Positions 1-43,073 of a DNA stretch of 43,073 bases are shown one piece after another (positions within the stretch are counted from its first letter, which is position 1; each line of letters begins with the position of its first letter). The stretch comes from an uncultured Bacilli bacterium. GTDB taxonomy: Bacteria > Bacillota_I > Bacilli_A > RF39 > UBA660. The notes beneath the pieces were generated by a model, which had not been told where the DNA came from, searched no databases, and saw only the letters and a list, made by a program, of their open reading frames with translations. The DNA lies in NCBI GenBank assembly GCA_905235065.1, contig CAJOJR010000010.1, positions 1 to 43,073 of the forward strand, written 5' to 3'. The position numbers and the translations under genes were made by a program.

Positions 1-12
1 TAAACTAATATT

Positions 13-492
13 ATGAGAGTACTTCACACATTAAAACCTATTTTTGATGAAAATTCTAAAATATTAATACTAGGATCTCTTCCTAGTGTTATTTCACGTG
101 AAAAGAATTTTTATTATGCAAATCCTACAAATAGATTTTGGATGATATTAGAAAATATTTTTAATGTTAAATTAAACACACCTGAAGAAAAAGAAAAATT
201 TCTTTTAAAAAATAATATAGCTTTATGGGATGTAATAAAATCTTGTGATATTAAAGGTTCAAGTGATTCATTTATTAAAGATGTAAAAGTTAACAATATA
301 AAGGAAATTATTAAAAATAGCAAAATTAAATATATTTTTTGTACAGGTAAAACATCATATAATTTATTTAATAAATATATAAAAGTAAATATACCAGTTA
401 GTTATTTACCTAGTCCATCAAGTGCAAATGCTAAAATGAAATTAAATGATTTAATAAATGAATATAAAGTTATTAAAAAATATTTAAATTAA
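13..492 (+). CDS. DNA glycosylase, hypoxanthine/uracil superfamily
   Basis: A 159-residue protein of the uracil-DNA glycosylase superfamily, closest in pattern to the family that removes deaminated bases such as hypoxanthine from DNA. The N-terminal motif 'ILGSLPSVISREKNFYYANP' followed by TNRFW matches the GSxPS...FYY..P.NRFW active-site block of that family, and near the C-terminus LPSPSSANA matches the second conserved LPSxSPANA block. The length is normal for the family. No good ribosome binding site is visible before the ATG, although the window begins only 12 bases upstream. It stands before the aquaporin gene in the same direction. The family call is firm; the exact base removed is inferred. 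Confidence 0.88.
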   Translation: MRVLHTLKPIFDENSKILILGSLPSVISREKNFYYANPTNRFWMILENIFNVKLNTPEEKEKFLLKNNIALWDVIKSCDIKGSSDSFIKDVKVNNIKEIIKNSKIKYIFCTGKTSYNLFNKYIKVNIPVSYLPSPSSANAKMKLNDLINEYKVIKKYLN

Positions 493-533
493 TAAAATTT
501 ATTGATAAAATAAAAATAGAAAGGAAAGTGAAT

Positions 534-1193
534 ATGAAAAAATATTTAGCTGAATTTATCGGAACTTTAACACTAGTTTTATTTGGAACAGGAGTTGCAG
601 TGTTATCTGGAAACTTGGTAGCAACTTCATTTGCATTTGGGCTTGCAATTGTTGCTTGTGCCTATGTTATTGGTGATATTTCTGGTTGCCATGTAAATCC
701 TGCTGTTTCATTGAGCATGCTTTTAAGTAAAAAGATGACAGTTAAAGATTTTATCGGATATGTTGTAGCTCAAATTTTAGGTGCATTTGCTGGTTCATTA
801 ATTTTATACTTCATATTAAAAAATTCAAATGTGGGTGTATTAAACTTAGGTGCTAATGGATATGGTGCATTATCTGCTACAAATATTTCAATGTGGGCTG
901 CCCTTGTTACTGAAATAGTTCTAACTTGCATATTTGTTTATACAATACTAGGTGTTACAAGTGATGATAAGAAATCAAATGTTGCTGGTATAGTAATAGG
1001 TTTAACTTTAATGTTTGTTCACTTACTTGGAATAAACTTAACTGGAACTTCTGTTAATCCAGCTCGTAGTTTGGCTCCAGCTGTTATCTTAGGCGGTAAG
1101 GCTTTGTGCCAAGTTTGGGTATTCATAGTTGGACCACTTGTTGGTTCAGTAATCGCAACACTTTTGTTTAAGTTTTTAAATAAAAGAAAATGA
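534..1193 (+). CDS. Aquaporin (MIP family), AqpZ-like
   Basis: A membrane channel of about 220 residues with six hydrophobic helices and the two half-helix signatures HVNPAVS and SVNPARS. The sequence before the second signature (VHLLGINLTGTSVNPARS) keeps the His and Arg that form the narrow filter of water-selective AqpZ channels, which argues for a water channel rather than a glycerol facilitator. I chose the ATG at 534 over the in-frame GTG at 528 because AAGGAAAG at 521-528 is a ribosome binding site correctly spaced for 534. A strong terminator follows at 1204. Water selectivity is inference from motif comparison. Confidence 0.92.
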   Translation: MKKYLAEFIGTLTLVLFGTGVAVLSGNLVATSFAFGLAIVACAYVIGDISGCHVNPAVSLSMLLSKKMTVKDFIGYVVAQILGAFAGSLILYFILKNSNVGVLNLGANGYGALSATNISMWAALVTEIVLTCIFVYTILGVTSDDKKSNVAGIVIGLTLMFVHLLGINLTGTSVNPARSLAPAVILGGKALCQVWVFIVGPLVGSVIATLLFKFLNKRK

Positions 1194-1203
1194 ATTGAGT
1201 AAC

Positions 1204-1238
1204 AAAAAAGAATGACTTGTTCATTCTTTTTTGTTTTT
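1204..1238 (+). terminator. Rho-independent terminator after the aquaporin gene
   Basis: The 12-base arm AAAAAAGAATGA (1204-1215) is perfectly repeated in inverted form at 1221-1232 around a 5-base loop, and T residues follow. It separates the aquaporin gene from the ku operon. Confidence 0.85.
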
Positions 1239-1329
1239 AAAAAGTAACAACAAAAAATTTATTAGTGGTATTAATTATTAAACATAATATTTTTATTATT
1301 TAAGTTAATACTAATACTAGGTGATTTAG

Positions 1330-2073
1330 ATGGCTAATATGCATAGTAATATTTCTTTTGCGCTTGTAGATATTCCTATTATTATGAATCCAATTATTAA
1401 AAACAATGATGCTTCTTTTAATCAAATACATGACAAATGTGGCAAAAGAATATCTTATGTAAAGTATTGTCCTCATTGTAAAAAGAATGTTAAGGAAAAT
1501 GAAATTATCAAAGGATACCAATATGAAGACAATGAATATGTTATTTTTGATAAAGAAGAGTTAAATAAGTTAAAACCGGAAAATGATCATGAAATAGAAA
1601 TAATATCTTTTATTAACATTAAAGATATTGATCCATATTATTTTGAAAAAAGTTATGTACTGGTAAGCACGGGTAAAGGTAAAAGTTATAATTTGTTTTG
1701 TGAAGCTTTAAAGAAAAGTAAATTAGTTGCGTTATGTAAAACAGTTCTTAATGGTAAATTCTATTATTGTATTTTAAGATTTAATAAAAATAATATTATA
1801 ATGACCACTTTATATTTTGAAGAAGAAATAAATATAGAAGATAATGATAAAAATATAGAAGTTAATAATAAAGAATTAGATCTTGCGATGAAATTAATAG
1901 ATAGTTTAAAAGGTAATTTTGAACCATCAAAATATAAAGATGAATATCAAAATAATATTAAAGATGCGATTAATTTAAAATTAGAAGGTAAGACTATTAA
2001 AGGTAAAAAGAAAAAAGATAGAAAGCATATTAATGATTTAATGGAAGCATTAGAAAAGAGTTTGAAAAAATGA
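1330..2073 (+). CDS. ku: Ku protein, non-homologous end joining
   Basis: A 247-residue bacterial Ku homodimer subunit that binds DNA double-strand ends and recruits the ligase. The start (ANMHSNISFALVDIPI) follows the usual Ku opening 'xWxGxISFGLVxIPV'. The region HDKCGKRISYVKYCPHC resembles the conserved Ku motif with a Cys-x2-Cys pair. The Lys-rich tail is typical of bacterial Ku. AGGTGA at 1319-1324 is the ribosome binding site. The stop codon overlaps the start of the ligase gene (ATGA, 2070-2073), so translation is probably coupled. It is the first gene of a three-gene NHEJ operon. Confidence 0.93.
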   Translation: MANMHSNISFALVDIPIIMNPIIKNNDASFNQIHDKCGKRISYVKYCPHCKKNVKENEIIKGYQYEDNEYVIFDKEELNKLKPENDHEIEIISFINIKDIDPYYFEKSYVLVSTGKGKSYNLFCEALKKSKLVALCKTVLNGKFYYCILRFNKNNIIMTTLYFEEEINIEDNDKNIEVNNKELDLAMKLIDSLKGNFEPSKYKDEYQNNIKDAINLKLEGKTIKGKKKKDRKHINDLMEALEKSLKK

Positions 2074-2954
2074 GTATATGGACTAATAGAGATTTTAAAC
2101 CTATGCTTTTAAAACAAATATATAAACCTTTTAATGATAAAGATTTTATTTATGAAATAAAATTTGATGGACATAGAGCTTTAATATTTGTAAATAATAA
2201 GAGTATTTTAATACAAAGTAGAAATAGAAAAGATGTAACTTATTTATATCCGGAACTTAAAAGTATTAAAGAGTTAGTGAATAAAAATGTTATATTTGAT
2301 GGTGAAATAATTTGTGAGAGTGATGGTAAACCATCTTTTAGAAACCTTCAAAAAAGAAGTCATTTAAAGAATAAAACTCAAATAAAAAAAGAAATGATGA
2401 ATAATCCAGTAAAGTTTATAGTATTTGATATTTTATATGAGAATAAGGATATAACTAATTTGAGTTTAATTAAAAGAAAAGAAATACTTAGTAAATATAA
2501 AGATACTGATGTATTTATTAAATCTAAATACATAGAAGAAAAGGGAATCGAACTATTTAAAAAAATTAAAAAACTTAATTTAGAGGGAATAGTTTGTAAA
2601 GATATAAATGGAAAGTATCATATAAACAAAAGAACTTATGATTTTATTAAGATAAAAAACATTGAAAGGGATGAATTTTATATTGGAGGTTATGTTGAAA
2701 ATAAAAATAATACAGTTTCTTTATTGTTGGGTGAATATAATAAAGATAAATTTATGTATGCTGGTAAAGTTATTATGAATAAGGATAAAAAATTATATAA
2801 GAAAATAAAATCCAAACGAAAAAGTAAAAATTATTTTATTGATTATAAAAAAGAAGGGATTTTTATTAAACCAGAATTAACATGTTTTGTAGAATATCAA
2901 GAAAGGACAAAGTCTAATCATTTAAGGCACTCTATATATAAAGATTATGAATAA
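2070..2954 (+). CDS. ATP-dependent DNA ligase, LigD ligase-domain type, stand-alone
   Basis: A 294-residue ATP-dependent DNA ligase. The adenylated lysine is Lys31 in EIKFDGHR (motif I). FIVFDILYE, EGIVCKD and FIKIKN correspond to motifs III, IV and V, and the C-terminal part is the OB-fold. It matches the ligase module of LigD but has no polymerase or phosphoesterase module, which are encoded by the next gene instead. It overlaps ku by 4 bases and the next gene by 8, so the three products are likely made together and work as one repair complex on chromosomal breaks. Confidence 0.93.
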   Translation: MSIWTNRDFKPMLLKQIYKPFNDKDFIYEIKFDGHRALIFVNNKSILIQSRNRKDVTYLYPELKSIKELVNKNVIFDGEIICESDGKPSFRNLQKRSHLKNKTQIKKEMMNNPVKFIVFDILYENKDITNLSLIKRKEILSKYKDTDVFIKSKYIEEKGIELFKKIKKLNLEGIVCKDINGKYHINKRTYDFIKIKNIERDEFYIGGYVENKNNTVSLLLGEYNKDKFMYAGKVIMNKDKKLYKKIKSKRKSKNYFIDYKKEGIFIKPELTCFVEYQERTKSNHLRHSIYKDYE

Positions 2955-4293
2955 TTTAAAAGAATATAATAAAAAAAGAAATTTTAATAAAACTAAAGAG
3001 CCAAAAGGGAAAAAAATTAAATCTAATAAAAAGAATTTGAAATATGTCGTACAGCATCATTTGGCTAGAAAGGATCATTATGATTTAAGACTTGAATGGA
3101 ATGGAGTATATGTTAGTTTTGCGATTCCTAAGGGACCATCTTTTAATCCCAAAGACAAAAGACTTGCGGTACATGTTGAAGATCATCCGATAAGTTATGG
3201 AAATTTTGAGGGAATTATAGGAAAAGGACAATATGGAGCGGGAACTGTAATGCTTTGGGATAAAGGTTATTGGTATCCAACACATAATCCCGATTTTGAA
3301 ACGTTAGTAAAATTTGAATTAGATGGAGAAAGATTAAAAGGCAAGTGGTCATTAATTAAATTTAAAGATGATAATTATTTGTTAATAAAAGAAAATGATA
3401 AATACAAAAAGAGTAGTAATGGAATTAGTAAATTTAAAACAAGTATTAAGACTCATAGAACTTTTGATGAGATAGAAGAAGGTATAGAGAAAATAGAAAT
3501 CACCAATCCGGATAAGATAATATTTCCTAAAAGTAAAATAACTAAAGGGAATATAGTGGAGTATTATAAAAAAGTAAGTAAAAGAATGTTTAAATTTTTA
3601 AATAATAGATTAATAAGTACGGTAAGAGCTCCACAAGGAATTAATGATGAAATATTCTTTATGAAACATTTAAATACTGAATCTAAAAATTTGAGTAAAA
3701 AGAAAATCAAAGGCGAAGATTATTATTATATTAAAAATGAAAACGGAATAATTGATGAAGTCCAAATGAACAGTTATGAATTTCATATTTGGGGAAGTCC
3801 TCAAAATGATATAAATCATCCTGACTTATTGGTATTTGATTTTGATCCTGATGAAAAATTATCTTTAAAAAAATTAAGAAATGGTGTTAAAGATTTAAAA
3901 AAAATATTAGATAAATTAAAACTTAAAAGTTATTTGAAAACTAGTGGTGGTAAGGGATATCATGTTTTTATTCCTTTAAAAACTTCTTCATGGAAAGAAA
4001 CAGAGAGTATTGCCAAAAATATTAGTGAGTTAATGATTCAAAATAATCCAAATAAATATACAACCAATATGAGAATGAATAAAAGAGAAGGCAAAATATT
4101 TATAGATTATTTTAGAAATAAAAAAAGCGCTACTAGTGTATGCCCATATTCAATGAGATTAAAAGAATCGGGAACTGTATCCTGTCCAATTTCTTGGAGT
4201 GAATTAGATAAAATAAAACCCAAAGATATAACTATTAAAAATATAGATAAAAGATTAAAAAAGAAAGATCCATGGAATAATTTTTATGATTAA
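2947..4293 (+). CDS. LigD-type phosphoesterase-polymerase fusion
   Basis: A 448-residue protein carrying the other two LigD modules. Residues about 30-170 are the 3'-phosphoesterase: His38, His44 and Asp46 in QHHLARKDHYDLRLE and His76 in VHVEDHP match its catalytic ligands. Residues about 185-448 are the primase-like polymerase: DFDPD with Asp298 and Asp300, SGGKGYH at 333-339 and a third Asp at 387 (FIDY). In classical LigD these are fused to the ligase; here the ligase is the preceding gene with an 8-base overlap. It would clean and fill broken ends before sealing. All key residues appear intact. Confidence 0.93.
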   Translation: MNNLKEYNKKRNFNKTKEPKGKKIKSNKKNLKYVVQHHLARKDHYDLRLEWNGVYVSFAIPKGPSFNPKDKRLAVHVEDHPISYGNFEGIIGKGQYGAGTVMLWDKGYWYPTHNPDFETLVKFELDGERLKGKWSLIKFKDDNYLLIKENDKYKKSSNGISKFKTSIKTHRTFDEIEEGIEKIEITNPDKIIFPKSKITKGNIVEYYKKVSKRMFKFLNNRLISTVRAPQGINDEIFFMKHLNTESKNLSKKKIKGEDYYYIKNENGIIDEVQMNSYEFHIWGSPQNDINHPDLLVFDFDPDEKLSLKKLRNGVKDLKKILDKLKLKSYLKTSGGKGYHVFIPLKTSSWKETESIAKNISELMIQNNPNKYTTNMRMNKREGKIFIDYFRNKKSATSVCPYSMRLKESGTVSCPISWSELDKIKPKDITIKNIDKRLKKKDPWNNFYD

Positions 4294-4307
4294 TCATAAA
4301 ATATATT

Positions 4308-4862
4308 ATGAAAATTTTTATAATAGGATTTTTCTTTGTGTCTTTAATAGGTACGTTTTTACATTTCTTATATGATATTAGTAATCATAATAAAATCGTT
4401 GGAGTGTTTTCTGCAGTTAATGAAAGTGTTTGGGAGCATATAAAACTTGCACTAACTCCTACTTTTATTTATTCATTAGTTGATGGATATTTTTATGGAT
4501 ATTATGATAACTATTTTTTTGCTAAATTAATAAGTGTTTTATCAATAATAATAGTGATGCCATTATTATTTTATGGCTCTAAATTATTTTTAAAAAAACA
4601 CATAACTATAATAAATATATTAATATTTTTTATAACTGTTTTTATAAGTGAACTATTGATGTATAGGTTATTATTTATAAATCTAATATCATATTTAGTT
4701 AAATATATATCACTAGTATTATTATTTATTGTATTTGGTTGTTATTTATTATTAACAGTATTTCCAATTGAAAGCATTATATTTAAAGATCCAATAACTA
4801 AAAAGTATGGATTTGATGGTCATAAATTTATAAGAAAACTTTTTGTATTTAAAAAGTTTTAG
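4308..4862 (+). CDS. Integral membrane protein of unknown function (DUF6512-like)
   Basis: A 184-residue protein with about five hydrophobic segments and a short polar patch (NHNKIVGVFSAVNESVWEHI) after the first. The pattern of an early FxHFLYD and 'VNESVWEHIK' recalls the DUF6512 family of small Firmicutes membrane proteins, but I cannot verify this. It starts 14 bases after the NHEJ operon with no clear ribosome binding site, so it may be cotranscribed with it. A terminator begins at its stop codon. The function is unknown. Confidence 0.7.
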   Translation: MKIFIIGFFFVSLIGTFLHFLYDISNHNKIVGVFSAVNESVWEHIKLALTPTFIYSLVDGYFYGYYDNYFFAKLISVLSIIIVMPLLFYGSKLFLKKHITIINILIFFITVFISELLMYRLLFINLISYLVKYISLVLLFIVFGCYLLLTVFPIESIIFKDPITKKYGFDGHKFIRKLFVFKKF

Positions 4863-4884
4863 AAGACTAAAGTCTTCTTTTTTA
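4861..4884 (+). terminator. Rho-independent terminator
   Basis: AGAAGACT (4861-4868) and AGTCTTCT (4871-4878) form an 8-base stem followed by a run of T. It ends the NHEJ/membrane-protein transcript and overlaps the upstream stop codon. Confidence 0.8.
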
Positions 4885-4948
4885 AGTTTTATTCTTTTAA
4901 TTTAAATATAAATTTAGTATAATGTATATAGAATAAGAAGGTGAGTAT

Positions 4949-7258
4949 ATGACTAATATTTCAAAATCGGAGATAGATTTATTAAATAAATATTTTAGAG
5001 CAGCTAATTATGTTTCTGCTTGCCAGCTTTATTTACTTGATAATCCTTTATTAAAAAGAAAACTAGAAATAACCGATATTAAAAATAAAATTGTTGGTCA
5101 CTGGGGAACTGTACCTGGTCAAAACTTTGTTTATACTCATTTAAATAGAATTGTTAAAAAATATAATTTAAATATATTATATATTTCTGGACCTGGTCAT
5201 GGGGGAAATGCAACTGTTGCGAATGATTATTTAGATGGTTCTTATACAGAAATATATCCTAATATCACTGAGGATGAGGAAGGACTTAAAAAGTTATTTA
5301 AACAATTTAGTTTTCCAAAAGGAATATCTTCTCACGCTGCACCAGAAACACCTGGTAGTATAAATGAAGGAGGAGAACTTGGATATTCACTTTCACATGC
5401 TTATGGAGCAGTTCTTGATAATCCTAATTTAATAGTTGCTTGTGTCGTGGGTGATGGTGAAGCAGAAACTGGACCACTTGCGACTTCTTGGCATGGTAAT
5501 AAATTTATAAATCCTTCAACTGATGGAGTTGTTTTACCAATATTACATTTAAATGGTTATAAGATTGCCAATCCAACAATTCTTGGAAGAATGACTGATG
5601 AAGAGTTAAATTATTATTTTAAATCTCTTGGATATAAACCTTATTTTGTTGAAGGTAGAGAACCGCTTGTAATGCATAAAAAGATGGCAACAATAATGGA
5701 TAAAATTGTTAATGACATTGCTAGAATTAAAAGAAAGAATATCATTAATGAATGGCCAATTATTATTTTAAGAACTCCTAAAGGATGGACATGTCCTAAA
5801 ATGGTTGATGGTGAAAAAGTAGAAAATAGTTTTAGGTCTCATCAAGTACCTGTAAACAAGTATAATATAAGAGTTTTGGAACGCTGGTTGAAAAGTTATA
5901 AACCTGATGAATTATTTGATGAAAATGGAACGCTTAATAAAGAAATAAAAAGTATTCTTCCAGCTGGAAATAAAAGAATAGGATTAAATCCTAGTGCTAA
6001 TGGAGGACTTTTATTAAAAGAATTAAACATTCCTGATTTAAAGGATTATGAATTTAAATTTACTAGACGTGGAAACACTCAGGCTAGTGATATGTATAAT
6101 TTGGGAAAATACATAAAAGATTTAATGAAATTGAACAAAAATAATTACATGATTTTTGGACCAGATGAAGCTCTTTCTAATAGACTTAATCAAGTATTTG
6201 AAAAAAACACAAGAAAATGGAACTATAGGACTTTTATGAATGATGAACTTATGAGTCCGACTGGTAGAGTGATGGATGCAATGCTATCTGAGCATATGTG
6301 TGAAGGTATGCTTGAAGGTTATATTCTTACTGGAAGGCACGGTATGTTTAATAGCTATGAAGCATTTGTTAGAATAGTTGATTCAATGGCATCTCAACAC
6401 GCTAAATGGTTAAAAGTGTGCTCTGAGCTTCCTTGGAGAAAAGATATATCATCTTTAAACTATATTCTTACTTCCCACTGCTGGCAGCAAGATCATAATG
6501 GATTTACTCATCAAGACCCAGGCTTCTTAAATCATTTAGTTACTAAAAAATCAGATATAGTTAGATTTTATCTTCCATTTGATACTAATACTTTACTTTC
6601 TTGTTATGATCATGTGGTTCAAACTAAAAACTATATAAATGTAATAGTTGCATCTAAACATTTTAGACCACAATGGATGAGAATGGATGAAGCAATAAAA
6701 CATTGCAAAAAAGGAATTGATATATTAAAATGGGCAAGTGATGAAGGAAGACCTAATATAATACTTGCTTGTGCTGGAGATACTCCAACTTTAGAAGTCC
6801 TTGCTGCTAAATCTATACTTAAAAACAAATTACCTAAATTAAAAGTTAGAGTAGTAAATTGTGTTGACTTATTTAAATTGGAGACACCTAAAAATCATCC
6901 ACATGGTTTGAGTAATAAAGAATATAATAAGTTATTTCCTAAGAGTGTTCCAGTAATATTTAACTTCCATGGATATCCTAGCTTAATACATGAACTTACT
7001 TATAATAGGGATAATCACGATAAAATACATGTAAGAGGTTATATAGAAGAAGGCACAATAACAACACCATTTGATATGAGAGTTCAAAATAAAATAGATA
7101 GATATCATTTAATTATTGATGCAATTAAATATTCTAAAATTAAAGATGCTGAAGATGTTATTAAATATTGTGAAAAGATGTTAAAAAAACATAATAAGTA
7201 CATAGGTGAATATGGAAAAGATATAGAAGAAGTAGAAAACTGGAAATGGAAGAATTGA
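4949..7258 (+). CDS. xfp: Xylulose-5-phosphate/fructose-6-phosphate phosphoketolase
   Basis: A 769-residue thiamine-diphosphate enzyme that splits xylulose-5-P or fructose-6-P with phosphate to give acetyl-phosphate plus glyceraldehyde-3-P or erythrose-4-P. Diagnostic blocks are GHWGTVPGQNF, ISGPGHGGNA, the ThDP/Mg motif GDGEAETGPLATSWHGNKF, and HLNGYKIANPT; the length is normal. It is preceded by a -10 TATAAT at 4918-4923 and GAAGGTGA before the ATG, and stands alone. With acetate kinase (24241) the cell can convert acetyl-phosphate to acetate and ATP, bypassing pyruvate. The TGA stop lies inside a promoter for the antisense RNA downstream. Confidence 0.96.
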   Translation: MTNISKSEIDLLNKYFRAANYVSACQLYLLDNPLLKRKLEITDIKNKIVGHWGTVPGQNFVYTHLNRIVKKYNLNILYISGPGHGGNATVANDYLDGSYTEIYPNITEDEEGLKKLFKQFSFPKGISSHAAPETPGSINEGGELGYSLSHAYGAVLDNPNLIVACVVGDGEAETGPLATSWHGNKFINPSTDGVVLPILHLNGYKIANPTILGRMTDEELNYYFKSLGYKPYFVEGREPLVMHKKMATIMDKIVNDIARIKRKNIINEWPIIILRTPKGWTCPKMVDGEKVENSFRSHQVPVNKYNIRVLERWLKSYKPDELFDENGTLNKEIKSILPAGNKRIGLNPSANGGLLLKELNIPDLKDYEFKFTRRGNTQASDMYNLGKYIKDLMKLNKNNYMIFGPDEALSNRLNQVFEKNTRKWNYRTFMNDELMSPTGRVMDAMLSEHMCEGMLEGYILTGRHGMFNSYEAFVRIVDSMASQHAKWLKVCSELPWRKDISSLNYILTSHCWQQDHNGFTHQDPGFLNHLVTKKSDIVRFYLPFDTNTLLSCYDHVVQTKNYINVIVASKHFRPQWMRMDEAIKHCKKGIDILKWASDEGRPNIILACAGDTPTLEVLAAKSILKNKLPKLKVRVVNCVDLFKLETPKNHPHGLSNKEYNKLFPKSVPVIFNFHGYPSLIHELTYNRDNHDKIHVRGYIEEGTITTPFDMRVQNKIDRYHLIIDAIKYSKIKDAEDVIKYCEKMLKKHNKYIGEYGKDIEEVENWKWKN

Positions 7259-7283
7259 AATAAGTAGTAATTTATGATACAAT
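7255..7283 (+). promoter_or_regulatory. Promoter of the putative antitoxin RNA
   Basis: TTGAAA at 7255-7260, a 17-base spacer and TACAAT at 7278-7283 form a near-consensus sigma-A promoter that overlaps the xfp stop codon. It fires towards a transcript with no protein gene, ending at the terminator at 7357-7394. Confidence 0.65.
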
Positions 7284-7311
7284 GTATTTGCTGAAGGAAA
7301 CTTCATATAAT

Positions 7312-7343
7312 AAAAAAGGGCACACCTTAAAGAATAGGTGCGC
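7312..7343 (-). terminator. Terminator of the putative toxin mRNA
   Basis: Read on the - strand, GCGCACCT (7343-7336) and AGGTGTGC (7327-7320) form a stem with one mismatch, followed by CC and a run of T (7317-7312). It would end a - strand transcript coming from the 26-aa peptide gene. Confidence 0.65.
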
Positions 7344-7354
7344 TCATTTCTGGA

Positions 7355-7376
7355 CACACACTAGCCCTTGTTAAGG
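7355..7376 (+). repeat. Direct repeat, copy 1 (antitoxin RNA side)
   Basis: 22 bases beginning CACACACTA and ending TTAAGG, 18 identical to 7506-7527. It lies in the terminator stem of the putative antisense RNA. Confidence 0.7.
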
Positions 7377-7394
7377 CTAGTGTGCTTTTTATTT
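7357..7394 (+). terminator. Terminator of the putative antitoxin RNA
   Basis: CACACTAGCC (7357-7366) pairs perfectly with GGCTAGTGTG (7375-7384) around an 8-base loop, and CTTTTTATTT follows. It is a strong + strand terminator in the overlap between the two convergent transcripts. Confidence 0.8.
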
Positions 7395-7469
7395 AAATAT
7401 CAATGCTATAAACAAAGATACAAACAAGAGGATAATAATGAAAAAATAAGATTTCTCTCGTTTAGTCAT
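7389..7469 (-). CDS. Small hydrophobic peptide, putative type I toxin
   Basis: A 26-residue peptide: a short basic head (MTKREKSYF) followed by one continuous hydrophobic helix and a terminal Lys, the plan of Fst/TxpA-like membrane toxins. A very strong ribosome binding site (AAGGGGGTG, 7484-7476 on this strand) precedes the ATG, but CCTTAAAA (7481-7488) and TTTTAAGG (7496-7503) form a perfect 8-bp stem that would sequester it. A second homologous peptide lies at 12948-13028 with 19 of 26 residues identical. Coding potential is supported by that conservation; toxicity is inference from architecture. Confidence 0.68.
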   Translation of the reverse strand: MTKREKSYFFIIILLFVSLFIALIFK

Positions 7470-7480
7470 GCATATCACCC

Positions 7481-7503
7481 CCTTAAAATTTATAGTTTTA
7501 AGG
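7481..7503 (-). promoter_or_regulatory. Hairpin sequestering the toxin ribosome binding site
   Basis: CCTTAAAA at 7481-7488 is the exact inverse complement of TTTTAAGG at 7496-7503, with a 7-base loop. In the - strand mRNA the 3' arm is part of the AAGGGGG ribosome binding site. Fst-type mRNAs use a comparable upstream helix to limit translation. Confidence 0.6.
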
Positions 7504-7505
7504 AG

Positions 7506-7527
7506 CACACACTAACCTCTATTAAGG
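7506..7527 (+). repeat. Direct repeat, copy 2 (toxin mRNA leader side)
   Basis: 22 bases beginning CACACACTA and ending TTAAGG, in the same orientation as 7355-7376 but transcribed from the opposite strand in the toxin mRNA leader. This makes the two RNAs complementary here, as with the DRa/DRb repeats of par loci. Confidence 0.7.
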
Positions 7528-7698
7528 TATGTCTAAATGATATTGTCACATTAAAAATAGTGAATCAAATGAGTGGATTTTTAATTTTATTATTTTAAAA
7601 ATCTTATTTAGGTATAGCAATTTTTAAAATATTTAACATTAAATAATATGTAAAAATAAATTTTATATTTAAATTCATAAATTTAAGATAGTTAATAA

Positions 7699-7727
7699 TT
7701 GACAAACATATAATAAAAACGTATAAT
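7699..7727 (+). promoter_or_regulatory. Promoter of the aspS-serS operon
   Basis: A perfect TTGACA at 7699-7704, a 17-base spacer and a perfect TATAAT at 7722-7727. Transcription would begin near 7734, which fixes the 5' end of the T-box leader. Between the toxin mRNA start (about 7550) and this promoter I see only AT-rich sequence. Confidence 0.85.
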
Positions 7728-7733
7728 TTATAT

Positions 7734-7873
7734 CGTAATTTACTTACTCTTAGTGACAAAGAAGTAGCGAAAAGTAGATAGCAGGTCTGCTATAAAGACA
7801 TTAAAGAGCATAGAAATCTATGAAATTAGGTGGCACCGCGAAAATATTCGTCCTAATGATATAGATTTTTTTT
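7734..7873 (+). promoter_or_regulatory. T-box riboswitch leader of aspS-serS, unusually short
   Basis: The universal T-box sequence AGGTGGCACCGCG lies at 7828-7840 with its antiterminator partner CGTCCT at 7849-7854. The competing terminator pairs AAATCTAT...ATTAGG (7814-7830) with CCTAAT...ATAGATTT (7852-7867) and ends in a T run. A perfect hairpin TAGCAG-GT-CTGCTA precedes it. Uncharged tRNA would favour antitermination and expression of the synthetases. From the promoter the leader is only about 140 nt, so stem I must be much reduced. GAC (Asp) at 7755-7757 is my best guess for the specifier codon; AGT (Ser) overlaps it. Confidence 0.88.
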
Positions 7874-7891
7874 GTTTTAAAAGGAGGAAAA

Positions 7892-9631
7892 ATGAAAACA
7901 ATAATGAATAACACATTAAGTATAAGTGATGTTAATAAAGAAGTTACTTTATATGGATGGATTTCTAAAAAAAGAAATTTAGGTAATCTAATATTCATTG
8001 ATTTAAGAGATAGAAGTGGAATAATTCAACTTTCTTTTAAGAGTGGAAGTGAATGCTATGAACTTGCTAATACTGTTAAAAACGAATATGTTTTAAAAGT
8101 TAAAGGTAAAGTGGTTGAAAGAGAAAGTAAGAATCCTAATTTGGATACTGGTGATATAGAAATAAATGTTGAAGAATTAGAAGTCTTAAATACTTCAGCA
8201 GAATTACCTTTTGAAATAAGTGATAATACGACTGCTTTAGAAGACACCAGACTTAAATATAGATATTTAGATATAAGAAGAAATAATGTTAAAAATAATT
8301 TGATTTTAAAGCATAAAGTAATGCTTGCTGTTAGAAATTATTTCGATAAAAAAGGATTTATTGAGGTTGAAACTCCGATACTTGGTAAATCAACTCCGGA
8401 GGGTGCTAGAGATTATCTTGTTCCTAGTAGAGTAAGTAAAGGTAAATACTATGCTTTACCACAATCTCCACAATTATTTAAACAATTACTAATGATTGGT
8501 GGAATTGAAAAATATTTTCAAATTGCTAGATGCTTTAGAGATGAAGATTTAAGAGCGGATAGACAACCAGAATTTACTCAAATAGATGTTGAAATGAGTT
8601 TTGTAGATGAAAATGATGTAATGAGTATTGGTGAAGAAATGATGAATTATATCTTTAAAGAAACAATTGGATATGATTTAGGGCTTCCTCTACAAAGAAT
8701 GAAATATGATGATGCTATTAAGTATTATGGTTCTGATAAACCAGATTTAAGATTTGATATGAAAATTAATGACATAACAGAAATTCTTAAAAATAATAAT
8801 AGTGATTTATTTAAAAATGTTATTAGTTCTAATGGTGTTATTAATGCTTTAGTTGTTAAAAATGTAGCTGATAAATATTCAAGAAAAGAATTAGATAAGT
8901 TAACCGAATTTGTTAAAACTTATAGAGCTAATGGGCTTGCTTATATTAAGTTTAATGAGGAGATTACTGGAAGTGTTGTTAAATTATTAACAGAAGGAGA
9001 AATAAAATCTTTAAAAGAAAATCTTAATATTGAAAACAATGATTTATTGTTAATTATATTAGGTGAATATAATATTGTTAAGACTTCATTAGGCGCTTTA
9101 AGATGCAAACTTGGTAAAGACTTAAATCTATATAGTAATGATGTTTATAAAGCTTTATGGGTAGTTGATTTCCCATCATTTGAATGGAGTGAAGAAGAGG
9201 GCAGATTTGTGGCTTGCCATCATCCGTTTACTGCTCCAAAAGATGAGGATATTGATAAATTGTTAACTGATAAAGCTCATTGTTATTCAAAAGCTTATGA
9301 TATTGTTATTAATGGTTATGAAGCAGGCGGAGGAAGTATTAGAATTCATAATAAAGAAGTACAATCTAAAATGTTTGAAGCTTTAGGACTTAGTATGGAA
9401 ACTGCCAAAGAAAAATTTGGATATTTCTTAGAAGCATTTGAGTACGGTGCTCCACCACATGGAGGATATGCTTGTGGACTTGATAGAATAGTAATGCTTT
9501 TATCTAAGACAGATAATATTAGAGATGTTATAGCATTTCCAAAAACAGCCTCAGCTTCAGACTTAATGAGTGAATGTCCAAATGTAGTTGATGAGACGCA
9601 ATTAAAAGAACTACATATTAAGAATGAATAG
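7892..9631 (+). CDS. aspS: Aspartyl-tRNA synthetase
   Basis: A 579-residue class II synthetase that charges tRNA-Asp, close to the usual bacterial length. The N-terminal OB-fold anticodon domain ([26 protein letters not shown]) is followed by the class II core: motif 1 near '[11 protein letters not shown]', motif 2 with [17 protein letters not shown], the bacterial insertion domain, and motif 3 in [12 protein letters not shown]. The ATG at 7892 follows an excellent AAGGAGG. It is the first gene of a T-box-controlled operon with serS, 9 bases downstream. Confidence 0.97.
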
Positions 9632-9640
9632 GAGAATATT

Positions 9641-10921
9641 ATGATAGATATTAATTTAGTAAGAGAAAATAAGACTAAAGTAAAAGAAAATATTAAAAAG
9701 AAATTTCAAGATCATAAGCTATCTTTAGTTGATGAAGTTTATAATTTAGATATTGAATATAGAAATATTAAAACTGAAGCAGATAATGCTAGAAACACTA
9801 AAAATAAATTAAGTGATTCTATAGGTCTTCTTATGAGAGAAGGCAAGAGGGAAGAAGCTGAAAATGTTAAGAAAGAGGTAAGTGAATTAAATAATAAAAT
9901 TAATGAACTATCTATTAAAGAGGAAGAACTTTCTAAAAGAATAAAAGAAATTATGTATATGATTCCAAACATTATTGATGAGGATGTTCCGATTGGTAAA
10001 GATGATTCAGAAAATGTTGAAATTCAAAAATATGGAGAACAAACATCATATAATTTTGAAGTCCCATATCATACAGAAATACTTGAAAAATTAAATGGAA
10101 TTGATTTGGATTCTGCAAGAAGGGTTTCTGGAAATGGATTTTATTATCTAACAGGTAACATTGCCAGACTTCATTCAGCGGTTATCACTTATGCAAGAGA
10201 CTTTATGATCAATAAAGGATTTACATATGTTATTCCACCTTTCATGATTCATGGAGATGTTGTAAAAGATGTAATGAGTTTTGAAGAAATGGATAATATG
10301 ATGTATAAAGTTGAAGGAGAAGATTTGTATTTAATTGGAACTTCAGAGCATTCTATGATAGGTAGATATAAAGATACTATTTTAAAAGAAAGTGAATTAC
10401 CTTTGACTCTTACAAGTTATAGTCCATGCTTTAGAAAAGAAAAAGGTGCTCATGGTATAGAAGAAAGAGGAATATATAGAATTCATCAATTTGAAAAACA
10501 AGAAATGATTGTTATATGTAAGCCTGAAGAGAGCAAAAGATACTTTGATGAAATGTGGAATTATACAGTTGAATTATTTAGAAGTTTAAATATTCCGGTT
10601 AGAACATTAGAATGCTGTAGTGGAGACTTAGCTGATCTTAAAGTTAAAAGTATAGATGTAGAAGCTTGGAGTCCAAGACAAAAGAAATATTTTGAAGTAG
10701 GAAGTTGTTCAAATTTGGGAGATGCTCAATCTAGAAGACTTGGCATTAGAGTAAATTCTGATAATGGTAAGTATTATCCTCATACACTTAATAATACAGT
10801 TGTAGCTCCCCCAAGAATGTTAATTGCATTTATTGAAAATAATTTAAATGAAGATGGAAGCATAAATATTCCAGAAGTATTAAGACCTTATATGGGTGGA
10901 CTTGAAAAAATAGAGAAGTAG
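9641..10921 (+). CDS. serS: Seryl-tRNA synthetase
   Basis: A 426-residue class II enzyme charging tRNA-Ser (and tRNA-Sec where present). Residues about 1-110 form the long antiparallel coiled-coil arm that grips the tRNA long variable loop. The catalytic core shows FRKEKGAHGIEERGIYRIHQFEKQE (motif 2 region), EVGSCSNLGDAQSRR, and motif 3 in 'NNTVVAPPRMLIAFIEN'. Start at ATG 9641 after AGGAGAA. It is cotranscribed with aspS under the T-box and followed by a terminator overlapping its stop codon. Confidence 0.97.
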   Translation: MIDINLVRENKTKVKENIKKKFQDHKLSLVDEVYNLDIEYRNIKTEADNARNTKNKLSDSIGLLMREGKREEAENVKKEVSELNNKINELSIKEEELSKRIKEIMYMIPNIIDEDVPIGKDDSENVEIQKYGEQTSYNFEVPYHTEILEKLNGIDLDSARRVSGNGFYYLTGNIARLHSAVITYARDFMINKGFTYVIPPFMIHGDVVKDVMSFEEMDNMMYKVEGEDLYLIGTSEHSMIGRYKDTILKESELPLTLTSYSPCFRKEKGAHGIEERGIYRIHQFEKQEMIVICKPEESKRYFDEMWNYTVELFRSLNIPVRTLECCSGDLADLKVKSIDVEAWSPRQKKYFEVGSCSNLGDAQSRRLGIRVNSDNGKYYPHTLNNTVVAPPRMLIAFIENNLNEDGSINIPEVLRPYMGGLEKIEK

Positions 10922-10937
10922 AAATACTTCTTTTTAT
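10915..10937 (+). terminator. Terminator of the aspS-serS operon
   Basis: GAAGTA (10915-10920), GAAA loop, TACTTC (10925-10930) and a T run; the stem includes the serS stop codon. Confidence 0.8.
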
Positions 10938-10982
10938 TTATAAAAAGATATTAACTTCATATATTTTATAGAGGAGTCTTAT

Positions 10983-11807
10983 ATGAAAAATATTTTTAAA
11001 TATGTGGGTATAATTGCTTTAATGTGTTTTAGTTTCTATTATACAAAAGAGGCGGCAGAATTTATGAAAAAAGATGATAAAGTAATGAAAGAAATAAATG
11101 AATTTGCAAGTACTCATGATAAAAAATGTGTTGAAGGTTATATAACTGAAGATGGAGTTGTACTTGGAATAAATGGTTTAATTGTTGATAAAGACTTAAG
11201 CTACAGCATGATGAAGGGAAGCGGATTTAATGAATCATTAATAAAATATAAAGATAGTTCATGCGTAGTAACTTTAGATAATAATAAAAAAGATTATATT
11301 ATAGCTGGTAATCCTTCTAAAAATAGTGTTGGAATAATAATAAATATAACTAATGGAAAAACTATAGAAGATATAATACCTATACTTGAATACAAAATTG
11401 TAAAAGTAAGTTTATTAAGTGATTATATTTATTTAAGTAATAATAAAGAATTAATTGCTAAGTTAATAAATAATGGTTATGATCTTTTATATAAAGGTGA
11501 TAATGATGAAGATTTAAACAAATATTTATCACTATTAAAAACAATAGATAATAAAATTAAACCTTTTTGTGTTTATTTAGATAATGATAATACATTAGAA
11601 TATTGTTATAAAAAAGATTTAAATACTATAAAAACAAGTAAAATATATAAAAATAAATATTTGAGTAATATTAGAAAAAATCTATCTAAAGGAGATATTA
11701 TAATATTAGACGAAAGTTCAAGCTTGAAGAACGAAATAGGTGTGATAATTAATTACATAAAAAGTAGGGGTCTAAAAATAGTGACTGTGACTGAGTTATT
11801 AAAATAG
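10983..11807 (+). CDS. Membrane-anchored protein, degenerate polysaccharide-deacetylase-like
   Basis: A 274-residue protein with an N-terminal signal anchor (residues about 6-20) and an outside domain. The C-terminus (IGVIINYIKSRGLKIVTVTELL) resembles the last strand-helix of NodB-type polysaccharide deacetylases, and the middle SVGIIINITN lies where their first strand would be. The catalytic TFDDGP and HxxxH motifs are absent, so deacetylase activity is doubtful. A ribosome binding site GAGGAG precedes the ATG. It stands alone between serS and a surface protein gene. The fold assignment is tentative inference; substrate unknown. Confidence 0.6.
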   Translation: MKNIFKYVGIIALMCFSFYYTKEAAEFMKKDDKVMKEINEFASTHDKKCVEGYITEDGVVLGINGLIVDKDLSYSMMKGSGFNESLIKYKDSSCVVTLDNNKKDYIIAGNPSKNSVGIIINITNGKTIEDIIPILEYKIVKVSLLSDYIYLSNNKELIAKLINNGYDLLYKGDNDEDLNKYLSLLKTIDNKIKPFCVYLDNDNTLEYCYKKDLNTIKTSKIYKNKYLSNIRKNLSKGDIIILDESSSLKNEIGVIINYIKSRGLKIVTVTELLK

Positions 11808-11855
11808 TTTCCAAAAATTGGTATAAAAGTATTTACATTACATTTACAAAATAAC

Positions 11856-11884
11856 TTGATTTTAAAATAATAGTTTTCTATAAT
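11856..11884 (+). promoter_or_regulatory. Sigma-A type promoter
   Basis: TTGATT at 11856-11861, 17-base spacer, TATAAT at 11879-11884; drives the surface protein gene whose ATG is at 11920 behind GGGGAGG. Confidence 0.75.
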
Positions 11885-11919
11885 CAAAATATAGAGTAGA
11901 GAGTACTCGGGGAGGTTAT

Positions 11920-12936
11920 ATGAAAAAAGAACAAGAAATAGGAAAAGAAGATAATAAAAAAGCAATAATAATTCTTTCAATTGCAATTGTTGTTGTATTG
12001 GGGTTAATTATTTTAACAGCAGTTTTAAGTAAAAATACTGAAGAAAAGATATTAGATGATGACAATGGTACACCAGTAGAAATTGATTTAAAAGATAAAG
12101 ATATATCTAATAGTACTAAGTCTTCTTCAAATGTTGTTCAACTTTCAAGTAAAGTATATGTTGTTAAATATTTAGATATTGATGGAGAACAACTAGGTAA
12201 AACCCAAAGAGTTTCATCACTTGATGATAGAGTGAATGAAAAAGCTCCTAGAATTGATGGAATGAGATTTGTAGAATGGGTTAAAAAGTATAATGAAAAT
12301 GAAGATGTATATTATTTTATAGCATCTTATAGACAAAACGTGGAGGCTGCTACAGAAGATATTAAAGTAACACACAAAAAGACTCCGACTTATACTTCAA
12401 CTGTAACACCAGTAGAAGATGAAGAATTAGAAAATCCCACATATAATGTTGATGTTGAAGGAGAAGTTCCAGAAACAGAACTTGGAGAAGATGTATCTAT
12501 ATCAGAAGAATATGCCCATATTTTAGTGTTAAGATTCTATGCTCCTGAGGATGTAACTCAAGAAGATATAGAAAATATGAGAGTAACAGTACGTGCCACT
12601 AGTCCAAATGAAAATATTAATGAAGATCAATATTCATACAATGGAGAAGATGGAACAAAAACAGGTAGAGATTTATTAGATAGTACTGATGAAGAATATG
12701 AAAATGGAATATTCTATTTTGATTATTATCAAGAAACAGATACTGGAACAAATACTACAATAGAAGTTTATTGGGGTAATGATCCAGATGCTAATGAAAC
12801 AACTGAACCAAAAGATGAATATGTTGAAGTATATAATGTAAATCTTGATAATGTAACTAATAGTCAAGAAACAGAAGAAAAGCCAACTGAAGAACTAACA
12901 CCAGAGGAATCAAATGAAAGCCAAGGACAAGAGTAA
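11920..12936 (+). CDS. Surface-exposed single-span protein with InlB-like repeat
   Basis: A 338-residue protein: a charged cytoplasmic start (MKKEQEIGKEDNKK), one transmembrane helix at about residues 16-38, then a long acidic outside region. Residues about 83-145 (VYVVKYLDIDGEQLGKTQ...GMRFVEWVKKYNENEDVYYFIASY) look like an InlB B-type/Listeria-Bacteroides repeat, with the usual 'FxxW' and terminal aromatic strand. The remaining C-terminal part is Glu/Thr-rich with no recognised domain. It has its own promoter and terminator, so it is a single-gene unit. A role at the cell surface is inferred; no cell-wall sorting signal is seen. Confidence 0.7.
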   Translation: MKKEQEIGKEDNKKAIIILSIAIVVVLGLIILTAVLSKNTEEKILDDDNGTPVEIDLKDKDISNSTKSSSNVVQLSSKVYVVKYLDIDGEQLGKTQRVSSLDDRVNEKAPRIDGMRFVEWVKKYNENEDVYYFIASYRQNVEAATEDIKVTHKKTPTYTSTVTPVEDEELENPTYNVDVEGEVPETELGEDVSISEEYAHILVLRFYAPEDVTQEDIENMRVTVRATSPNENINEDQYSYNGEDGTKTGRDLLDSTDEEYENGIFYFDYYQETDTGTNTTIEVYWGNDPDANETTEPKDEYVEVYNVNLDNVTNSQETEEKPTEELTPEESNESQGQE

Positions 12937-12949
12937 ATCTTGTCTTTTT
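12926..12949 (+). terminator. Rho-independent terminator
   Basis: GACAAGA (12926-12932), GTAAA loop and TCTTGTC (12938-12944), then five T. The stem contains the stop codon of the surface protein gene and the T run abuts the end of the second toxin-like peptide on the other strand. Confidence 0.8.
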
Positions 12950-13028
12950 ATTTAGACAGTAGTACTATAAATACTAAAGTAAACAAGAGGATAATAATGA
13001 AAAAATAAGATTTCTCTCTTTTACTCAT
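12948..13028 (-). CDS. Second toxin-like hydrophobic peptide, probably orphan
   Basis: A 26-residue peptide paralogous to the one at 7389-7469: residues 3-16 (KREKSYFFIIILLF) are identical and the rest is conserved in hydrophobicity. At DNA level 12981-13018 and 7422-7459 share 38 consecutive identical bases. The ribosome binding site is lost: the bases matching AAGGGGG in copy 1 are AATTTTT here, and neither the sequestering hairpin nor the direct repeats nor an antisense promoter are present. It is therefore likely a silenced remnant of a duplicated type I toxin. Expression is doubtful. Confidence 0.5.
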   Translation of the reverse strand: MSKREKSYFFIIILLFTLVFIVLLSK

Positions 13029-13084
13029 ACATATCAAAAAATTAATATAGATAGTTATGAAGGGGCTGCTAATTTGAATTTATA

Positions 13085-13105
13085 AGAGCATTAATGCTCT
13101 TTTTT
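13085..13105 (+). terminator. Rho-independent terminator with no obvious gene
   Basis: AGAGCATT (13085-13092) and AATGCTCT (13093-13100) form a perfect inverted repeat followed by T. No + strand gene lies between the previous terminator (12949) and here, so it may end a small RNA or be left over from the degenerate toxin locus. Confidence 0.6.
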
Positions 13106-13135
13106 AATGGATTAAAATTTGATATAATTATATCG

Positions 13136-13777
13136 ATGCATATGGAAGTTTTAATTGATGGAAAAAGTTATAAAGTTAATATAATTAGGAAGAATAACCG
13201 TAATACTTATTTAAGGGTTAAAAATGATTTAGAAATATATATAACCACTAATTATTTGATGCCCAATTTTGAGATAGAAAGATTTATAAAAGGAAATATT
13301 TCATCAATTAAAAAAATGATTGATAGACAAGTAAGAAAAAATATAAAGAATGAATCATTTTATTGTTTAGGTAAGAAATATGATATAGTGATATGTAATT
13401 CTATTAAAAAAGTTACATTTGATGATGATCATGTATTTATAAATGATAAAAAGAAATTAGATAAGTTTTTAAAAGATGAAACTATTAGAGTGTTTAATGA
13501 AAGACTTAAAATTAATTATGATAAATTTGAAGAAAATATTCCTTATCCAATTCTTAAAATTAGAAAGATGAGAGCTAAATGGGGATATAATAGAAAAGCT
13601 GATAAAGTAGTAATGCTTAATTCAGAATTGATAAAATATAGTGTTGATGAAATTGATTATGTAATTATTCATGAATTATGTCACTTCTTGGAATTTAATC
13701 ATTCAAAGAATTTTTGGAATTATGTTAAAAAATATAAACCAAATTATAAAGAAAATAAAAAAGTATTAAAGGAGTAG
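13136..13777 (+). CDS. YgjP-like zinc metallopeptidase
   Basis: A 213-residue protein of the YgjP/DUF45 (SprT-like) metallopeptidase family. The zinc site is visible near the C-terminus: HELCH (HExxH) followed by a third His in EFNHSKNFW. KMRAKWGYN matches the conserved 'RxxxxWGxC' block. I choose ATG 13136 over the longer frame from 13094 because TATAAT at 13123-13128 puts the transcription start at about 13135, giving a leaderless mRNA; a start at 13142 is also possible. It is followed 2 bases later by the RNA methyltransferase gene. Its substrate is unknown. Confidence 0.82.
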   Translation: MHMEVLIDGKSYKVNIIRKNNRNTYLRVKNDLEIYITTNYLMPNFEIERFIKGNISSIKKMIDRQVRKNIKNESFYCLGKKYDIVICNSIKKVTFDDDHVFINDKKKLDKFLKDETIRVFNERLKINYDKFEENIPYPILKIRKMRAKWGYNRKADKVVMLNSELIKYSVDEIDYVIIHELCHFLEFNHSKNFWNYVKKYKPNYKENKKVLKE

Positions 13778-13779
13778 TT

Positions 13780-14514
13780 ATGGTAATTGAAAGTGTTCAA
13801 AATGAGAAAATCAAATATTTTAAAAAGTTAAGAGAAACTAAATATATTAAAGAATATAAAGAGTTTATTGTTGAAGGAGAACACCTTGTAGAAGAAGCTA
13901 TTAAGAATGGTGTTGCTTTAGAATTAATTGTTTTAAATGGTAAAGATTATAATACTAATCTACCTAAAATATTTGTAAGTGAGAATGTATTAAAGAGTAT
14001 TTCAACTTTAAAAACTCCTCAATATGTAATGGCTTTGTGTAAAATACCTTCTAATAATGAAATAAAAGGAAGTAGAATATTACTTCTTGATAACGTTTCA
14101 GATCCAGGGAACTTAGGAACTATTATAAGAAGTAGTGTTGCTTTTAATATAGATACCATTATATTAAGTGAAGATTCAGTTAATCTTTATAATGATAAAG
14201 TAGTAAGATCTTCTGAAGGTATGATTTTTAATATTAATATAATTACTATGAATTTGAGTGATGCGATTAATGAAATAAAAAATAAAGGTATAAAAGTATA
14301 CGGAACCGATTTAAGAGGAAGTGAATATTTGCATGAATTTGATAAACCATCTTCATTTGCTTTAATAGTTGGTAATGAAGGGCAAGGAATGAAGAAAGAA
14401 ATATTAGATTTATGTGATGAAAAAATAAAAATAGAAATGAATAATAGTTGTGAGAGTCTTAATGTTGGGGTAGCAACTTCTATAATTCTTTATGAATGGA
14501 GTAAGTATGAATAA
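13780..14514 (+). CDS. TrmH/SpoU-family RNA 2'-O-methyltransferase
   Basis: A 244-residue SPOUT methyltransferase that methylates ribose 2'-OH in tRNA or rRNA. The three family motifs are intact: DNVSDPGNLGTIIRSS (motif 1, catalytic Asn and Arg), IVGNEGQGM (motif 2) and NSCESLNVGVATSI (motif 3). An N-terminal L30e-like substrate-binding domain occupies residues about 1-90. The layout is like Bacillus YsgA/RlmB proteins. Ribosome binding site AAGGAG. It overlaps rimM by 8 bases. Target nucleotide unknown. Confidence 0.9.
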   Translation: MVIESVQNEKIKYFKKLRETKYIKEYKEFIVEGEHLVEEAIKNGVALELIVLNGKDYNTNLPKIFVSENVLKSISTLKTPQYVMALCKIPSNNEIKGSRILLLDNVSDPGNLGTIIRSSVAFNIDTIILSEDSVNLYNDKVVRSSEGMIFNINIITMNLSDAINEIKNKGIKVYGTDLRGSEYLHEFDKPSSFALIVGNEGQGMKKEILDLCDEKIKIEMNNSCESLNVGVATSIILYEWSKYE

Positions 14515-14983
14515 AGTAAAAATCGGTGTAATAGTAAATACTCATGGTATTAAAGGTGAAATTAGAATAATTAGTAAGTTTGATTATAAAGATAGAGTGT
14601 TTATAGTTGGTAATACTCTTTATACAGATAGTAATGAAGAATTAAAAATAGATAGTTATAGACGTCATAAAAATTATGATATGATTACATTTAATGGAAT
14701 AAATGATATTAAAGATGTATTAAAATATAAAGGTAAATATGTATATTTTGATAAAGATAAATTAAATTTAAATAGTAATGAATATCTAGATGATGATTTA
14801 ATTGGATTAGATGTATATTTTAATAATGAATTAATAGGTAAACTAGATGATATTGAATTAAATGCCAATAGAAAGTTATTTGTTATTAATAATAAATTAA
14901 TACCTTATAATGATAATTTTATTGAAAGTATAGATTTATCTAATAATAAAATAGTATTGAAAAATTTAGAAGGTTTGATATAA
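14507..14983 (+). CDS. rimM: Ribosome maturation factor RimM
   Basis: A 158-residue 30S assembly factor. The N-terminal RimM domain begins KIGVIVNTHGIKGEIRI, the typical signature, and the C-terminal PRC-barrel is the part around LIGLDVYFNNELIGKLDDIE. I start at ATG 14507 because GGAG at 14500-14503 sits before it; an in-frame ATG at 14492 lacks a site. rimM-trmD is the conserved Bacilli order in the rpsP-rimM-trmD-rplS operon. Confidence 0.92.
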   Translation: MNKVKIGVIVNTHGIKGEIRIISKFDYKDRVFIVGNTLYTDSNEELKIDSYRRHKNYDMITFNGINDIKDVLKYKGKYVYFDKDKLNLNSNEYLDDDLIGLDVYFNNELIGKLDDIELNANRKLFVINNKLIPYNDNFIESIDLSNNKIVLKNLEGLI

Positions 14984-15011
14984 TATATTTTAAAGAATTT
15001 TGGGGTGCATT

Positions 15012-15671
15012 ATGAGAATAGATATTTTAACTCTTTTTCCTAATATGTTTGATGGCTTTTTAAATGAAAGTATTATTAAACGTGCTAGAGAAAAAGGACT
15101 TGTTGAAATTAACATTATTAATATAAGAGATTTTACTCCATACAAAAATGGTCAAGTTGATGACTATGCGTATGGTGGTGGATCTGGTATGGTTTTAATG
15201 TGTGAACCAGTTTATAATGCAATTAATAGTGTAAAAACTGATAATTCTAAAATTTTACTTACATCTCCAAGAGGAAATAAATTTAATCAAAAGAAAGCAA
15301 TTGAGTTAAAAAATGAAACTCACTTAATAATAGTATGTGGTCATTATGAAGGATTCGATGAAAGAATTCTTAACTTTGTGAATGAAGAAATATCTATTGG
15401 AGACTATGTTCTTACTGGTGGTGAAATACCTTCAATGGTAATAACTGATGCAGTTACAAGATTAATTGATGGTGTTATAACAAAAGAAAGTCTGGATAGC
15501 GAATCATTTAATGATGATTTACTTGACTATCCAGTTTATACTAAACCAAGAGAATTCATGGGTATGAGTGTTCCAGAAGTATTATTAAACGGAAATCATA
15601 AAAAAATAGATGAATATAGGCGAAGCGAAAGAATAAGATTGACATCAAAATATAAAAAAGACATGGAGTAG
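15012..15671 (+). CDS. trmD: tRNA (guanine-37-N1)-methyltransferase
   Basis: A 219-residue knotted SPOUT methyltransferase that modifies G37 next to the anticodon to prevent frameshifting. The N-terminus RIDILTLFPNMF, DDYAYGGGSGMVL, CGHYEGFDERI and GDYVLTGGE are diagnostic. ATG 15012 is preferred to the upstream TTG 15000 because GGGGTG precedes it. It lies 28 bases after rimM and 3 bases before a gene of unknown function. Confidence 0.96.
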   Translation: MRIDILTLFPNMFDGFLNESIIKRAREKGLVEINIINIRDFTPYKNGQVDDYAYGGGSGMVLMCEPVYNAINSVKTDNSKILLTSPRGNKFNQKKAIELKNETHLIIVCGHYEGFDERILNFVNEEISIGDYVLTGGEIPSMVITDAVTRLIDGVITKESLDSESFNDDLLDYPVYTKPREFMGMSVPEVLLNGNHKKIDEYRRSERIRLTSKYKKDME

Positions 15672-15674
15672 ACT

Positions 15675-16115
15675 ATGAAATATATATTAGATAATAAAAG
15701 CGATAAAGTTAAAAATGTAACTGAAAATAACTTAAAAGGTTTAGAAATTAAAACCAAAGGTGAAAATGCCATTAAAGCATCTAAAGTATTAATTGTTGAT
15801 AGTGAGTTAAAAGACTTATATATAAAAAATAAAATTAATAAAAAATTAGTTGCTCTTTTATCTAAAATGCAATATATACTTGATAATGATGAAGATGATA
15901 ATACTAATGCAACTTTGGTATTAGGAGAAATTGATAGACTTAAAAGTATATTAATAAACAAATACAAAGAGCATTTAAAAATAGAAGAATTTTCTTATTT
16001 ATTAAAAAAACTAATGCTTATAGAAGAAGAATTTAAAGTAAAATATAATAGAAAACAAGTATATAGAGAAATGCTAATGGAAGATTTGGATGAAATGATA
16101 GGAAGAGGCAGATAA
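15675..16115 (+). CDS. Unknown protein in the trmD-rplS operon
   Basis: A 146-residue, Lys/Glu-rich, probably cytoplasmic and mostly helical protein that I do not recognise. Residues 1-50 look like short beta strands (MKYILDNKSDKVKNVTENNLKGLEIK); residues 50-146 are strongly helical with leucine spacing suggesting coiled coils. There are no Cys residues or signal peptide. It starts 3 bases after trmD, so it is translated with it, and ends in a terminator before rplS. In Bacillus subtilis trmD is followed directly by rplS, so this gene is an insertion into a conserved order. Function unknown. Confidence 0.7.
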   Translation: MKYILDNKSDKVKNVTENNLKGLEIKTKGENAIKASKVLIVDSELKDLYIKNKINKKLVALLSKMQYILDNDEDDNTNATLVLGEIDRLKSILINKYKEHLKIEEFSYLLKKLMLIEEEFKVKYNRKQVYREMLMEDLDEMIGRGR

Positions 16116-16131
16116 AAATTTGTCTTTTTTT
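16106..16131 (+). terminator. Terminator before rplS
   Basis: AGGCAGA (16106-16112) pairs with TTTGTCT (16119-16125) with two G-T pairs and is followed by a T run. It separates rplS transcription from the rimM-trmD unit. Confidence 0.6.
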
Positions 16132-16141
16132 ATCAAAAGTA

Positions 16142-16238
16142 TTGTAAAAATGGATGCTTTATGATAATATACCTTTGTTAATCCGCTTCTTATATAAGTT
16201 ATAAGTATGATTAGTTAAACAATGGAAGGAGTGAATAG
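16142..16238 (+). promoter_or_regulatory. Promoter and leader of rplS, possible L19 leader
   Basis: TTGTAA at 16142-16147 and TAATAT at 16165-16170 are spaced by 17 bases, so the mRNA would start near 16177 with a leader of about 60 nt (TCCGCTTCTTATATAAG at 16182-16198). Firmicutes rplS genes often carry an autoregulatory L19 leader; the position fits but I cannot confirm the structure by eye. GGAAGGAG at 16224-16231 decides the rplS start. Confidence 0.4.
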
Positions 16239-16239
16239 T

Positions 16240-16578
16240 ATGAATTTAATCGAAAAGATTAATGCACGTCAATTAAAGACTGATGTTCCAGAATTTAGAG
16301 TTGGAGATACAGTTAGAGTAGACGTTAAGATTAAAGAAGGTAAAAGAGAAAGAATTCAAGCTTTTGAAGGTGTAGTAACATCTAGAAAAGGTGGAAGTGT
16401 TACAGAAACTTTTACAGTAAGAAAGAAAACTGGTAGTGTTGGAATTAATAGAGTATTCCCAGTACATAGTCCAGTAATTGAAAAAATCACCGTAGTTAAG
16501 AAGGGTAAAGTTAGAAGAGCTAAACTAAATTTCTTAAAAGGAATTAAAGGTGCATTTAAAATTAAAGAAAGAAATTAG
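16240..16578 (+). CDS. rplS: 50S ribosomal protein L19
   Basis: A 112-residue ribosomal protein at the 30S-50S interface. [33 protein letters not shown] and [16 protein letters not shown] are diagnostic. The ATG at 16240 is chosen because GGAAGGAG at 16224-16231 is the ribosome binding site; the in-frame ATG at 16222 overlaps that site. The expected Bacilli neighbour downstream, rbgA, is displaced about 4.5 kb. Confidence 0.96.
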
Positions 16579-16597
16579 GTTTAACACCTAATTTTTA
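16572..16597 (+). terminator. Terminator after rplS
   Basis: ATTAGGT (16574-16580) and ACCTAAT (16586-16592) form a stem followed by T; the stem includes the rplS stop codon. Confidence 0.7.
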
Positions 16598-16610
16598 TTT
16601 AGGAGATAAT

Positions 16611-17099
16611 ATGAACAAAAAGATAAAAGAAATAATATCATATATAATAATTATAATTTGTGTTGTATTAATTAGAACATTTTTAATAACTCCAGCAAGG
16701 GTTGATGGAGAAAGCATGGAAAACACTTTATATAATGGTGAAATTGTTTTACTTAACAAAATAGGTTTAAAAACAAAAGGGTTAGAAAGATTTGACATAG
16801 TAGTATTTAAGCAAGAAAAAGATCTACTTATTAAAAGAGTAATTGGTTTACCTGGTGAGACAATTGAATATATAAATAATGAACTTTATGTAAATTATAA
16901 AAAAGTAGATGTTCCTTTTGAATTTGAATATACAAATGATTTTAAATATGAAGTACCTGATAAGGAATATTTTGTATTAGGTGACAATAGAGATAATTCT
17001 AAAGATAGTAGATATTTTGGAAGTATAGAATTAAATAAAATTAGAGGTAAAGTATCAATTATATTATTCCCATTTAATAGAATAGGCAAAGTTAATTAA
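16611..17099 (+). CDS. lepB: Signal peptidase I
   Basis: A 162-residue S26 protease that removes signal peptides from secreted proteins. One N-terminal transmembrane helix (about residues 8-25) precedes the catalytic Ser35 in VDGESM; the general base is Lys75 in LLIKRVIGLPGE; GDNRDNSKDSRYFG is the conserved box E. Short Gram-positive form. AGGAG precedes the ATG. It is convergent with murI, with a shared hairpin between. Confidence 0.95.
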   Translation: MNKKIKEIISYIIIIICVVLIRTFLITPARVDGESMENTLYNGEIVLLNKIGLKTKGLERFDIVVFKQEKDLLIKRVIGLPGETIEYINNELYVNYKKVDVPFEFEYTNDFKYEVPDKEYFVLGDNRDNSKDSRYFGSIELNKIRGKVSIILFPFNRIGKVN

Positions 17100-17114
17100 T
17101 AACTTTACCTTTTT
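17085..17114 (+). terminator. Terminator between convergent lepB and murI
   Basis: GGCAAAGTT (17085-17093) and AACTTTACC (17101-17109) form a stem with one mismatch, followed by five T on the + strand. The stem overlaps both stop codons. Confidence 0.65.
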
Positions 17115-17818
17115 GTTTGAATAAATTTTGTTGTTCCTTTTTTATTTGAATTATTTAATAAATTATTTACTTCTAATAAATATTTAACTCTTTTGGCAGT
17201 GCCCTTATTGCCATCTATAATTTTACTGTTGGGAAAATATATTTTTATTTTATTTTTAATTATTGGATAATGAGTGCATCCGAGTACAATTGAATCAATA
17301 TTTTTATCTTTATAAACATTTAAATATTTATATAATAATTTATTAATTCTAATTTTTTCATTGATTTCTATAGCATTAGCTAACCCTGTACAAGAAACTA
17401 AATAAATATTTTGATCTTCTTTTTTATTTTTATTTATTAATTCTTTTGTTCTTTTAGAAGAAATAGTTCCAGGAGTAGCCATTAAAAGAATGTTTTTATA
17501 ATTATTATCACAAGCAACTTTAATTGCTGGTTCAACCCCAACAAATAGGATATTAGGATAATCTTTTCTTAGTAAATTTATAAATTTAGTAGTTACAGTA
17601 TTACAAGCTATAACTATTAATTTAACATCATATTTTAATAATTCATTAACAATATTATGAACAATAATATTTAATTCTTTTTTACTTTTTTCACCAAATG
17701 GATTATTTTTTGAATCGGCATAATAAATAAAATCTTCATTAGGAAGAATTTTCTTAATCTCTTTTAAAGTAGTTAAACCACCTATCCCAGAATCAAATAT
17801 TCCAATTTTTTTATTCAT
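17105..17818 (-). CDS. murI: Glutamate racemase
   Basis: A 237-residue enzyme making D-glutamate for peptidoglycan. The two catalytic cysteines are Cys72 (ACNTVTT) and Cys181 (GCTHYP, with His183), and the N-terminal IFDSGIGGLTT is the family start. Both acid/base residues are intact, so the enzyme should be active. It is one of few - strand genes and converges on lepB. Its upstream AT-rich region is shared with the divergent GtrA gene. Its presence shows the cell builds a wall. Confidence 0.94.
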   Translation of the reverse strand: MNKKIGIFDSGIGGLTTLKEIKKILPNEDFIYYADSKNNPFGEKSKKELNIIVHNIVNELLKYDVKLIVIACNTVTTKFINLLRKDYPNILFVGVEPAIKVACDNNYKNILLMATPGTISSKRTKELINKNKKEDQNIYLVSCTGLANAIEINEKIRINKLLYKYLNVYKDKNIDSIVLGCTHYPIIKNKIKIYFPNSKIIDGNKGTAKRVKYLLEVNNLLNNSNKKGTTKFIQTKR

Positions 17819-17890
17819 AATTAATATTATACATAATTTTTAAAATAAATACTAATTTATGATATAATTAAATTGACATTTAGGAGAGTT

Positions 17891-18307
17891 ATGAAAAATA
17901 AAAAAGAATTATTACGTACAATAAAATTTGCATTATTTTCAATATCAGCAGGTATCATAGAAATAGTTTTATTTACTTTATTAAGTGAACTAACAAACTT
18001 TAATTATTGGGTTTGTTACTTAGTTGCTTTAATAGCATCAGTTATATGGAACTTTACACTAAATAGAGAATATACTTTTAAATCAACCGCGAATGTACCG
18101 ATAGCTATGTTTAAAGTATTTATTTTTTATTTAATGTTTACTCCAATCTCCACAATATTAGGTAATTATTTAGTAGAGACTCTTCATTGGAATGAATATC
18201 TAGTAACGGGAATTAACATGGTAGCTAATTTTATATTAGAATACTTATATGACAAATATATTGTATTTAAAGGAAAAATAGATACCAAAGAAAGGAAAAG
18301 AAAATGA
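17891..18307 (+). CDS. GtrA-family membrane protein
   Basis: A 138-residue protein with four hydrophobic helices. NFTLNREYTFKS after the second helix is the GtrA signature (NxxxNRxxxF), and 'YDKYIVFKG' closes the last helix. GtrA proteins are thought to move lipid-linked sugars across the membrane. Start ATG 17891 follows AGGAGAG; the upstream TTG 17873 lacks a site. The stop overlaps the next gene by 4 bases (ATGA). Function in this cell is unknown. Confidence 0.85.
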   Translation: MKNKKELLRTIKFALFSISAGIIEIVLFTLLSELTNFNYWVCYLVALIASVIWNFTLNREYTFKSTANVPIAMFKVFIFYLMFTPISTILGNYLVETLHWNEYLVTGINMVANFILEYLYDKYIVFKGKIDTKERKRK

Positions 18308-18795
18308 GTAAAATAAAAGAATTATTAAAAGATAAAAATAGTGTTTTAGTATTTGATATTGATGGAGTATTATCACTTTTAGAATTTGGTGAATATAACC
18401 ATTATTATGCTTCTGATGAAGATTGGGATAAATTTGTTAATAATGATAACAATTTATACACAGAAGATAAAGTAAGTAAAAAGATGCAAGGATTTTTAAA
18501 AAATATTGATAAAAATAGAGTATATGTTATAACAGCAATAGGAGTTAATAAAGAGGGTGATTATAAAAAAGAATTTGTTAGAAAATATTATAATATAAAA
18601 CCTGATAATGTATATTTTGTAGATAGAAATAATGACAAGGTAAGTAAGTTAATTGAAATAAAAAATAAACATCCTGAAATACAAGACTATCAATTAATAA
18701 TGATAGATGATACACCGGATGTTCTTACTGAAGTACAAAATAAAACAAATTTTTCTACAGCGCATGTAAGCTCGTTTTTAGATATAAGTATATGA
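18304..18795 (+). CDS. HAD-like protein of unknown function
   Basis: A 163-residue protein with a HAD-type motif I (VLVFDIDGVL, both Asp present), a central threonine-containing motif II candidate (VYVITAIG) and a motif IV candidate (LIMIDDTPDVL) preceded by a possible lysine. This fits a small HAD phosphatase or a related binding protein. It overlaps GtrA by 4 bases and the following deaminase remnant by 4 bases, both as ATGA. Substrate is unknown. Confidence 0.7.
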   Translation: MSKIKELLKDKNSVLVFDIDGVLSLLEFGEYNHYYASDEDWDKFVNNDNNLYTEDKVSKKMQGFLKNIDKNRVYVITAIGVNKEGDYKKEFVRKYYNIKPDNVYFVDRNNDKVSKLIEIKNKHPEIQDYQLIMIDDTPDVLTEVQNKTNFSTAHVSSFLDISI

Positions 18796-19004
18796 TAAAT
18801 AAGAGAAGAAAAGCTAATCATATGTATTTATGCGTTTGTAGACAAAAAAATGGGGAGTTAAGAAAAATTCTTTCGCCTTGTGATATTTGTCAAGAGAGAC
18901 TTTATTATTGGGGAAATGATGTTAAATGTGCAATAACTAATGATAATAATGACATAATATTCAAATCTTTAAATGAACTTCAACCATATTATTGGAGAAA
19001 ATAA
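18792..19004 (+). pseudogene. Cytidine deaminase fragment, 5' half missing
   Basis: The 70 codons encode only the C-terminal half of a cytidine deaminase of the type with PCGICQERL...WG..V...QPYYW. Here it reads LSPCDICQERLYYWGND and ends LNELQPYYW. The two zinc cysteines (PCDIC, with Gly replaced by Asp) remain but the catalytic HAE motif and the N-terminal half are gone. The first residues (MINKRRKANHMYLC) join directly to the upstream HAD gene. Full-length relatives have about 130-140 residues. It is probably a remnant from the rearrangement of this region; a role as a peptide is unlikely. Confidence 0.75.
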
Positions 19005-19013
19005 ATATTAAAT

Positions 19014-19060
19014 AAAGGAGTTGATCCAAATGAACGAAAATAAAACTAATATAAACTGGT
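19014..19060 (+). repeat. Duplicated rbgA 5' end, copy A
   Basis: 47 bases including a ribosome binding site (AAGGAG) and first ten codons are 46/47 identical to 21127-21173. After 'AAACTGGT' the two sequences diverge completely. Copy B continues into the rbgA gene. The duplicates flank the nucleotidyltransferase and peptidase genes. Confidence 0.9.
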
Positions 19061-19119
19061 TGGTTGAGCTTGATTTATCTAACCCCTATAAAAATCCTTA
19101 TAAAATAAGGAAAAACTAA
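19030..19119 (+). pseudogene. rbgA start fragment with unrelated tail
   Basis: The ORF begins like rbgA (MNENKTNINW) and then continues with 19 unrelated codons (VELDLSNPYKNPYK...) before TAA at 19117. It lacks every GTPase motif. It sits directly behind the deaminase fragment, in the operon position where the ancestral gene probably began. It is a remnant of the duplication, not a functional GTPase. Confidence 0.75.
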
Positions 19120-19163
19120 GAATTAGATCTTACATATTTTATAAAAAAGTAGGTAAAAATTTG

Positions 19164-19203
19164 CAAAAAACGCCAAAAATCATTTAAAATGGTGCTTTTT
19201 TTA
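19164..19203 (+). terminator. Probable terminator in the gap before the nucleotidyltransferase
   Basis: CGCCA (19171-19175) can pair with TGGTG (19190-19194), extended by flanking A and T tracts, then T. The rest of 19120-19330 shows no gene: only AT-rich sequence, a short TTCCAGCTAACCCCATTG stretch I cannot assign, and the promoter below. Confidence 0.5.
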
Positions 19204-19304
19204 TGTATTTTTGATGAGGTGATGTTTCCAGCTAACCCCATTGAAAATTAAGAATTTATAATAATTAAAATAAATAATATTTTGATCAAAAAGAGTTAGA
19301 ATAA

Positions 19305-19316
19305 ATATGGTATAAT
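19305..19316 (+). promoter_or_regulatory. Extended -10 promoter
   Basis: TGGTATAAT (19308-19316) is an extended -10 (TGnTATAAT). No good -35 lies 17 bases upstream. It drives the nucleotidyltransferase gene. Confidence 0.6.
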
Positions 19317-19339
19317 AGATATGTAAGGTTGTGATATTT

Positions 19340-20149
19340 ATGTATACTGAAAGAGAAAGAGATGAAGTATTTAATTATTTAGCTGATAAGTTTAGTCAGC
19401 GAAAAGACGTATTGGCTGTTATTCAGGTTGGTTCTGGAGCTATAGGATATAGAGATAAATATTCAGATTTAGATTTCGCTATTATTGTTGATGATACTGA
19501 TATAAATGACATATTTAAAAAAACTCAAGAAGATGTAAATAATAAATATAATGTTTTCTTTTTCGATAATATGGAAGAAAGAAGATTACAATTATTCTTA
19601 CTTGATAATTATTTAGAACTTGATATTGGTTATTACACATTAAACACTCTTTATGCGAGAAGAGAAAATTTTAAAGTTGTATTTGATAAAACTAATCAGG
19701 TAGAAGATTTAATGAAAAAGTCATGGTTAGAAATTAAAGAAAAAAATAAAGGTACAACTCAAGAAGTTAATATGAAAGATGTAATTTCTTTTGTAGATAA
19801 TGAATTATGGTACAATGTACTTCATTCAGTTGTAGCATTTAATAGAAAAAATAAATATAGATGTTATTATGAACTTGAGCAAATAAAATGGTATGCTATG
19901 GATTTAATAGCAAAAAGAAACAATAAAGAATCTAAAAGATACAGAAGTATAATTGAATTAGATAAAAATGAATTACATAAAATAGATGGTTTGTTTATTT
20001 ATCCAAATAATTATGATGAATTATCTAATTATTTAAATAAAGCATTAGAAATAATATTTGAAGAATTTAATTATTGGAAAGATAAGGATAATATTTCATA
20101 TATTGGGAATATAGACTTTTATAAAAATTTTATTGAACAAAATAAATAA
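19340..20149 (+). CDS. Nucleotidyltransferase, aminoglycoside adenylyltransferase (AadE)-like
   Basis: A 269-residue protein with a nucleotidyltransferase core near the start: GSGAIGYRDKYSDLDFAIIV gives the GS...SDLD catalytic motif, and LELDIGYYTL supplies the third acidic residue. The rest is helical. The overall plan resembles streptomycin (ANT(6)) adenylyltransferases and related proteins, but similarity by eye does not show drug resistance. Start ATG 19340 (spacing about 10 from AAGG) is preferred to GTG 19331. It lies inside the region bounded by the rbgA duplicates, with its own extended -10 promoter, so it looks accessory. Confidence 0.72.
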   Translation: MYTERERDEVFNYLADKFSQRKDVLAVIQVGSGAIGYRDKYSDLDFAIIVDDTDINDIFKKTQEDVNNKYNVFFFDNMEERRLQLFLLDNYLELDIGYYTLNTLYARRENFKVVFDKTNQVEDLMKKSWLEIKEKNKGTTQEVNMKDVISFVDNELWYNVLHSVVAFNRKNKYRCYYELEQIKWYAMDLIAKRNNKESKRYRSIIELDKNELHKIDGLFIYPNNYDELSNYLNKALEIIFEEFNYWKDKDNISYIGNIDFYKNFIEQNK

Positions 20150-20166
20150 AAAGGATGTGATTGATT

Positions 20167-20919
20167 ATGATTAGATATTTAACAAGTGATTTTGGAAACT
20201 ATGAAAAGAAGAATGGACAAAAGATAACTCATCCAATTGATAATATAAATGGAATTGTTGATCAATTCAAAAATGATATAAAAAAATTTGATAAAGTTGT
20301 CTTTGTGGCATCTGATGTGAATAATCCAACAGAAAAAGTAATGGGATATGCTAATATATTTTTTGATAGTTTAAAAATGGTTGGAATAGAATTTACAAAC
20401 TATTTAATTTTAGATGGAAGTAAAATAAAAGATGCCGAACAATACATAGATGGAGCCGATTTAGTTTTTCTATGTGGAGGAGATACATATAATCAGCATG
20501 TGTTTTTTGAAGCAATTGATTTAAAATCTTTATTGGAAAATTATCAAGGTGTTTTAGTAGGACAAAGTGCAGGTGCTCTAAACATGCCATTAAATGTATT
20601 TAATAGTCCAGAAGAAATGGAAGAATCTGAACCTGTATTTTTTGATGGCTTAGGGTTGGTTGATATTAATATAGAACCGCATTTTGAATATGATGTTTCT
20701 AATTTTGATGCTGCTAAAAAATTTCAAAGAGAAGCAATTATTAAGGAATCATTTAATAGACCTATATATGGACAAGTAAATAAAAGTCACATAAGAATAG
20801 ATGATGACAATAAAGCAGTAATATATGGTGAAACTTATCTTATTGAAAATGGTAACATAGTTAAAATATGTGATAATAAAAATAATGTAACAATAAATAG
20901 AAATGGCAAAACTTTATAA
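20167..20919 (+). CDS. Peptidase E-like (S51) serine peptidase
   Basis: A 250-residue protein of the S51 (dipeptidase E/cyanophycinase) class. The nucleophile elbow GQSAGALNMP carries the catalytic Ser, LCGGDTYN is the conserved Gly-rich loop, and NIEPHFEYD supplies the candidate His. Family members cleave aspartyl dipeptides or act on other short peptides. Start ATG 20167 follows AAGGATGTGA; the TTG at 20161 overlaps that site. It is cotranscribed with the nucleotidyltransferase (17-base gap) and ends at a terminator. Confidence 0.82.
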   Translation: MIRYLTSDFGNYEKKNGQKITHPIDNINGIVDQFKNDIKKFDKVVFVASDVNNPTEKVMGYANIFFDSLKMVGIEFTNYLILDGSKIKDAEQYIDGADLVFLCGGDTYNQHVFFEAIDLKSLLENYQGVLVGQSAGALNMPLNVFNSPEEMEESEPVFFDGLGLVDINIEPHFEYDVSNFDAAKKFQREAIIKESFNRPIYGQVNKSHIRIDDDNKAVIYGETYLIENGNIVKICDNKNNVTINRNGKTL

Positions 20920-20957
20920 ATAGAATAGCTTGGAAGATTAAGATATTGTGTTCAATC

Positions 20958-20981
20958 AAGTAGGAGGAATCCTACTTTTAT
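20958..20981 (+). terminator. Terminator after the S51 peptidase
   Basis: AAGTAGG (20958-20964) and CCTACTT (20971-20977) form a stem followed by TTTTA. Confidence 0.75.
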
Positions 20982-21071
20982 TATAAAAAGGTAATTGCCA
21001 TATGTCCAGGCAACTATAATAAAAAAATTGATGTTGCAATAATTAACCCCCTAAATAAATGACATAAATTT

Positions 21072-21101
21072 AGGCAGATTAGTACAAAATCTGCCTTTTT
21101 T
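21072..21101 (+). terminator. Second terminator before rbgA
   Basis: AGGCAGATT (21072-21080) and AATCTGCCT (21088-21096) form a perfect 9-bp stem followed by T. The preceding 90 bases hold no gene, so it either insulates rbgA or ends a small RNA. Confidence 0.75.
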
Positions 21102-21102
21102 A

Positions 21103-21111
21103 TGCTATAAT
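21103..21111 (+). promoter_or_regulatory. Extended -10 promoter of rbgA
   Basis: TGCTATAAT at 21103-21111 (TGn plus TATAAT) lies 32 bases before the rbgA start codon; no clear -35 is seen. Confidence 0.6.
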
Positions 21112-21126
21112 TTTAATGATTTTATA

Positions 21127-21173
21127 AAAGGAGTTGATCCAAATGAATGAAAATAAAACTAATATAAACTGGT
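21127..21173 (+). repeat. Duplicated rbgA 5' end, copy B
   Basis: The in-place copy of the 47-base repeat described at 19014-19060 (one mismatch, C/T in the third codon position region). The intervening segment is about 2.07 kb. Confidence 0.9.
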
Positions 21174-21986
21174 ATCCTGGTCATATGGCTAAGACTAAAA
21201 GGGAAATAAAAGAATTAATAGATACTATTGATGTGGTAATTTCTTTAAATACCATTAAGTTCTCATATTAAAGATATTGACGAATTTATTAAAAATAAGA
21301 AAGTTATTATTGTATTTAATAAATATGATTTATGTGATAAAGAGAAAACAAACAAATTTATTAAATACTATGAAAACAAATATTTTAAAGTTGTAACTTG
21401 TGATTCTAAGAATAGTAATGATTATAAAAACATTATTTCTACTTGTGAAGATGCTATGAAAGAAATAAATCTTAAAAGAAAAGAAAAAGGATTATTACCT
21501 AAAAAAGCTAAATGCTTAATCATTGGTGTTCCTAATGTTGGAAAGAGTACTTTAATAAACAAAATAGTTGGTAGAAAAGTTGCTAATGTTGGTAATAAAC
21601 CTGGAGTTACTAAAAATTTAAATACACTTAGAATAAATGATAAAATTGATTTAGTTGATAGTCCTGGAATACTATGGCCCAAACTTGATAATGATGAACT
21701 TGCTTTAAATCTTGCTAGTATGGGTATTATCAAAGAAGAAATACTTCCTATTGATAAAGTTGCAGTTCATATATTAAAAAAATTAGATGATTCGTATAAA
21801 GATATATTGGCTAAAGAATTAGGTATTAAGGAATTTGATATTGATGATATAGTAAATATGTATGAGATCATTTCAAAATATAAGAATATTCCATTCAAAG
21901 ATGGGGAAGCAGATTATGATAGAGTGAGTACTCTTATATTAAATTTAATTAAGAATGAAACCATTAAAAATATAACTTTTGATTAA
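21143..21986 (+). pseudogene. rbgA: Ribosome biogenesis GTPase RbgA, frameshifted
   Basis: The gene starts normally (MNENKTNINWYPGHMAKTKREIKE...DTIDVVI, as in RbgA/YlqF) but loses frame at about 21242-21252 and hits TAA soon after. From 21252 the next frame continues correctly: PLSSHIKDIDEFI, NKYDLC (G4), GVPNVGKSTL (G1), DSPGILWPK (G3), to TAA at 21986. Only 10 bases replace the usual 21 coding E-L-x-D-A-R-x, so about 11 bases including the conserved DAR codons are missing. RbgA is a circularly permuted GTPase needed for 50S assembly and is essential in Bacillus subtilis. A fragment from 21456 could be translated alone. Either a real lesion or an assembly error. Confidence 0.85.
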
Positions 21987-22025
21987 GTTAAAATTAAATT
22001 TGTAAAGAAATTAGGAGAATAAAAC

Positions 22026-22833
22026 ATGGAAAAATTATTGGATAAACTTATTAATCTTGGTATAGAATATGGAACAAAGCTATTAATAGCATTAATAGTA
22101 TTATTAATTGGAAGTAAACTAATTAAATTATTAGATAAATTTTTAAAAAAGGAACATAAATTTTCTAAAATAGATCCTAGTGTTAAAGATTTTATAGTTA
22201 GTTTTATTAACATTTCATTCATTAAAAGTATTATTATTTATAACGGTATTAAGTATTTTGGGAATACCTATGACTTCTTTAATAACTATACTAGGTTCTG
22301 CAGCAGTTGCGATTGGTCTTGCTCTACAAGGAGGACTTTCTAACTTAGCTGGTGGTTTAATGATATTAATATTTAAACCATTTAAAGTTGGGGATTACAT
22401 TGAAGCAAACGGAAAAGAAGGAACAGTAAAATTAATATCTTTATTCTATACTTCTATAACTACTATTGATAATAAAGTAATACAACTTCCTAATGGAGGA
22501 CTTTCTAACACAGCAATTACTAACTATACTATGAATAAGAAGAGATTATTAGACGTCATAATATCTGTTTCTTACAATTCTAATATCGATAAAACTAAAA
22601 AGGTAATAACTGACACATTAAACAATATTGATTCTATTATAAAAGAAGAACCAATGTTAGTAAGACTTAAGACTCATAACTCATCATCTCTTGATTTTGT
22701 AGTAAGAGCATGGGTTAACACAACTGATTATTGGCCTACGTATTATGAATTTATGGAAATGGTAAAAAAGAACTTAGATAAAAACAAAATTGAAATACCT
22801 TATCCTCAAATGGATGTGCACATTACTAAATAA
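22026..22833 (+). pseudogene. MscS-family mechanosensitive channel, frameshifted
   Basis: Two overlapping frames make one MscS-type channel. The first (from ATG 22026) holds the N-terminal helices to SVKDFIVSFINIS. The second, from about 22222, reads LKVLLFITVLSILGIPMTSLITILG, then the pore helix AVAIGLALQGGLSNLAGG, FKPFKVGDYIE, and the cytoplasmic beta and alpha-beta domains to TAA at 22833. The break is a tandem TTCATTCA at 22214-22221: removing one 4-base unit restores a continuous frame. A single-frame product is impossible as given. A ribosome binding site (GGAG) precedes 22026. Channel of this family opens on hypo-osmotic shock. Confidence 0.85.
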
Positions 22834-22843
22834 TGTGCTTTTT
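22818..22843 (+). terminator. Terminator after mscS
   Basis: GCACATTA (22818-22825) and TAATGTGC (22831-22838) form a perfect 8-bp stem followed by five T; the stem contains the stop codon. Confidence 0.85.
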
Positions 22844-22854
22844 ATATGTTTTGC

Positions 22855-22890
22855 TTGACATTTTTTTACACTTATGGTATAATTATACCA
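22855..22890 (+). promoter_or_regulatory. Strong consensus promoter with palindromic -10 region
   Basis: TTGACA (22855-22860), 17-base spacer, TATAAT (22878-22883) with an upstream TG (extended -10). TGGTATAATTATACCA (22875-22890) is a perfect 16-base palindrome overlying the -10, so it could also be an operator. It drives the unknown gene at 22913. Confidence 0.8.
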
Positions 22891-22912
22891 GTTTTTAAAG
22901 GGGGAAAAGAAA

Positions 22913-23542
22913 ATGAGTGAATACACTAATAATTATTTTCAAAACAGAAGAAAGGATAAAAGATTGGGAACAACTAAAAAAGATATTGCTACATCAGCAC
23001 ATTTAAAAGAAGTTAGAAAAGCTATTAATGAGTGTGCTAATGGAATTGCTTTGGAGCATGGTTTATCAAATGAAACAGCTCAAAGAATAGTTACATTAGT
23101 ATACGAAGACAAAGATGCAGTTATTGAATTACCAATAAGAATTAATTTTATTATTAACACATTGAAAAGATATGGTTATGATGAAGAAGATGCAACTCAA
23201 ATTATTAATTCAAACTTTTCATTATTAAGACAAGAACCAATTAGTTTAATGCACAACTTATCAATCGCTAATAAATATGGATTGGATGAAGATTTGTTAG
23301 TTAATAATAATGCTTATCCAAGTGTTAATGAAAAAGAATTATATGCTTTATCAGAAAAATTAGTATCTGATGGAGTTGAACCAACACTAGAAACACTTTC
23401 AAAGTTATGTATGCAAGTAAGAAATAACAATGGAATGGCAGATCTTATTGAAACTTATCCATTAGCTAAAACAAGAATATATACTCTTCGTACATTGTAC
23501 GAAAGAAATATGAAAAATAAAACATTGGCAAAAACAAAATAA
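22913..23542 (+). CDS. Unknown 209-residue cytoplasmic protein
   Basis: I do not recognise this protein. It is mostly helical, with no signal peptide or membrane segment and a basic N-terminus (NNYFQNRRKDKRLGTTKKDIATSAH). Repeated 'GYDEEDATQIINSNFSLLRQEP' and 'YGLDEDLLVNNNAYPSVNEKELYALSEKL' segments suggest helical repeats, perhaps of the kind seen in mTERF-like proteins, though that is a guess. GGGGG precedes the ATG and the promoter is one of the two best in the window, so it is probably well expressed. It is a single-gene unit with a terminator at its stop codon. Confidence 0.75.
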   Translation: MSEYTNNYFQNRRKDKRLGTTKKDIATSAHLKEVRKAINECANGIALEHGLSNETAQRIVTLVYEDKDAVIELPIRINFIINTLKRYGYDEEDATQIINSNFSLLRQEPISLMHNLSIANKYGLDEDLLVNNNAYPSVNEKELYALSEKLVSDGVEPTLETLSKLCMQVRNNNGMADLIETYPLAKTRIYTLRTLYERNMKNKTLAKTK

Positions 23543-23565
23543 GTGTGAAAACACTTATTTTTTAT
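23541..23565 (+). terminator. Terminator before rnhB
   Basis: AAGTGT (23541-23546), GAAA loop and ACACTT (23551-23556), then T. It includes the end of the preceding stop codon. Confidence 0.75.
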
Positions 23566-23579
23566 TGTATAATATTTTC

Positions 23580-24203
23580 ATGGAAATGTTGGATTTTGAA
23601 AAGAAATTATATGAAAAAGGTTATACTTTAATTGGGGGTATTGATGAAGTGGGAAGGGGTCCCTTAGTTGGACCAGTTGTTGCTTCTTGCGTAATACTAC
23701 CCAAGAATTTTTATCATGTGGATATAAAAGATTCAAAAAAATTAACTGAGAAAAAAAGAGAAGAACTATATGATGTCATTATGGACAAAGCTGTTAGTGT
23801 TGGGATCGGTATTGTAGACTCAAAAAGAATAGATGAAATAAATATATATGAGGCAACTAAAGAAGCGATGTTAGTAGCTATTAACAATATGAAAATAAAA
23901 CCTGAATATTTGCTTATTGATGCGATGAAATTAAATACTGATATTCCATATGAGGCAATTATTAAAGGAGATGCTAAAAGTGAGTCTATAGCTGCTGCTT
24001 CTATAGTTGCAAAAGTAACAAGAGATAGAATGTTAATTGAGCTTGACAAAGAGTATCCGATGTATAATTTCAAAAAAAATAAAGGATATGGTACTAAAGA
24101 ACATATAGATGCAATAAATAAATATGGTGTAATTGATAATCATAGAAGAAGTTTTAAACCGGTAAGTGATGCTTTATTAAAAGAAAAAGTAGTGCAAAAA
24201 TAA
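23580..24203 (+). CDS. rnhB: Ribonuclease HII
   Basis: A 207-residue type 2 RNase H that cuts RNA in RNA-DNA hybrids and single ribonucleotides in DNA. The active-site opening GIDEVGRGPLVGPVVA carries the first Asp-Glu pair, DSKKLTEKKRE is typical, IDAMKL and AASIVAKVTRDR complete the acidic site. The usual start would be 23565, but TATAAT at 23568-23573 implies transcription begins near 23580, the ATG of MEMLDF, giving a leaderless message. It normally follows rbgA in Bacilli. Confidence 0.93.
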   Translation: MEMLDFEKKLYEKGYTLIGGIDEVGRGPLVGPVVASCVILPKNFYHVDIKDSKKLTEKKREELYDVIMDKAVSVGIGIVDSKRIDEINIYEATKEAMLVAINNMKIKPEYLLIDAMKLNTDIPYEAIIKGDAKSESIAAASIVAKVTRDRMLIELDKEYPMYNFKKNKGYGTKEHIDAINKYGVIDNHRRSFKPVSDALLKEKVVQK

Positions 24204-24211
24204 CTAATTAT

Positions 24212-24220
24212 GTTATAATT
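24212..24220 (+). promoter_or_regulatory. Extended -10 promoter of ackA
   Basis: TGTTATAAT at 24212-24220, 21 bases before the ackA ATG with GGAAAGAGG between. Confidence 0.6.
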
Positions 24221-24240
24221 TAAAAGGAAAGAGGTATATT

Positions 24241-25416
24241 ATGAAAATTTTAAGTATTAATGCAGGTAGTTCATCTTTAAAATACACTTTATTTGAAATG
24301 CCAGAAGAAAAAGTTTTGGTTTCAGGTGTATTTGAAAGAATAGGTATGGATAAAAGTATGTATTCAATTAAAATTAATGGAGAAAAGCAAGTTATTGAAA
24401 CTCCATTAAAGGATCACAAACAGGCTTTTGAAATACTTATTAATGAACTTATTAAAAACAATATAGTAGAAAGTTTAGATGAAATAAAAGGAATAGGACA
24501 TAGAGTTGCTCATGGTGGATCTTATTTTGATAAGACAGTTGTAGTTGATGAAGATGTTATTTCTAAAGTAGAAGAATTAATTGCTTTAGCTCCACTTCAT
24601 AATGGACCAGCAGTAACTGGTATAAGAGCAGCGCAAGCAGTTATTCCAAATGCAGTTAACACAGTTGTGTTCGATACAGCTTTTCATCAAACTATGAGTG
24701 AAGAAAATTATTTATACGCTGTTCCATATGAATGGTGTAAAGATTATAAAATAAGAAGATATGGTATGCACGGAACATCTCATAAATATGTAGCAAGTTA
24801 TGCTAATAAATTGCTTGGAAGAATGGATACTAAATTAATTACTTGCCATATTGGTAATGGAGCAAGTATTTCAGCAGTTAAAGATGGTAAATGTATAAAT
24901 ACATCTATGGGACTTACACCAAATGCAGGTCTTATAATGGGAACACGTTCAGGTGACATAGATGCATCAATAGTACCTTATATGATGAAACAAATGAATT
25001 TATCTCCTGATGAAATAGACACTATTTTAAATAAAAAGAGTGGTTTACTTGGAATAAGTGGAGTAAGTTCCGATTCAAGAGATATTGAAGAAGGAATATA
25101 TGCAGGTAATGAAAGATGCGTTTTAGCTCAAAAAATGTATGTAAGAAGAATAATAGATTATATAGCAAAATATTATGTAGAACTTGAAGGATGTGACGCA
25201 ATTATATTTACTGCTGGTGTTGGAGAAAACTCTATTCATACTAGAAAAGAAGTAGTTAATGGCTTGTCTGTATTAGGTGTTAAACTTGATGAGGAAGCAA
25301 ATAATTGTAGAGGTAAAGTTCAAAAAATCTCTACTGATGATTCATCTATTCCAGTTTATGTTATTCCAACAGATGAAGAATTAATGATAGCGAGAGATAC
25401 ATTTAATTTAATATAA
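24241..25416 (+). CDS. ackA: Acetate kinase
   Basis: A 391-residue ASKHA-fold kinase that converts acetyl-phosphate and ADP to acetate and ATP. INAGSSSLKYTLFE, GHRVAHGG, HNGPAVTGI, DTAFHQTM, RRYGMHGTSHKY, CHIGNGAS and FTAGVGENS are all present, so all catalytic parts are intact. It uses the acetyl-phosphate made by phosphoketolase elsewhere in the window. It is followed 29 bases later by nrnA. Confidence 0.97.
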   Translation: MKILSINAGSSSLKYTLFEMPEEKVLVSGVFERIGMDKSMYSIKINGEKQVIETPLKDHKQAFEILINELIKNNIVESLDEIKGIGHRVAHGGSYFDKTVVVDEDVISKVEELIALAPLHNGPAVTGIRAAQAVIPNAVNTVVFDTAFHQTMSEENYLYAVPYEWCKDYKIRRYGMHGTSHKYVASYANKLLGRMDTKLITCHIGNGASISAVKDGKCINTSMGLTPNAGLIMGTRSGDIDASIVPYMMKQMNLSPDEIDTILNKKSGLLGISGVSSDSRDIEEGIYAGNERCVLAQKMYVRRIIDYIAKYYVELEGCDAIIFTAGVGENSIHTRKEVVNGLSVLGVKLDEEANNCRGKVQKISTDDSSIPVYVIPTDEELMIARDTFNLI

Positions 25417-25444
25417 TAATAAAAGAAATAGAAAGGGTTAGTAA

Positions 25445-26407
25445 ATGGTAACCATAAGTAAAAAAATATATAGTGAAATAAAAAAATATAATACTATTTA
25501 TATTGCAAGGCATATAGGTCCAGACCCAGATGCAATGGGTAGTCAAATGGGATTGAAAGAATCTATTTCAATAACTTTTCCGAGTAAAAAAGTTTATGCT
25601 GTAGGTTCTTCAGTAGCAAGATTTAAATATTTTGGAAAACTTGATAAAGTGGATAAATATGACTATGAAAACTCACTTTTAATATGTGTTGATGTTCCAG
25701 ACTTTAAGAGAGTAGATATTCCATATGTTGAAAGATTTAAGAATATAATTAAAGTCGATCATCATCCAATTGTGGATAAATTTAGCGATATTGAATATGT
25801 GGATACTAATGTTACAAGTGCAGCTGAAGTTGTATTAAAAGTTATAAATGATACAAGACTTAAAATGAATAAAAAAGTTGCAGAGAATTTATTTATTGGT
25901 ATCATGTCTGATTCAAATAGATTAATGTTTTCCCCAACTAGTCATAAACAGTTTTATCTAATATCCGAACTTATATATAAATATAAATTAGATATTCAAG
26001 ATTTATATTCAAAATTGTATAGAAGGCCATTATCAGAAGTAAGACTTATGGGATATATTGCTTCTAACTTAAAAGTAACTAAAAACAAATTTGCTTTTAT
26101 TGAATTAGAAGAAGATATAATAACCTCTTTAAAAGCAGATGTGTCAAGTGCTTCAAATATGATAAATGAATTTAATAACATTGATGAAATTCTTGTTTGG
26201 ATGTTTATATCACGTGATGAGAAAAACGATATGTTTAGAATAAACATTAGAAGCAGAGGGCCATATATTAATGAAATAGCTGCTAAATACAATGGTGGAG
26301 GTCATAGATTTGCATCAGGAGTAAGAACCAAAAATAGAGAAGATATTGAATTAATTGAGAGTGATCTTGACGAGTTGTGTAAGCAATATATAAAAGAGAA
26401 CGAATAA
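25445..26407 (+). CDS. nrnA: DHH-family phosphoesterase NrnA (nanoRNase/pAp phosphatase)
   Basis: A 320-residue DHH-DHHA1 enzyme that degrades very short RNAs and pAp, and in relatives also c-di-AMP-derived pApA. Metal-binding motifs are visible: HIGPDPDAMGS, CVDVPDF, VDHHPIVDKF and a C-terminal GGGHRFASGV. The DHH domain covers about residues 1-190 and DHHA1 about 215-320. With cdaA in the same window it could close c-di-AMP turnover. AAAGGG precedes the ATG. Confidence 0.92.
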   Translation: MVTISKKIYSEIKKYNTIYIARHIGPDPDAMGSQMGLKESISITFPSKKVYAVGSSVARFKYFGKLDKVDKYDYENSLLICVDVPDFKRVDIPYVERFKNIIKVDHHPIVDKFSDIEYVDTNVTSAAEVVLKVINDTRLKMNKKVAENLFIGIMSDSNRLMFSPTSHKQFYLISELIYKYKLDIQDLYSKLYRRPLSEVRLMGYIASNLKVTKNKFAFIELEEDIITSLKADVSSASNMINEFNNIDEILVWMFISRDEKNDMFRINIRSRGPYINEIAAKYNGGGHRFASGVRTKNREDIELIESDLDELCKQYIKENE

Positions 26408-26427
26408 GGCTTAGTTGCCTTTTTTTG
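26406..26427 (+). terminator. Terminator after nrnA
   Basis: AAGGC (26406-26410), TTAGTT loop, GCCTT (26417-26421), then T. Confidence 0.7.
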
Positions 26428-26463
26428 TTTTATTGTATATAATACTAACAAGGAAGTGAAAAA

Positions 26464-27066
26464 ATGGAAGTAACTAAAGTTAACGAACCTATAATTGCTG
26501 TTAGAGTATCACAATATCCTAAAGATAAGAAAAATGAATTTTTATTAGTTGGAAGAAGTAATGTAGGAAAAAGCAGTTTTATAAATTCTATAGTTAACAG
26601 GAAAAATTTTGCTAGAACAAGTTCAAAACCCGGAAAAACTCAAACATTAAATTTTTATTTATGTAATAATTCTTTTTATATAATAGATGCTCCCGGATAC
26701 GGGTATGCTGCAGTTTCTAAAGAGATGCAACAAAAATTTGGTATGATGATAGAGGAATATTTGAAAGGTAGACCTAATTTAAAGCACGTATTCTTATTAG
26801 TGGATTATAGACATAAACCAACTGAAGATGATATTTTAATGTATAATTTCTTGAAATACTATAATGTTCCAGTTACTGTAGTTTGTACTAAATATGATAA
26901 AGTTAATAAATCTCTAAGGGATAAACAAGATAAATTAATAAGAGATAGTTTTGATATATCTTTAGGTGATGAGATAATAAACTTTTCTAGTTTATCAAAA
27001 GTTGGAAGACCTAGAATATATGAAATAATAGATAGTTATGAAAGTACAGAAAAATTTGAAGAGTAA
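26464..27066 (+). CDS. engB: Ribosome biogenesis GTPase YsxC/EngB
   Basis: A 200-residue TRAFAC GTPase needed for 50S assembly. G1 GRSNVGKSS, G2 with KPGKTQTLNFY, G3 DAPGYG, G4 TKYDKV and G5 'FSSLSK' are in order. Length is normal. AAGGAAG precedes the ATG. It is one of three ribosome-assembly GTPase genes here (with the broken rbgA and der), plus rsgA at the end. Confidence 0.96.
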   Translation: MEVTKVNEPIIAVRVSQYPKDKKNEFLLVGRSNVGKSSFINSIVNRKNFARTSSKPGKTQTLNFYLCNNSFYIIDAPGYGYAAVSKEMQQKFGMMIEEYLKGRPNLKHVFLLVDYRHKPTEDDILMYNFLKYYNVPVTVVCTKYDKVNKSLRDKQDKLIRDSFDISLGDEIINFSSLSKVGRPRIYEIIDSYESTEKFEE

Positions 27067-27084
27067 TTTCTTCAAATTTTTTTA
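27051..27084 (+). terminator. Terminator after engB
   Basis: AAAATTTGAAGA (27051-27062) and TCTTCAAATTTT (27069-27080) form a perfect 12-bp stem followed by T; it includes the last codons of engB. Confidence 0.85.
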
Positions 27085-27148
27085 TATTAAAAAAGAATCT
27101 TTTAGAAATAATATTTTTTTGATATAATAATCGCGAAGAGGTGAGGCC

Positions 27149-28456
27149 ATGAAACAAACAGTTGCTATAGTTGGAAGACCAAATGTAGGTAAAAGTAGTT
27201 TATTTAATAGAATGGTTGGTAAAAAGATATCTATTATTGAGGATACCCCTGGTGTAACTAGAGATAGAATTTGCTCAAATGCAAGTTACAATAATAAAGA
27301 TTTTTATTTGATTGATACGGGCGGTATTGACTACAATAAAGAAGGATTTAATTCTGAAATAAAAGTACAAGTTGAAATTGCTATTGAGGAAAGTAATGTT
27401 ATTATATTTGTGGTTGATGGTAAAGAAGGTCTTACTTCAAATGATCTACTAATTAGAGATATGTTAAAAAGAAGTGGTAAAAAGGTTGTAGTTGCGATTA
27501 ACAAAACTGATTCTAAAAAGTCAGAAGATAATATATACGAATTTTATTCACTTGGTTTTGAAGATTATGTAAGTGTAAGTGCAGAACATGGTTATGGGAC
27601 TAGTGAATTACTAGATATAGTTACTTCTAATTTAAAAGAAGAAGGAATGATTGAAGAAGATGCAACTCTTAAATTTTGCTTAGTTGGAAGACCGAATGTA
27701 GGAAAGAGTAGTCTTGTAAATGCTCTATTAAATGAAGAAAGAGTTATAGTTTCAGATGTGTCTGGTACAACTAGAGATGCAATTGACACAGAATTTACTT
27801 ATGAAAAACAAAAGTACACTTTGATTGATACAGCTGGTCTTAGGAAAAAAGGTAAAATTTTTGAAGCTGTTGAAAAATACAGTTTACTTAGAACTTTAAA
27901 GGCAATTGATAGATCGGATGTTTGTATGTTAGTTCTTGATGCATCTACTGGCATACTTGAGCATGACAAACATATTGCTTCTTATATTCTTGATGCTGGT
28001 AAATCTATAGTAATAGTTATAAATAAATGGGATACTATTGAAAATAAAGATTCTGAAATGAAAGAATGGAAAAAGATGTTAGAACATGAATTTCAATTTA
28101 TCCCATATGCCAAGATAGTATTTTTAAGTGCGCTTACAAAGAAAAGAATACATACGTTAATGCCGGAAGTATTGGGTGCATATTCAAATGCAACTAAAAT
28201 GATAGATTCAGAAATTATAAATGAGATAATAAGAGATGCTTATATAGAAAATCCACCAGCAGTTGTGAAAGGTAAAAAATTAAAAATATATTATGCTTCA
28301 CAGGTGTCAAGTAAACCACCTAGAATAGATATTGAAGTAAATACTAAAGCATCAGTTCACTTTTCTTATAAAAGATATTTAGAAAACAAAATAAGAGAAA
28401 ATATTGATTTTAGTGGTACTCCTATTCAAATAGTATTTAAAAACAAAGGCGAATAA
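27149..28456 (+). CDS. der: GTPase Der (EngA)
   Basis: A 435-residue ribosome-assembly factor with two tandem GTPase domains. Domain 1: GRPNVGKSSLF, DTPGVTRDR, DTGGID, NKTD. Domain 2 from about residue 175: GRPNVGKSSLVNALL, SGTTRDA, DTAGLRKKGK, NKWD. A C-terminal KH-like domain ends in 'FSGTPIQIVFKNK'. Full length and intact. GAGGTGAG precedes the ATG. Confidence 0.97.
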   Translation: MKQTVAIVGRPNVGKSSLFNRMVGKKISIIEDTPGVTRDRICSNASYNNKDFYLIDTGGIDYNKEGFNSEIKVQVEIAIEESNVIIFVVDGKEGLTSNDLLIRDMLKRSGKKVVVAINKTDSKKSEDNIYEFYSLGFEDYVSVSAEHGYGTSELLDIVTSNLKEEGMIEEDATLKFCLVGRPNVGKSSLVNALLNEERVIVSDVSGTTRDAIDTEFTYEKQKYTLIDTAGLRKKGKIFEAVEKYSLLRTLKAIDRSDVCMLVLDASTGILEHDKHIASYILDAGKSIVIVINKWDTIENKDSEMKEWKKMLEHEFQFIPYAKIVFLSALTKKRIHTLMPEVLGAYSNATKMIDSEIINEIIRDAYIENPPAVVKGKKLKIYYASQVSSKPPRIDIEVNTKASVHFSYKRYLENKIRENIDFSGTPIQIVFKNKGE

Positions 28457-28471
28457 CCTTTGTTTTATTTT
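28441..28471 (+). terminator. Terminator after der
   Basis: AAACAAAGG (28441-28449) and CCTTTGTTT (28457-28465) form a 9-bp stem followed by TATTTTT. Confidence 0.8.
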
Positions 28472-28496
28472 TGCATATAATAAGTTGGGTGATAAA

Positions 28497-28736
28497 ATGA
28501 AAGATGATTTATTTAATAAAATAGAAACAAAAACTAATGTTAGTAAAGAGACCATACTTTCTTTAGCTAGTAAATTACAAGCCGGTAATTTTAAAGATGA
28601 AAACACTTTGAAAGAAATTATTCATGAAATAAGTGATATTACTGGTAAGGAAGTTAGTGAAGAAAAAGAACAAAAAATTATAAGTATGATTCAAAATGAT
28701 AAAGTACCAACTGATATGGAGAAATATATTAATTAA
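28497..28736 (+). CDS. SpoVIF-like small protein
   Basis: A 79-residue helical protein. LFNKIETKTNVSKETILSLASKLQAGNFKDENTLKEII...EEKEQKIISMIQNDKVPTDMEKY follows the pattern of stage VI sporulation protein F (FFDKIEKKTNV...NFKDE...I...IP.DM), a Bacillus coat-maturation factor. ATG 28497 follows GGGTGAT; the TTG at 28485 is an upstream extension without a site. Its last 4 bases overlap the end of the convergent FemX-like gene. If right, the lineage has or recently had sporulation genes; the call is by pattern only. Confidence 0.7.
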   Translation: MKDDLFNKIETKTNVSKETILSLASKLQAGNFKDENTLKEIIHEISDITGKEVSEEKEQKIISMIQNDKVPTDMEKYIN

Positions 28737-29971
28737 TGAATGAACTCTTTTCTAAGTTTTCCACTATCCCATAAAATATTGTAGTATGTTTCGTTTATAA
28801 CTAAATCAAATTCTCCGATATATTCGTATATATCAGGATTGAAACTCAATTTAAAATTATTAAGTCCTTTATAAGGATTTTTTTCTGTAAAATTTCCAGA
28901 TATTCCATTTAAATCAAAGAATGAATATCCAAGGCGTTTATAATAAGAAATAGTTTTATAATATAAGAAATATTTATAGTTTAAAGTAGTAAAGTCCTTA
29001 TTAACACCGCTTATAACTAGGCTTACTTTATTGTTTTGCTTGATTGCTAAAATTCCACCTATGATTTCTTTAGACCTTTCTTCTTTTAATTTTTTATTGA
29101 TTAAAGTAATTGATTTTTCAAGGCTAGCAATTTTTTTGTCATAGTCTGTTTTCTTCAAATATAAATCATTATTAAAAGGATTTGCTAAAAATTCATTATT
29201 TATTTCATCTCTTTCATAGCACATTGTATCTAATTTATTTTTAAAAATTTCTAAATACTTATAGTAATCAACATCAATTAATAATAAATCGACCATATCA
29301 TTTTTATTAAACACTCTATAAAAATCCTCATAATAATTAAGCGTTTTATTTGATTTTTCTTTTATGAATTCATAAAAGGTTTTAATATCCATTAAAGAAC
29401 CTTTTTTAAGTTTTAAAGATTTGTTAATTATAGAATGTGATTTTACATAACATTTATTATTAACGCTATTTTTATTAAATTTTTTTAAGTTTATAATTGC
29501 ATTATACTTAGGAAGCATAGCTTCAAAATACAAATTATTTCTTAATTTTTGATAGCCTAATTCTCTCATATGTGAGACAAGTTTTTTGCTTTCTGGAATA
29601 ACTTCTTTCTTTTTACTTTTAATATTAATTTTAGAATATATTAATTCTGGATTAATTTTTATAAAAGCAAAATTTTTACGTGCAAAAAATTCTTTAGTTT
29701 TTTTTGTGAATTCTTCAAGCAACTCATTATCTAAATAATCTAATATGAATCCTCGAGGAGCGTAACCGTATTTAACTAAAGGAGCAATAGATTTATATAA
29801 TATTAAAGAAACACCAATTAGTTTGTTTTCTTTATAAGCACCAATATATAAGCAATCATATTTGTAGTTATTCATTAATGTTGAATAATTTGATGTTTGA
29901 AAATAACTGTTTTGAATATGATTTAGTGAAAATTTATTAAATTCATTCTTACTTATTTCTTTAATAATCAT
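28733..29971 (-). CDS. FemABX peptidyltransferase
   Basis: A 412-residue protein of the family that adds amino acids from aminoacyl-tRNA to the peptidoglycan interpeptide bridge. NSYFQTSNYSTLMNNYKY at the N-terminus, PLVKYGYAPRGFILDY, the 'FAFIKINPELI' strand and a helical arm (about residues 255-300, DTMCYERDEINNEF...LEKSITLINKKLKEE) are characteristic. The late YRLGYSFFDLNGISGNF...GLNNFKLSFNP matches the second GNAT-like half. It has GAAAGGAGA before the ATG and stands alone on the - strand. Amino acid used is not determinable here. Confidence 0.88.
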   Translation of the reverse strand: MIIKEISKNEFNKFSLNHIQNSYFQTSNYSTLMNNYKYDCLYIGAYKENKLIGVSLILYKSIAPLVKYGYAPRGFILDYLDNELLEEFTKKTKEFFARKNFAFIKINPELIYSKINIKSKKKEVIPESKKLVSHMRELGYQKLRNNLYFEAMLPKYNAIINLKKFNKNSVNNKCYVKSHSIINKSLKLKKGSLMDIKTFYEFIKEKSNKTLNYYEDFYRVFNKNDMVDLLLIDVDYYKYLEIFKNKLDTMCYERDEINNEFLANPFNNDLYLKKTDYDKKIASLEKSITLINKKLKEERSKEIIGGILAIKQNNKVSLVISGVNKDFTTLNYKYFLYYKTISYYKRLGYSFFDLNGISGNFTEKNPYKGLNNFKLSFNPDIYEYIGEFDLVINETYYNILWDSGKLRKEFIH

Positions 29972-30040
29972 AAAAAATCTCCTTTCAAATCGGTTATATA
30001 TTATATCATATTATTAGTAGAAAATAAAGCAAAATAGTAG

Positions 30041-30046
30041 TATAAT
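30041..30046 (+). promoter_or_regulatory. -10 element of eno
   Basis: TATAAT at 30041-30046, 22 bases before the eno ATG with GTAGGTGA between; the -35 region is poor. Confidence 0.5.
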
Positions 30047-30067
30047 TGTATTAGAGTAGGTGATTAT

Positions 30068-31258
30068 ATGAGTAAAATAAAAGAAATCATTGCTAGAGAA
30101 ATATTGGATTCTAGAGGAAATCCAACTATTGAAACTAAAGTTATTACTGAAAGTGGAGCTGGGGGGATATTTTCTGTACCATCTGGTGCTTCAACAGGAA
30201 CAAGAGAAGCTTTAGAACTTAGAGATGGCGATGAGAAAAGATATCATGGTAAAGGTGTATTAAAAGCTGTTGATAATGTTAATACAATTATTAGAGAATC
30301 TTTAATTGGAGAAGAGGTATCAGCTCAAAAACATATTGATAATATGTTAATTGAGCTTGATGGAACTAAAAATAAGTCTAATTTAGGAGCAAATGCTATT
30401 TTATCAGTGAGTATTGCATGTTTAAAGGCATCTGCTAATGAACATAATGAAACTCTTTATAATTATTTAAATAAAAATGAAAAGAAAATGCCTTATGGGA
30501 TGTTTAATATTTTAAATGGAGGTATGCATGCTTCTAATAATTTAGATATTCAAGAATTTATGCTAGTTCCTAAATTCCCAACATTCCAGAAATCAATTAG
30601 ATGTGTAAGCGAAGTGTTTCACACATTAAAAAGTATCCTAAAGGAAAAAGGTTTAAGCACTAATATAGGTGATGAAGGAGGATTTGCACCCGATCTTAAA
30701 AGTAATACTGAGGCATTAGAATTATTAATTGAAGCTATAAATAAGTCGGGATATACTCCGGGCAAAGATGTTTTTTTAGCTTTAGATGTGGCTGCATCTT
30801 CATTTTATAACAAATCAAAAGATTGTTATAAAATTGATAACAAAAATTTAAATAGAGAAGAACTTTTGGATTACTATATTGAAATTCTTAAAAAGTATCC
30901 AATTATAAGCATTGAAGATCCTTTTGATGAAAATGATTTCGAAGGATTTAAAATGATAACAGAAACATTAGGAAAGAAAATCAGTATAGTCGGTGATGAT
31001 TTATTTGTTACTAATAAGGAACTATTAGAAAGTGGAATAGAGCAAGGTTTATGTAATGCAATACTTATTAAACCAAATCAAATTGGAACATTTTATGAGA
31101 TGCTAGAGACTATAGTTCTTGCTAAAAAGCACAATTATATAACTATTTTATCGCATAGAAGCGGAGAAACTACTGATACATTTATTGCTGAATGTGTTGT
31201 TGCACTAAATATGCCATTTATTAAGTCTGGTTCTATAACTAGAGGAGAAAGAATTTGA
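30068..31258 (+). CDS. eno: Enolase, C-terminus cut by an in-frame TGA
   Basis: A 396-residue product of the 2-phosphoglycerate dehydratase gene. REILDSRGNPTIETKV, SGASTGTREALELRD, NILNGGMHASNNLDIQEFM, GDEGGFAPDL, IEDPFDENDF, GDDLFVTN, ILIKPNQIGT, LSHRSGETTDT and FIKSGSITRGERI are in order, so the catalytic residues remain. Beyond the TGA at 31256 the frame continues ICKYNKLLEIEEDLKK to 31309, which is the normal enolase ending (usually ..AKYNQLLRIEEEL). ATTTGA-ATTTGC at 31253-31264 looks like a 6-base duplication that created the stop. The full form would be about 413 residues. Confidence 0.9.
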   Translation: MSKIKEIIAREILDSRGNPTIETKVITESGAGGIFSVPSGASTGTREALELRDGDEKRYHGKGVLKAVDNVNTIIRESLIGEEVSAQKHIDNMLIELDGTKNKSNLGANAILSVSIACLKASANEHNETLYNYLNKNEKKMPYGMFNILNGGMHASNNLDIQEFMLVPKFPTFQKSIRCVSEVFHTLKSILKEKGLSTNIGDEGGFAPDLKSNTEALELLIEAINKSGYTPGKDVFLALDVAASSFYNKSKDCYKIDNKNLNREELLDYYIEILKKYPIISIEDPFDENDFEGFKMITETLGKKISIVGDDLFVTNKELLESGIEQGLCNAILIKPNQIGTFYEMLETIVLAKKHNYITILSHRSGETTDTFIAECVVALNMPFIKSGSITRGERI

Positions 31259-31308
31259 ATTTGCAAATATAATAAACTTCTTGAAATTGAAGAAGATTTA
31301 AAAAAATA

Positions 31309-31335
31309 AAAACTGCGAAAGCAGTTTTATTTTTC
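31309..31335 (+). terminator. Bidirectional terminator between eno and a - strand gene
   Basis: AAAACTGC (31309-31316), GAAA loop, GCAGTTTT (31321-31328); T runs follow on both strands, so it can serve both convergent genes. Confidence 0.85.
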
Positions 31336-31716
31336 TTCTTCTTTTTTTAGATAATATTTTTTAATCATATATCTTTCTTCTTTTTCAATTTTTAAATCAG
31401 TTTCTTCTTTAGTATATTCGCTTTTTGAGTCTTTTAAAATGTTTTTAAAAGCTTTTAATTTACTAATCTCGTTTGTTATGAAGCAAAATCTTCTAACATC
31501 AAACGCAAATTCTACATCTTCATCTTTTACAAGCACAATATAGTTTTTGTTATAATAATATTGCATTCCATCGTAAGAAGTTCCGATGTATTCTACCATA
31601 TCATTTAGTCTATCGTGTACTAGAACTTCAGTATATTCCTCTCCATCATGATAAAAAGTTCTTTCAATCATAGATACATTATCATTTAATTCTGTAGTAT
31701 AAGTTTTCTTTTCCAT
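31327..31716 (-). CDS. Unknown acidic protein
   Basis: A 129-residue soluble protein that I do not recognise. The N-terminal half alternates short beta strands (YTTELNDNVSMIERTFYHDGEEYTEVLV, 'GMQYYYNKNYIVLVKD') and the C-terminal half is highly charged helix (KEETDLKIEKEERYMIKKYYLKKEEEK). No signal, membrane span, Cys pair or catalytic motif is seen. It has AGAGGTA before the ATG on the - strand and converges on eno. Real gene by strand bias and length; function unknown. Confidence 0.65.
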   Translation of the reverse strand: MEKKTYTTELNDNVSMIERTFYHDGEEYTEVLVHDRLNDMVEYIGTSYDGMQYYYNKNYIVLVKDEDVEFAFDVRRFCFITNEISKLKAFKNILKDSKSEYTKEETDLKIEKEERYMIKKYYLKKEEEK

Positions 31717-31775
31717 AAAATACCTCTTTTCTAATTTTAATTTTTATTATAAACCTCAAAAATAAAATGTCAATT

Positions 31776-31804
31776 AAAAACTTACAATTTATATTGTAAG
31801 TTTT
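31776..31804 (-). terminator. Terminator of the tmRNA gene
   Basis: AAAACTTACAAT (31777-31788) and ATTGTAAGTTTT (31793-31804) form a 12-bp stem; the - strand continues in T residues. The - strand tmRNA ends 10 bases before it. Confidence 0.8.
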
Positions 31805-31814
31805 ATTAACTCAT

Positions 31815-32171
31815 TGGTGGAGCTGACGAGTAGCGAACTCGTGTCCAAAGTACCAATTAATAGAAAGTCTACAAGTTTAGATAGTTTTATAAATTCAATA
31901 ATTGATATGGATTACTATCTTTCCCTCAATTATCTAATCCTACAAATTTCATTAATTACTCTAGGAAAAGTAAATAATATAGTTTGCTAATATGAGTCCC
32001 TTAAATTATCCGGCAAACACAGATAAAGTGGAACCACTTGCTTAAATACCTAGTTTAGGCAAAAGCAGGTGCAAAATTATTATTTTTTCCGATTATTTTC
32101 GGTTTTACATTTATAGTATGTCTACTACTTGCATTCTACCAATTAATAAATTGTCGAATCAATTCAGCCCC
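31815..32171 (-). ncRNA. ssrA: tmRNA
   Basis: About 357 nt of transfer-messenger RNA. The 5' end GGGGCTGAATTGATTCGACA (from 32171 downwards) and the 3' end GACACGAGTTCG...CAGCTCCACCA (ending at 31815) form the tRNA-like half; GGGGCTG pairs with CAGCTCC (one G-T). CCA is encoded. The tag reading frame at 32090-32058 encodes GKNNNFAPAFA and ends in TAA at 32057-32055; the exact resume codon is uncertain. It rescues stalled ribosomes with SmpB. Confidence 0.95.
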
Positions 32172-32188
32172 AATTTATTACGGATATA

Positions 32189-32217
32189 ATTATATCAAAA
32201 ATAGTACTTTTTTTCAA
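32189..32217 (-). promoter_or_regulatory. Promoter of the tmRNA gene
   Basis: On the - strand TTGAAA (32217-32212), a 17-base spacer and TATAAT (32194-32189), about 18 bases before the mature tmRNA 5' end. Confidence 0.8.
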
Positions 32218-32341
32218 TTGGTAATTATTGTTTTATGCTTTTCTATCATATTTTTATGGTTTTTACCATATATAATATTACAGTACTTGAATAATTTTAT
32301 TATATTTGTTAAAATAAATTTATAATAAGGAGGAAATTAGA

Positions 32342-32800
32342 ATGAATGGTTTTTTAACATTTTTATCAAATAATTATTTATATTTTTTAATTGCTGCAGG
32401 AGTTTTATTTTTTGCTCTAATAGGATTTTTAGTTGATCTAAAACGAAAGAAAGATGATTCAAATTCAAGTGGTATTGTTGATGAAACGCCAATTCCTGAT
32501 GTTGTTTCAATAGATGAAAATCAATCTTTGCCAGAAGTTAATGAAGAAGGATTAAATGCAAATGAATTTGATATTGGTAATGATTTAGAAACTCCAGTTA
32601 ATCCAGCTCCACCAATGCCTAGCGAACCAACTGATATGACATATGCTGAACAAGTCTCTATGAATGGAATTAATAACGAGTCACCAAGTAATTTTGCTGA
32701 AGGACTAAACGCTCAAGAGCCTACGGTTAATCCAATTCCAGAAACTATTGAGTCAGCTCAAGTGGGTAATCAGGAACAAAATTTAGAAGAATTTAAGTGA
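32342..32800 (+). CDS. Single-span membrane protein with acidic, Pro-rich tail
   Basis: A 152-residue protein with one N-terminal transmembrane helix (about residues 12-31, FLIAAGVLFFALIGFLV), a basic stop (LKRKK) and a long acidic, Pro/Asn/Glu-rich tail that looks disordered. The charge pattern predicts an N-out, C-in orientation with a cytoplasmic tail. AAGGAGG precedes the ATG. It stands before cdaA. I do not recognise the family; a scaffold or linker role is possible but unproven. Confidence 0.7.
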   Translation: MNGFLTFLSNNYLYFLIAAGVLFFALIGFLVDLKRKKDDSNSSGIVDETPIPDVVSIDENQSLPEVNEEGLNANEFDIGNDLETPVNPAPPMPSEPTDMTYAEQVSMNGINNESPSNFAEGLNAQEPTVNPIPETIESAQVGNQEQNLEEFK

Positions 32801-32820
32801 TTTACACTTATAAGTCAAAA

Positions 32821-32843
32821 GATATAGCAAATATATCTTTTTT
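32821..32843 (+). terminator. Terminator before cdaA
   Basis: GATATA (32821-32826), GCAAA loop, TATATC (32832-32837), then T. Any earlier start for cdaA would have to read through it. Confidence 0.65.
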
Positions 32844-32847
32844 ATTG

Positions 32848-32853
32848 TATAAT
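32848..32853 (+). promoter_or_regulatory. -10 element of cdaA
   Basis: TATAAT at 32848-32853, 24 bases before the ATG at 32878, which has GGGATGGTGA at 32863-32872. It supports 32878 as the cdaA start. Confidence 0.55.
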
Positions 32854-32877
32854 TTTATTGTTAGGGATGGTGATTCT

Positions 32878-33711
32878 ATGACATATAGTACAGTTTTAAG
32901 CGTTATTAGTAAAATAATAGATGTTACTTTTGTGTGGATGATGTTTTATTTCATACTAAAGTATTTAAGAAATAATGTAAAACTTATTTTAATTTTTAAA
33001 GGCGTATTGTTTTTAATAATAATAAAAATAATTAGTGAGGTTTTAAATTTAAATACAATTGGATTAATTCTTGAATATGTTATTGAATGGGCTCCAATTG
33101 CTTTAATAGTTATATTTCAACCTGAAATTAGAACCGTGCTTGAGAGTATCGGAAGGCATAAATTATTAGGTAGACATAAAGTTTTAACGATCGATCAAAG
33201 AGAAAAAATAGTATATGAAATTACTCAAGCATTAGATTATTTAAGAAAAAATAGAATAGGTGCATTAATTGTTTTGGAAAGAGATTATAGTTTAAGACAA
33301 TATATAGAGCCTGCAAACAAATTATATGCTGATATTTCGAGTGAATTATTAATATCTATATTTTTCCCTAATAATCCTCTTCATGATGGAGGCGTTATAA
33401 TACAAGGTGAAAAAATAACTTGTGCTGGTTCAATTTTCCCAACAAGTTCAAATCCGAATTTATCAAAGCGCTTGGGGACAAGGCATCGTGCTGCACTTGG
33501 AATATCAGAAGTGTCTGATGCTATTGCGATAGTTGTTTCAGAAGAAACAGGTAGAATAAGTATAGCTGTGAAGAGTGAATTAAATTATAATTTATCAATA
33601 GACGAAGCAAAAATGATGTTGATGGAAGAATTGCAACCAGAAAAAGAAACCTTCTATGAAGCAGATAATGTAGAAAATCAAGAGGAGGTTAATGATGAAA
33701 AGAATGATTAA
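32878..33711 (+). CDS. cdaA: Diadenylate cyclase CdaA
   Basis: A 277-residue membrane enzyme making the second messenger c-di-AMP from two ATP. Three N-terminal membrane helices (to about residue 80) are followed by the DAC domain with NPLHDGGVIIQ (DGA-type motif, here DGG) and GTRHRAALGISE (RHR motif). ATG 32878 is preferred over 32797 because it has a ribosome binding site and lies after a terminator and a -10. It overlaps cdaR by 20 bases. In relatives glmM follows; it is absent here. Confidence 0.93.
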   Translation: MTYSTVLSVISKIIDVTFVWMMFYFILKYLRNNVKLILIFKGVLFLIIIKIISEVLNLNTIGLILEYVIEWAPIALIVIFQPEIRTVLESIGRHKLLGRHKVLTIDQREKIVYEITQALDYLRKNRIGALIVLERDYSLRQYIEPANKLYADISSELLISIFFPNNPLHDGGVIIQGEKITCAGSIFPTSSNPNLSKRLGTRHRAALGISEVSDAIAIVVSEETGRISIAVKSELNYNLSIDEAKMMLMEELQPEKETFYEADNVENQEEVNDEKND

Positions 33712-35062
33712 AAAAATATTCTCATTTTTTAAGAAAATATTTGGCGGTATATATAAAATAATTGATAAATTACTAGTTACACCAATAAGCAAACTTCTTT
33801 ATAAAATATTCAACAGAAATGCAAATGGTCCCGGAATAATTGATAGAATGTTAAATAAACCAAACATGATAATATATATATCACTTGCTTTAGCTTTTAT
33901 AACATTTATTCTAATTGATAGAAAAGTTGTAGTTTTAGTTGAAACAGAGGCGGTAGTAATTCCTAATCAAACGGTTACTGCTGAATACAATGAGGAATCT
34001 TATGTTGTTGAAGGAATACCAAAAACTGCTGATATTGTATTAATGGGAAGAAAAAGTGATTTATATTTAGCACAGCAACTTGGTGATCACGCTGTATCTC
34101 TTGATTTAAGTGGACTTGGACCAGGAACACATAAGGTTAACTTAAAATATACAAATTCAATAAGTTCATTACAGTATAAGCTTGATCCTTCAAGTGTAAC
34201 AGTTGTTATTTATCCAATAGTAAGAGAATTTAGAACAGTAACAACTGATGTAATAAATACTGATAAATTAGGAGAGAAACTTTTGGTAAGTAGTGTTACC
34301 CTTGATAGAGATGAAGTCATTATTAAGAGTTATGCTAAAAAACTTGAAACAGTTGCTTCTGTAAAAGCAATAGTTGATGTAAACGCATTGAGTGCTACTT
34401 CAGCTGGTACTTATACTTTGGAAAATGTTAAATTGGTAGCATATGATGATAAAGGAACAGAAATAAAAGATGTAGAGGTATTGCCTGAAACGTTAACTGC
34501 TACAGTTGTAATATCTTCTCCAAGTAAAACAGTACCTATAAAAATAGTTCCTGTTGGTGAAGTTGCAAGTGGTTCTGCAATTGCTTCAATTACATCTAGC
34601 GTAACTAAAGTTACTTTATATGCTGAAGAATCTGTTTTAGCAGGAATAGATAATGTAGAGGTTAATATTGATGTTAATGGTTTAAATAGCGATAAAACAT
34701 ATCAAACTTCAATCGAAAAACCACTTGGTGTTAGAAGCGTAAGCGAAAAGAATGTAACCATAAAAGTTACAATGGAAAAAGAAACTTCTAAGGAATTTAC
34801 TGGAATTGCAATTGAATTCCAAAATAAAGCTAATGATTTAAAAGTGTTTGGTAAAACGGAAAATGATACTAAAGTTAATGTAGTAGTAAAAGGAACCTCA
34901 ACACTATTAAATTCTTTAACTGCGGAAGATATAAAAGCATACGTTGACTTGACAGATATGACTGAGGGTGAATGGGAAGTTCCTGTAAAAGTAACTGGAA
35001 ATGATTTGAAATTATCATACACTTCTAAAACTCAAAAAGTCAAAATAATCATAACAAAATAA
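33692..35062 (+). CDS. cdaR: CdaR, YbbR-domain regulator of CdaA
   Basis: A 456-residue single-pass membrane protein that binds and modulates CdaA. A basic cytoplasmic start (MMKRMIKKIF...) and a helix at about residues 60-78 precede an extracellular array of YbbR-type beta domains (Val/Thr-rich strands such as VVVLVETEAVVIPNQTVTAEY and 'TVPIKIVPVGEVASG'). GAGGAGG at 33682-33688 precedes two possible starts, 33692 and 33695. The gene overlaps cdaA, which supports coexpression. It ends in a terminator. Confidence 0.9.
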   Translation: MMKRMIKKIFSFFKKIFGGIYKIIDKLLVTPISKLLYKIFNRNANGPGIIDRMLNKPNMIIYISLALAFITFILIDRKVVVLVETEAVVIPNQTVTAEYNEESYVVEGIPKTADIVLMGRKSDLYLAQQLGDHAVSLDLSGLGPGTHKVNLKYTNSISSLQYKLDPSSVTVVIYPIVREFRTVTTDVINTDKLGEKLLVSSVTLDRDEVIIKSYAKKLETVASVKAIVDVNALSATSAGTYTLENVKLVAYDDKGTEIKDVEVLPETLTATVVISSPSKTVPIKIVPVGEVASGSAIASITSSVTKVTLYAEESVLAGIDNVEVNIDVNGLNSDKTYQTSIEKPLGVRSVSEKNVTIKVTMEKETSKEFTGIAIEFQNKANDLKVFGKTENDTKVNVVVKGTSTLLNSLTAEDIKAYVDLTDMTEGEWEVPVKVTGNDLKLSYTSKTQKVKIIITK

Positions 35063-35092
35063 AAAAGACTCCATTAAAGTCTTTTTTATTTT
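35061..35092 (+). terminator. Terminator after cdaR
   Basis: AAAAAAGACT (35061-35070), CCATTA loop, AGTCTTTTTT (35078-35087), T. It separates cdaA-cdaR from the pilin-like gene. Confidence 0.8.
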
Positions 35093-35132
35093 GAATAAAT
35101 ATGATACTATGAAATAGTAAGGTAGTGATGAT

Positions 35133-37577
35133 ATGAAGAAAAAAGGATTCACATTAACAGAAATATTAGTTGTAATAGCTATAATAGGAATAATACTTTT
35201 AATAGCTATCCCATCTATAATGGCAATTAATAAATCAATAAAGAAGAGAGAACTAGAAACTAAAAAAGAAGTTTTGATTTCAGCAGCTGAATTATATGCC
35301 AAAGATAATATATCTAAGTTTGAGGGTGCAACAATAATAAGAATACCAGTAAGGACATTATTATATTATGGGTATATAACAGAAGATGGAGAATGTCCGA
35401 GTGATGCAACTGAACCAATAGGGTGTGTAATAAATCCTGTTGATTCTTCATCATTAAATAACGAAAAAATAACAATAAAAAGAAATATGTCAATAACACA
35501 AGCAACGTGGGGAGAAGATGAAGAAGGAAATTATTATTATGTTTCTTTTATTCCAAATGGTGCTGATGGTGAACCTTCTGGATATGATCTTGGGTGTGAG
35601 GCATATAAGGATTGTGAAATAAAGGCTCCAACTATAACTAGAACTGATTATAATATTATTGGATGGAATACAAGTAGAGACGCAATTTATAGTGAAAAAA
35701 ATATTGGAGATAGTATAATGATTAATAGTACTAATAATAATACAATACCTGGTAAAGGTATATATTATGCTATAACATCGAAAAATGTCGAAATAACTTT
35801 TGATGCAAATGGTGGTACTTTTTCTGGCGATCAAGCCCCAAAAGAGAGTTGTACCATATACAATTCAGCAACTAGTTGTATTGTGTCAGAACCACATGTA
35901 TCACGTGCTGATTATAATTTCAAAGGTTGGGCTAATTTAAGTGGAAACGTGGTTTTACTTTCTCAAGTAAATGAATCACAAACATTATATGCACAATGGG
36001 GAGCCAACCAATATTTAGTAACTTTAAATAATCAAAGTGCAACATCAGCAGGAACAACAGCAGTATATTATGAACAAAATACCCCAAAATATTACTCAAA
36101 TCTTAATTTGACAACCGAAATATCGTCAATAACGAAGCCATCTAGAACAGGATATATATTTGGTGGATATTATACCGCAACATCTGGAAGTGGAACTCAG
36201 TATATAGATGCGAATGGAAACTTTGTTAATGAATTATATAAAACAAAAGGTGATAAAACATTATATGCAAAATGGACTGCAATTACATATACAGTGGCAT
36301 ATAATAAAAATAATTCAAGTGCTACTGGTGCGACAGCAAGTTCTTCGCATGAATACGGAGTTTCTAAAGCGTTGACATCAAATGGATACAAATTGAGTGG
36401 CCATGTATTTAACGGATGGAATACAGAGGCTAATGGAAGTGGGACTAGTTATACAAATCAACAATCTGTGAGTAATTTAACATCAACAAATGGTGGAACG
36501 GTTACTTTATATGCAAAGTGGAGCGCATGCGCAGCAGGAAAATATGCTGTGGCAGGAGCAACAAGTTGTACAAACTGTGCTAAAGGCTCATATAATGCAT
36601 CAACCGGATCTTCATCTTGTACAGCATGTAGTGCTGGAAAAACAACGAGTGCAACAGGAGCATCATCATCAAGTAGCTGTACAGCTTGTTCAAATGCAGC
36701 ACACGTAGCAACATGGGAAACACCATCGTGGAGTGCAAATAGTGTAACAAACTTATGTAAAATAAAAACTTGTAGTGAAGGATATCATTTATCAAGTAAC
36801 ACATGTGTAGCAAATGTATTATCTATTCAATATAATGGAAATGGTGGAGAATGGAATTCTTCAAATAGCGCTTATAATGTTAATCAATATGGTACCGTAA
36901 TAACTACATCAGACAATGTAGTGTATGTTCAAAAAGTCAATTATGGTGAATCTTTATCTTCGTCAGGCTTTGTAGATTATAATGGGTCATACTTTAACTG
37001 GAAGAAGCAGGGGTATGCAGCTCCTTTAGATCAAGAATACTTTATAAAAAGTGATCCTAATTCAAGTCCTTTGAAACAAGGATATGCATATACTGCTACG
37101 TATCTTGCAACTTTGGGACAAGTTGATTTAAAAGCCGGAAATCAAACAATTCAATTAAAAGTTAATTGGAAACCTGTAATCCATGTAATTTTTGATAAAA
37201 GAGGTGGCTCTGGTGGCTCAGCAGGAACTTATTACATTTTTAAAATGAACACTTATTATACAAGTTCTTCATTAACAACCACTATGACAAAAGTTAATAC
37301 TCCCACAAACGGTGAATATATATTTGGCGGATATTATACTGGAAAAAGTGGAACCGGAACTCAATATGTTAATGCAGATGGTACAATTACAAATAGCTTA
37401 TATAAATCAGTTTCAGCCTCTGGGACAACTTTATATGCACAATGGAAAGTAAAAGATCAAGGTAGTTGTCCGTGTGTTGGAACTCCTAATACAGTAACAA
37501 CATGTAATGGTAGAACATTTTATTATGATTCTCATGGGATTCTCTGTCTAGAATCTACAGGTGTGTGCTGTCAGTAA
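35133..37577 (+). CDS. Type IV pilin-like N-terminus fused to InlB-type repeats
   Basis: An 814-residue surface protein. Residues 1-30 are a class III signal and pilin helix: MKKKG|FTLTEILVVIAIIGI, with cleavage after Gly5 and Glu at mature position 5. Residues about 31-80 continue as a pilin helix. From about 150 to 465 there are four InlB/Listeria-Bacteroides-type repeats, each with a GW or GY turn and ending in YAxW (for example ITFDANGGTFSG...LYAQWG and ...LYAKWT). Residues 466-560 are Cys-rich with CTACS-type repeats; 565-775 hold further repeats; the end is Cys-rich (CPCVGT...GVCCQ). Ordinary pilins are far shorter. It has its own GGTAGTGAT site and terminator. Confidence 0.82.
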   Translation: MKKKGFTLTEILVVIAIIGIILLIAIPSIMAINKSIKKRELETKKEVLISAAELYAKDNISKFEGATIIRIPVRTLLYYGYITEDGECPSDATEPIGCVINPVDSSSLNNEKITIKRNMSITQATWGEDEEGNYYYVSFIPNGADGEPSGYDLGCEAYKDCEIKAPTITRTDYNIIGWNTSRDAIYSEKNIGDSIMINSTNNNTIPGKGIYYAITSKNVEITFDANGGTFSGDQAPKESCTIYNSATSCIVSEPHVSRADYNFKGWANLSGNVVLLSQVNESQTLYAQWGANQYLVTLNNQSATSAGTTAVYYEQNTPKYYSNLNLTTEISSITKPSRTGYIFGGYYTATSGSGTQYIDANGNFVNELYKTKGDKTLYAKWTAITYTVAYNKNNSSATGATASSSHEYGVSKALTSNGYKLSGHVFNGWNTEANGSGTSYTNQQSVSNLTSTNGGTVTLYAKWSACAAGKYAVAGATSCTNCAKGSYNASTGSSSCTACSAGKTTSATGASSSSSCTACSNAAHVATWETPSWSANSVTNLCKIKTCSEGYHLSSNTCVANVLSIQYNGNGGEWNSSNSAYNVNQYGTVITTSDNVVYVQKVNYGESLSSSGFVDYNGSYFNWKKQGYAAPLDQEYFIKSDPNSSPLKQGYAYTATYLATLGQVDLKAGNQTIQLKVNWKPVIHVIFDKRGGSGGSAGTYYIFKMNTYYTSSSLTTTMTKVNTPTNGEYIFGGYYTGKSGTGTQYVNADGTITNSLYKSVSASGTTLYAQWKVKDQGSCPCVGTPNTVTTCNGRTFYYDSHGILCLESTGVCCQ

Positions 37578-37605
37578 TAAAAGAAGTATTCTTACTTCTT
37601 TTTCT
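37577..37605 (+). terminator. Terminator after the pilin-like gene
   Basis: AAAAGAAGTA (37577-37586) and TACTTCTTTT (37591-37600) form a 10-bp stem with a short loop, then T. Confidence 0.75.
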
Positions 37606-37625
37606 TTCATATTTTAATAAATATA

Positions 37626-37634
37626 TGGTATAAT
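37626..37634 (+). promoter_or_regulatory. Extended -10 promoter of alaS
   Basis: TGGTATAAT at 37626-37634, 24 bases before the alaS ATG; the same ATGGTATAAT string is used at 19307 and 22874. Confidence 0.6.
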
Positions 37635-37657
37635 TTACTTATATTTGAGGTGTTGCT

Positions 37658-39427
37658 ATGGAAAAATTAACAAGAAGAGAATTAATTGATAATTATTTAA
37701 AGTTTTTTGAAAGTAAAGGACACAAAATAATACCTAGTGCTAGCATTATTCCTGAGAATGATCCTACTGTATTATTTACCACTGCTGGAATGCATCCTTT
37801 GGTACCTTATCTTTTAGGTAACCCTCATCCAGAGGGCAAAAGATTATGTGATGTTCAAAAATGTCTTAGAACGAGTGATATAGAGTCAGTTGGTGATGAC
37901 TCTCACTTAACATTTTTTGAAATGCTTGGTAACTGGTCTTTAGGTGATTATTTTAAAAAAGAAATGATTCCTTGGTCTTATGAATTTTTAACTAATATTT
38001 TAAATATTCCAAAAGATAAATTATATTTTACTGTGTTTGAAGGAAATGAAAATGCTCCTAAAGATAATGAAAGTTATAATTTATGGTTATCTTGCGGAAT
38101 TGATGAATCTCACATATTTTTCTTAAGTAAAAAACACAATTGGTGGGAATTAGGAAGTGGATCAGGACCTTGTGGACCAGACACTGAAATGTTTTATGAT
38201 ACAGGTAAACCAAAATGTAGTGAGTCTTGTAATCCATCATGTTCTTGTGGTAAATACTTAGAAATATGGAATGATGTGTTCATGGAATTTAATTGTAATA
38301 ATGGAGTATACACACCTCTTGAACATAAAAATGTTGATACTGGTATGGGAGTTGAGAGAACCCTTACTGTTTTAAATGGTGAAAAAAGTGTATATGACAC
38401 TGAAATATTTAAAGATGTTAAAGAAGAATTAGAAAGATTAACTAATCTTAAATATGAAGATAATAAGAAGTCATTTAGAATAGTTATGGATCATATTAGA
38501 ACAAGCATATTTATTTTGGGAGACGACCATAAACTTGCGCCATCTAATACAGGAGCTGGTTATGTACTTAGAAGACTTATTAGAAGAATGATAAGATATA
38601 TTAAAGGTTTAAATGTTGAAGCTTCTATATTAGAAAGCTTGGCTAATACAGTAATTGACAAGTATTCATGTGATTATGAAGAATTATCTAGGAATAAAGA
38701 ATATATAATTAGCGAATTATTAAAAGAAGAAGAAAGATTTAATAAAACTCTTAATTCTGGTTTAAGAATGTTTAATAAAATAACATCTCATTTAGTGAAC
38801 AACACAATAGATGGAACAAACGCATTTAAATTATTTGATACATTCGGTTTTCCTTTAGAGTTTACTATTGAACTTGCAGAAGAAAAAAATCTTAAAGTGG
38901 ATATAGAAGGTTTTAATGAGAAATTTAAAGAACATCAAGAAAAGTCTAGAACCGCATCTAAAGGAGAATTTAAAGGTGGACTTGCTGATAATTCATATGA
39001 ATCTACAAAATATCATACTTTAGCTCATATAACACTTGCATGTTTAAAAGAAATGTTTGGGCCTTCTGTGTATCAAAAAGGAAGTAATATAACTCCTGAA
39101 AGACTTAGAATGGATTTTCCTCTTGATCATAAAATGACTGATGAAGAAAAAACAATTTTAGAGAATAAAATAAATGAAGTTATTAAAATGGGTATTGATG
39201 TTGTAAGAGAAGAAATGAGTTATGATGAGGCTAAAAATAGTGGGGCTGAAGGAATATTTACTGATAAATATGGTTCTTTAGTTTCAGTTTATACAATCGG
39301 AGATGTTTCTAAAGAAATATGTGGTGGTCCTCATGTTAAAAACACTTCTGAATTAGGTCATGCTCACATAGTAAAAGAAGAATCTTCTTCTGCTGGTGTA
39401 AGGCGTTTAAAGATAGTATTGGAGTAA
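37658..39427 (+). CDS. alaS: Alanyl-tRNA synthetase, short form without the C-Ala domain
   Basis: A 589-residue enzyme charging tRNA-Ala. The class II catalytic core (TTAGMHPLVPYL, VQKCLRTSDIESVG, FFEMLGNWSLGDYF, GPCGPDTEMFY, 'NVDTGMGVERTL') and the tRNA-binding region are followed by an editing domain with HTLAH and CGGPH zinc ligands and the ending SSSAGVRRLKIVLE. The usual C-terminal DHHA1/C-Ala domain (about 280 residues) is absent; the stop is a normal TAA 4 bases before rlmN, so this is not a frameshift. The Cys-rich GKPKCSESCNPSCSCGKYLE insertion and the overall form resemble the short AlaRS of candidate-phyla bacteria. Confidence 0.9.
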   Translation: MEKLTRRELIDNYLKFFESKGHKIIPSASIIPENDPTVLFTTAGMHPLVPYLLGNPHPEGKRLCDVQKCLRTSDIESVGDDSHLTFFEMLGNWSLGDYFKKEMIPWSYEFLTNILNIPKDKLYFTVFEGNENAPKDNESYNLWLSCGIDESHIFFLSKKHNWWELGSGSGPCGPDTEMFYDTGKPKCSESCNPSCSCGKYLEIWNDVFMEFNCNNGVYTPLEHKNVDTGMGVERTLTVLNGEKSVYDTEIFKDVKEELERLTNLKYEDNKKSFRIVMDHIRTSIFILGDDHKLAPSNTGAGYVLRRLIRRMIRYIKGLNVEASILESLANTVIDKYSCDYEELSRNKEYIISELLKEEERFNKTLNSGLRMFNKITSHLVNNTIDGTNAFKLFDTFGFPLEFTIELAEEKNLKVDIEGFNEKFKEHQEKSRTASKGEFKGGLADNSYESTKYHTLAHITLACLKEMFGPSVYQKGSNITPERLRMDFPLDHKMTDEEKTILENKINEVIKMGIDVVREEMSYDEAKNSGAEGIFTDKYGSLVSVYTIGDVSKEICGGPHVKNTSELGHAHIVKEESSSAGVRRLKIVLE

Positions 39428-39430
39428 TAT

Positions 39431-40459
39431 ATGGAAAGTATATTTAATTATACTGAAGATGAACTTTTAGAATTATTAATAAATAACGGATTTAAAAAAT
39501 ATAATAAAGATCAAATAATAGACTGGATATATAAGAAAAAAGTCTATGATTTTGATATGATGAGTAATTTGAGTAAGAATCTAATAGGCTTTTTAAAAGA
39601 AAGATTTGAAATTAAATTGTTGACTATTGAAACTTTTGAGGGAAGTATAGATACTAAAAAATATTTATTAAAATTAGAAGATGGTAATAAAATAGAATGT
39701 GTATTAATGTTTCATGATTATGGTAAGAGTTTGTGTGTATCTACTGAAGTTGGATGCAATATGGGGTGCGCTTTTTGTGAATCAGGAAGACTTAAAAAAG
39801 TAAGAAACTTGTCAACTTCAGAGATGGTATTAGAACTTTTGACAATAGAAAATGATATAAATTCAAGAATTGATAATATAGTTGTAATGGGAATAGGTGA
39901 ACCTTTTGATAATTATGAGAATTTTGAAAAATTTATAAGTATTTTAACTAATCCTAAAATGGTAGAATTGGGCTCTAGAAAAATAACTGTATCAACTTGT
40001 GGACTAGTACCTAAAATATATGAATTTGCTGATATGAAGACTCAAGTGAATCTTGCTATTTCTTTACATGCACCAAGTGATGAACTTAGAGATAAATTAA
40101 TGCCTATAAATAAAAGATATAAAATAAATGAATTAATTGAAGCTATTAAATACTATATTGCTAAAACTAATAGAAGGGTAACTATCGAATATATTATGAT
40201 AAAAAACGTAAATGATAGTGTAAAGTGTGCACAAGAATTAGTGAGACTTTTAAAGGGAATGCTTGTTTATGTTAATATAATACCTTATAATGAAACTGAG
40301 AATAATGATTTTAAAAGAAGCGATAATGTGCAAATAAAAGAGTTTTATGATATACTTATTAATAGTGGAATAAATGCTACAATAAGAAGAGAAATGGGAT
40401 CAGGAGTTTCTGCTGCGTGTGGTCAATTAAGAGCAAAGTCTTATAAGGAGGAATTATGA
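39431..40459 (+). CDS. rlmN: 23S rRNA/tRNA (adenine-C2)-methyltransferase RlmN
   Basis: A 342-residue radical-SAM enzyme that methylates A2503 of 23S rRNA and A37 of some tRNAs. The iron-sulfur cluster motif is CNMGCAFC (CxxxCxxC) and the later catalytic Cys lies in SAACGQLRAK. 'MGIGEPFDNYENF' and 'LHAPSDELRDKLMPIN' are typical. The stop overlaps prpC by 4 bases (ATGA). The order rlmN-prpC-prkC-rsgA is the same as in Bacillus. Confidence 0.95.
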   Translation: MESIFNYTEDELLELLINNGFKKYNKDQIIDWIYKKKVYDFDMMSNLSKNLIGFLKERFEIKLLTIETFEGSIDTKKYLLKLEDGNKIECVLMFHDYGKSLCVSTEVGCNMGCAFCESGRLKKVRNLSTSEMVLELLTIENDINSRIDNIVVMGIGEPFDNYENFEKFISILTNPKMVELGSRKITVSTCGLVPKIYEFADMKTQVNLAISLHAPSDELRDKLMPINKRYKINELIEAIKYYIAKTNRRVTIEYIMIKNVNDSVKCAQELVRLLKGMLVYVNIIPYNETENNDFKRSDNVQIKEFYDILINSGINATIRREMGSGVSAACGQLRAKSYKEEL

Positions 40460-41217
40460 AAACATACTATCAAACAGATACAGGTAGAGTTAGAAGCCAT
40501 AATGAAGATAGTGTAACAATTGTTAAAAATTTAACTTCTGAATATTTAATGATAGTTGCTGATGGAATGGGCGGACATAAAGCCGGTGAAGTAGCATCTT
40601 CTTTGGTTGTTACTGAAATGGGTAAAAGATTTTCAGAATTAAGTAGTATTGGTACAAAAGAGGAAGCTGTTAATTGGCTTAAAGAAATGACAGATGAGAT
40701 GAACATGAAAATACTTAAATATGCTGAAAGTTATCCGGAAACAACTGGACTTGGTACTACTTGTGTATGTGCGATACTTACTAATGATTACCTTATATTT
40801 GGTAATATTGGTGACTCAAGTGGTTATGTAATGAAGAATGGAAAGATTTATAAAGTTACTAAAGATCACACACTTGTAAACATATTAGTTGAAACTGGAG
40901 AATTAACGGAAGAAGAAGCAAAGAGTCATCCTCAAAAAAATGTTCTTATGAAAGCCCTAGGGGCTTCAGAAAAAGTTTCTATGGATATTTTTGATGTAGA
41001 AAAAGATATAGATGAAATATTTTTATGTTCGGATGGATTAACTAATTTGGTTACAGCAGAGCAAATTGAAAGAGTATTAAATGAAAAAGAATTGAGTATA
41101 GGGGAAAGGGTAGATAAATTAATTTTAAAAGCTAATGCTAGAGGTGGAAATGACAACATAACTATTGCTTATTTAATTAGAGAAAGTGGTGAGACTAGTG
41201 ATAGTAAAGGGTTCTAA
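40456..41217 (+). CDS. prpC: PP2C-type protein phosphatase
   Basis: A 253-residue metal-dependent Ser/Thr phosphatase that reverses the kinase encoded next. Motifs are DTGRVRSHNEDS, VADGMGGHKAGEVAS, GLGTTCVCA, FGNIGDSSGY, LCSDGLTNL and GGNDNITIAY, which carry the conserved metal-binding Asp residues. GGAGG precedes the ATG. It overlaps the kinase gene by 20 bases, so both are made together to set phosphorylation levels. Confidence 0.95.
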   Translation: MKTYYQTDTGRVRSHNEDSVTIVKNLTSEYLMIVADGMGGHKAGEVASSLVVTEMGKRFSELSSIGTKEEAVNWLKEMTDEMNMKILKYAESYPETTGLGTTCVCAILTNDYLIFGNIGDSSGYVMKNGKIYKVTKDHTLVNILVETGELTEEEAKSHPQKNVLMKALGASEKVSMDIFDVEKDIDEIFLCSDGLTNLVTAEQIERVLNEKELSIGERVDKLILKANARGGNDNITIAYLIRESGETSDSKGF

Positions 41218-42937
41218 AATTAATGATAGATATGAAATAATAAGAACATTAGGCGAAGGTGGAATGGCTAATGTTTATTTGGCACATGATAATATTTTAG
41301 ATAGGGAAGTTGCGGTCAAAATATTAAGAGGAGATTTAGCTAGTGATCCAAAATTTGTAAGACGTTTTCAAAGAGAAGCATTATCAGCCTCATCATTATC
41401 CCATCCAAATATCGTTGAAGTTTATGATGTTGGTGAAGATGATGGACAATATTATATAGTCATGGAATATTGTCCTGGTAGAACATTAAAACAATTACTT
41501 AAAAGAAGAGGCAGTTTAACTACTACTGAAGTAATTGATATAATGTTACAAATAACAGATGGAATGGCACATGCACATGATGCTTATATTATTCATAGAG
41601 ATATAAAGCCTCAAAATATAATAATACTTGAAAATGGAATAATAAAAATAACAGATTTTGGTATTGCTATGGCTCTTAATTCAACCCAACTAACTCAAAC
41701 CAATTCTGTAATGGGTTCTGTTCATTATTTACCACCAGAACAAGCTAATGGTAAGGGTTCAACTATAAGAAGTGATATATATTCAATGGGAATACTTATG
41801 TATGAACTTTTAACTGGAGATGTTCCTTATAGAGGAGAAAATGCCGTAGAAATTGCATTAAAGCATCTAAAAGAACCACTTCCAAGTATAAGAAAATATT
41901 TACCTAGTATACCTCAATCAATCGAAAATGTAATATTAAAATCAACTGCCAAAAATCCTAAGAATAGATATAAGGATGCTAGGGAAATGTATGAAGATAT
42001 AAAAACAGCTTTATCTCCAGAGAGAATTGATGAACCAAGGCATGTATATAAGTATTCTGAAAGAGATATAGAAGAAACTAAAGTTTTAGATAATATGGTT
42101 CAAGAAGTAACAGCAGCTGATAAAAAAGAAGCTAAAAAAATTGAAGATGAGATTAAAGAAGAGAGTAAAAAACAAAATAAAGTATTAATTATACTAGCAT
42201 CTATTTTTACTGGCTTAGTAATAATAACAACAGTAGTTTTGTTTATTTATTTTGATAAGTCTAAAGTAAAAACATTAGAGGTACCTGATGTTTCAACTAA
42301 AAAGGCAACAGAAGCTGCAAACTATCTAACAGACTATGGATTTGATGTATCTGGTGAATTTAAATATATACCATCTGATAATATCGAAGAAGGATATGTT
42401 GTGAAAACATCACCTGAAGTAGGTAGAAAACTAAAAGCTGGTTCTAAAATAACAATATATTTATCAAGCGGACCTGAATCTTTTGAAATGGATGACTACA
42501 TTGGTAAAAATTATATTGAAGTTCAGACAGTATTAAAAGAAAAATATAATTGTAATACTATAGTCGAAAAAGAAAAAGTTGAAAAAGCCGATAAGAAGAA
42601 AGAAAATACAGTTTTAAGAACTGATCCAGTTGCAGGAGTTAAAGTAAGACAAGGAAGTACTGACCACACTTGTTCTATAACTCTTTATATACCAGAAGTT
42701 GAAGTTACTTATCCTAATTTCTTATCTGGCTATACAATAAATGATGTTAAGAAATTTTGTAATGACAATGATTTAAAATTTCAAGTTAAATATGAAGAAA
42801 GAGCTGACTTAGAAGAAGGAACTATTATTGCACAAAGTAGACCTGAAGGAACGGTGGTACTTCCAGGAATCACTTTTACATTAACTGTTTCAACTAAGCC
42901 AGAAGAAGAACCAAGTTCAAGTGAAGCAAATGAATAA
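41198..42937 (+). CDS. prkC: PASTA-domain Ser/Thr protein kinase
   Basis: A 579-residue membrane kinase of the PrkC/StkP type that senses cell-wall fragments and phosphorylates proteins in the cytoplasm. Kinase domain: LGEGGMANVYLAHD, VAVKIL (ATP Lys), HRDIKPQN, DFGIAM, and 'MGSVHYLPPEQ'. One transmembrane helix (VLIILASIFTGLVIITTVVLFIYF) separates it from three extracellular PASTA domains. I prefer GTG 41198, with GGTGAG just before it, to the GTGs at 41186/41189; the start is uncertain. Overlaps prpC and, by 8 bases, rsgA. Confidence 0.94.
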   Translation: MIVKGSKINDRYEIIRTLGEGGMANVYLAHDNILDREVAVKILRGDLASDPKFVRRFQREALSASSLSHPNIVEVYDVGEDDGQYYIVMEYCPGRTLKQLLKRRGSLTTTEVIDIMLQITDGMAHAHDAYIIHRDIKPQNIIILENGIIKITDFGIAMALNSTQLTQTNSVMGSVHYLPPEQANGKGSTIRSDIYSMGILMYELLTGDVPYRGENAVEIALKHLKEPLPSIRKYLPSIPQSIENVILKSTAKNPKNRYKDAREMYEDIKTALSPERIDEPRHVYKYSERDIEETKVLDNMVQEVTAADKKEAKKIEDEIKEESKKQNKVLIILASIFTGLVIITTVVLFIYFDKSKVKTLEVPDVSTKKATEAANYLTDYGFDVSGEFKYIPSDNIEEGYVVKTSPEVGRKLKAGSKITIYLSSGPESFEMDDYIGKNYIEVQTVLKEKYNCNTIVEKEKVEKADKKKENTVLRTDPVAGVKVRQGSTDHTCSITLYIPEVEVTYPNFLSGYTINDVKKFCNDNDLKFQVKYEERADLEEGTIIAQSRPEGTVVLPGITFTLTVSTKPEEEPSSSEANE

Positions 42938-43073
42938 AGGAATAATAATAAAAATTAATAAAAACTTATATACTGTATCTTCGGATACAGAAGTTTTTGA
43001 TTGTAGAGAGTCTGGAAAATTACTTTATAAAAATATTAAGCCGACAGTTGGAGATTATGTTTTATTTGATAAA
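42930..43073 (+). CDS. rsgA: Ribosome small subunit GTPase RsgA, 5' part only
   Basis: The last 144 bases form an open frame starting at ATG 42930 and running off the window end. The 48 residues (KGIIIKINKNLYTV...DCRESGKLLYKNIKPTVGDYVLFD) match the N-terminal OB-fold of RsgA/CpgA. The start overlaps the last 8 bases of prkC, giving the conserved prpC-prkC-rsgA order. The GTPase and zinc domains lie outside the window. Confidence 0.85.
   Translation, partial: MNKGIIIKINKNLYTVSSDTEVFDCRESGKLLYKNIKPTVGDYVLFDK

Follow-up and report, generated by a model that had tools for sequence, protein, structure and literature searches.

A likely tRNA-Asp T-box riboswitch of ultrashort Stem I preceding aspS and serS in an uncultured Bacilli bacterium

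How much of its tRNA-binding architecture a T-box leader can dispense with is a question raised by the region upstream of aspS in an 878-kb metagenome-assembled genome of an uncultured Bacilli bacterium. Transcriptional T-boxes are generally held to need a long Stem I with the IDTM, the module that binds the tRNA elbow (PMC7583486), and the forms with a short Stem I are held to depend on Stem II and to be mostly translational (PMC7583486, PMC10482949); T-box function without a K-turn has been raised as an open question (PMC7583486). The window (the whole stretch of 43,073 nt analysed here) was the subject of an earlier note, made from the sequence alone, which proposed that aspS and, in the same operon, serS are preceded by a T-box leader whose Stem I is strongly curtailed. 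This proposal is borne out by the gene annotation and by a match to the T-box model RF00230. The locus is organized as follows:

7699–7727, plus strand: sigma-70 promoter TTGACA-17-TATAAT, 12/12 consensus positions, kept in the sister species G001
7892–9631, plus strand: aspS, aspartate–tRNA ligase (NF001750 838.7 bits, TIGR00459 792.6 bits; NCBIfam)
9641–10921, plus strand: serS, serine–tRNA ligase (TIGR00414 412.3 bits; NCBIfam)

Hence, the promoter deserves the description "perfect" given to it earlier, and the leader length of about 140 nt proposed along with it agrees with the 140 nt between the predicted start at about 7734 and the last U of the U-tract at 7873. The promoter, the T-box discriminator and the U8 tract are situated between a phosphoketolase gene (4949–7258) and aspS; serS follows the aspS stop codon after a gap of 9 nt. 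This adjacency is present in the window and the sister species, and only in this genus among the aspS loci checked; among these loci, serS would be under the Asp signal in this genus only. Elsewhere in the window, an ORF without a ligase domain encodes a LigD phosphoesterase and primase-polymerase protein (2947–4293). The minus strand harbors a small hydrophobic peptide, MTKREKSYFFIIILLFVSLFIALIFK (7389–7467, inside ORF 7389–7508), with terminator-like hairpins on both strands beside it (7320–7384); this may be a peptide of the type I toxin kind.

The T-box core GGTGGCACCGCG is found at 7829–7840, within the RF00230 match spanning 7713–7858. The search with this model, suggested in the earlier note, returned 49.2 bits (E 3.7e-10); with the gathering score set at 93, the leader escapes a default Rfam scan. 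The deficit sits in the Stem I region, where 9 nt are aligned in place of 88 model positions. The sole match above the cut-off in the default scan of the window is a tmRNA gene (31815–32171, minus strand; 99.9 bits). All the same, the hallmarks of a T-box leader are in place: the bulge UGGNACC between helices A1 and A2 (UGGCACC, 7831–7837, both helices paired), the specifier GAC upstream of aspS matching the tRNA-Asp(GUC) of the genome, and the conserved purine string RRRxG ... AA flanking Stem III (AAAGAG–Stem III–AA). Identity to the sister species amounts to 92% in the leader vs 82% in the upstream DNA. Given this difference, and 0/20000 in both group permutation tests described below, the leader is, on this comparative evidence, real and more than a product of chance.

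Leaders of this short form recur in related genomes. Named relatives are uncultured Bacilli, Candidatus Faecimonas and Candidatus Faecisoma, which points to the order RF39. A promoter-anchored pattern (T-box core 85–115 nt from a good promoter, loop unspecified) found matches in 45 of the 385 genomes of the order, representing up to 18 of 117 genera; this is an upper figure, as some matches are not T-boxes (e.g., L123), and leaders with weaker promoters are missed by the pattern. The reversed-pattern control yielded 1 match. Part of the short set had been gathered with a first pattern requiring GTGACA; both searches used the same sample of the order, so that the second one checks the loop, not the genomes. 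In a class-wide sample of 395 genomes, 19 matches were found, 8 of them in the family of the window. The genes behind the short leaders include aspS of different types, hisS, tyrS and glyS; some leaders precede other genes. Among close aspS orthologues with a T-box, the short form is clear only in this genus and in G023 (L029/L064), so it probably arose or moved more than once, as far as can be judged from this distribution. The very short T-boxes of tyrS (L106–L110, L120, L130–L134) and glyS (L119, L121, L124, L131) keep GAUGA/GGAG, K-turn-like motifs. In another Bacilli family, Asp-type leaders of intermediate Stem I length (L215–L219, L229) precede acetyltransferase-like genes; in these, Stem I is longer, GUGACA occupies an apparent side bulge, and the terminators are of the textbook type.

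The downstream half of the leader comprises the following elements:

7803–7824, plus strand: Stem III (7809–7822) with the flanking purine string AAAGAG ... AA; RRRxG–Stem III–AA occurs in all short leaders
7825–7857, plus strand: antiterminator, with A1 7825–7830/7852–7857, bulge UGGCACC 7831–7837 and A2 7838–7851, from the RF00230 alignment and conservation
7814–7868, plus strand: terminator outer helix 7814–7821/7861–7868, mean pair probability 0.96
7866–7873, plus strand: U8 tract of the terminator, from the sequence
7880–7887, plus strand: Shine-Dalgarno AAAGGAGG, unpaired when the terminator is folded (mean probability 0.92)

Judging by its motifs, the succession of AAAGAG–Stem III–AA, A1, UGGCACC and A2 is a standard T-box discriminator; in A2 of the sister species, an A-U pair is changed to G-C. 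In the published model, the terminator is formed by the 3' strands of A1 and A2 (PMC7583486). Here, the 3' half of Stem III, AAAUCUAU, is predicted to pair with AUAGAUUU, which borders the U8 tract; this helix encloses the antiterminator, and the two states would compete for Stem III with its purine string. Thus, the antiterminator/terminator pair previously called intact is not a textbook pair: the terminator helix lies outside the antiterminator. The best fold up to 7862 consists of Stem III and the antiterminator, and Stem III is replaced once 7868 is transcribed. The pairing of Stem III with the downstream segment beats cross-genus swapping for the group (0/20000 permutations), although not in every leader, and the window is unremarkable alone and among the weaker ones. 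The Stem III-capturing arrangement is seen in most short leaders, and a terminator helix next to a U-tract is present in nearly all of them. A Stem III-capturing terminator was also recognized, by inspection, in many full-length aspS T-boxes of the order, and the antiterminator-enclosing arrangement appears, from this comparison, to be wider than the short Stem I form. L004, a full-length T-box of the same genome, likewise has a terminator enclosing the antiterminator (by inspection). No description of such a variant was found in the literature searched, the coverage of which was incomplete.

The output looks transcriptional in the predicted folds: Stem III is taken over by a helix that runs into the U-tract, while the ribosome site remains accessible. 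A translational T-box, switching access to the Shine-Dalgarno sequence and not termination in the manner of the class III short-Stem-I ileS leaders of Actinobacteria, is an unlikely alternative. The class III plan is indeed that of a short Stem I with an apical specifier and no IDTM, classes III and IV are mostly translational (PMC10482949), and UCCU in the 3' strand of A1 could pair with AGGA of the Shine-Dalgarno sequence. However, the helix ends right at the U8 tract, with U-rich tracts after the helix in the relatives too, the Shine-Dalgarno sequence is unpaired in the off fold (0.92), and the short tyrS leader L092 has a textbook intrinsic terminator.

The upstream half of the leader contains these elements:

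7739–7778, plus strand: ultrashort Stem I, with outer helix 7739–7745/7772–7778, inner helix 7746–7751/7759–7765 and bulge 7766–7771, from comparison with 30 short Asp leaders
7752–7758, plus strand: apical loop AGUGACA with the Asp specifier GAC (7755–7757), kept in relatives and complementary to the anticodon loop of tRNA-Asp
7780–7799, plus strand: Stem IIA/B-like pseudoknot, with hairpin AGCA/UGCU and loop GUC (7785–7787) paired with GAC (7797–7799), by inspection

Stem I of the window takes up only about 45 nt. The AGAGA/GNUGG module is missing, as expected earlier from the length of the leader, where Stem I was thought to lack most of the apical module contacting the tRNA elbow. In the full-length relatives, the specifier lies downstream of the apical module; in the window it is separated from the predicted start by about 20 nt, so no apical module fits in either register of Stem I considered below. 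A start farther upstream giving a full-length Stem I, the finding named in the earlier note as contrary to its proposal, did not emerge: no AGAGA motif occurs at 7400–7760. The six other T-boxes of the genome, preceding asnS, apparent valS, thrS and tyrS genes and two unnamed genes (names obtained in part by reading the protein sequences), retain AGAGA together with a GNUGG-type motif in every case.

When the specifier was constrained to be single-stranded, most short Asp leaders folded into a shared plan of two helices, outer and inner, with about 7–11 nt in the loop and a one-sided 3' bulge. The helix sequences differ by genus (GUAAG/CUUAC, GUACU/AGUAC, CUUAUG/CAUAAG, UUAAGG/CCUUAA and others), with the pairing retained within each leader. 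In the Asp group, Stem I pairing amounted to −10.1 kcal/mol within leaders vs −6.2 kcal/mol across genera (0/20000 permutations, not an exact probability, as the set includes related leaders). These cross-genus energies were used in place of a covariance model, the MAFFT alignment with masked loops having misaligned the Stem I loops. Shuffling of the inner hairpin likewise gave group-level support for the Asp set (mean 5.7 vs 3.7 bp). The tyrS group was unsupported in this test (3.8 vs 3.6 bp), hence we do not propose that its specifier lies in an apical loop.

In the shared plan, the window reads UUUACUU/AAGUAGA and ACUCUU/AAGAAGU (with one bulged A); in the sister species, the lone U-G pair of the outer helix becomes U-A, and its own best fold contains the hairpin CUCUU-AGUGACA-AAGAG. 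The minimum-energy fold of the window adopts another Stem I register, 5.4 kcal/mol better over 7734–7795, its inner hairpin, taken by itself, does not outperform shuffled sequences (fraction 0.58), and RNAalifold applied to the window and the sister species did not pick one register. For the window itself, the apical-loop plan is thus suggested by comparison, its own lowest-energy register being different.

Between Stem I and the purine string, only 24 nt (7779–7802) remain; they are occupied by the IIA/B-like element, leaving no room for a Stem II with an S-turn. The loop of the pseudoknot and its partner change together in relatives (AUC/GAU, CUUU/AAAG, UAAGUA/UACUUA), as judged by inspection, with ambiguity in genus g81. 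By the consensus criterion, the K-turn is absent in the Asp set: there is an A-rich one-sided 3' bulge with almost nothing on the 5' side.

Such a degree of reduction could also be read as decay, with Stem I lost and a remnant insensitive to tRNA, so that the leader would be constitutive or merely attenuated. Stem I is energetically weak in the window (−3.5 kcal/mol alone), and the 878-kb genome may be undergoing reduction. At the same time, the leader is conserved better than its upstream DNA, the GUGAC sequence, the Stem III motif and the T-box bulge are kept across many genera, and the Stem I pairs persist while the sequences change. Decay is therefore regarded as slightly less probable even than the translational account.

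The identity of the specifier was left between Asp (GAC) and Ser (AGT) in the earlier note, the two overlapping in AGTGAC, which occupies 7752–7757 and not, as given there, 7753–7757. The Asp part of this suggestion stands and the Ser part falls: the leaders of relatives keep GUGAC but differ in the base that would make up AGU (A, G, C or U). The anticodon loop of the tRNA-Asp of the same genome is CUGUCAC, and AGUGACA is complementary to UGUCAC over six pairs; the computed duplex has −6.7 kcal/mol vs −4.4 for the full-length context GAAGACAUC. On this conservation and complementarity, the specifier is Asp GAC. A tRNA-Ser leader serving serS is highly improbable and was rejected on conservation and pairing energies: AGU (7752–7754) does overlap the loop and serS does come second in the operon, but GUGAC is constant among relatives with a variable AGU-completing base, their downstream genes are aspS or hisS, serS adjacency is restricted to this genus among the loci checked, and AGU needs a wobble pair with the tRNA-Ser anticodon GCU (computed duplex −1.0 vs −6.7 kcal/mol for tRNA-Asp).

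The context of the codon also distinguishes the Asp leaders of the two forms. In the short ones, U always precedes the codon, usually as GUGACA, and the search that did not require GTGACA returned the loops GUGACA, GUGACG, UUGACG and, once, CUAACA with an Asn codon. In the full-length aspS T-boxes of relatives, the codon is preceded by A in 31/31 leaders (GAAGACA, AAAGACA or similar); the extraction pattern required this A, yet every leader matched. With UUAC in the short tyrS leaders and UGGAA in the glyS ones, a U before the codon is, to judge from these sequences, general in the short set. The anticodon loops of tRNA-Tyr and tRNA-Asn are CUGUAAA and CUGUUAA, respectively, so this U can pair with A37 of these two tRNAs.

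Collectively, the locus is likely to carry a tRNA-Asp T-box riboswitch with an ultrashort Stem I attenuating the transcription of aspS–serS. Sequence and computation show the promoter, the discriminator, the identity of the specifier, the loss of the elbow module, the terminator helix with its U-tract, and the recurrence in relatives; from these we infer tRNA binding, a six-pair contact, a switch and an effect on expression, which would operate as follows. The small hairpin would display GUGACA in its apical loop for pairing with the tRNA-Asp anticodon loop: GAC would bind the anticodon GUC, and the neighboring U, G and A would bind A37, C38 and U33, respectively. Raising the number of pairs from three to as many as six may offset the loss of the elbow-binding module, the Stem II S-turn and the K-turn. 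The riboswitch reading as a whole is also favored by the recovery of the same loops in the search not specifying them. With uncharged tRNA, UGGC of the T-box bulge would capture the NCCA end, Stem III and the purine string would dock, and RNA polymerase would read through. With charged or absent tRNA, the 3' half of Stem III would pair with 7861–7868, yielding the terminator helix beside the U8 tract, inside which the antiterminator helix A1 would remain folded.

Among the known systems, the class III leaders (ileS of Nocardia farcinica and Mycobacterium tuberculosis) likewise lack the IDTM and have an apical-loop specifier and the same discriminator core (PMC10482949, PMC7583486), and the short Stem I, apical specifier and absence of the IDTM are all found here (in the window, by comparison). 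However, class III has an apical loop of 5–6 nt, whereas here it is 7 nt in the comparative fold and about 7–11 nt in relatives. Class III also needs Stem II with an S-turn and a K-turn; here, Stem II and the K-turn consensus are absent. Finally, class III acts mostly, although not universally, on translation, and here a U-tract terminator follows, with a predicted free Shine-Dalgarno sequence. The transcriptional classes I and II (tyrS and glyQS of B. subtilis) have in common with the leader the discriminator, the T-box bulge, an intrinsic terminator and a synthetase gene, and class II, like this leader, is without Stem II. Unlike it, they possess a long Stem I with the IDTM (AGAGA and UGxRA loops), carry the specifier in a side loop and build the terminator from the 3' strands of A1 and A2 (PMC7583486); nor is the Stem II with an S-turn of class I found here. 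Class IV, with its intermediate Stem I, lacks the IDTM as well, but its Stem I is longer and holds the specifier in a side bulge; L215–L219 look closer to this class. The full-length aspS T-boxes of the order (L015, L017–L019, L022, L025, L138–L158) have the same gene, discriminator and Stem III-capturing terminator, with GAC or GAU as the specifier; they keep AGAGA, GNUGG-type motifs and A before the codon, whereas the short leaders have U.

Being a T-box by its discriminator, the leader fits none of the four published classes (PMC10482949), since it combines the IDTM loss and apical specifier of class III with the terminator of classes I/II and is devoid of the Stem II S-turn and the K-turn. 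More tentatively, and with somewhat less than even confidence, a further T-box class is suggested: transcriptional, lacking the IDTM, the Stem II S-turn and the K-turn, with a loop–loop contact involving five to seven anticodon-loop bases and a terminator capturing Stem III while the antiterminator helix stays folded. No description of the short form was found in the literature searched, with subscription papers incompletely covered; the TBDB paper refers to T-boxes whose Stem I is truncated, and some members of the short set may already be in TBDB unremarked.

Overall, these leaders apparently constitute a recurrent, undescribed set of very short T-boxes in uncultured gut Bacilli, as the genome comparisons suggest, and the Rfam cut-off misses this set of probable regulators. 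If the proposed mechanism is true, anticodon-loop pairing and the discriminator can suffice in a natural transcriptional T-box. This would bear directly on the question of K-turn-free T-box function and would provide structural biology and RNA design with a compact tRNA sensor.
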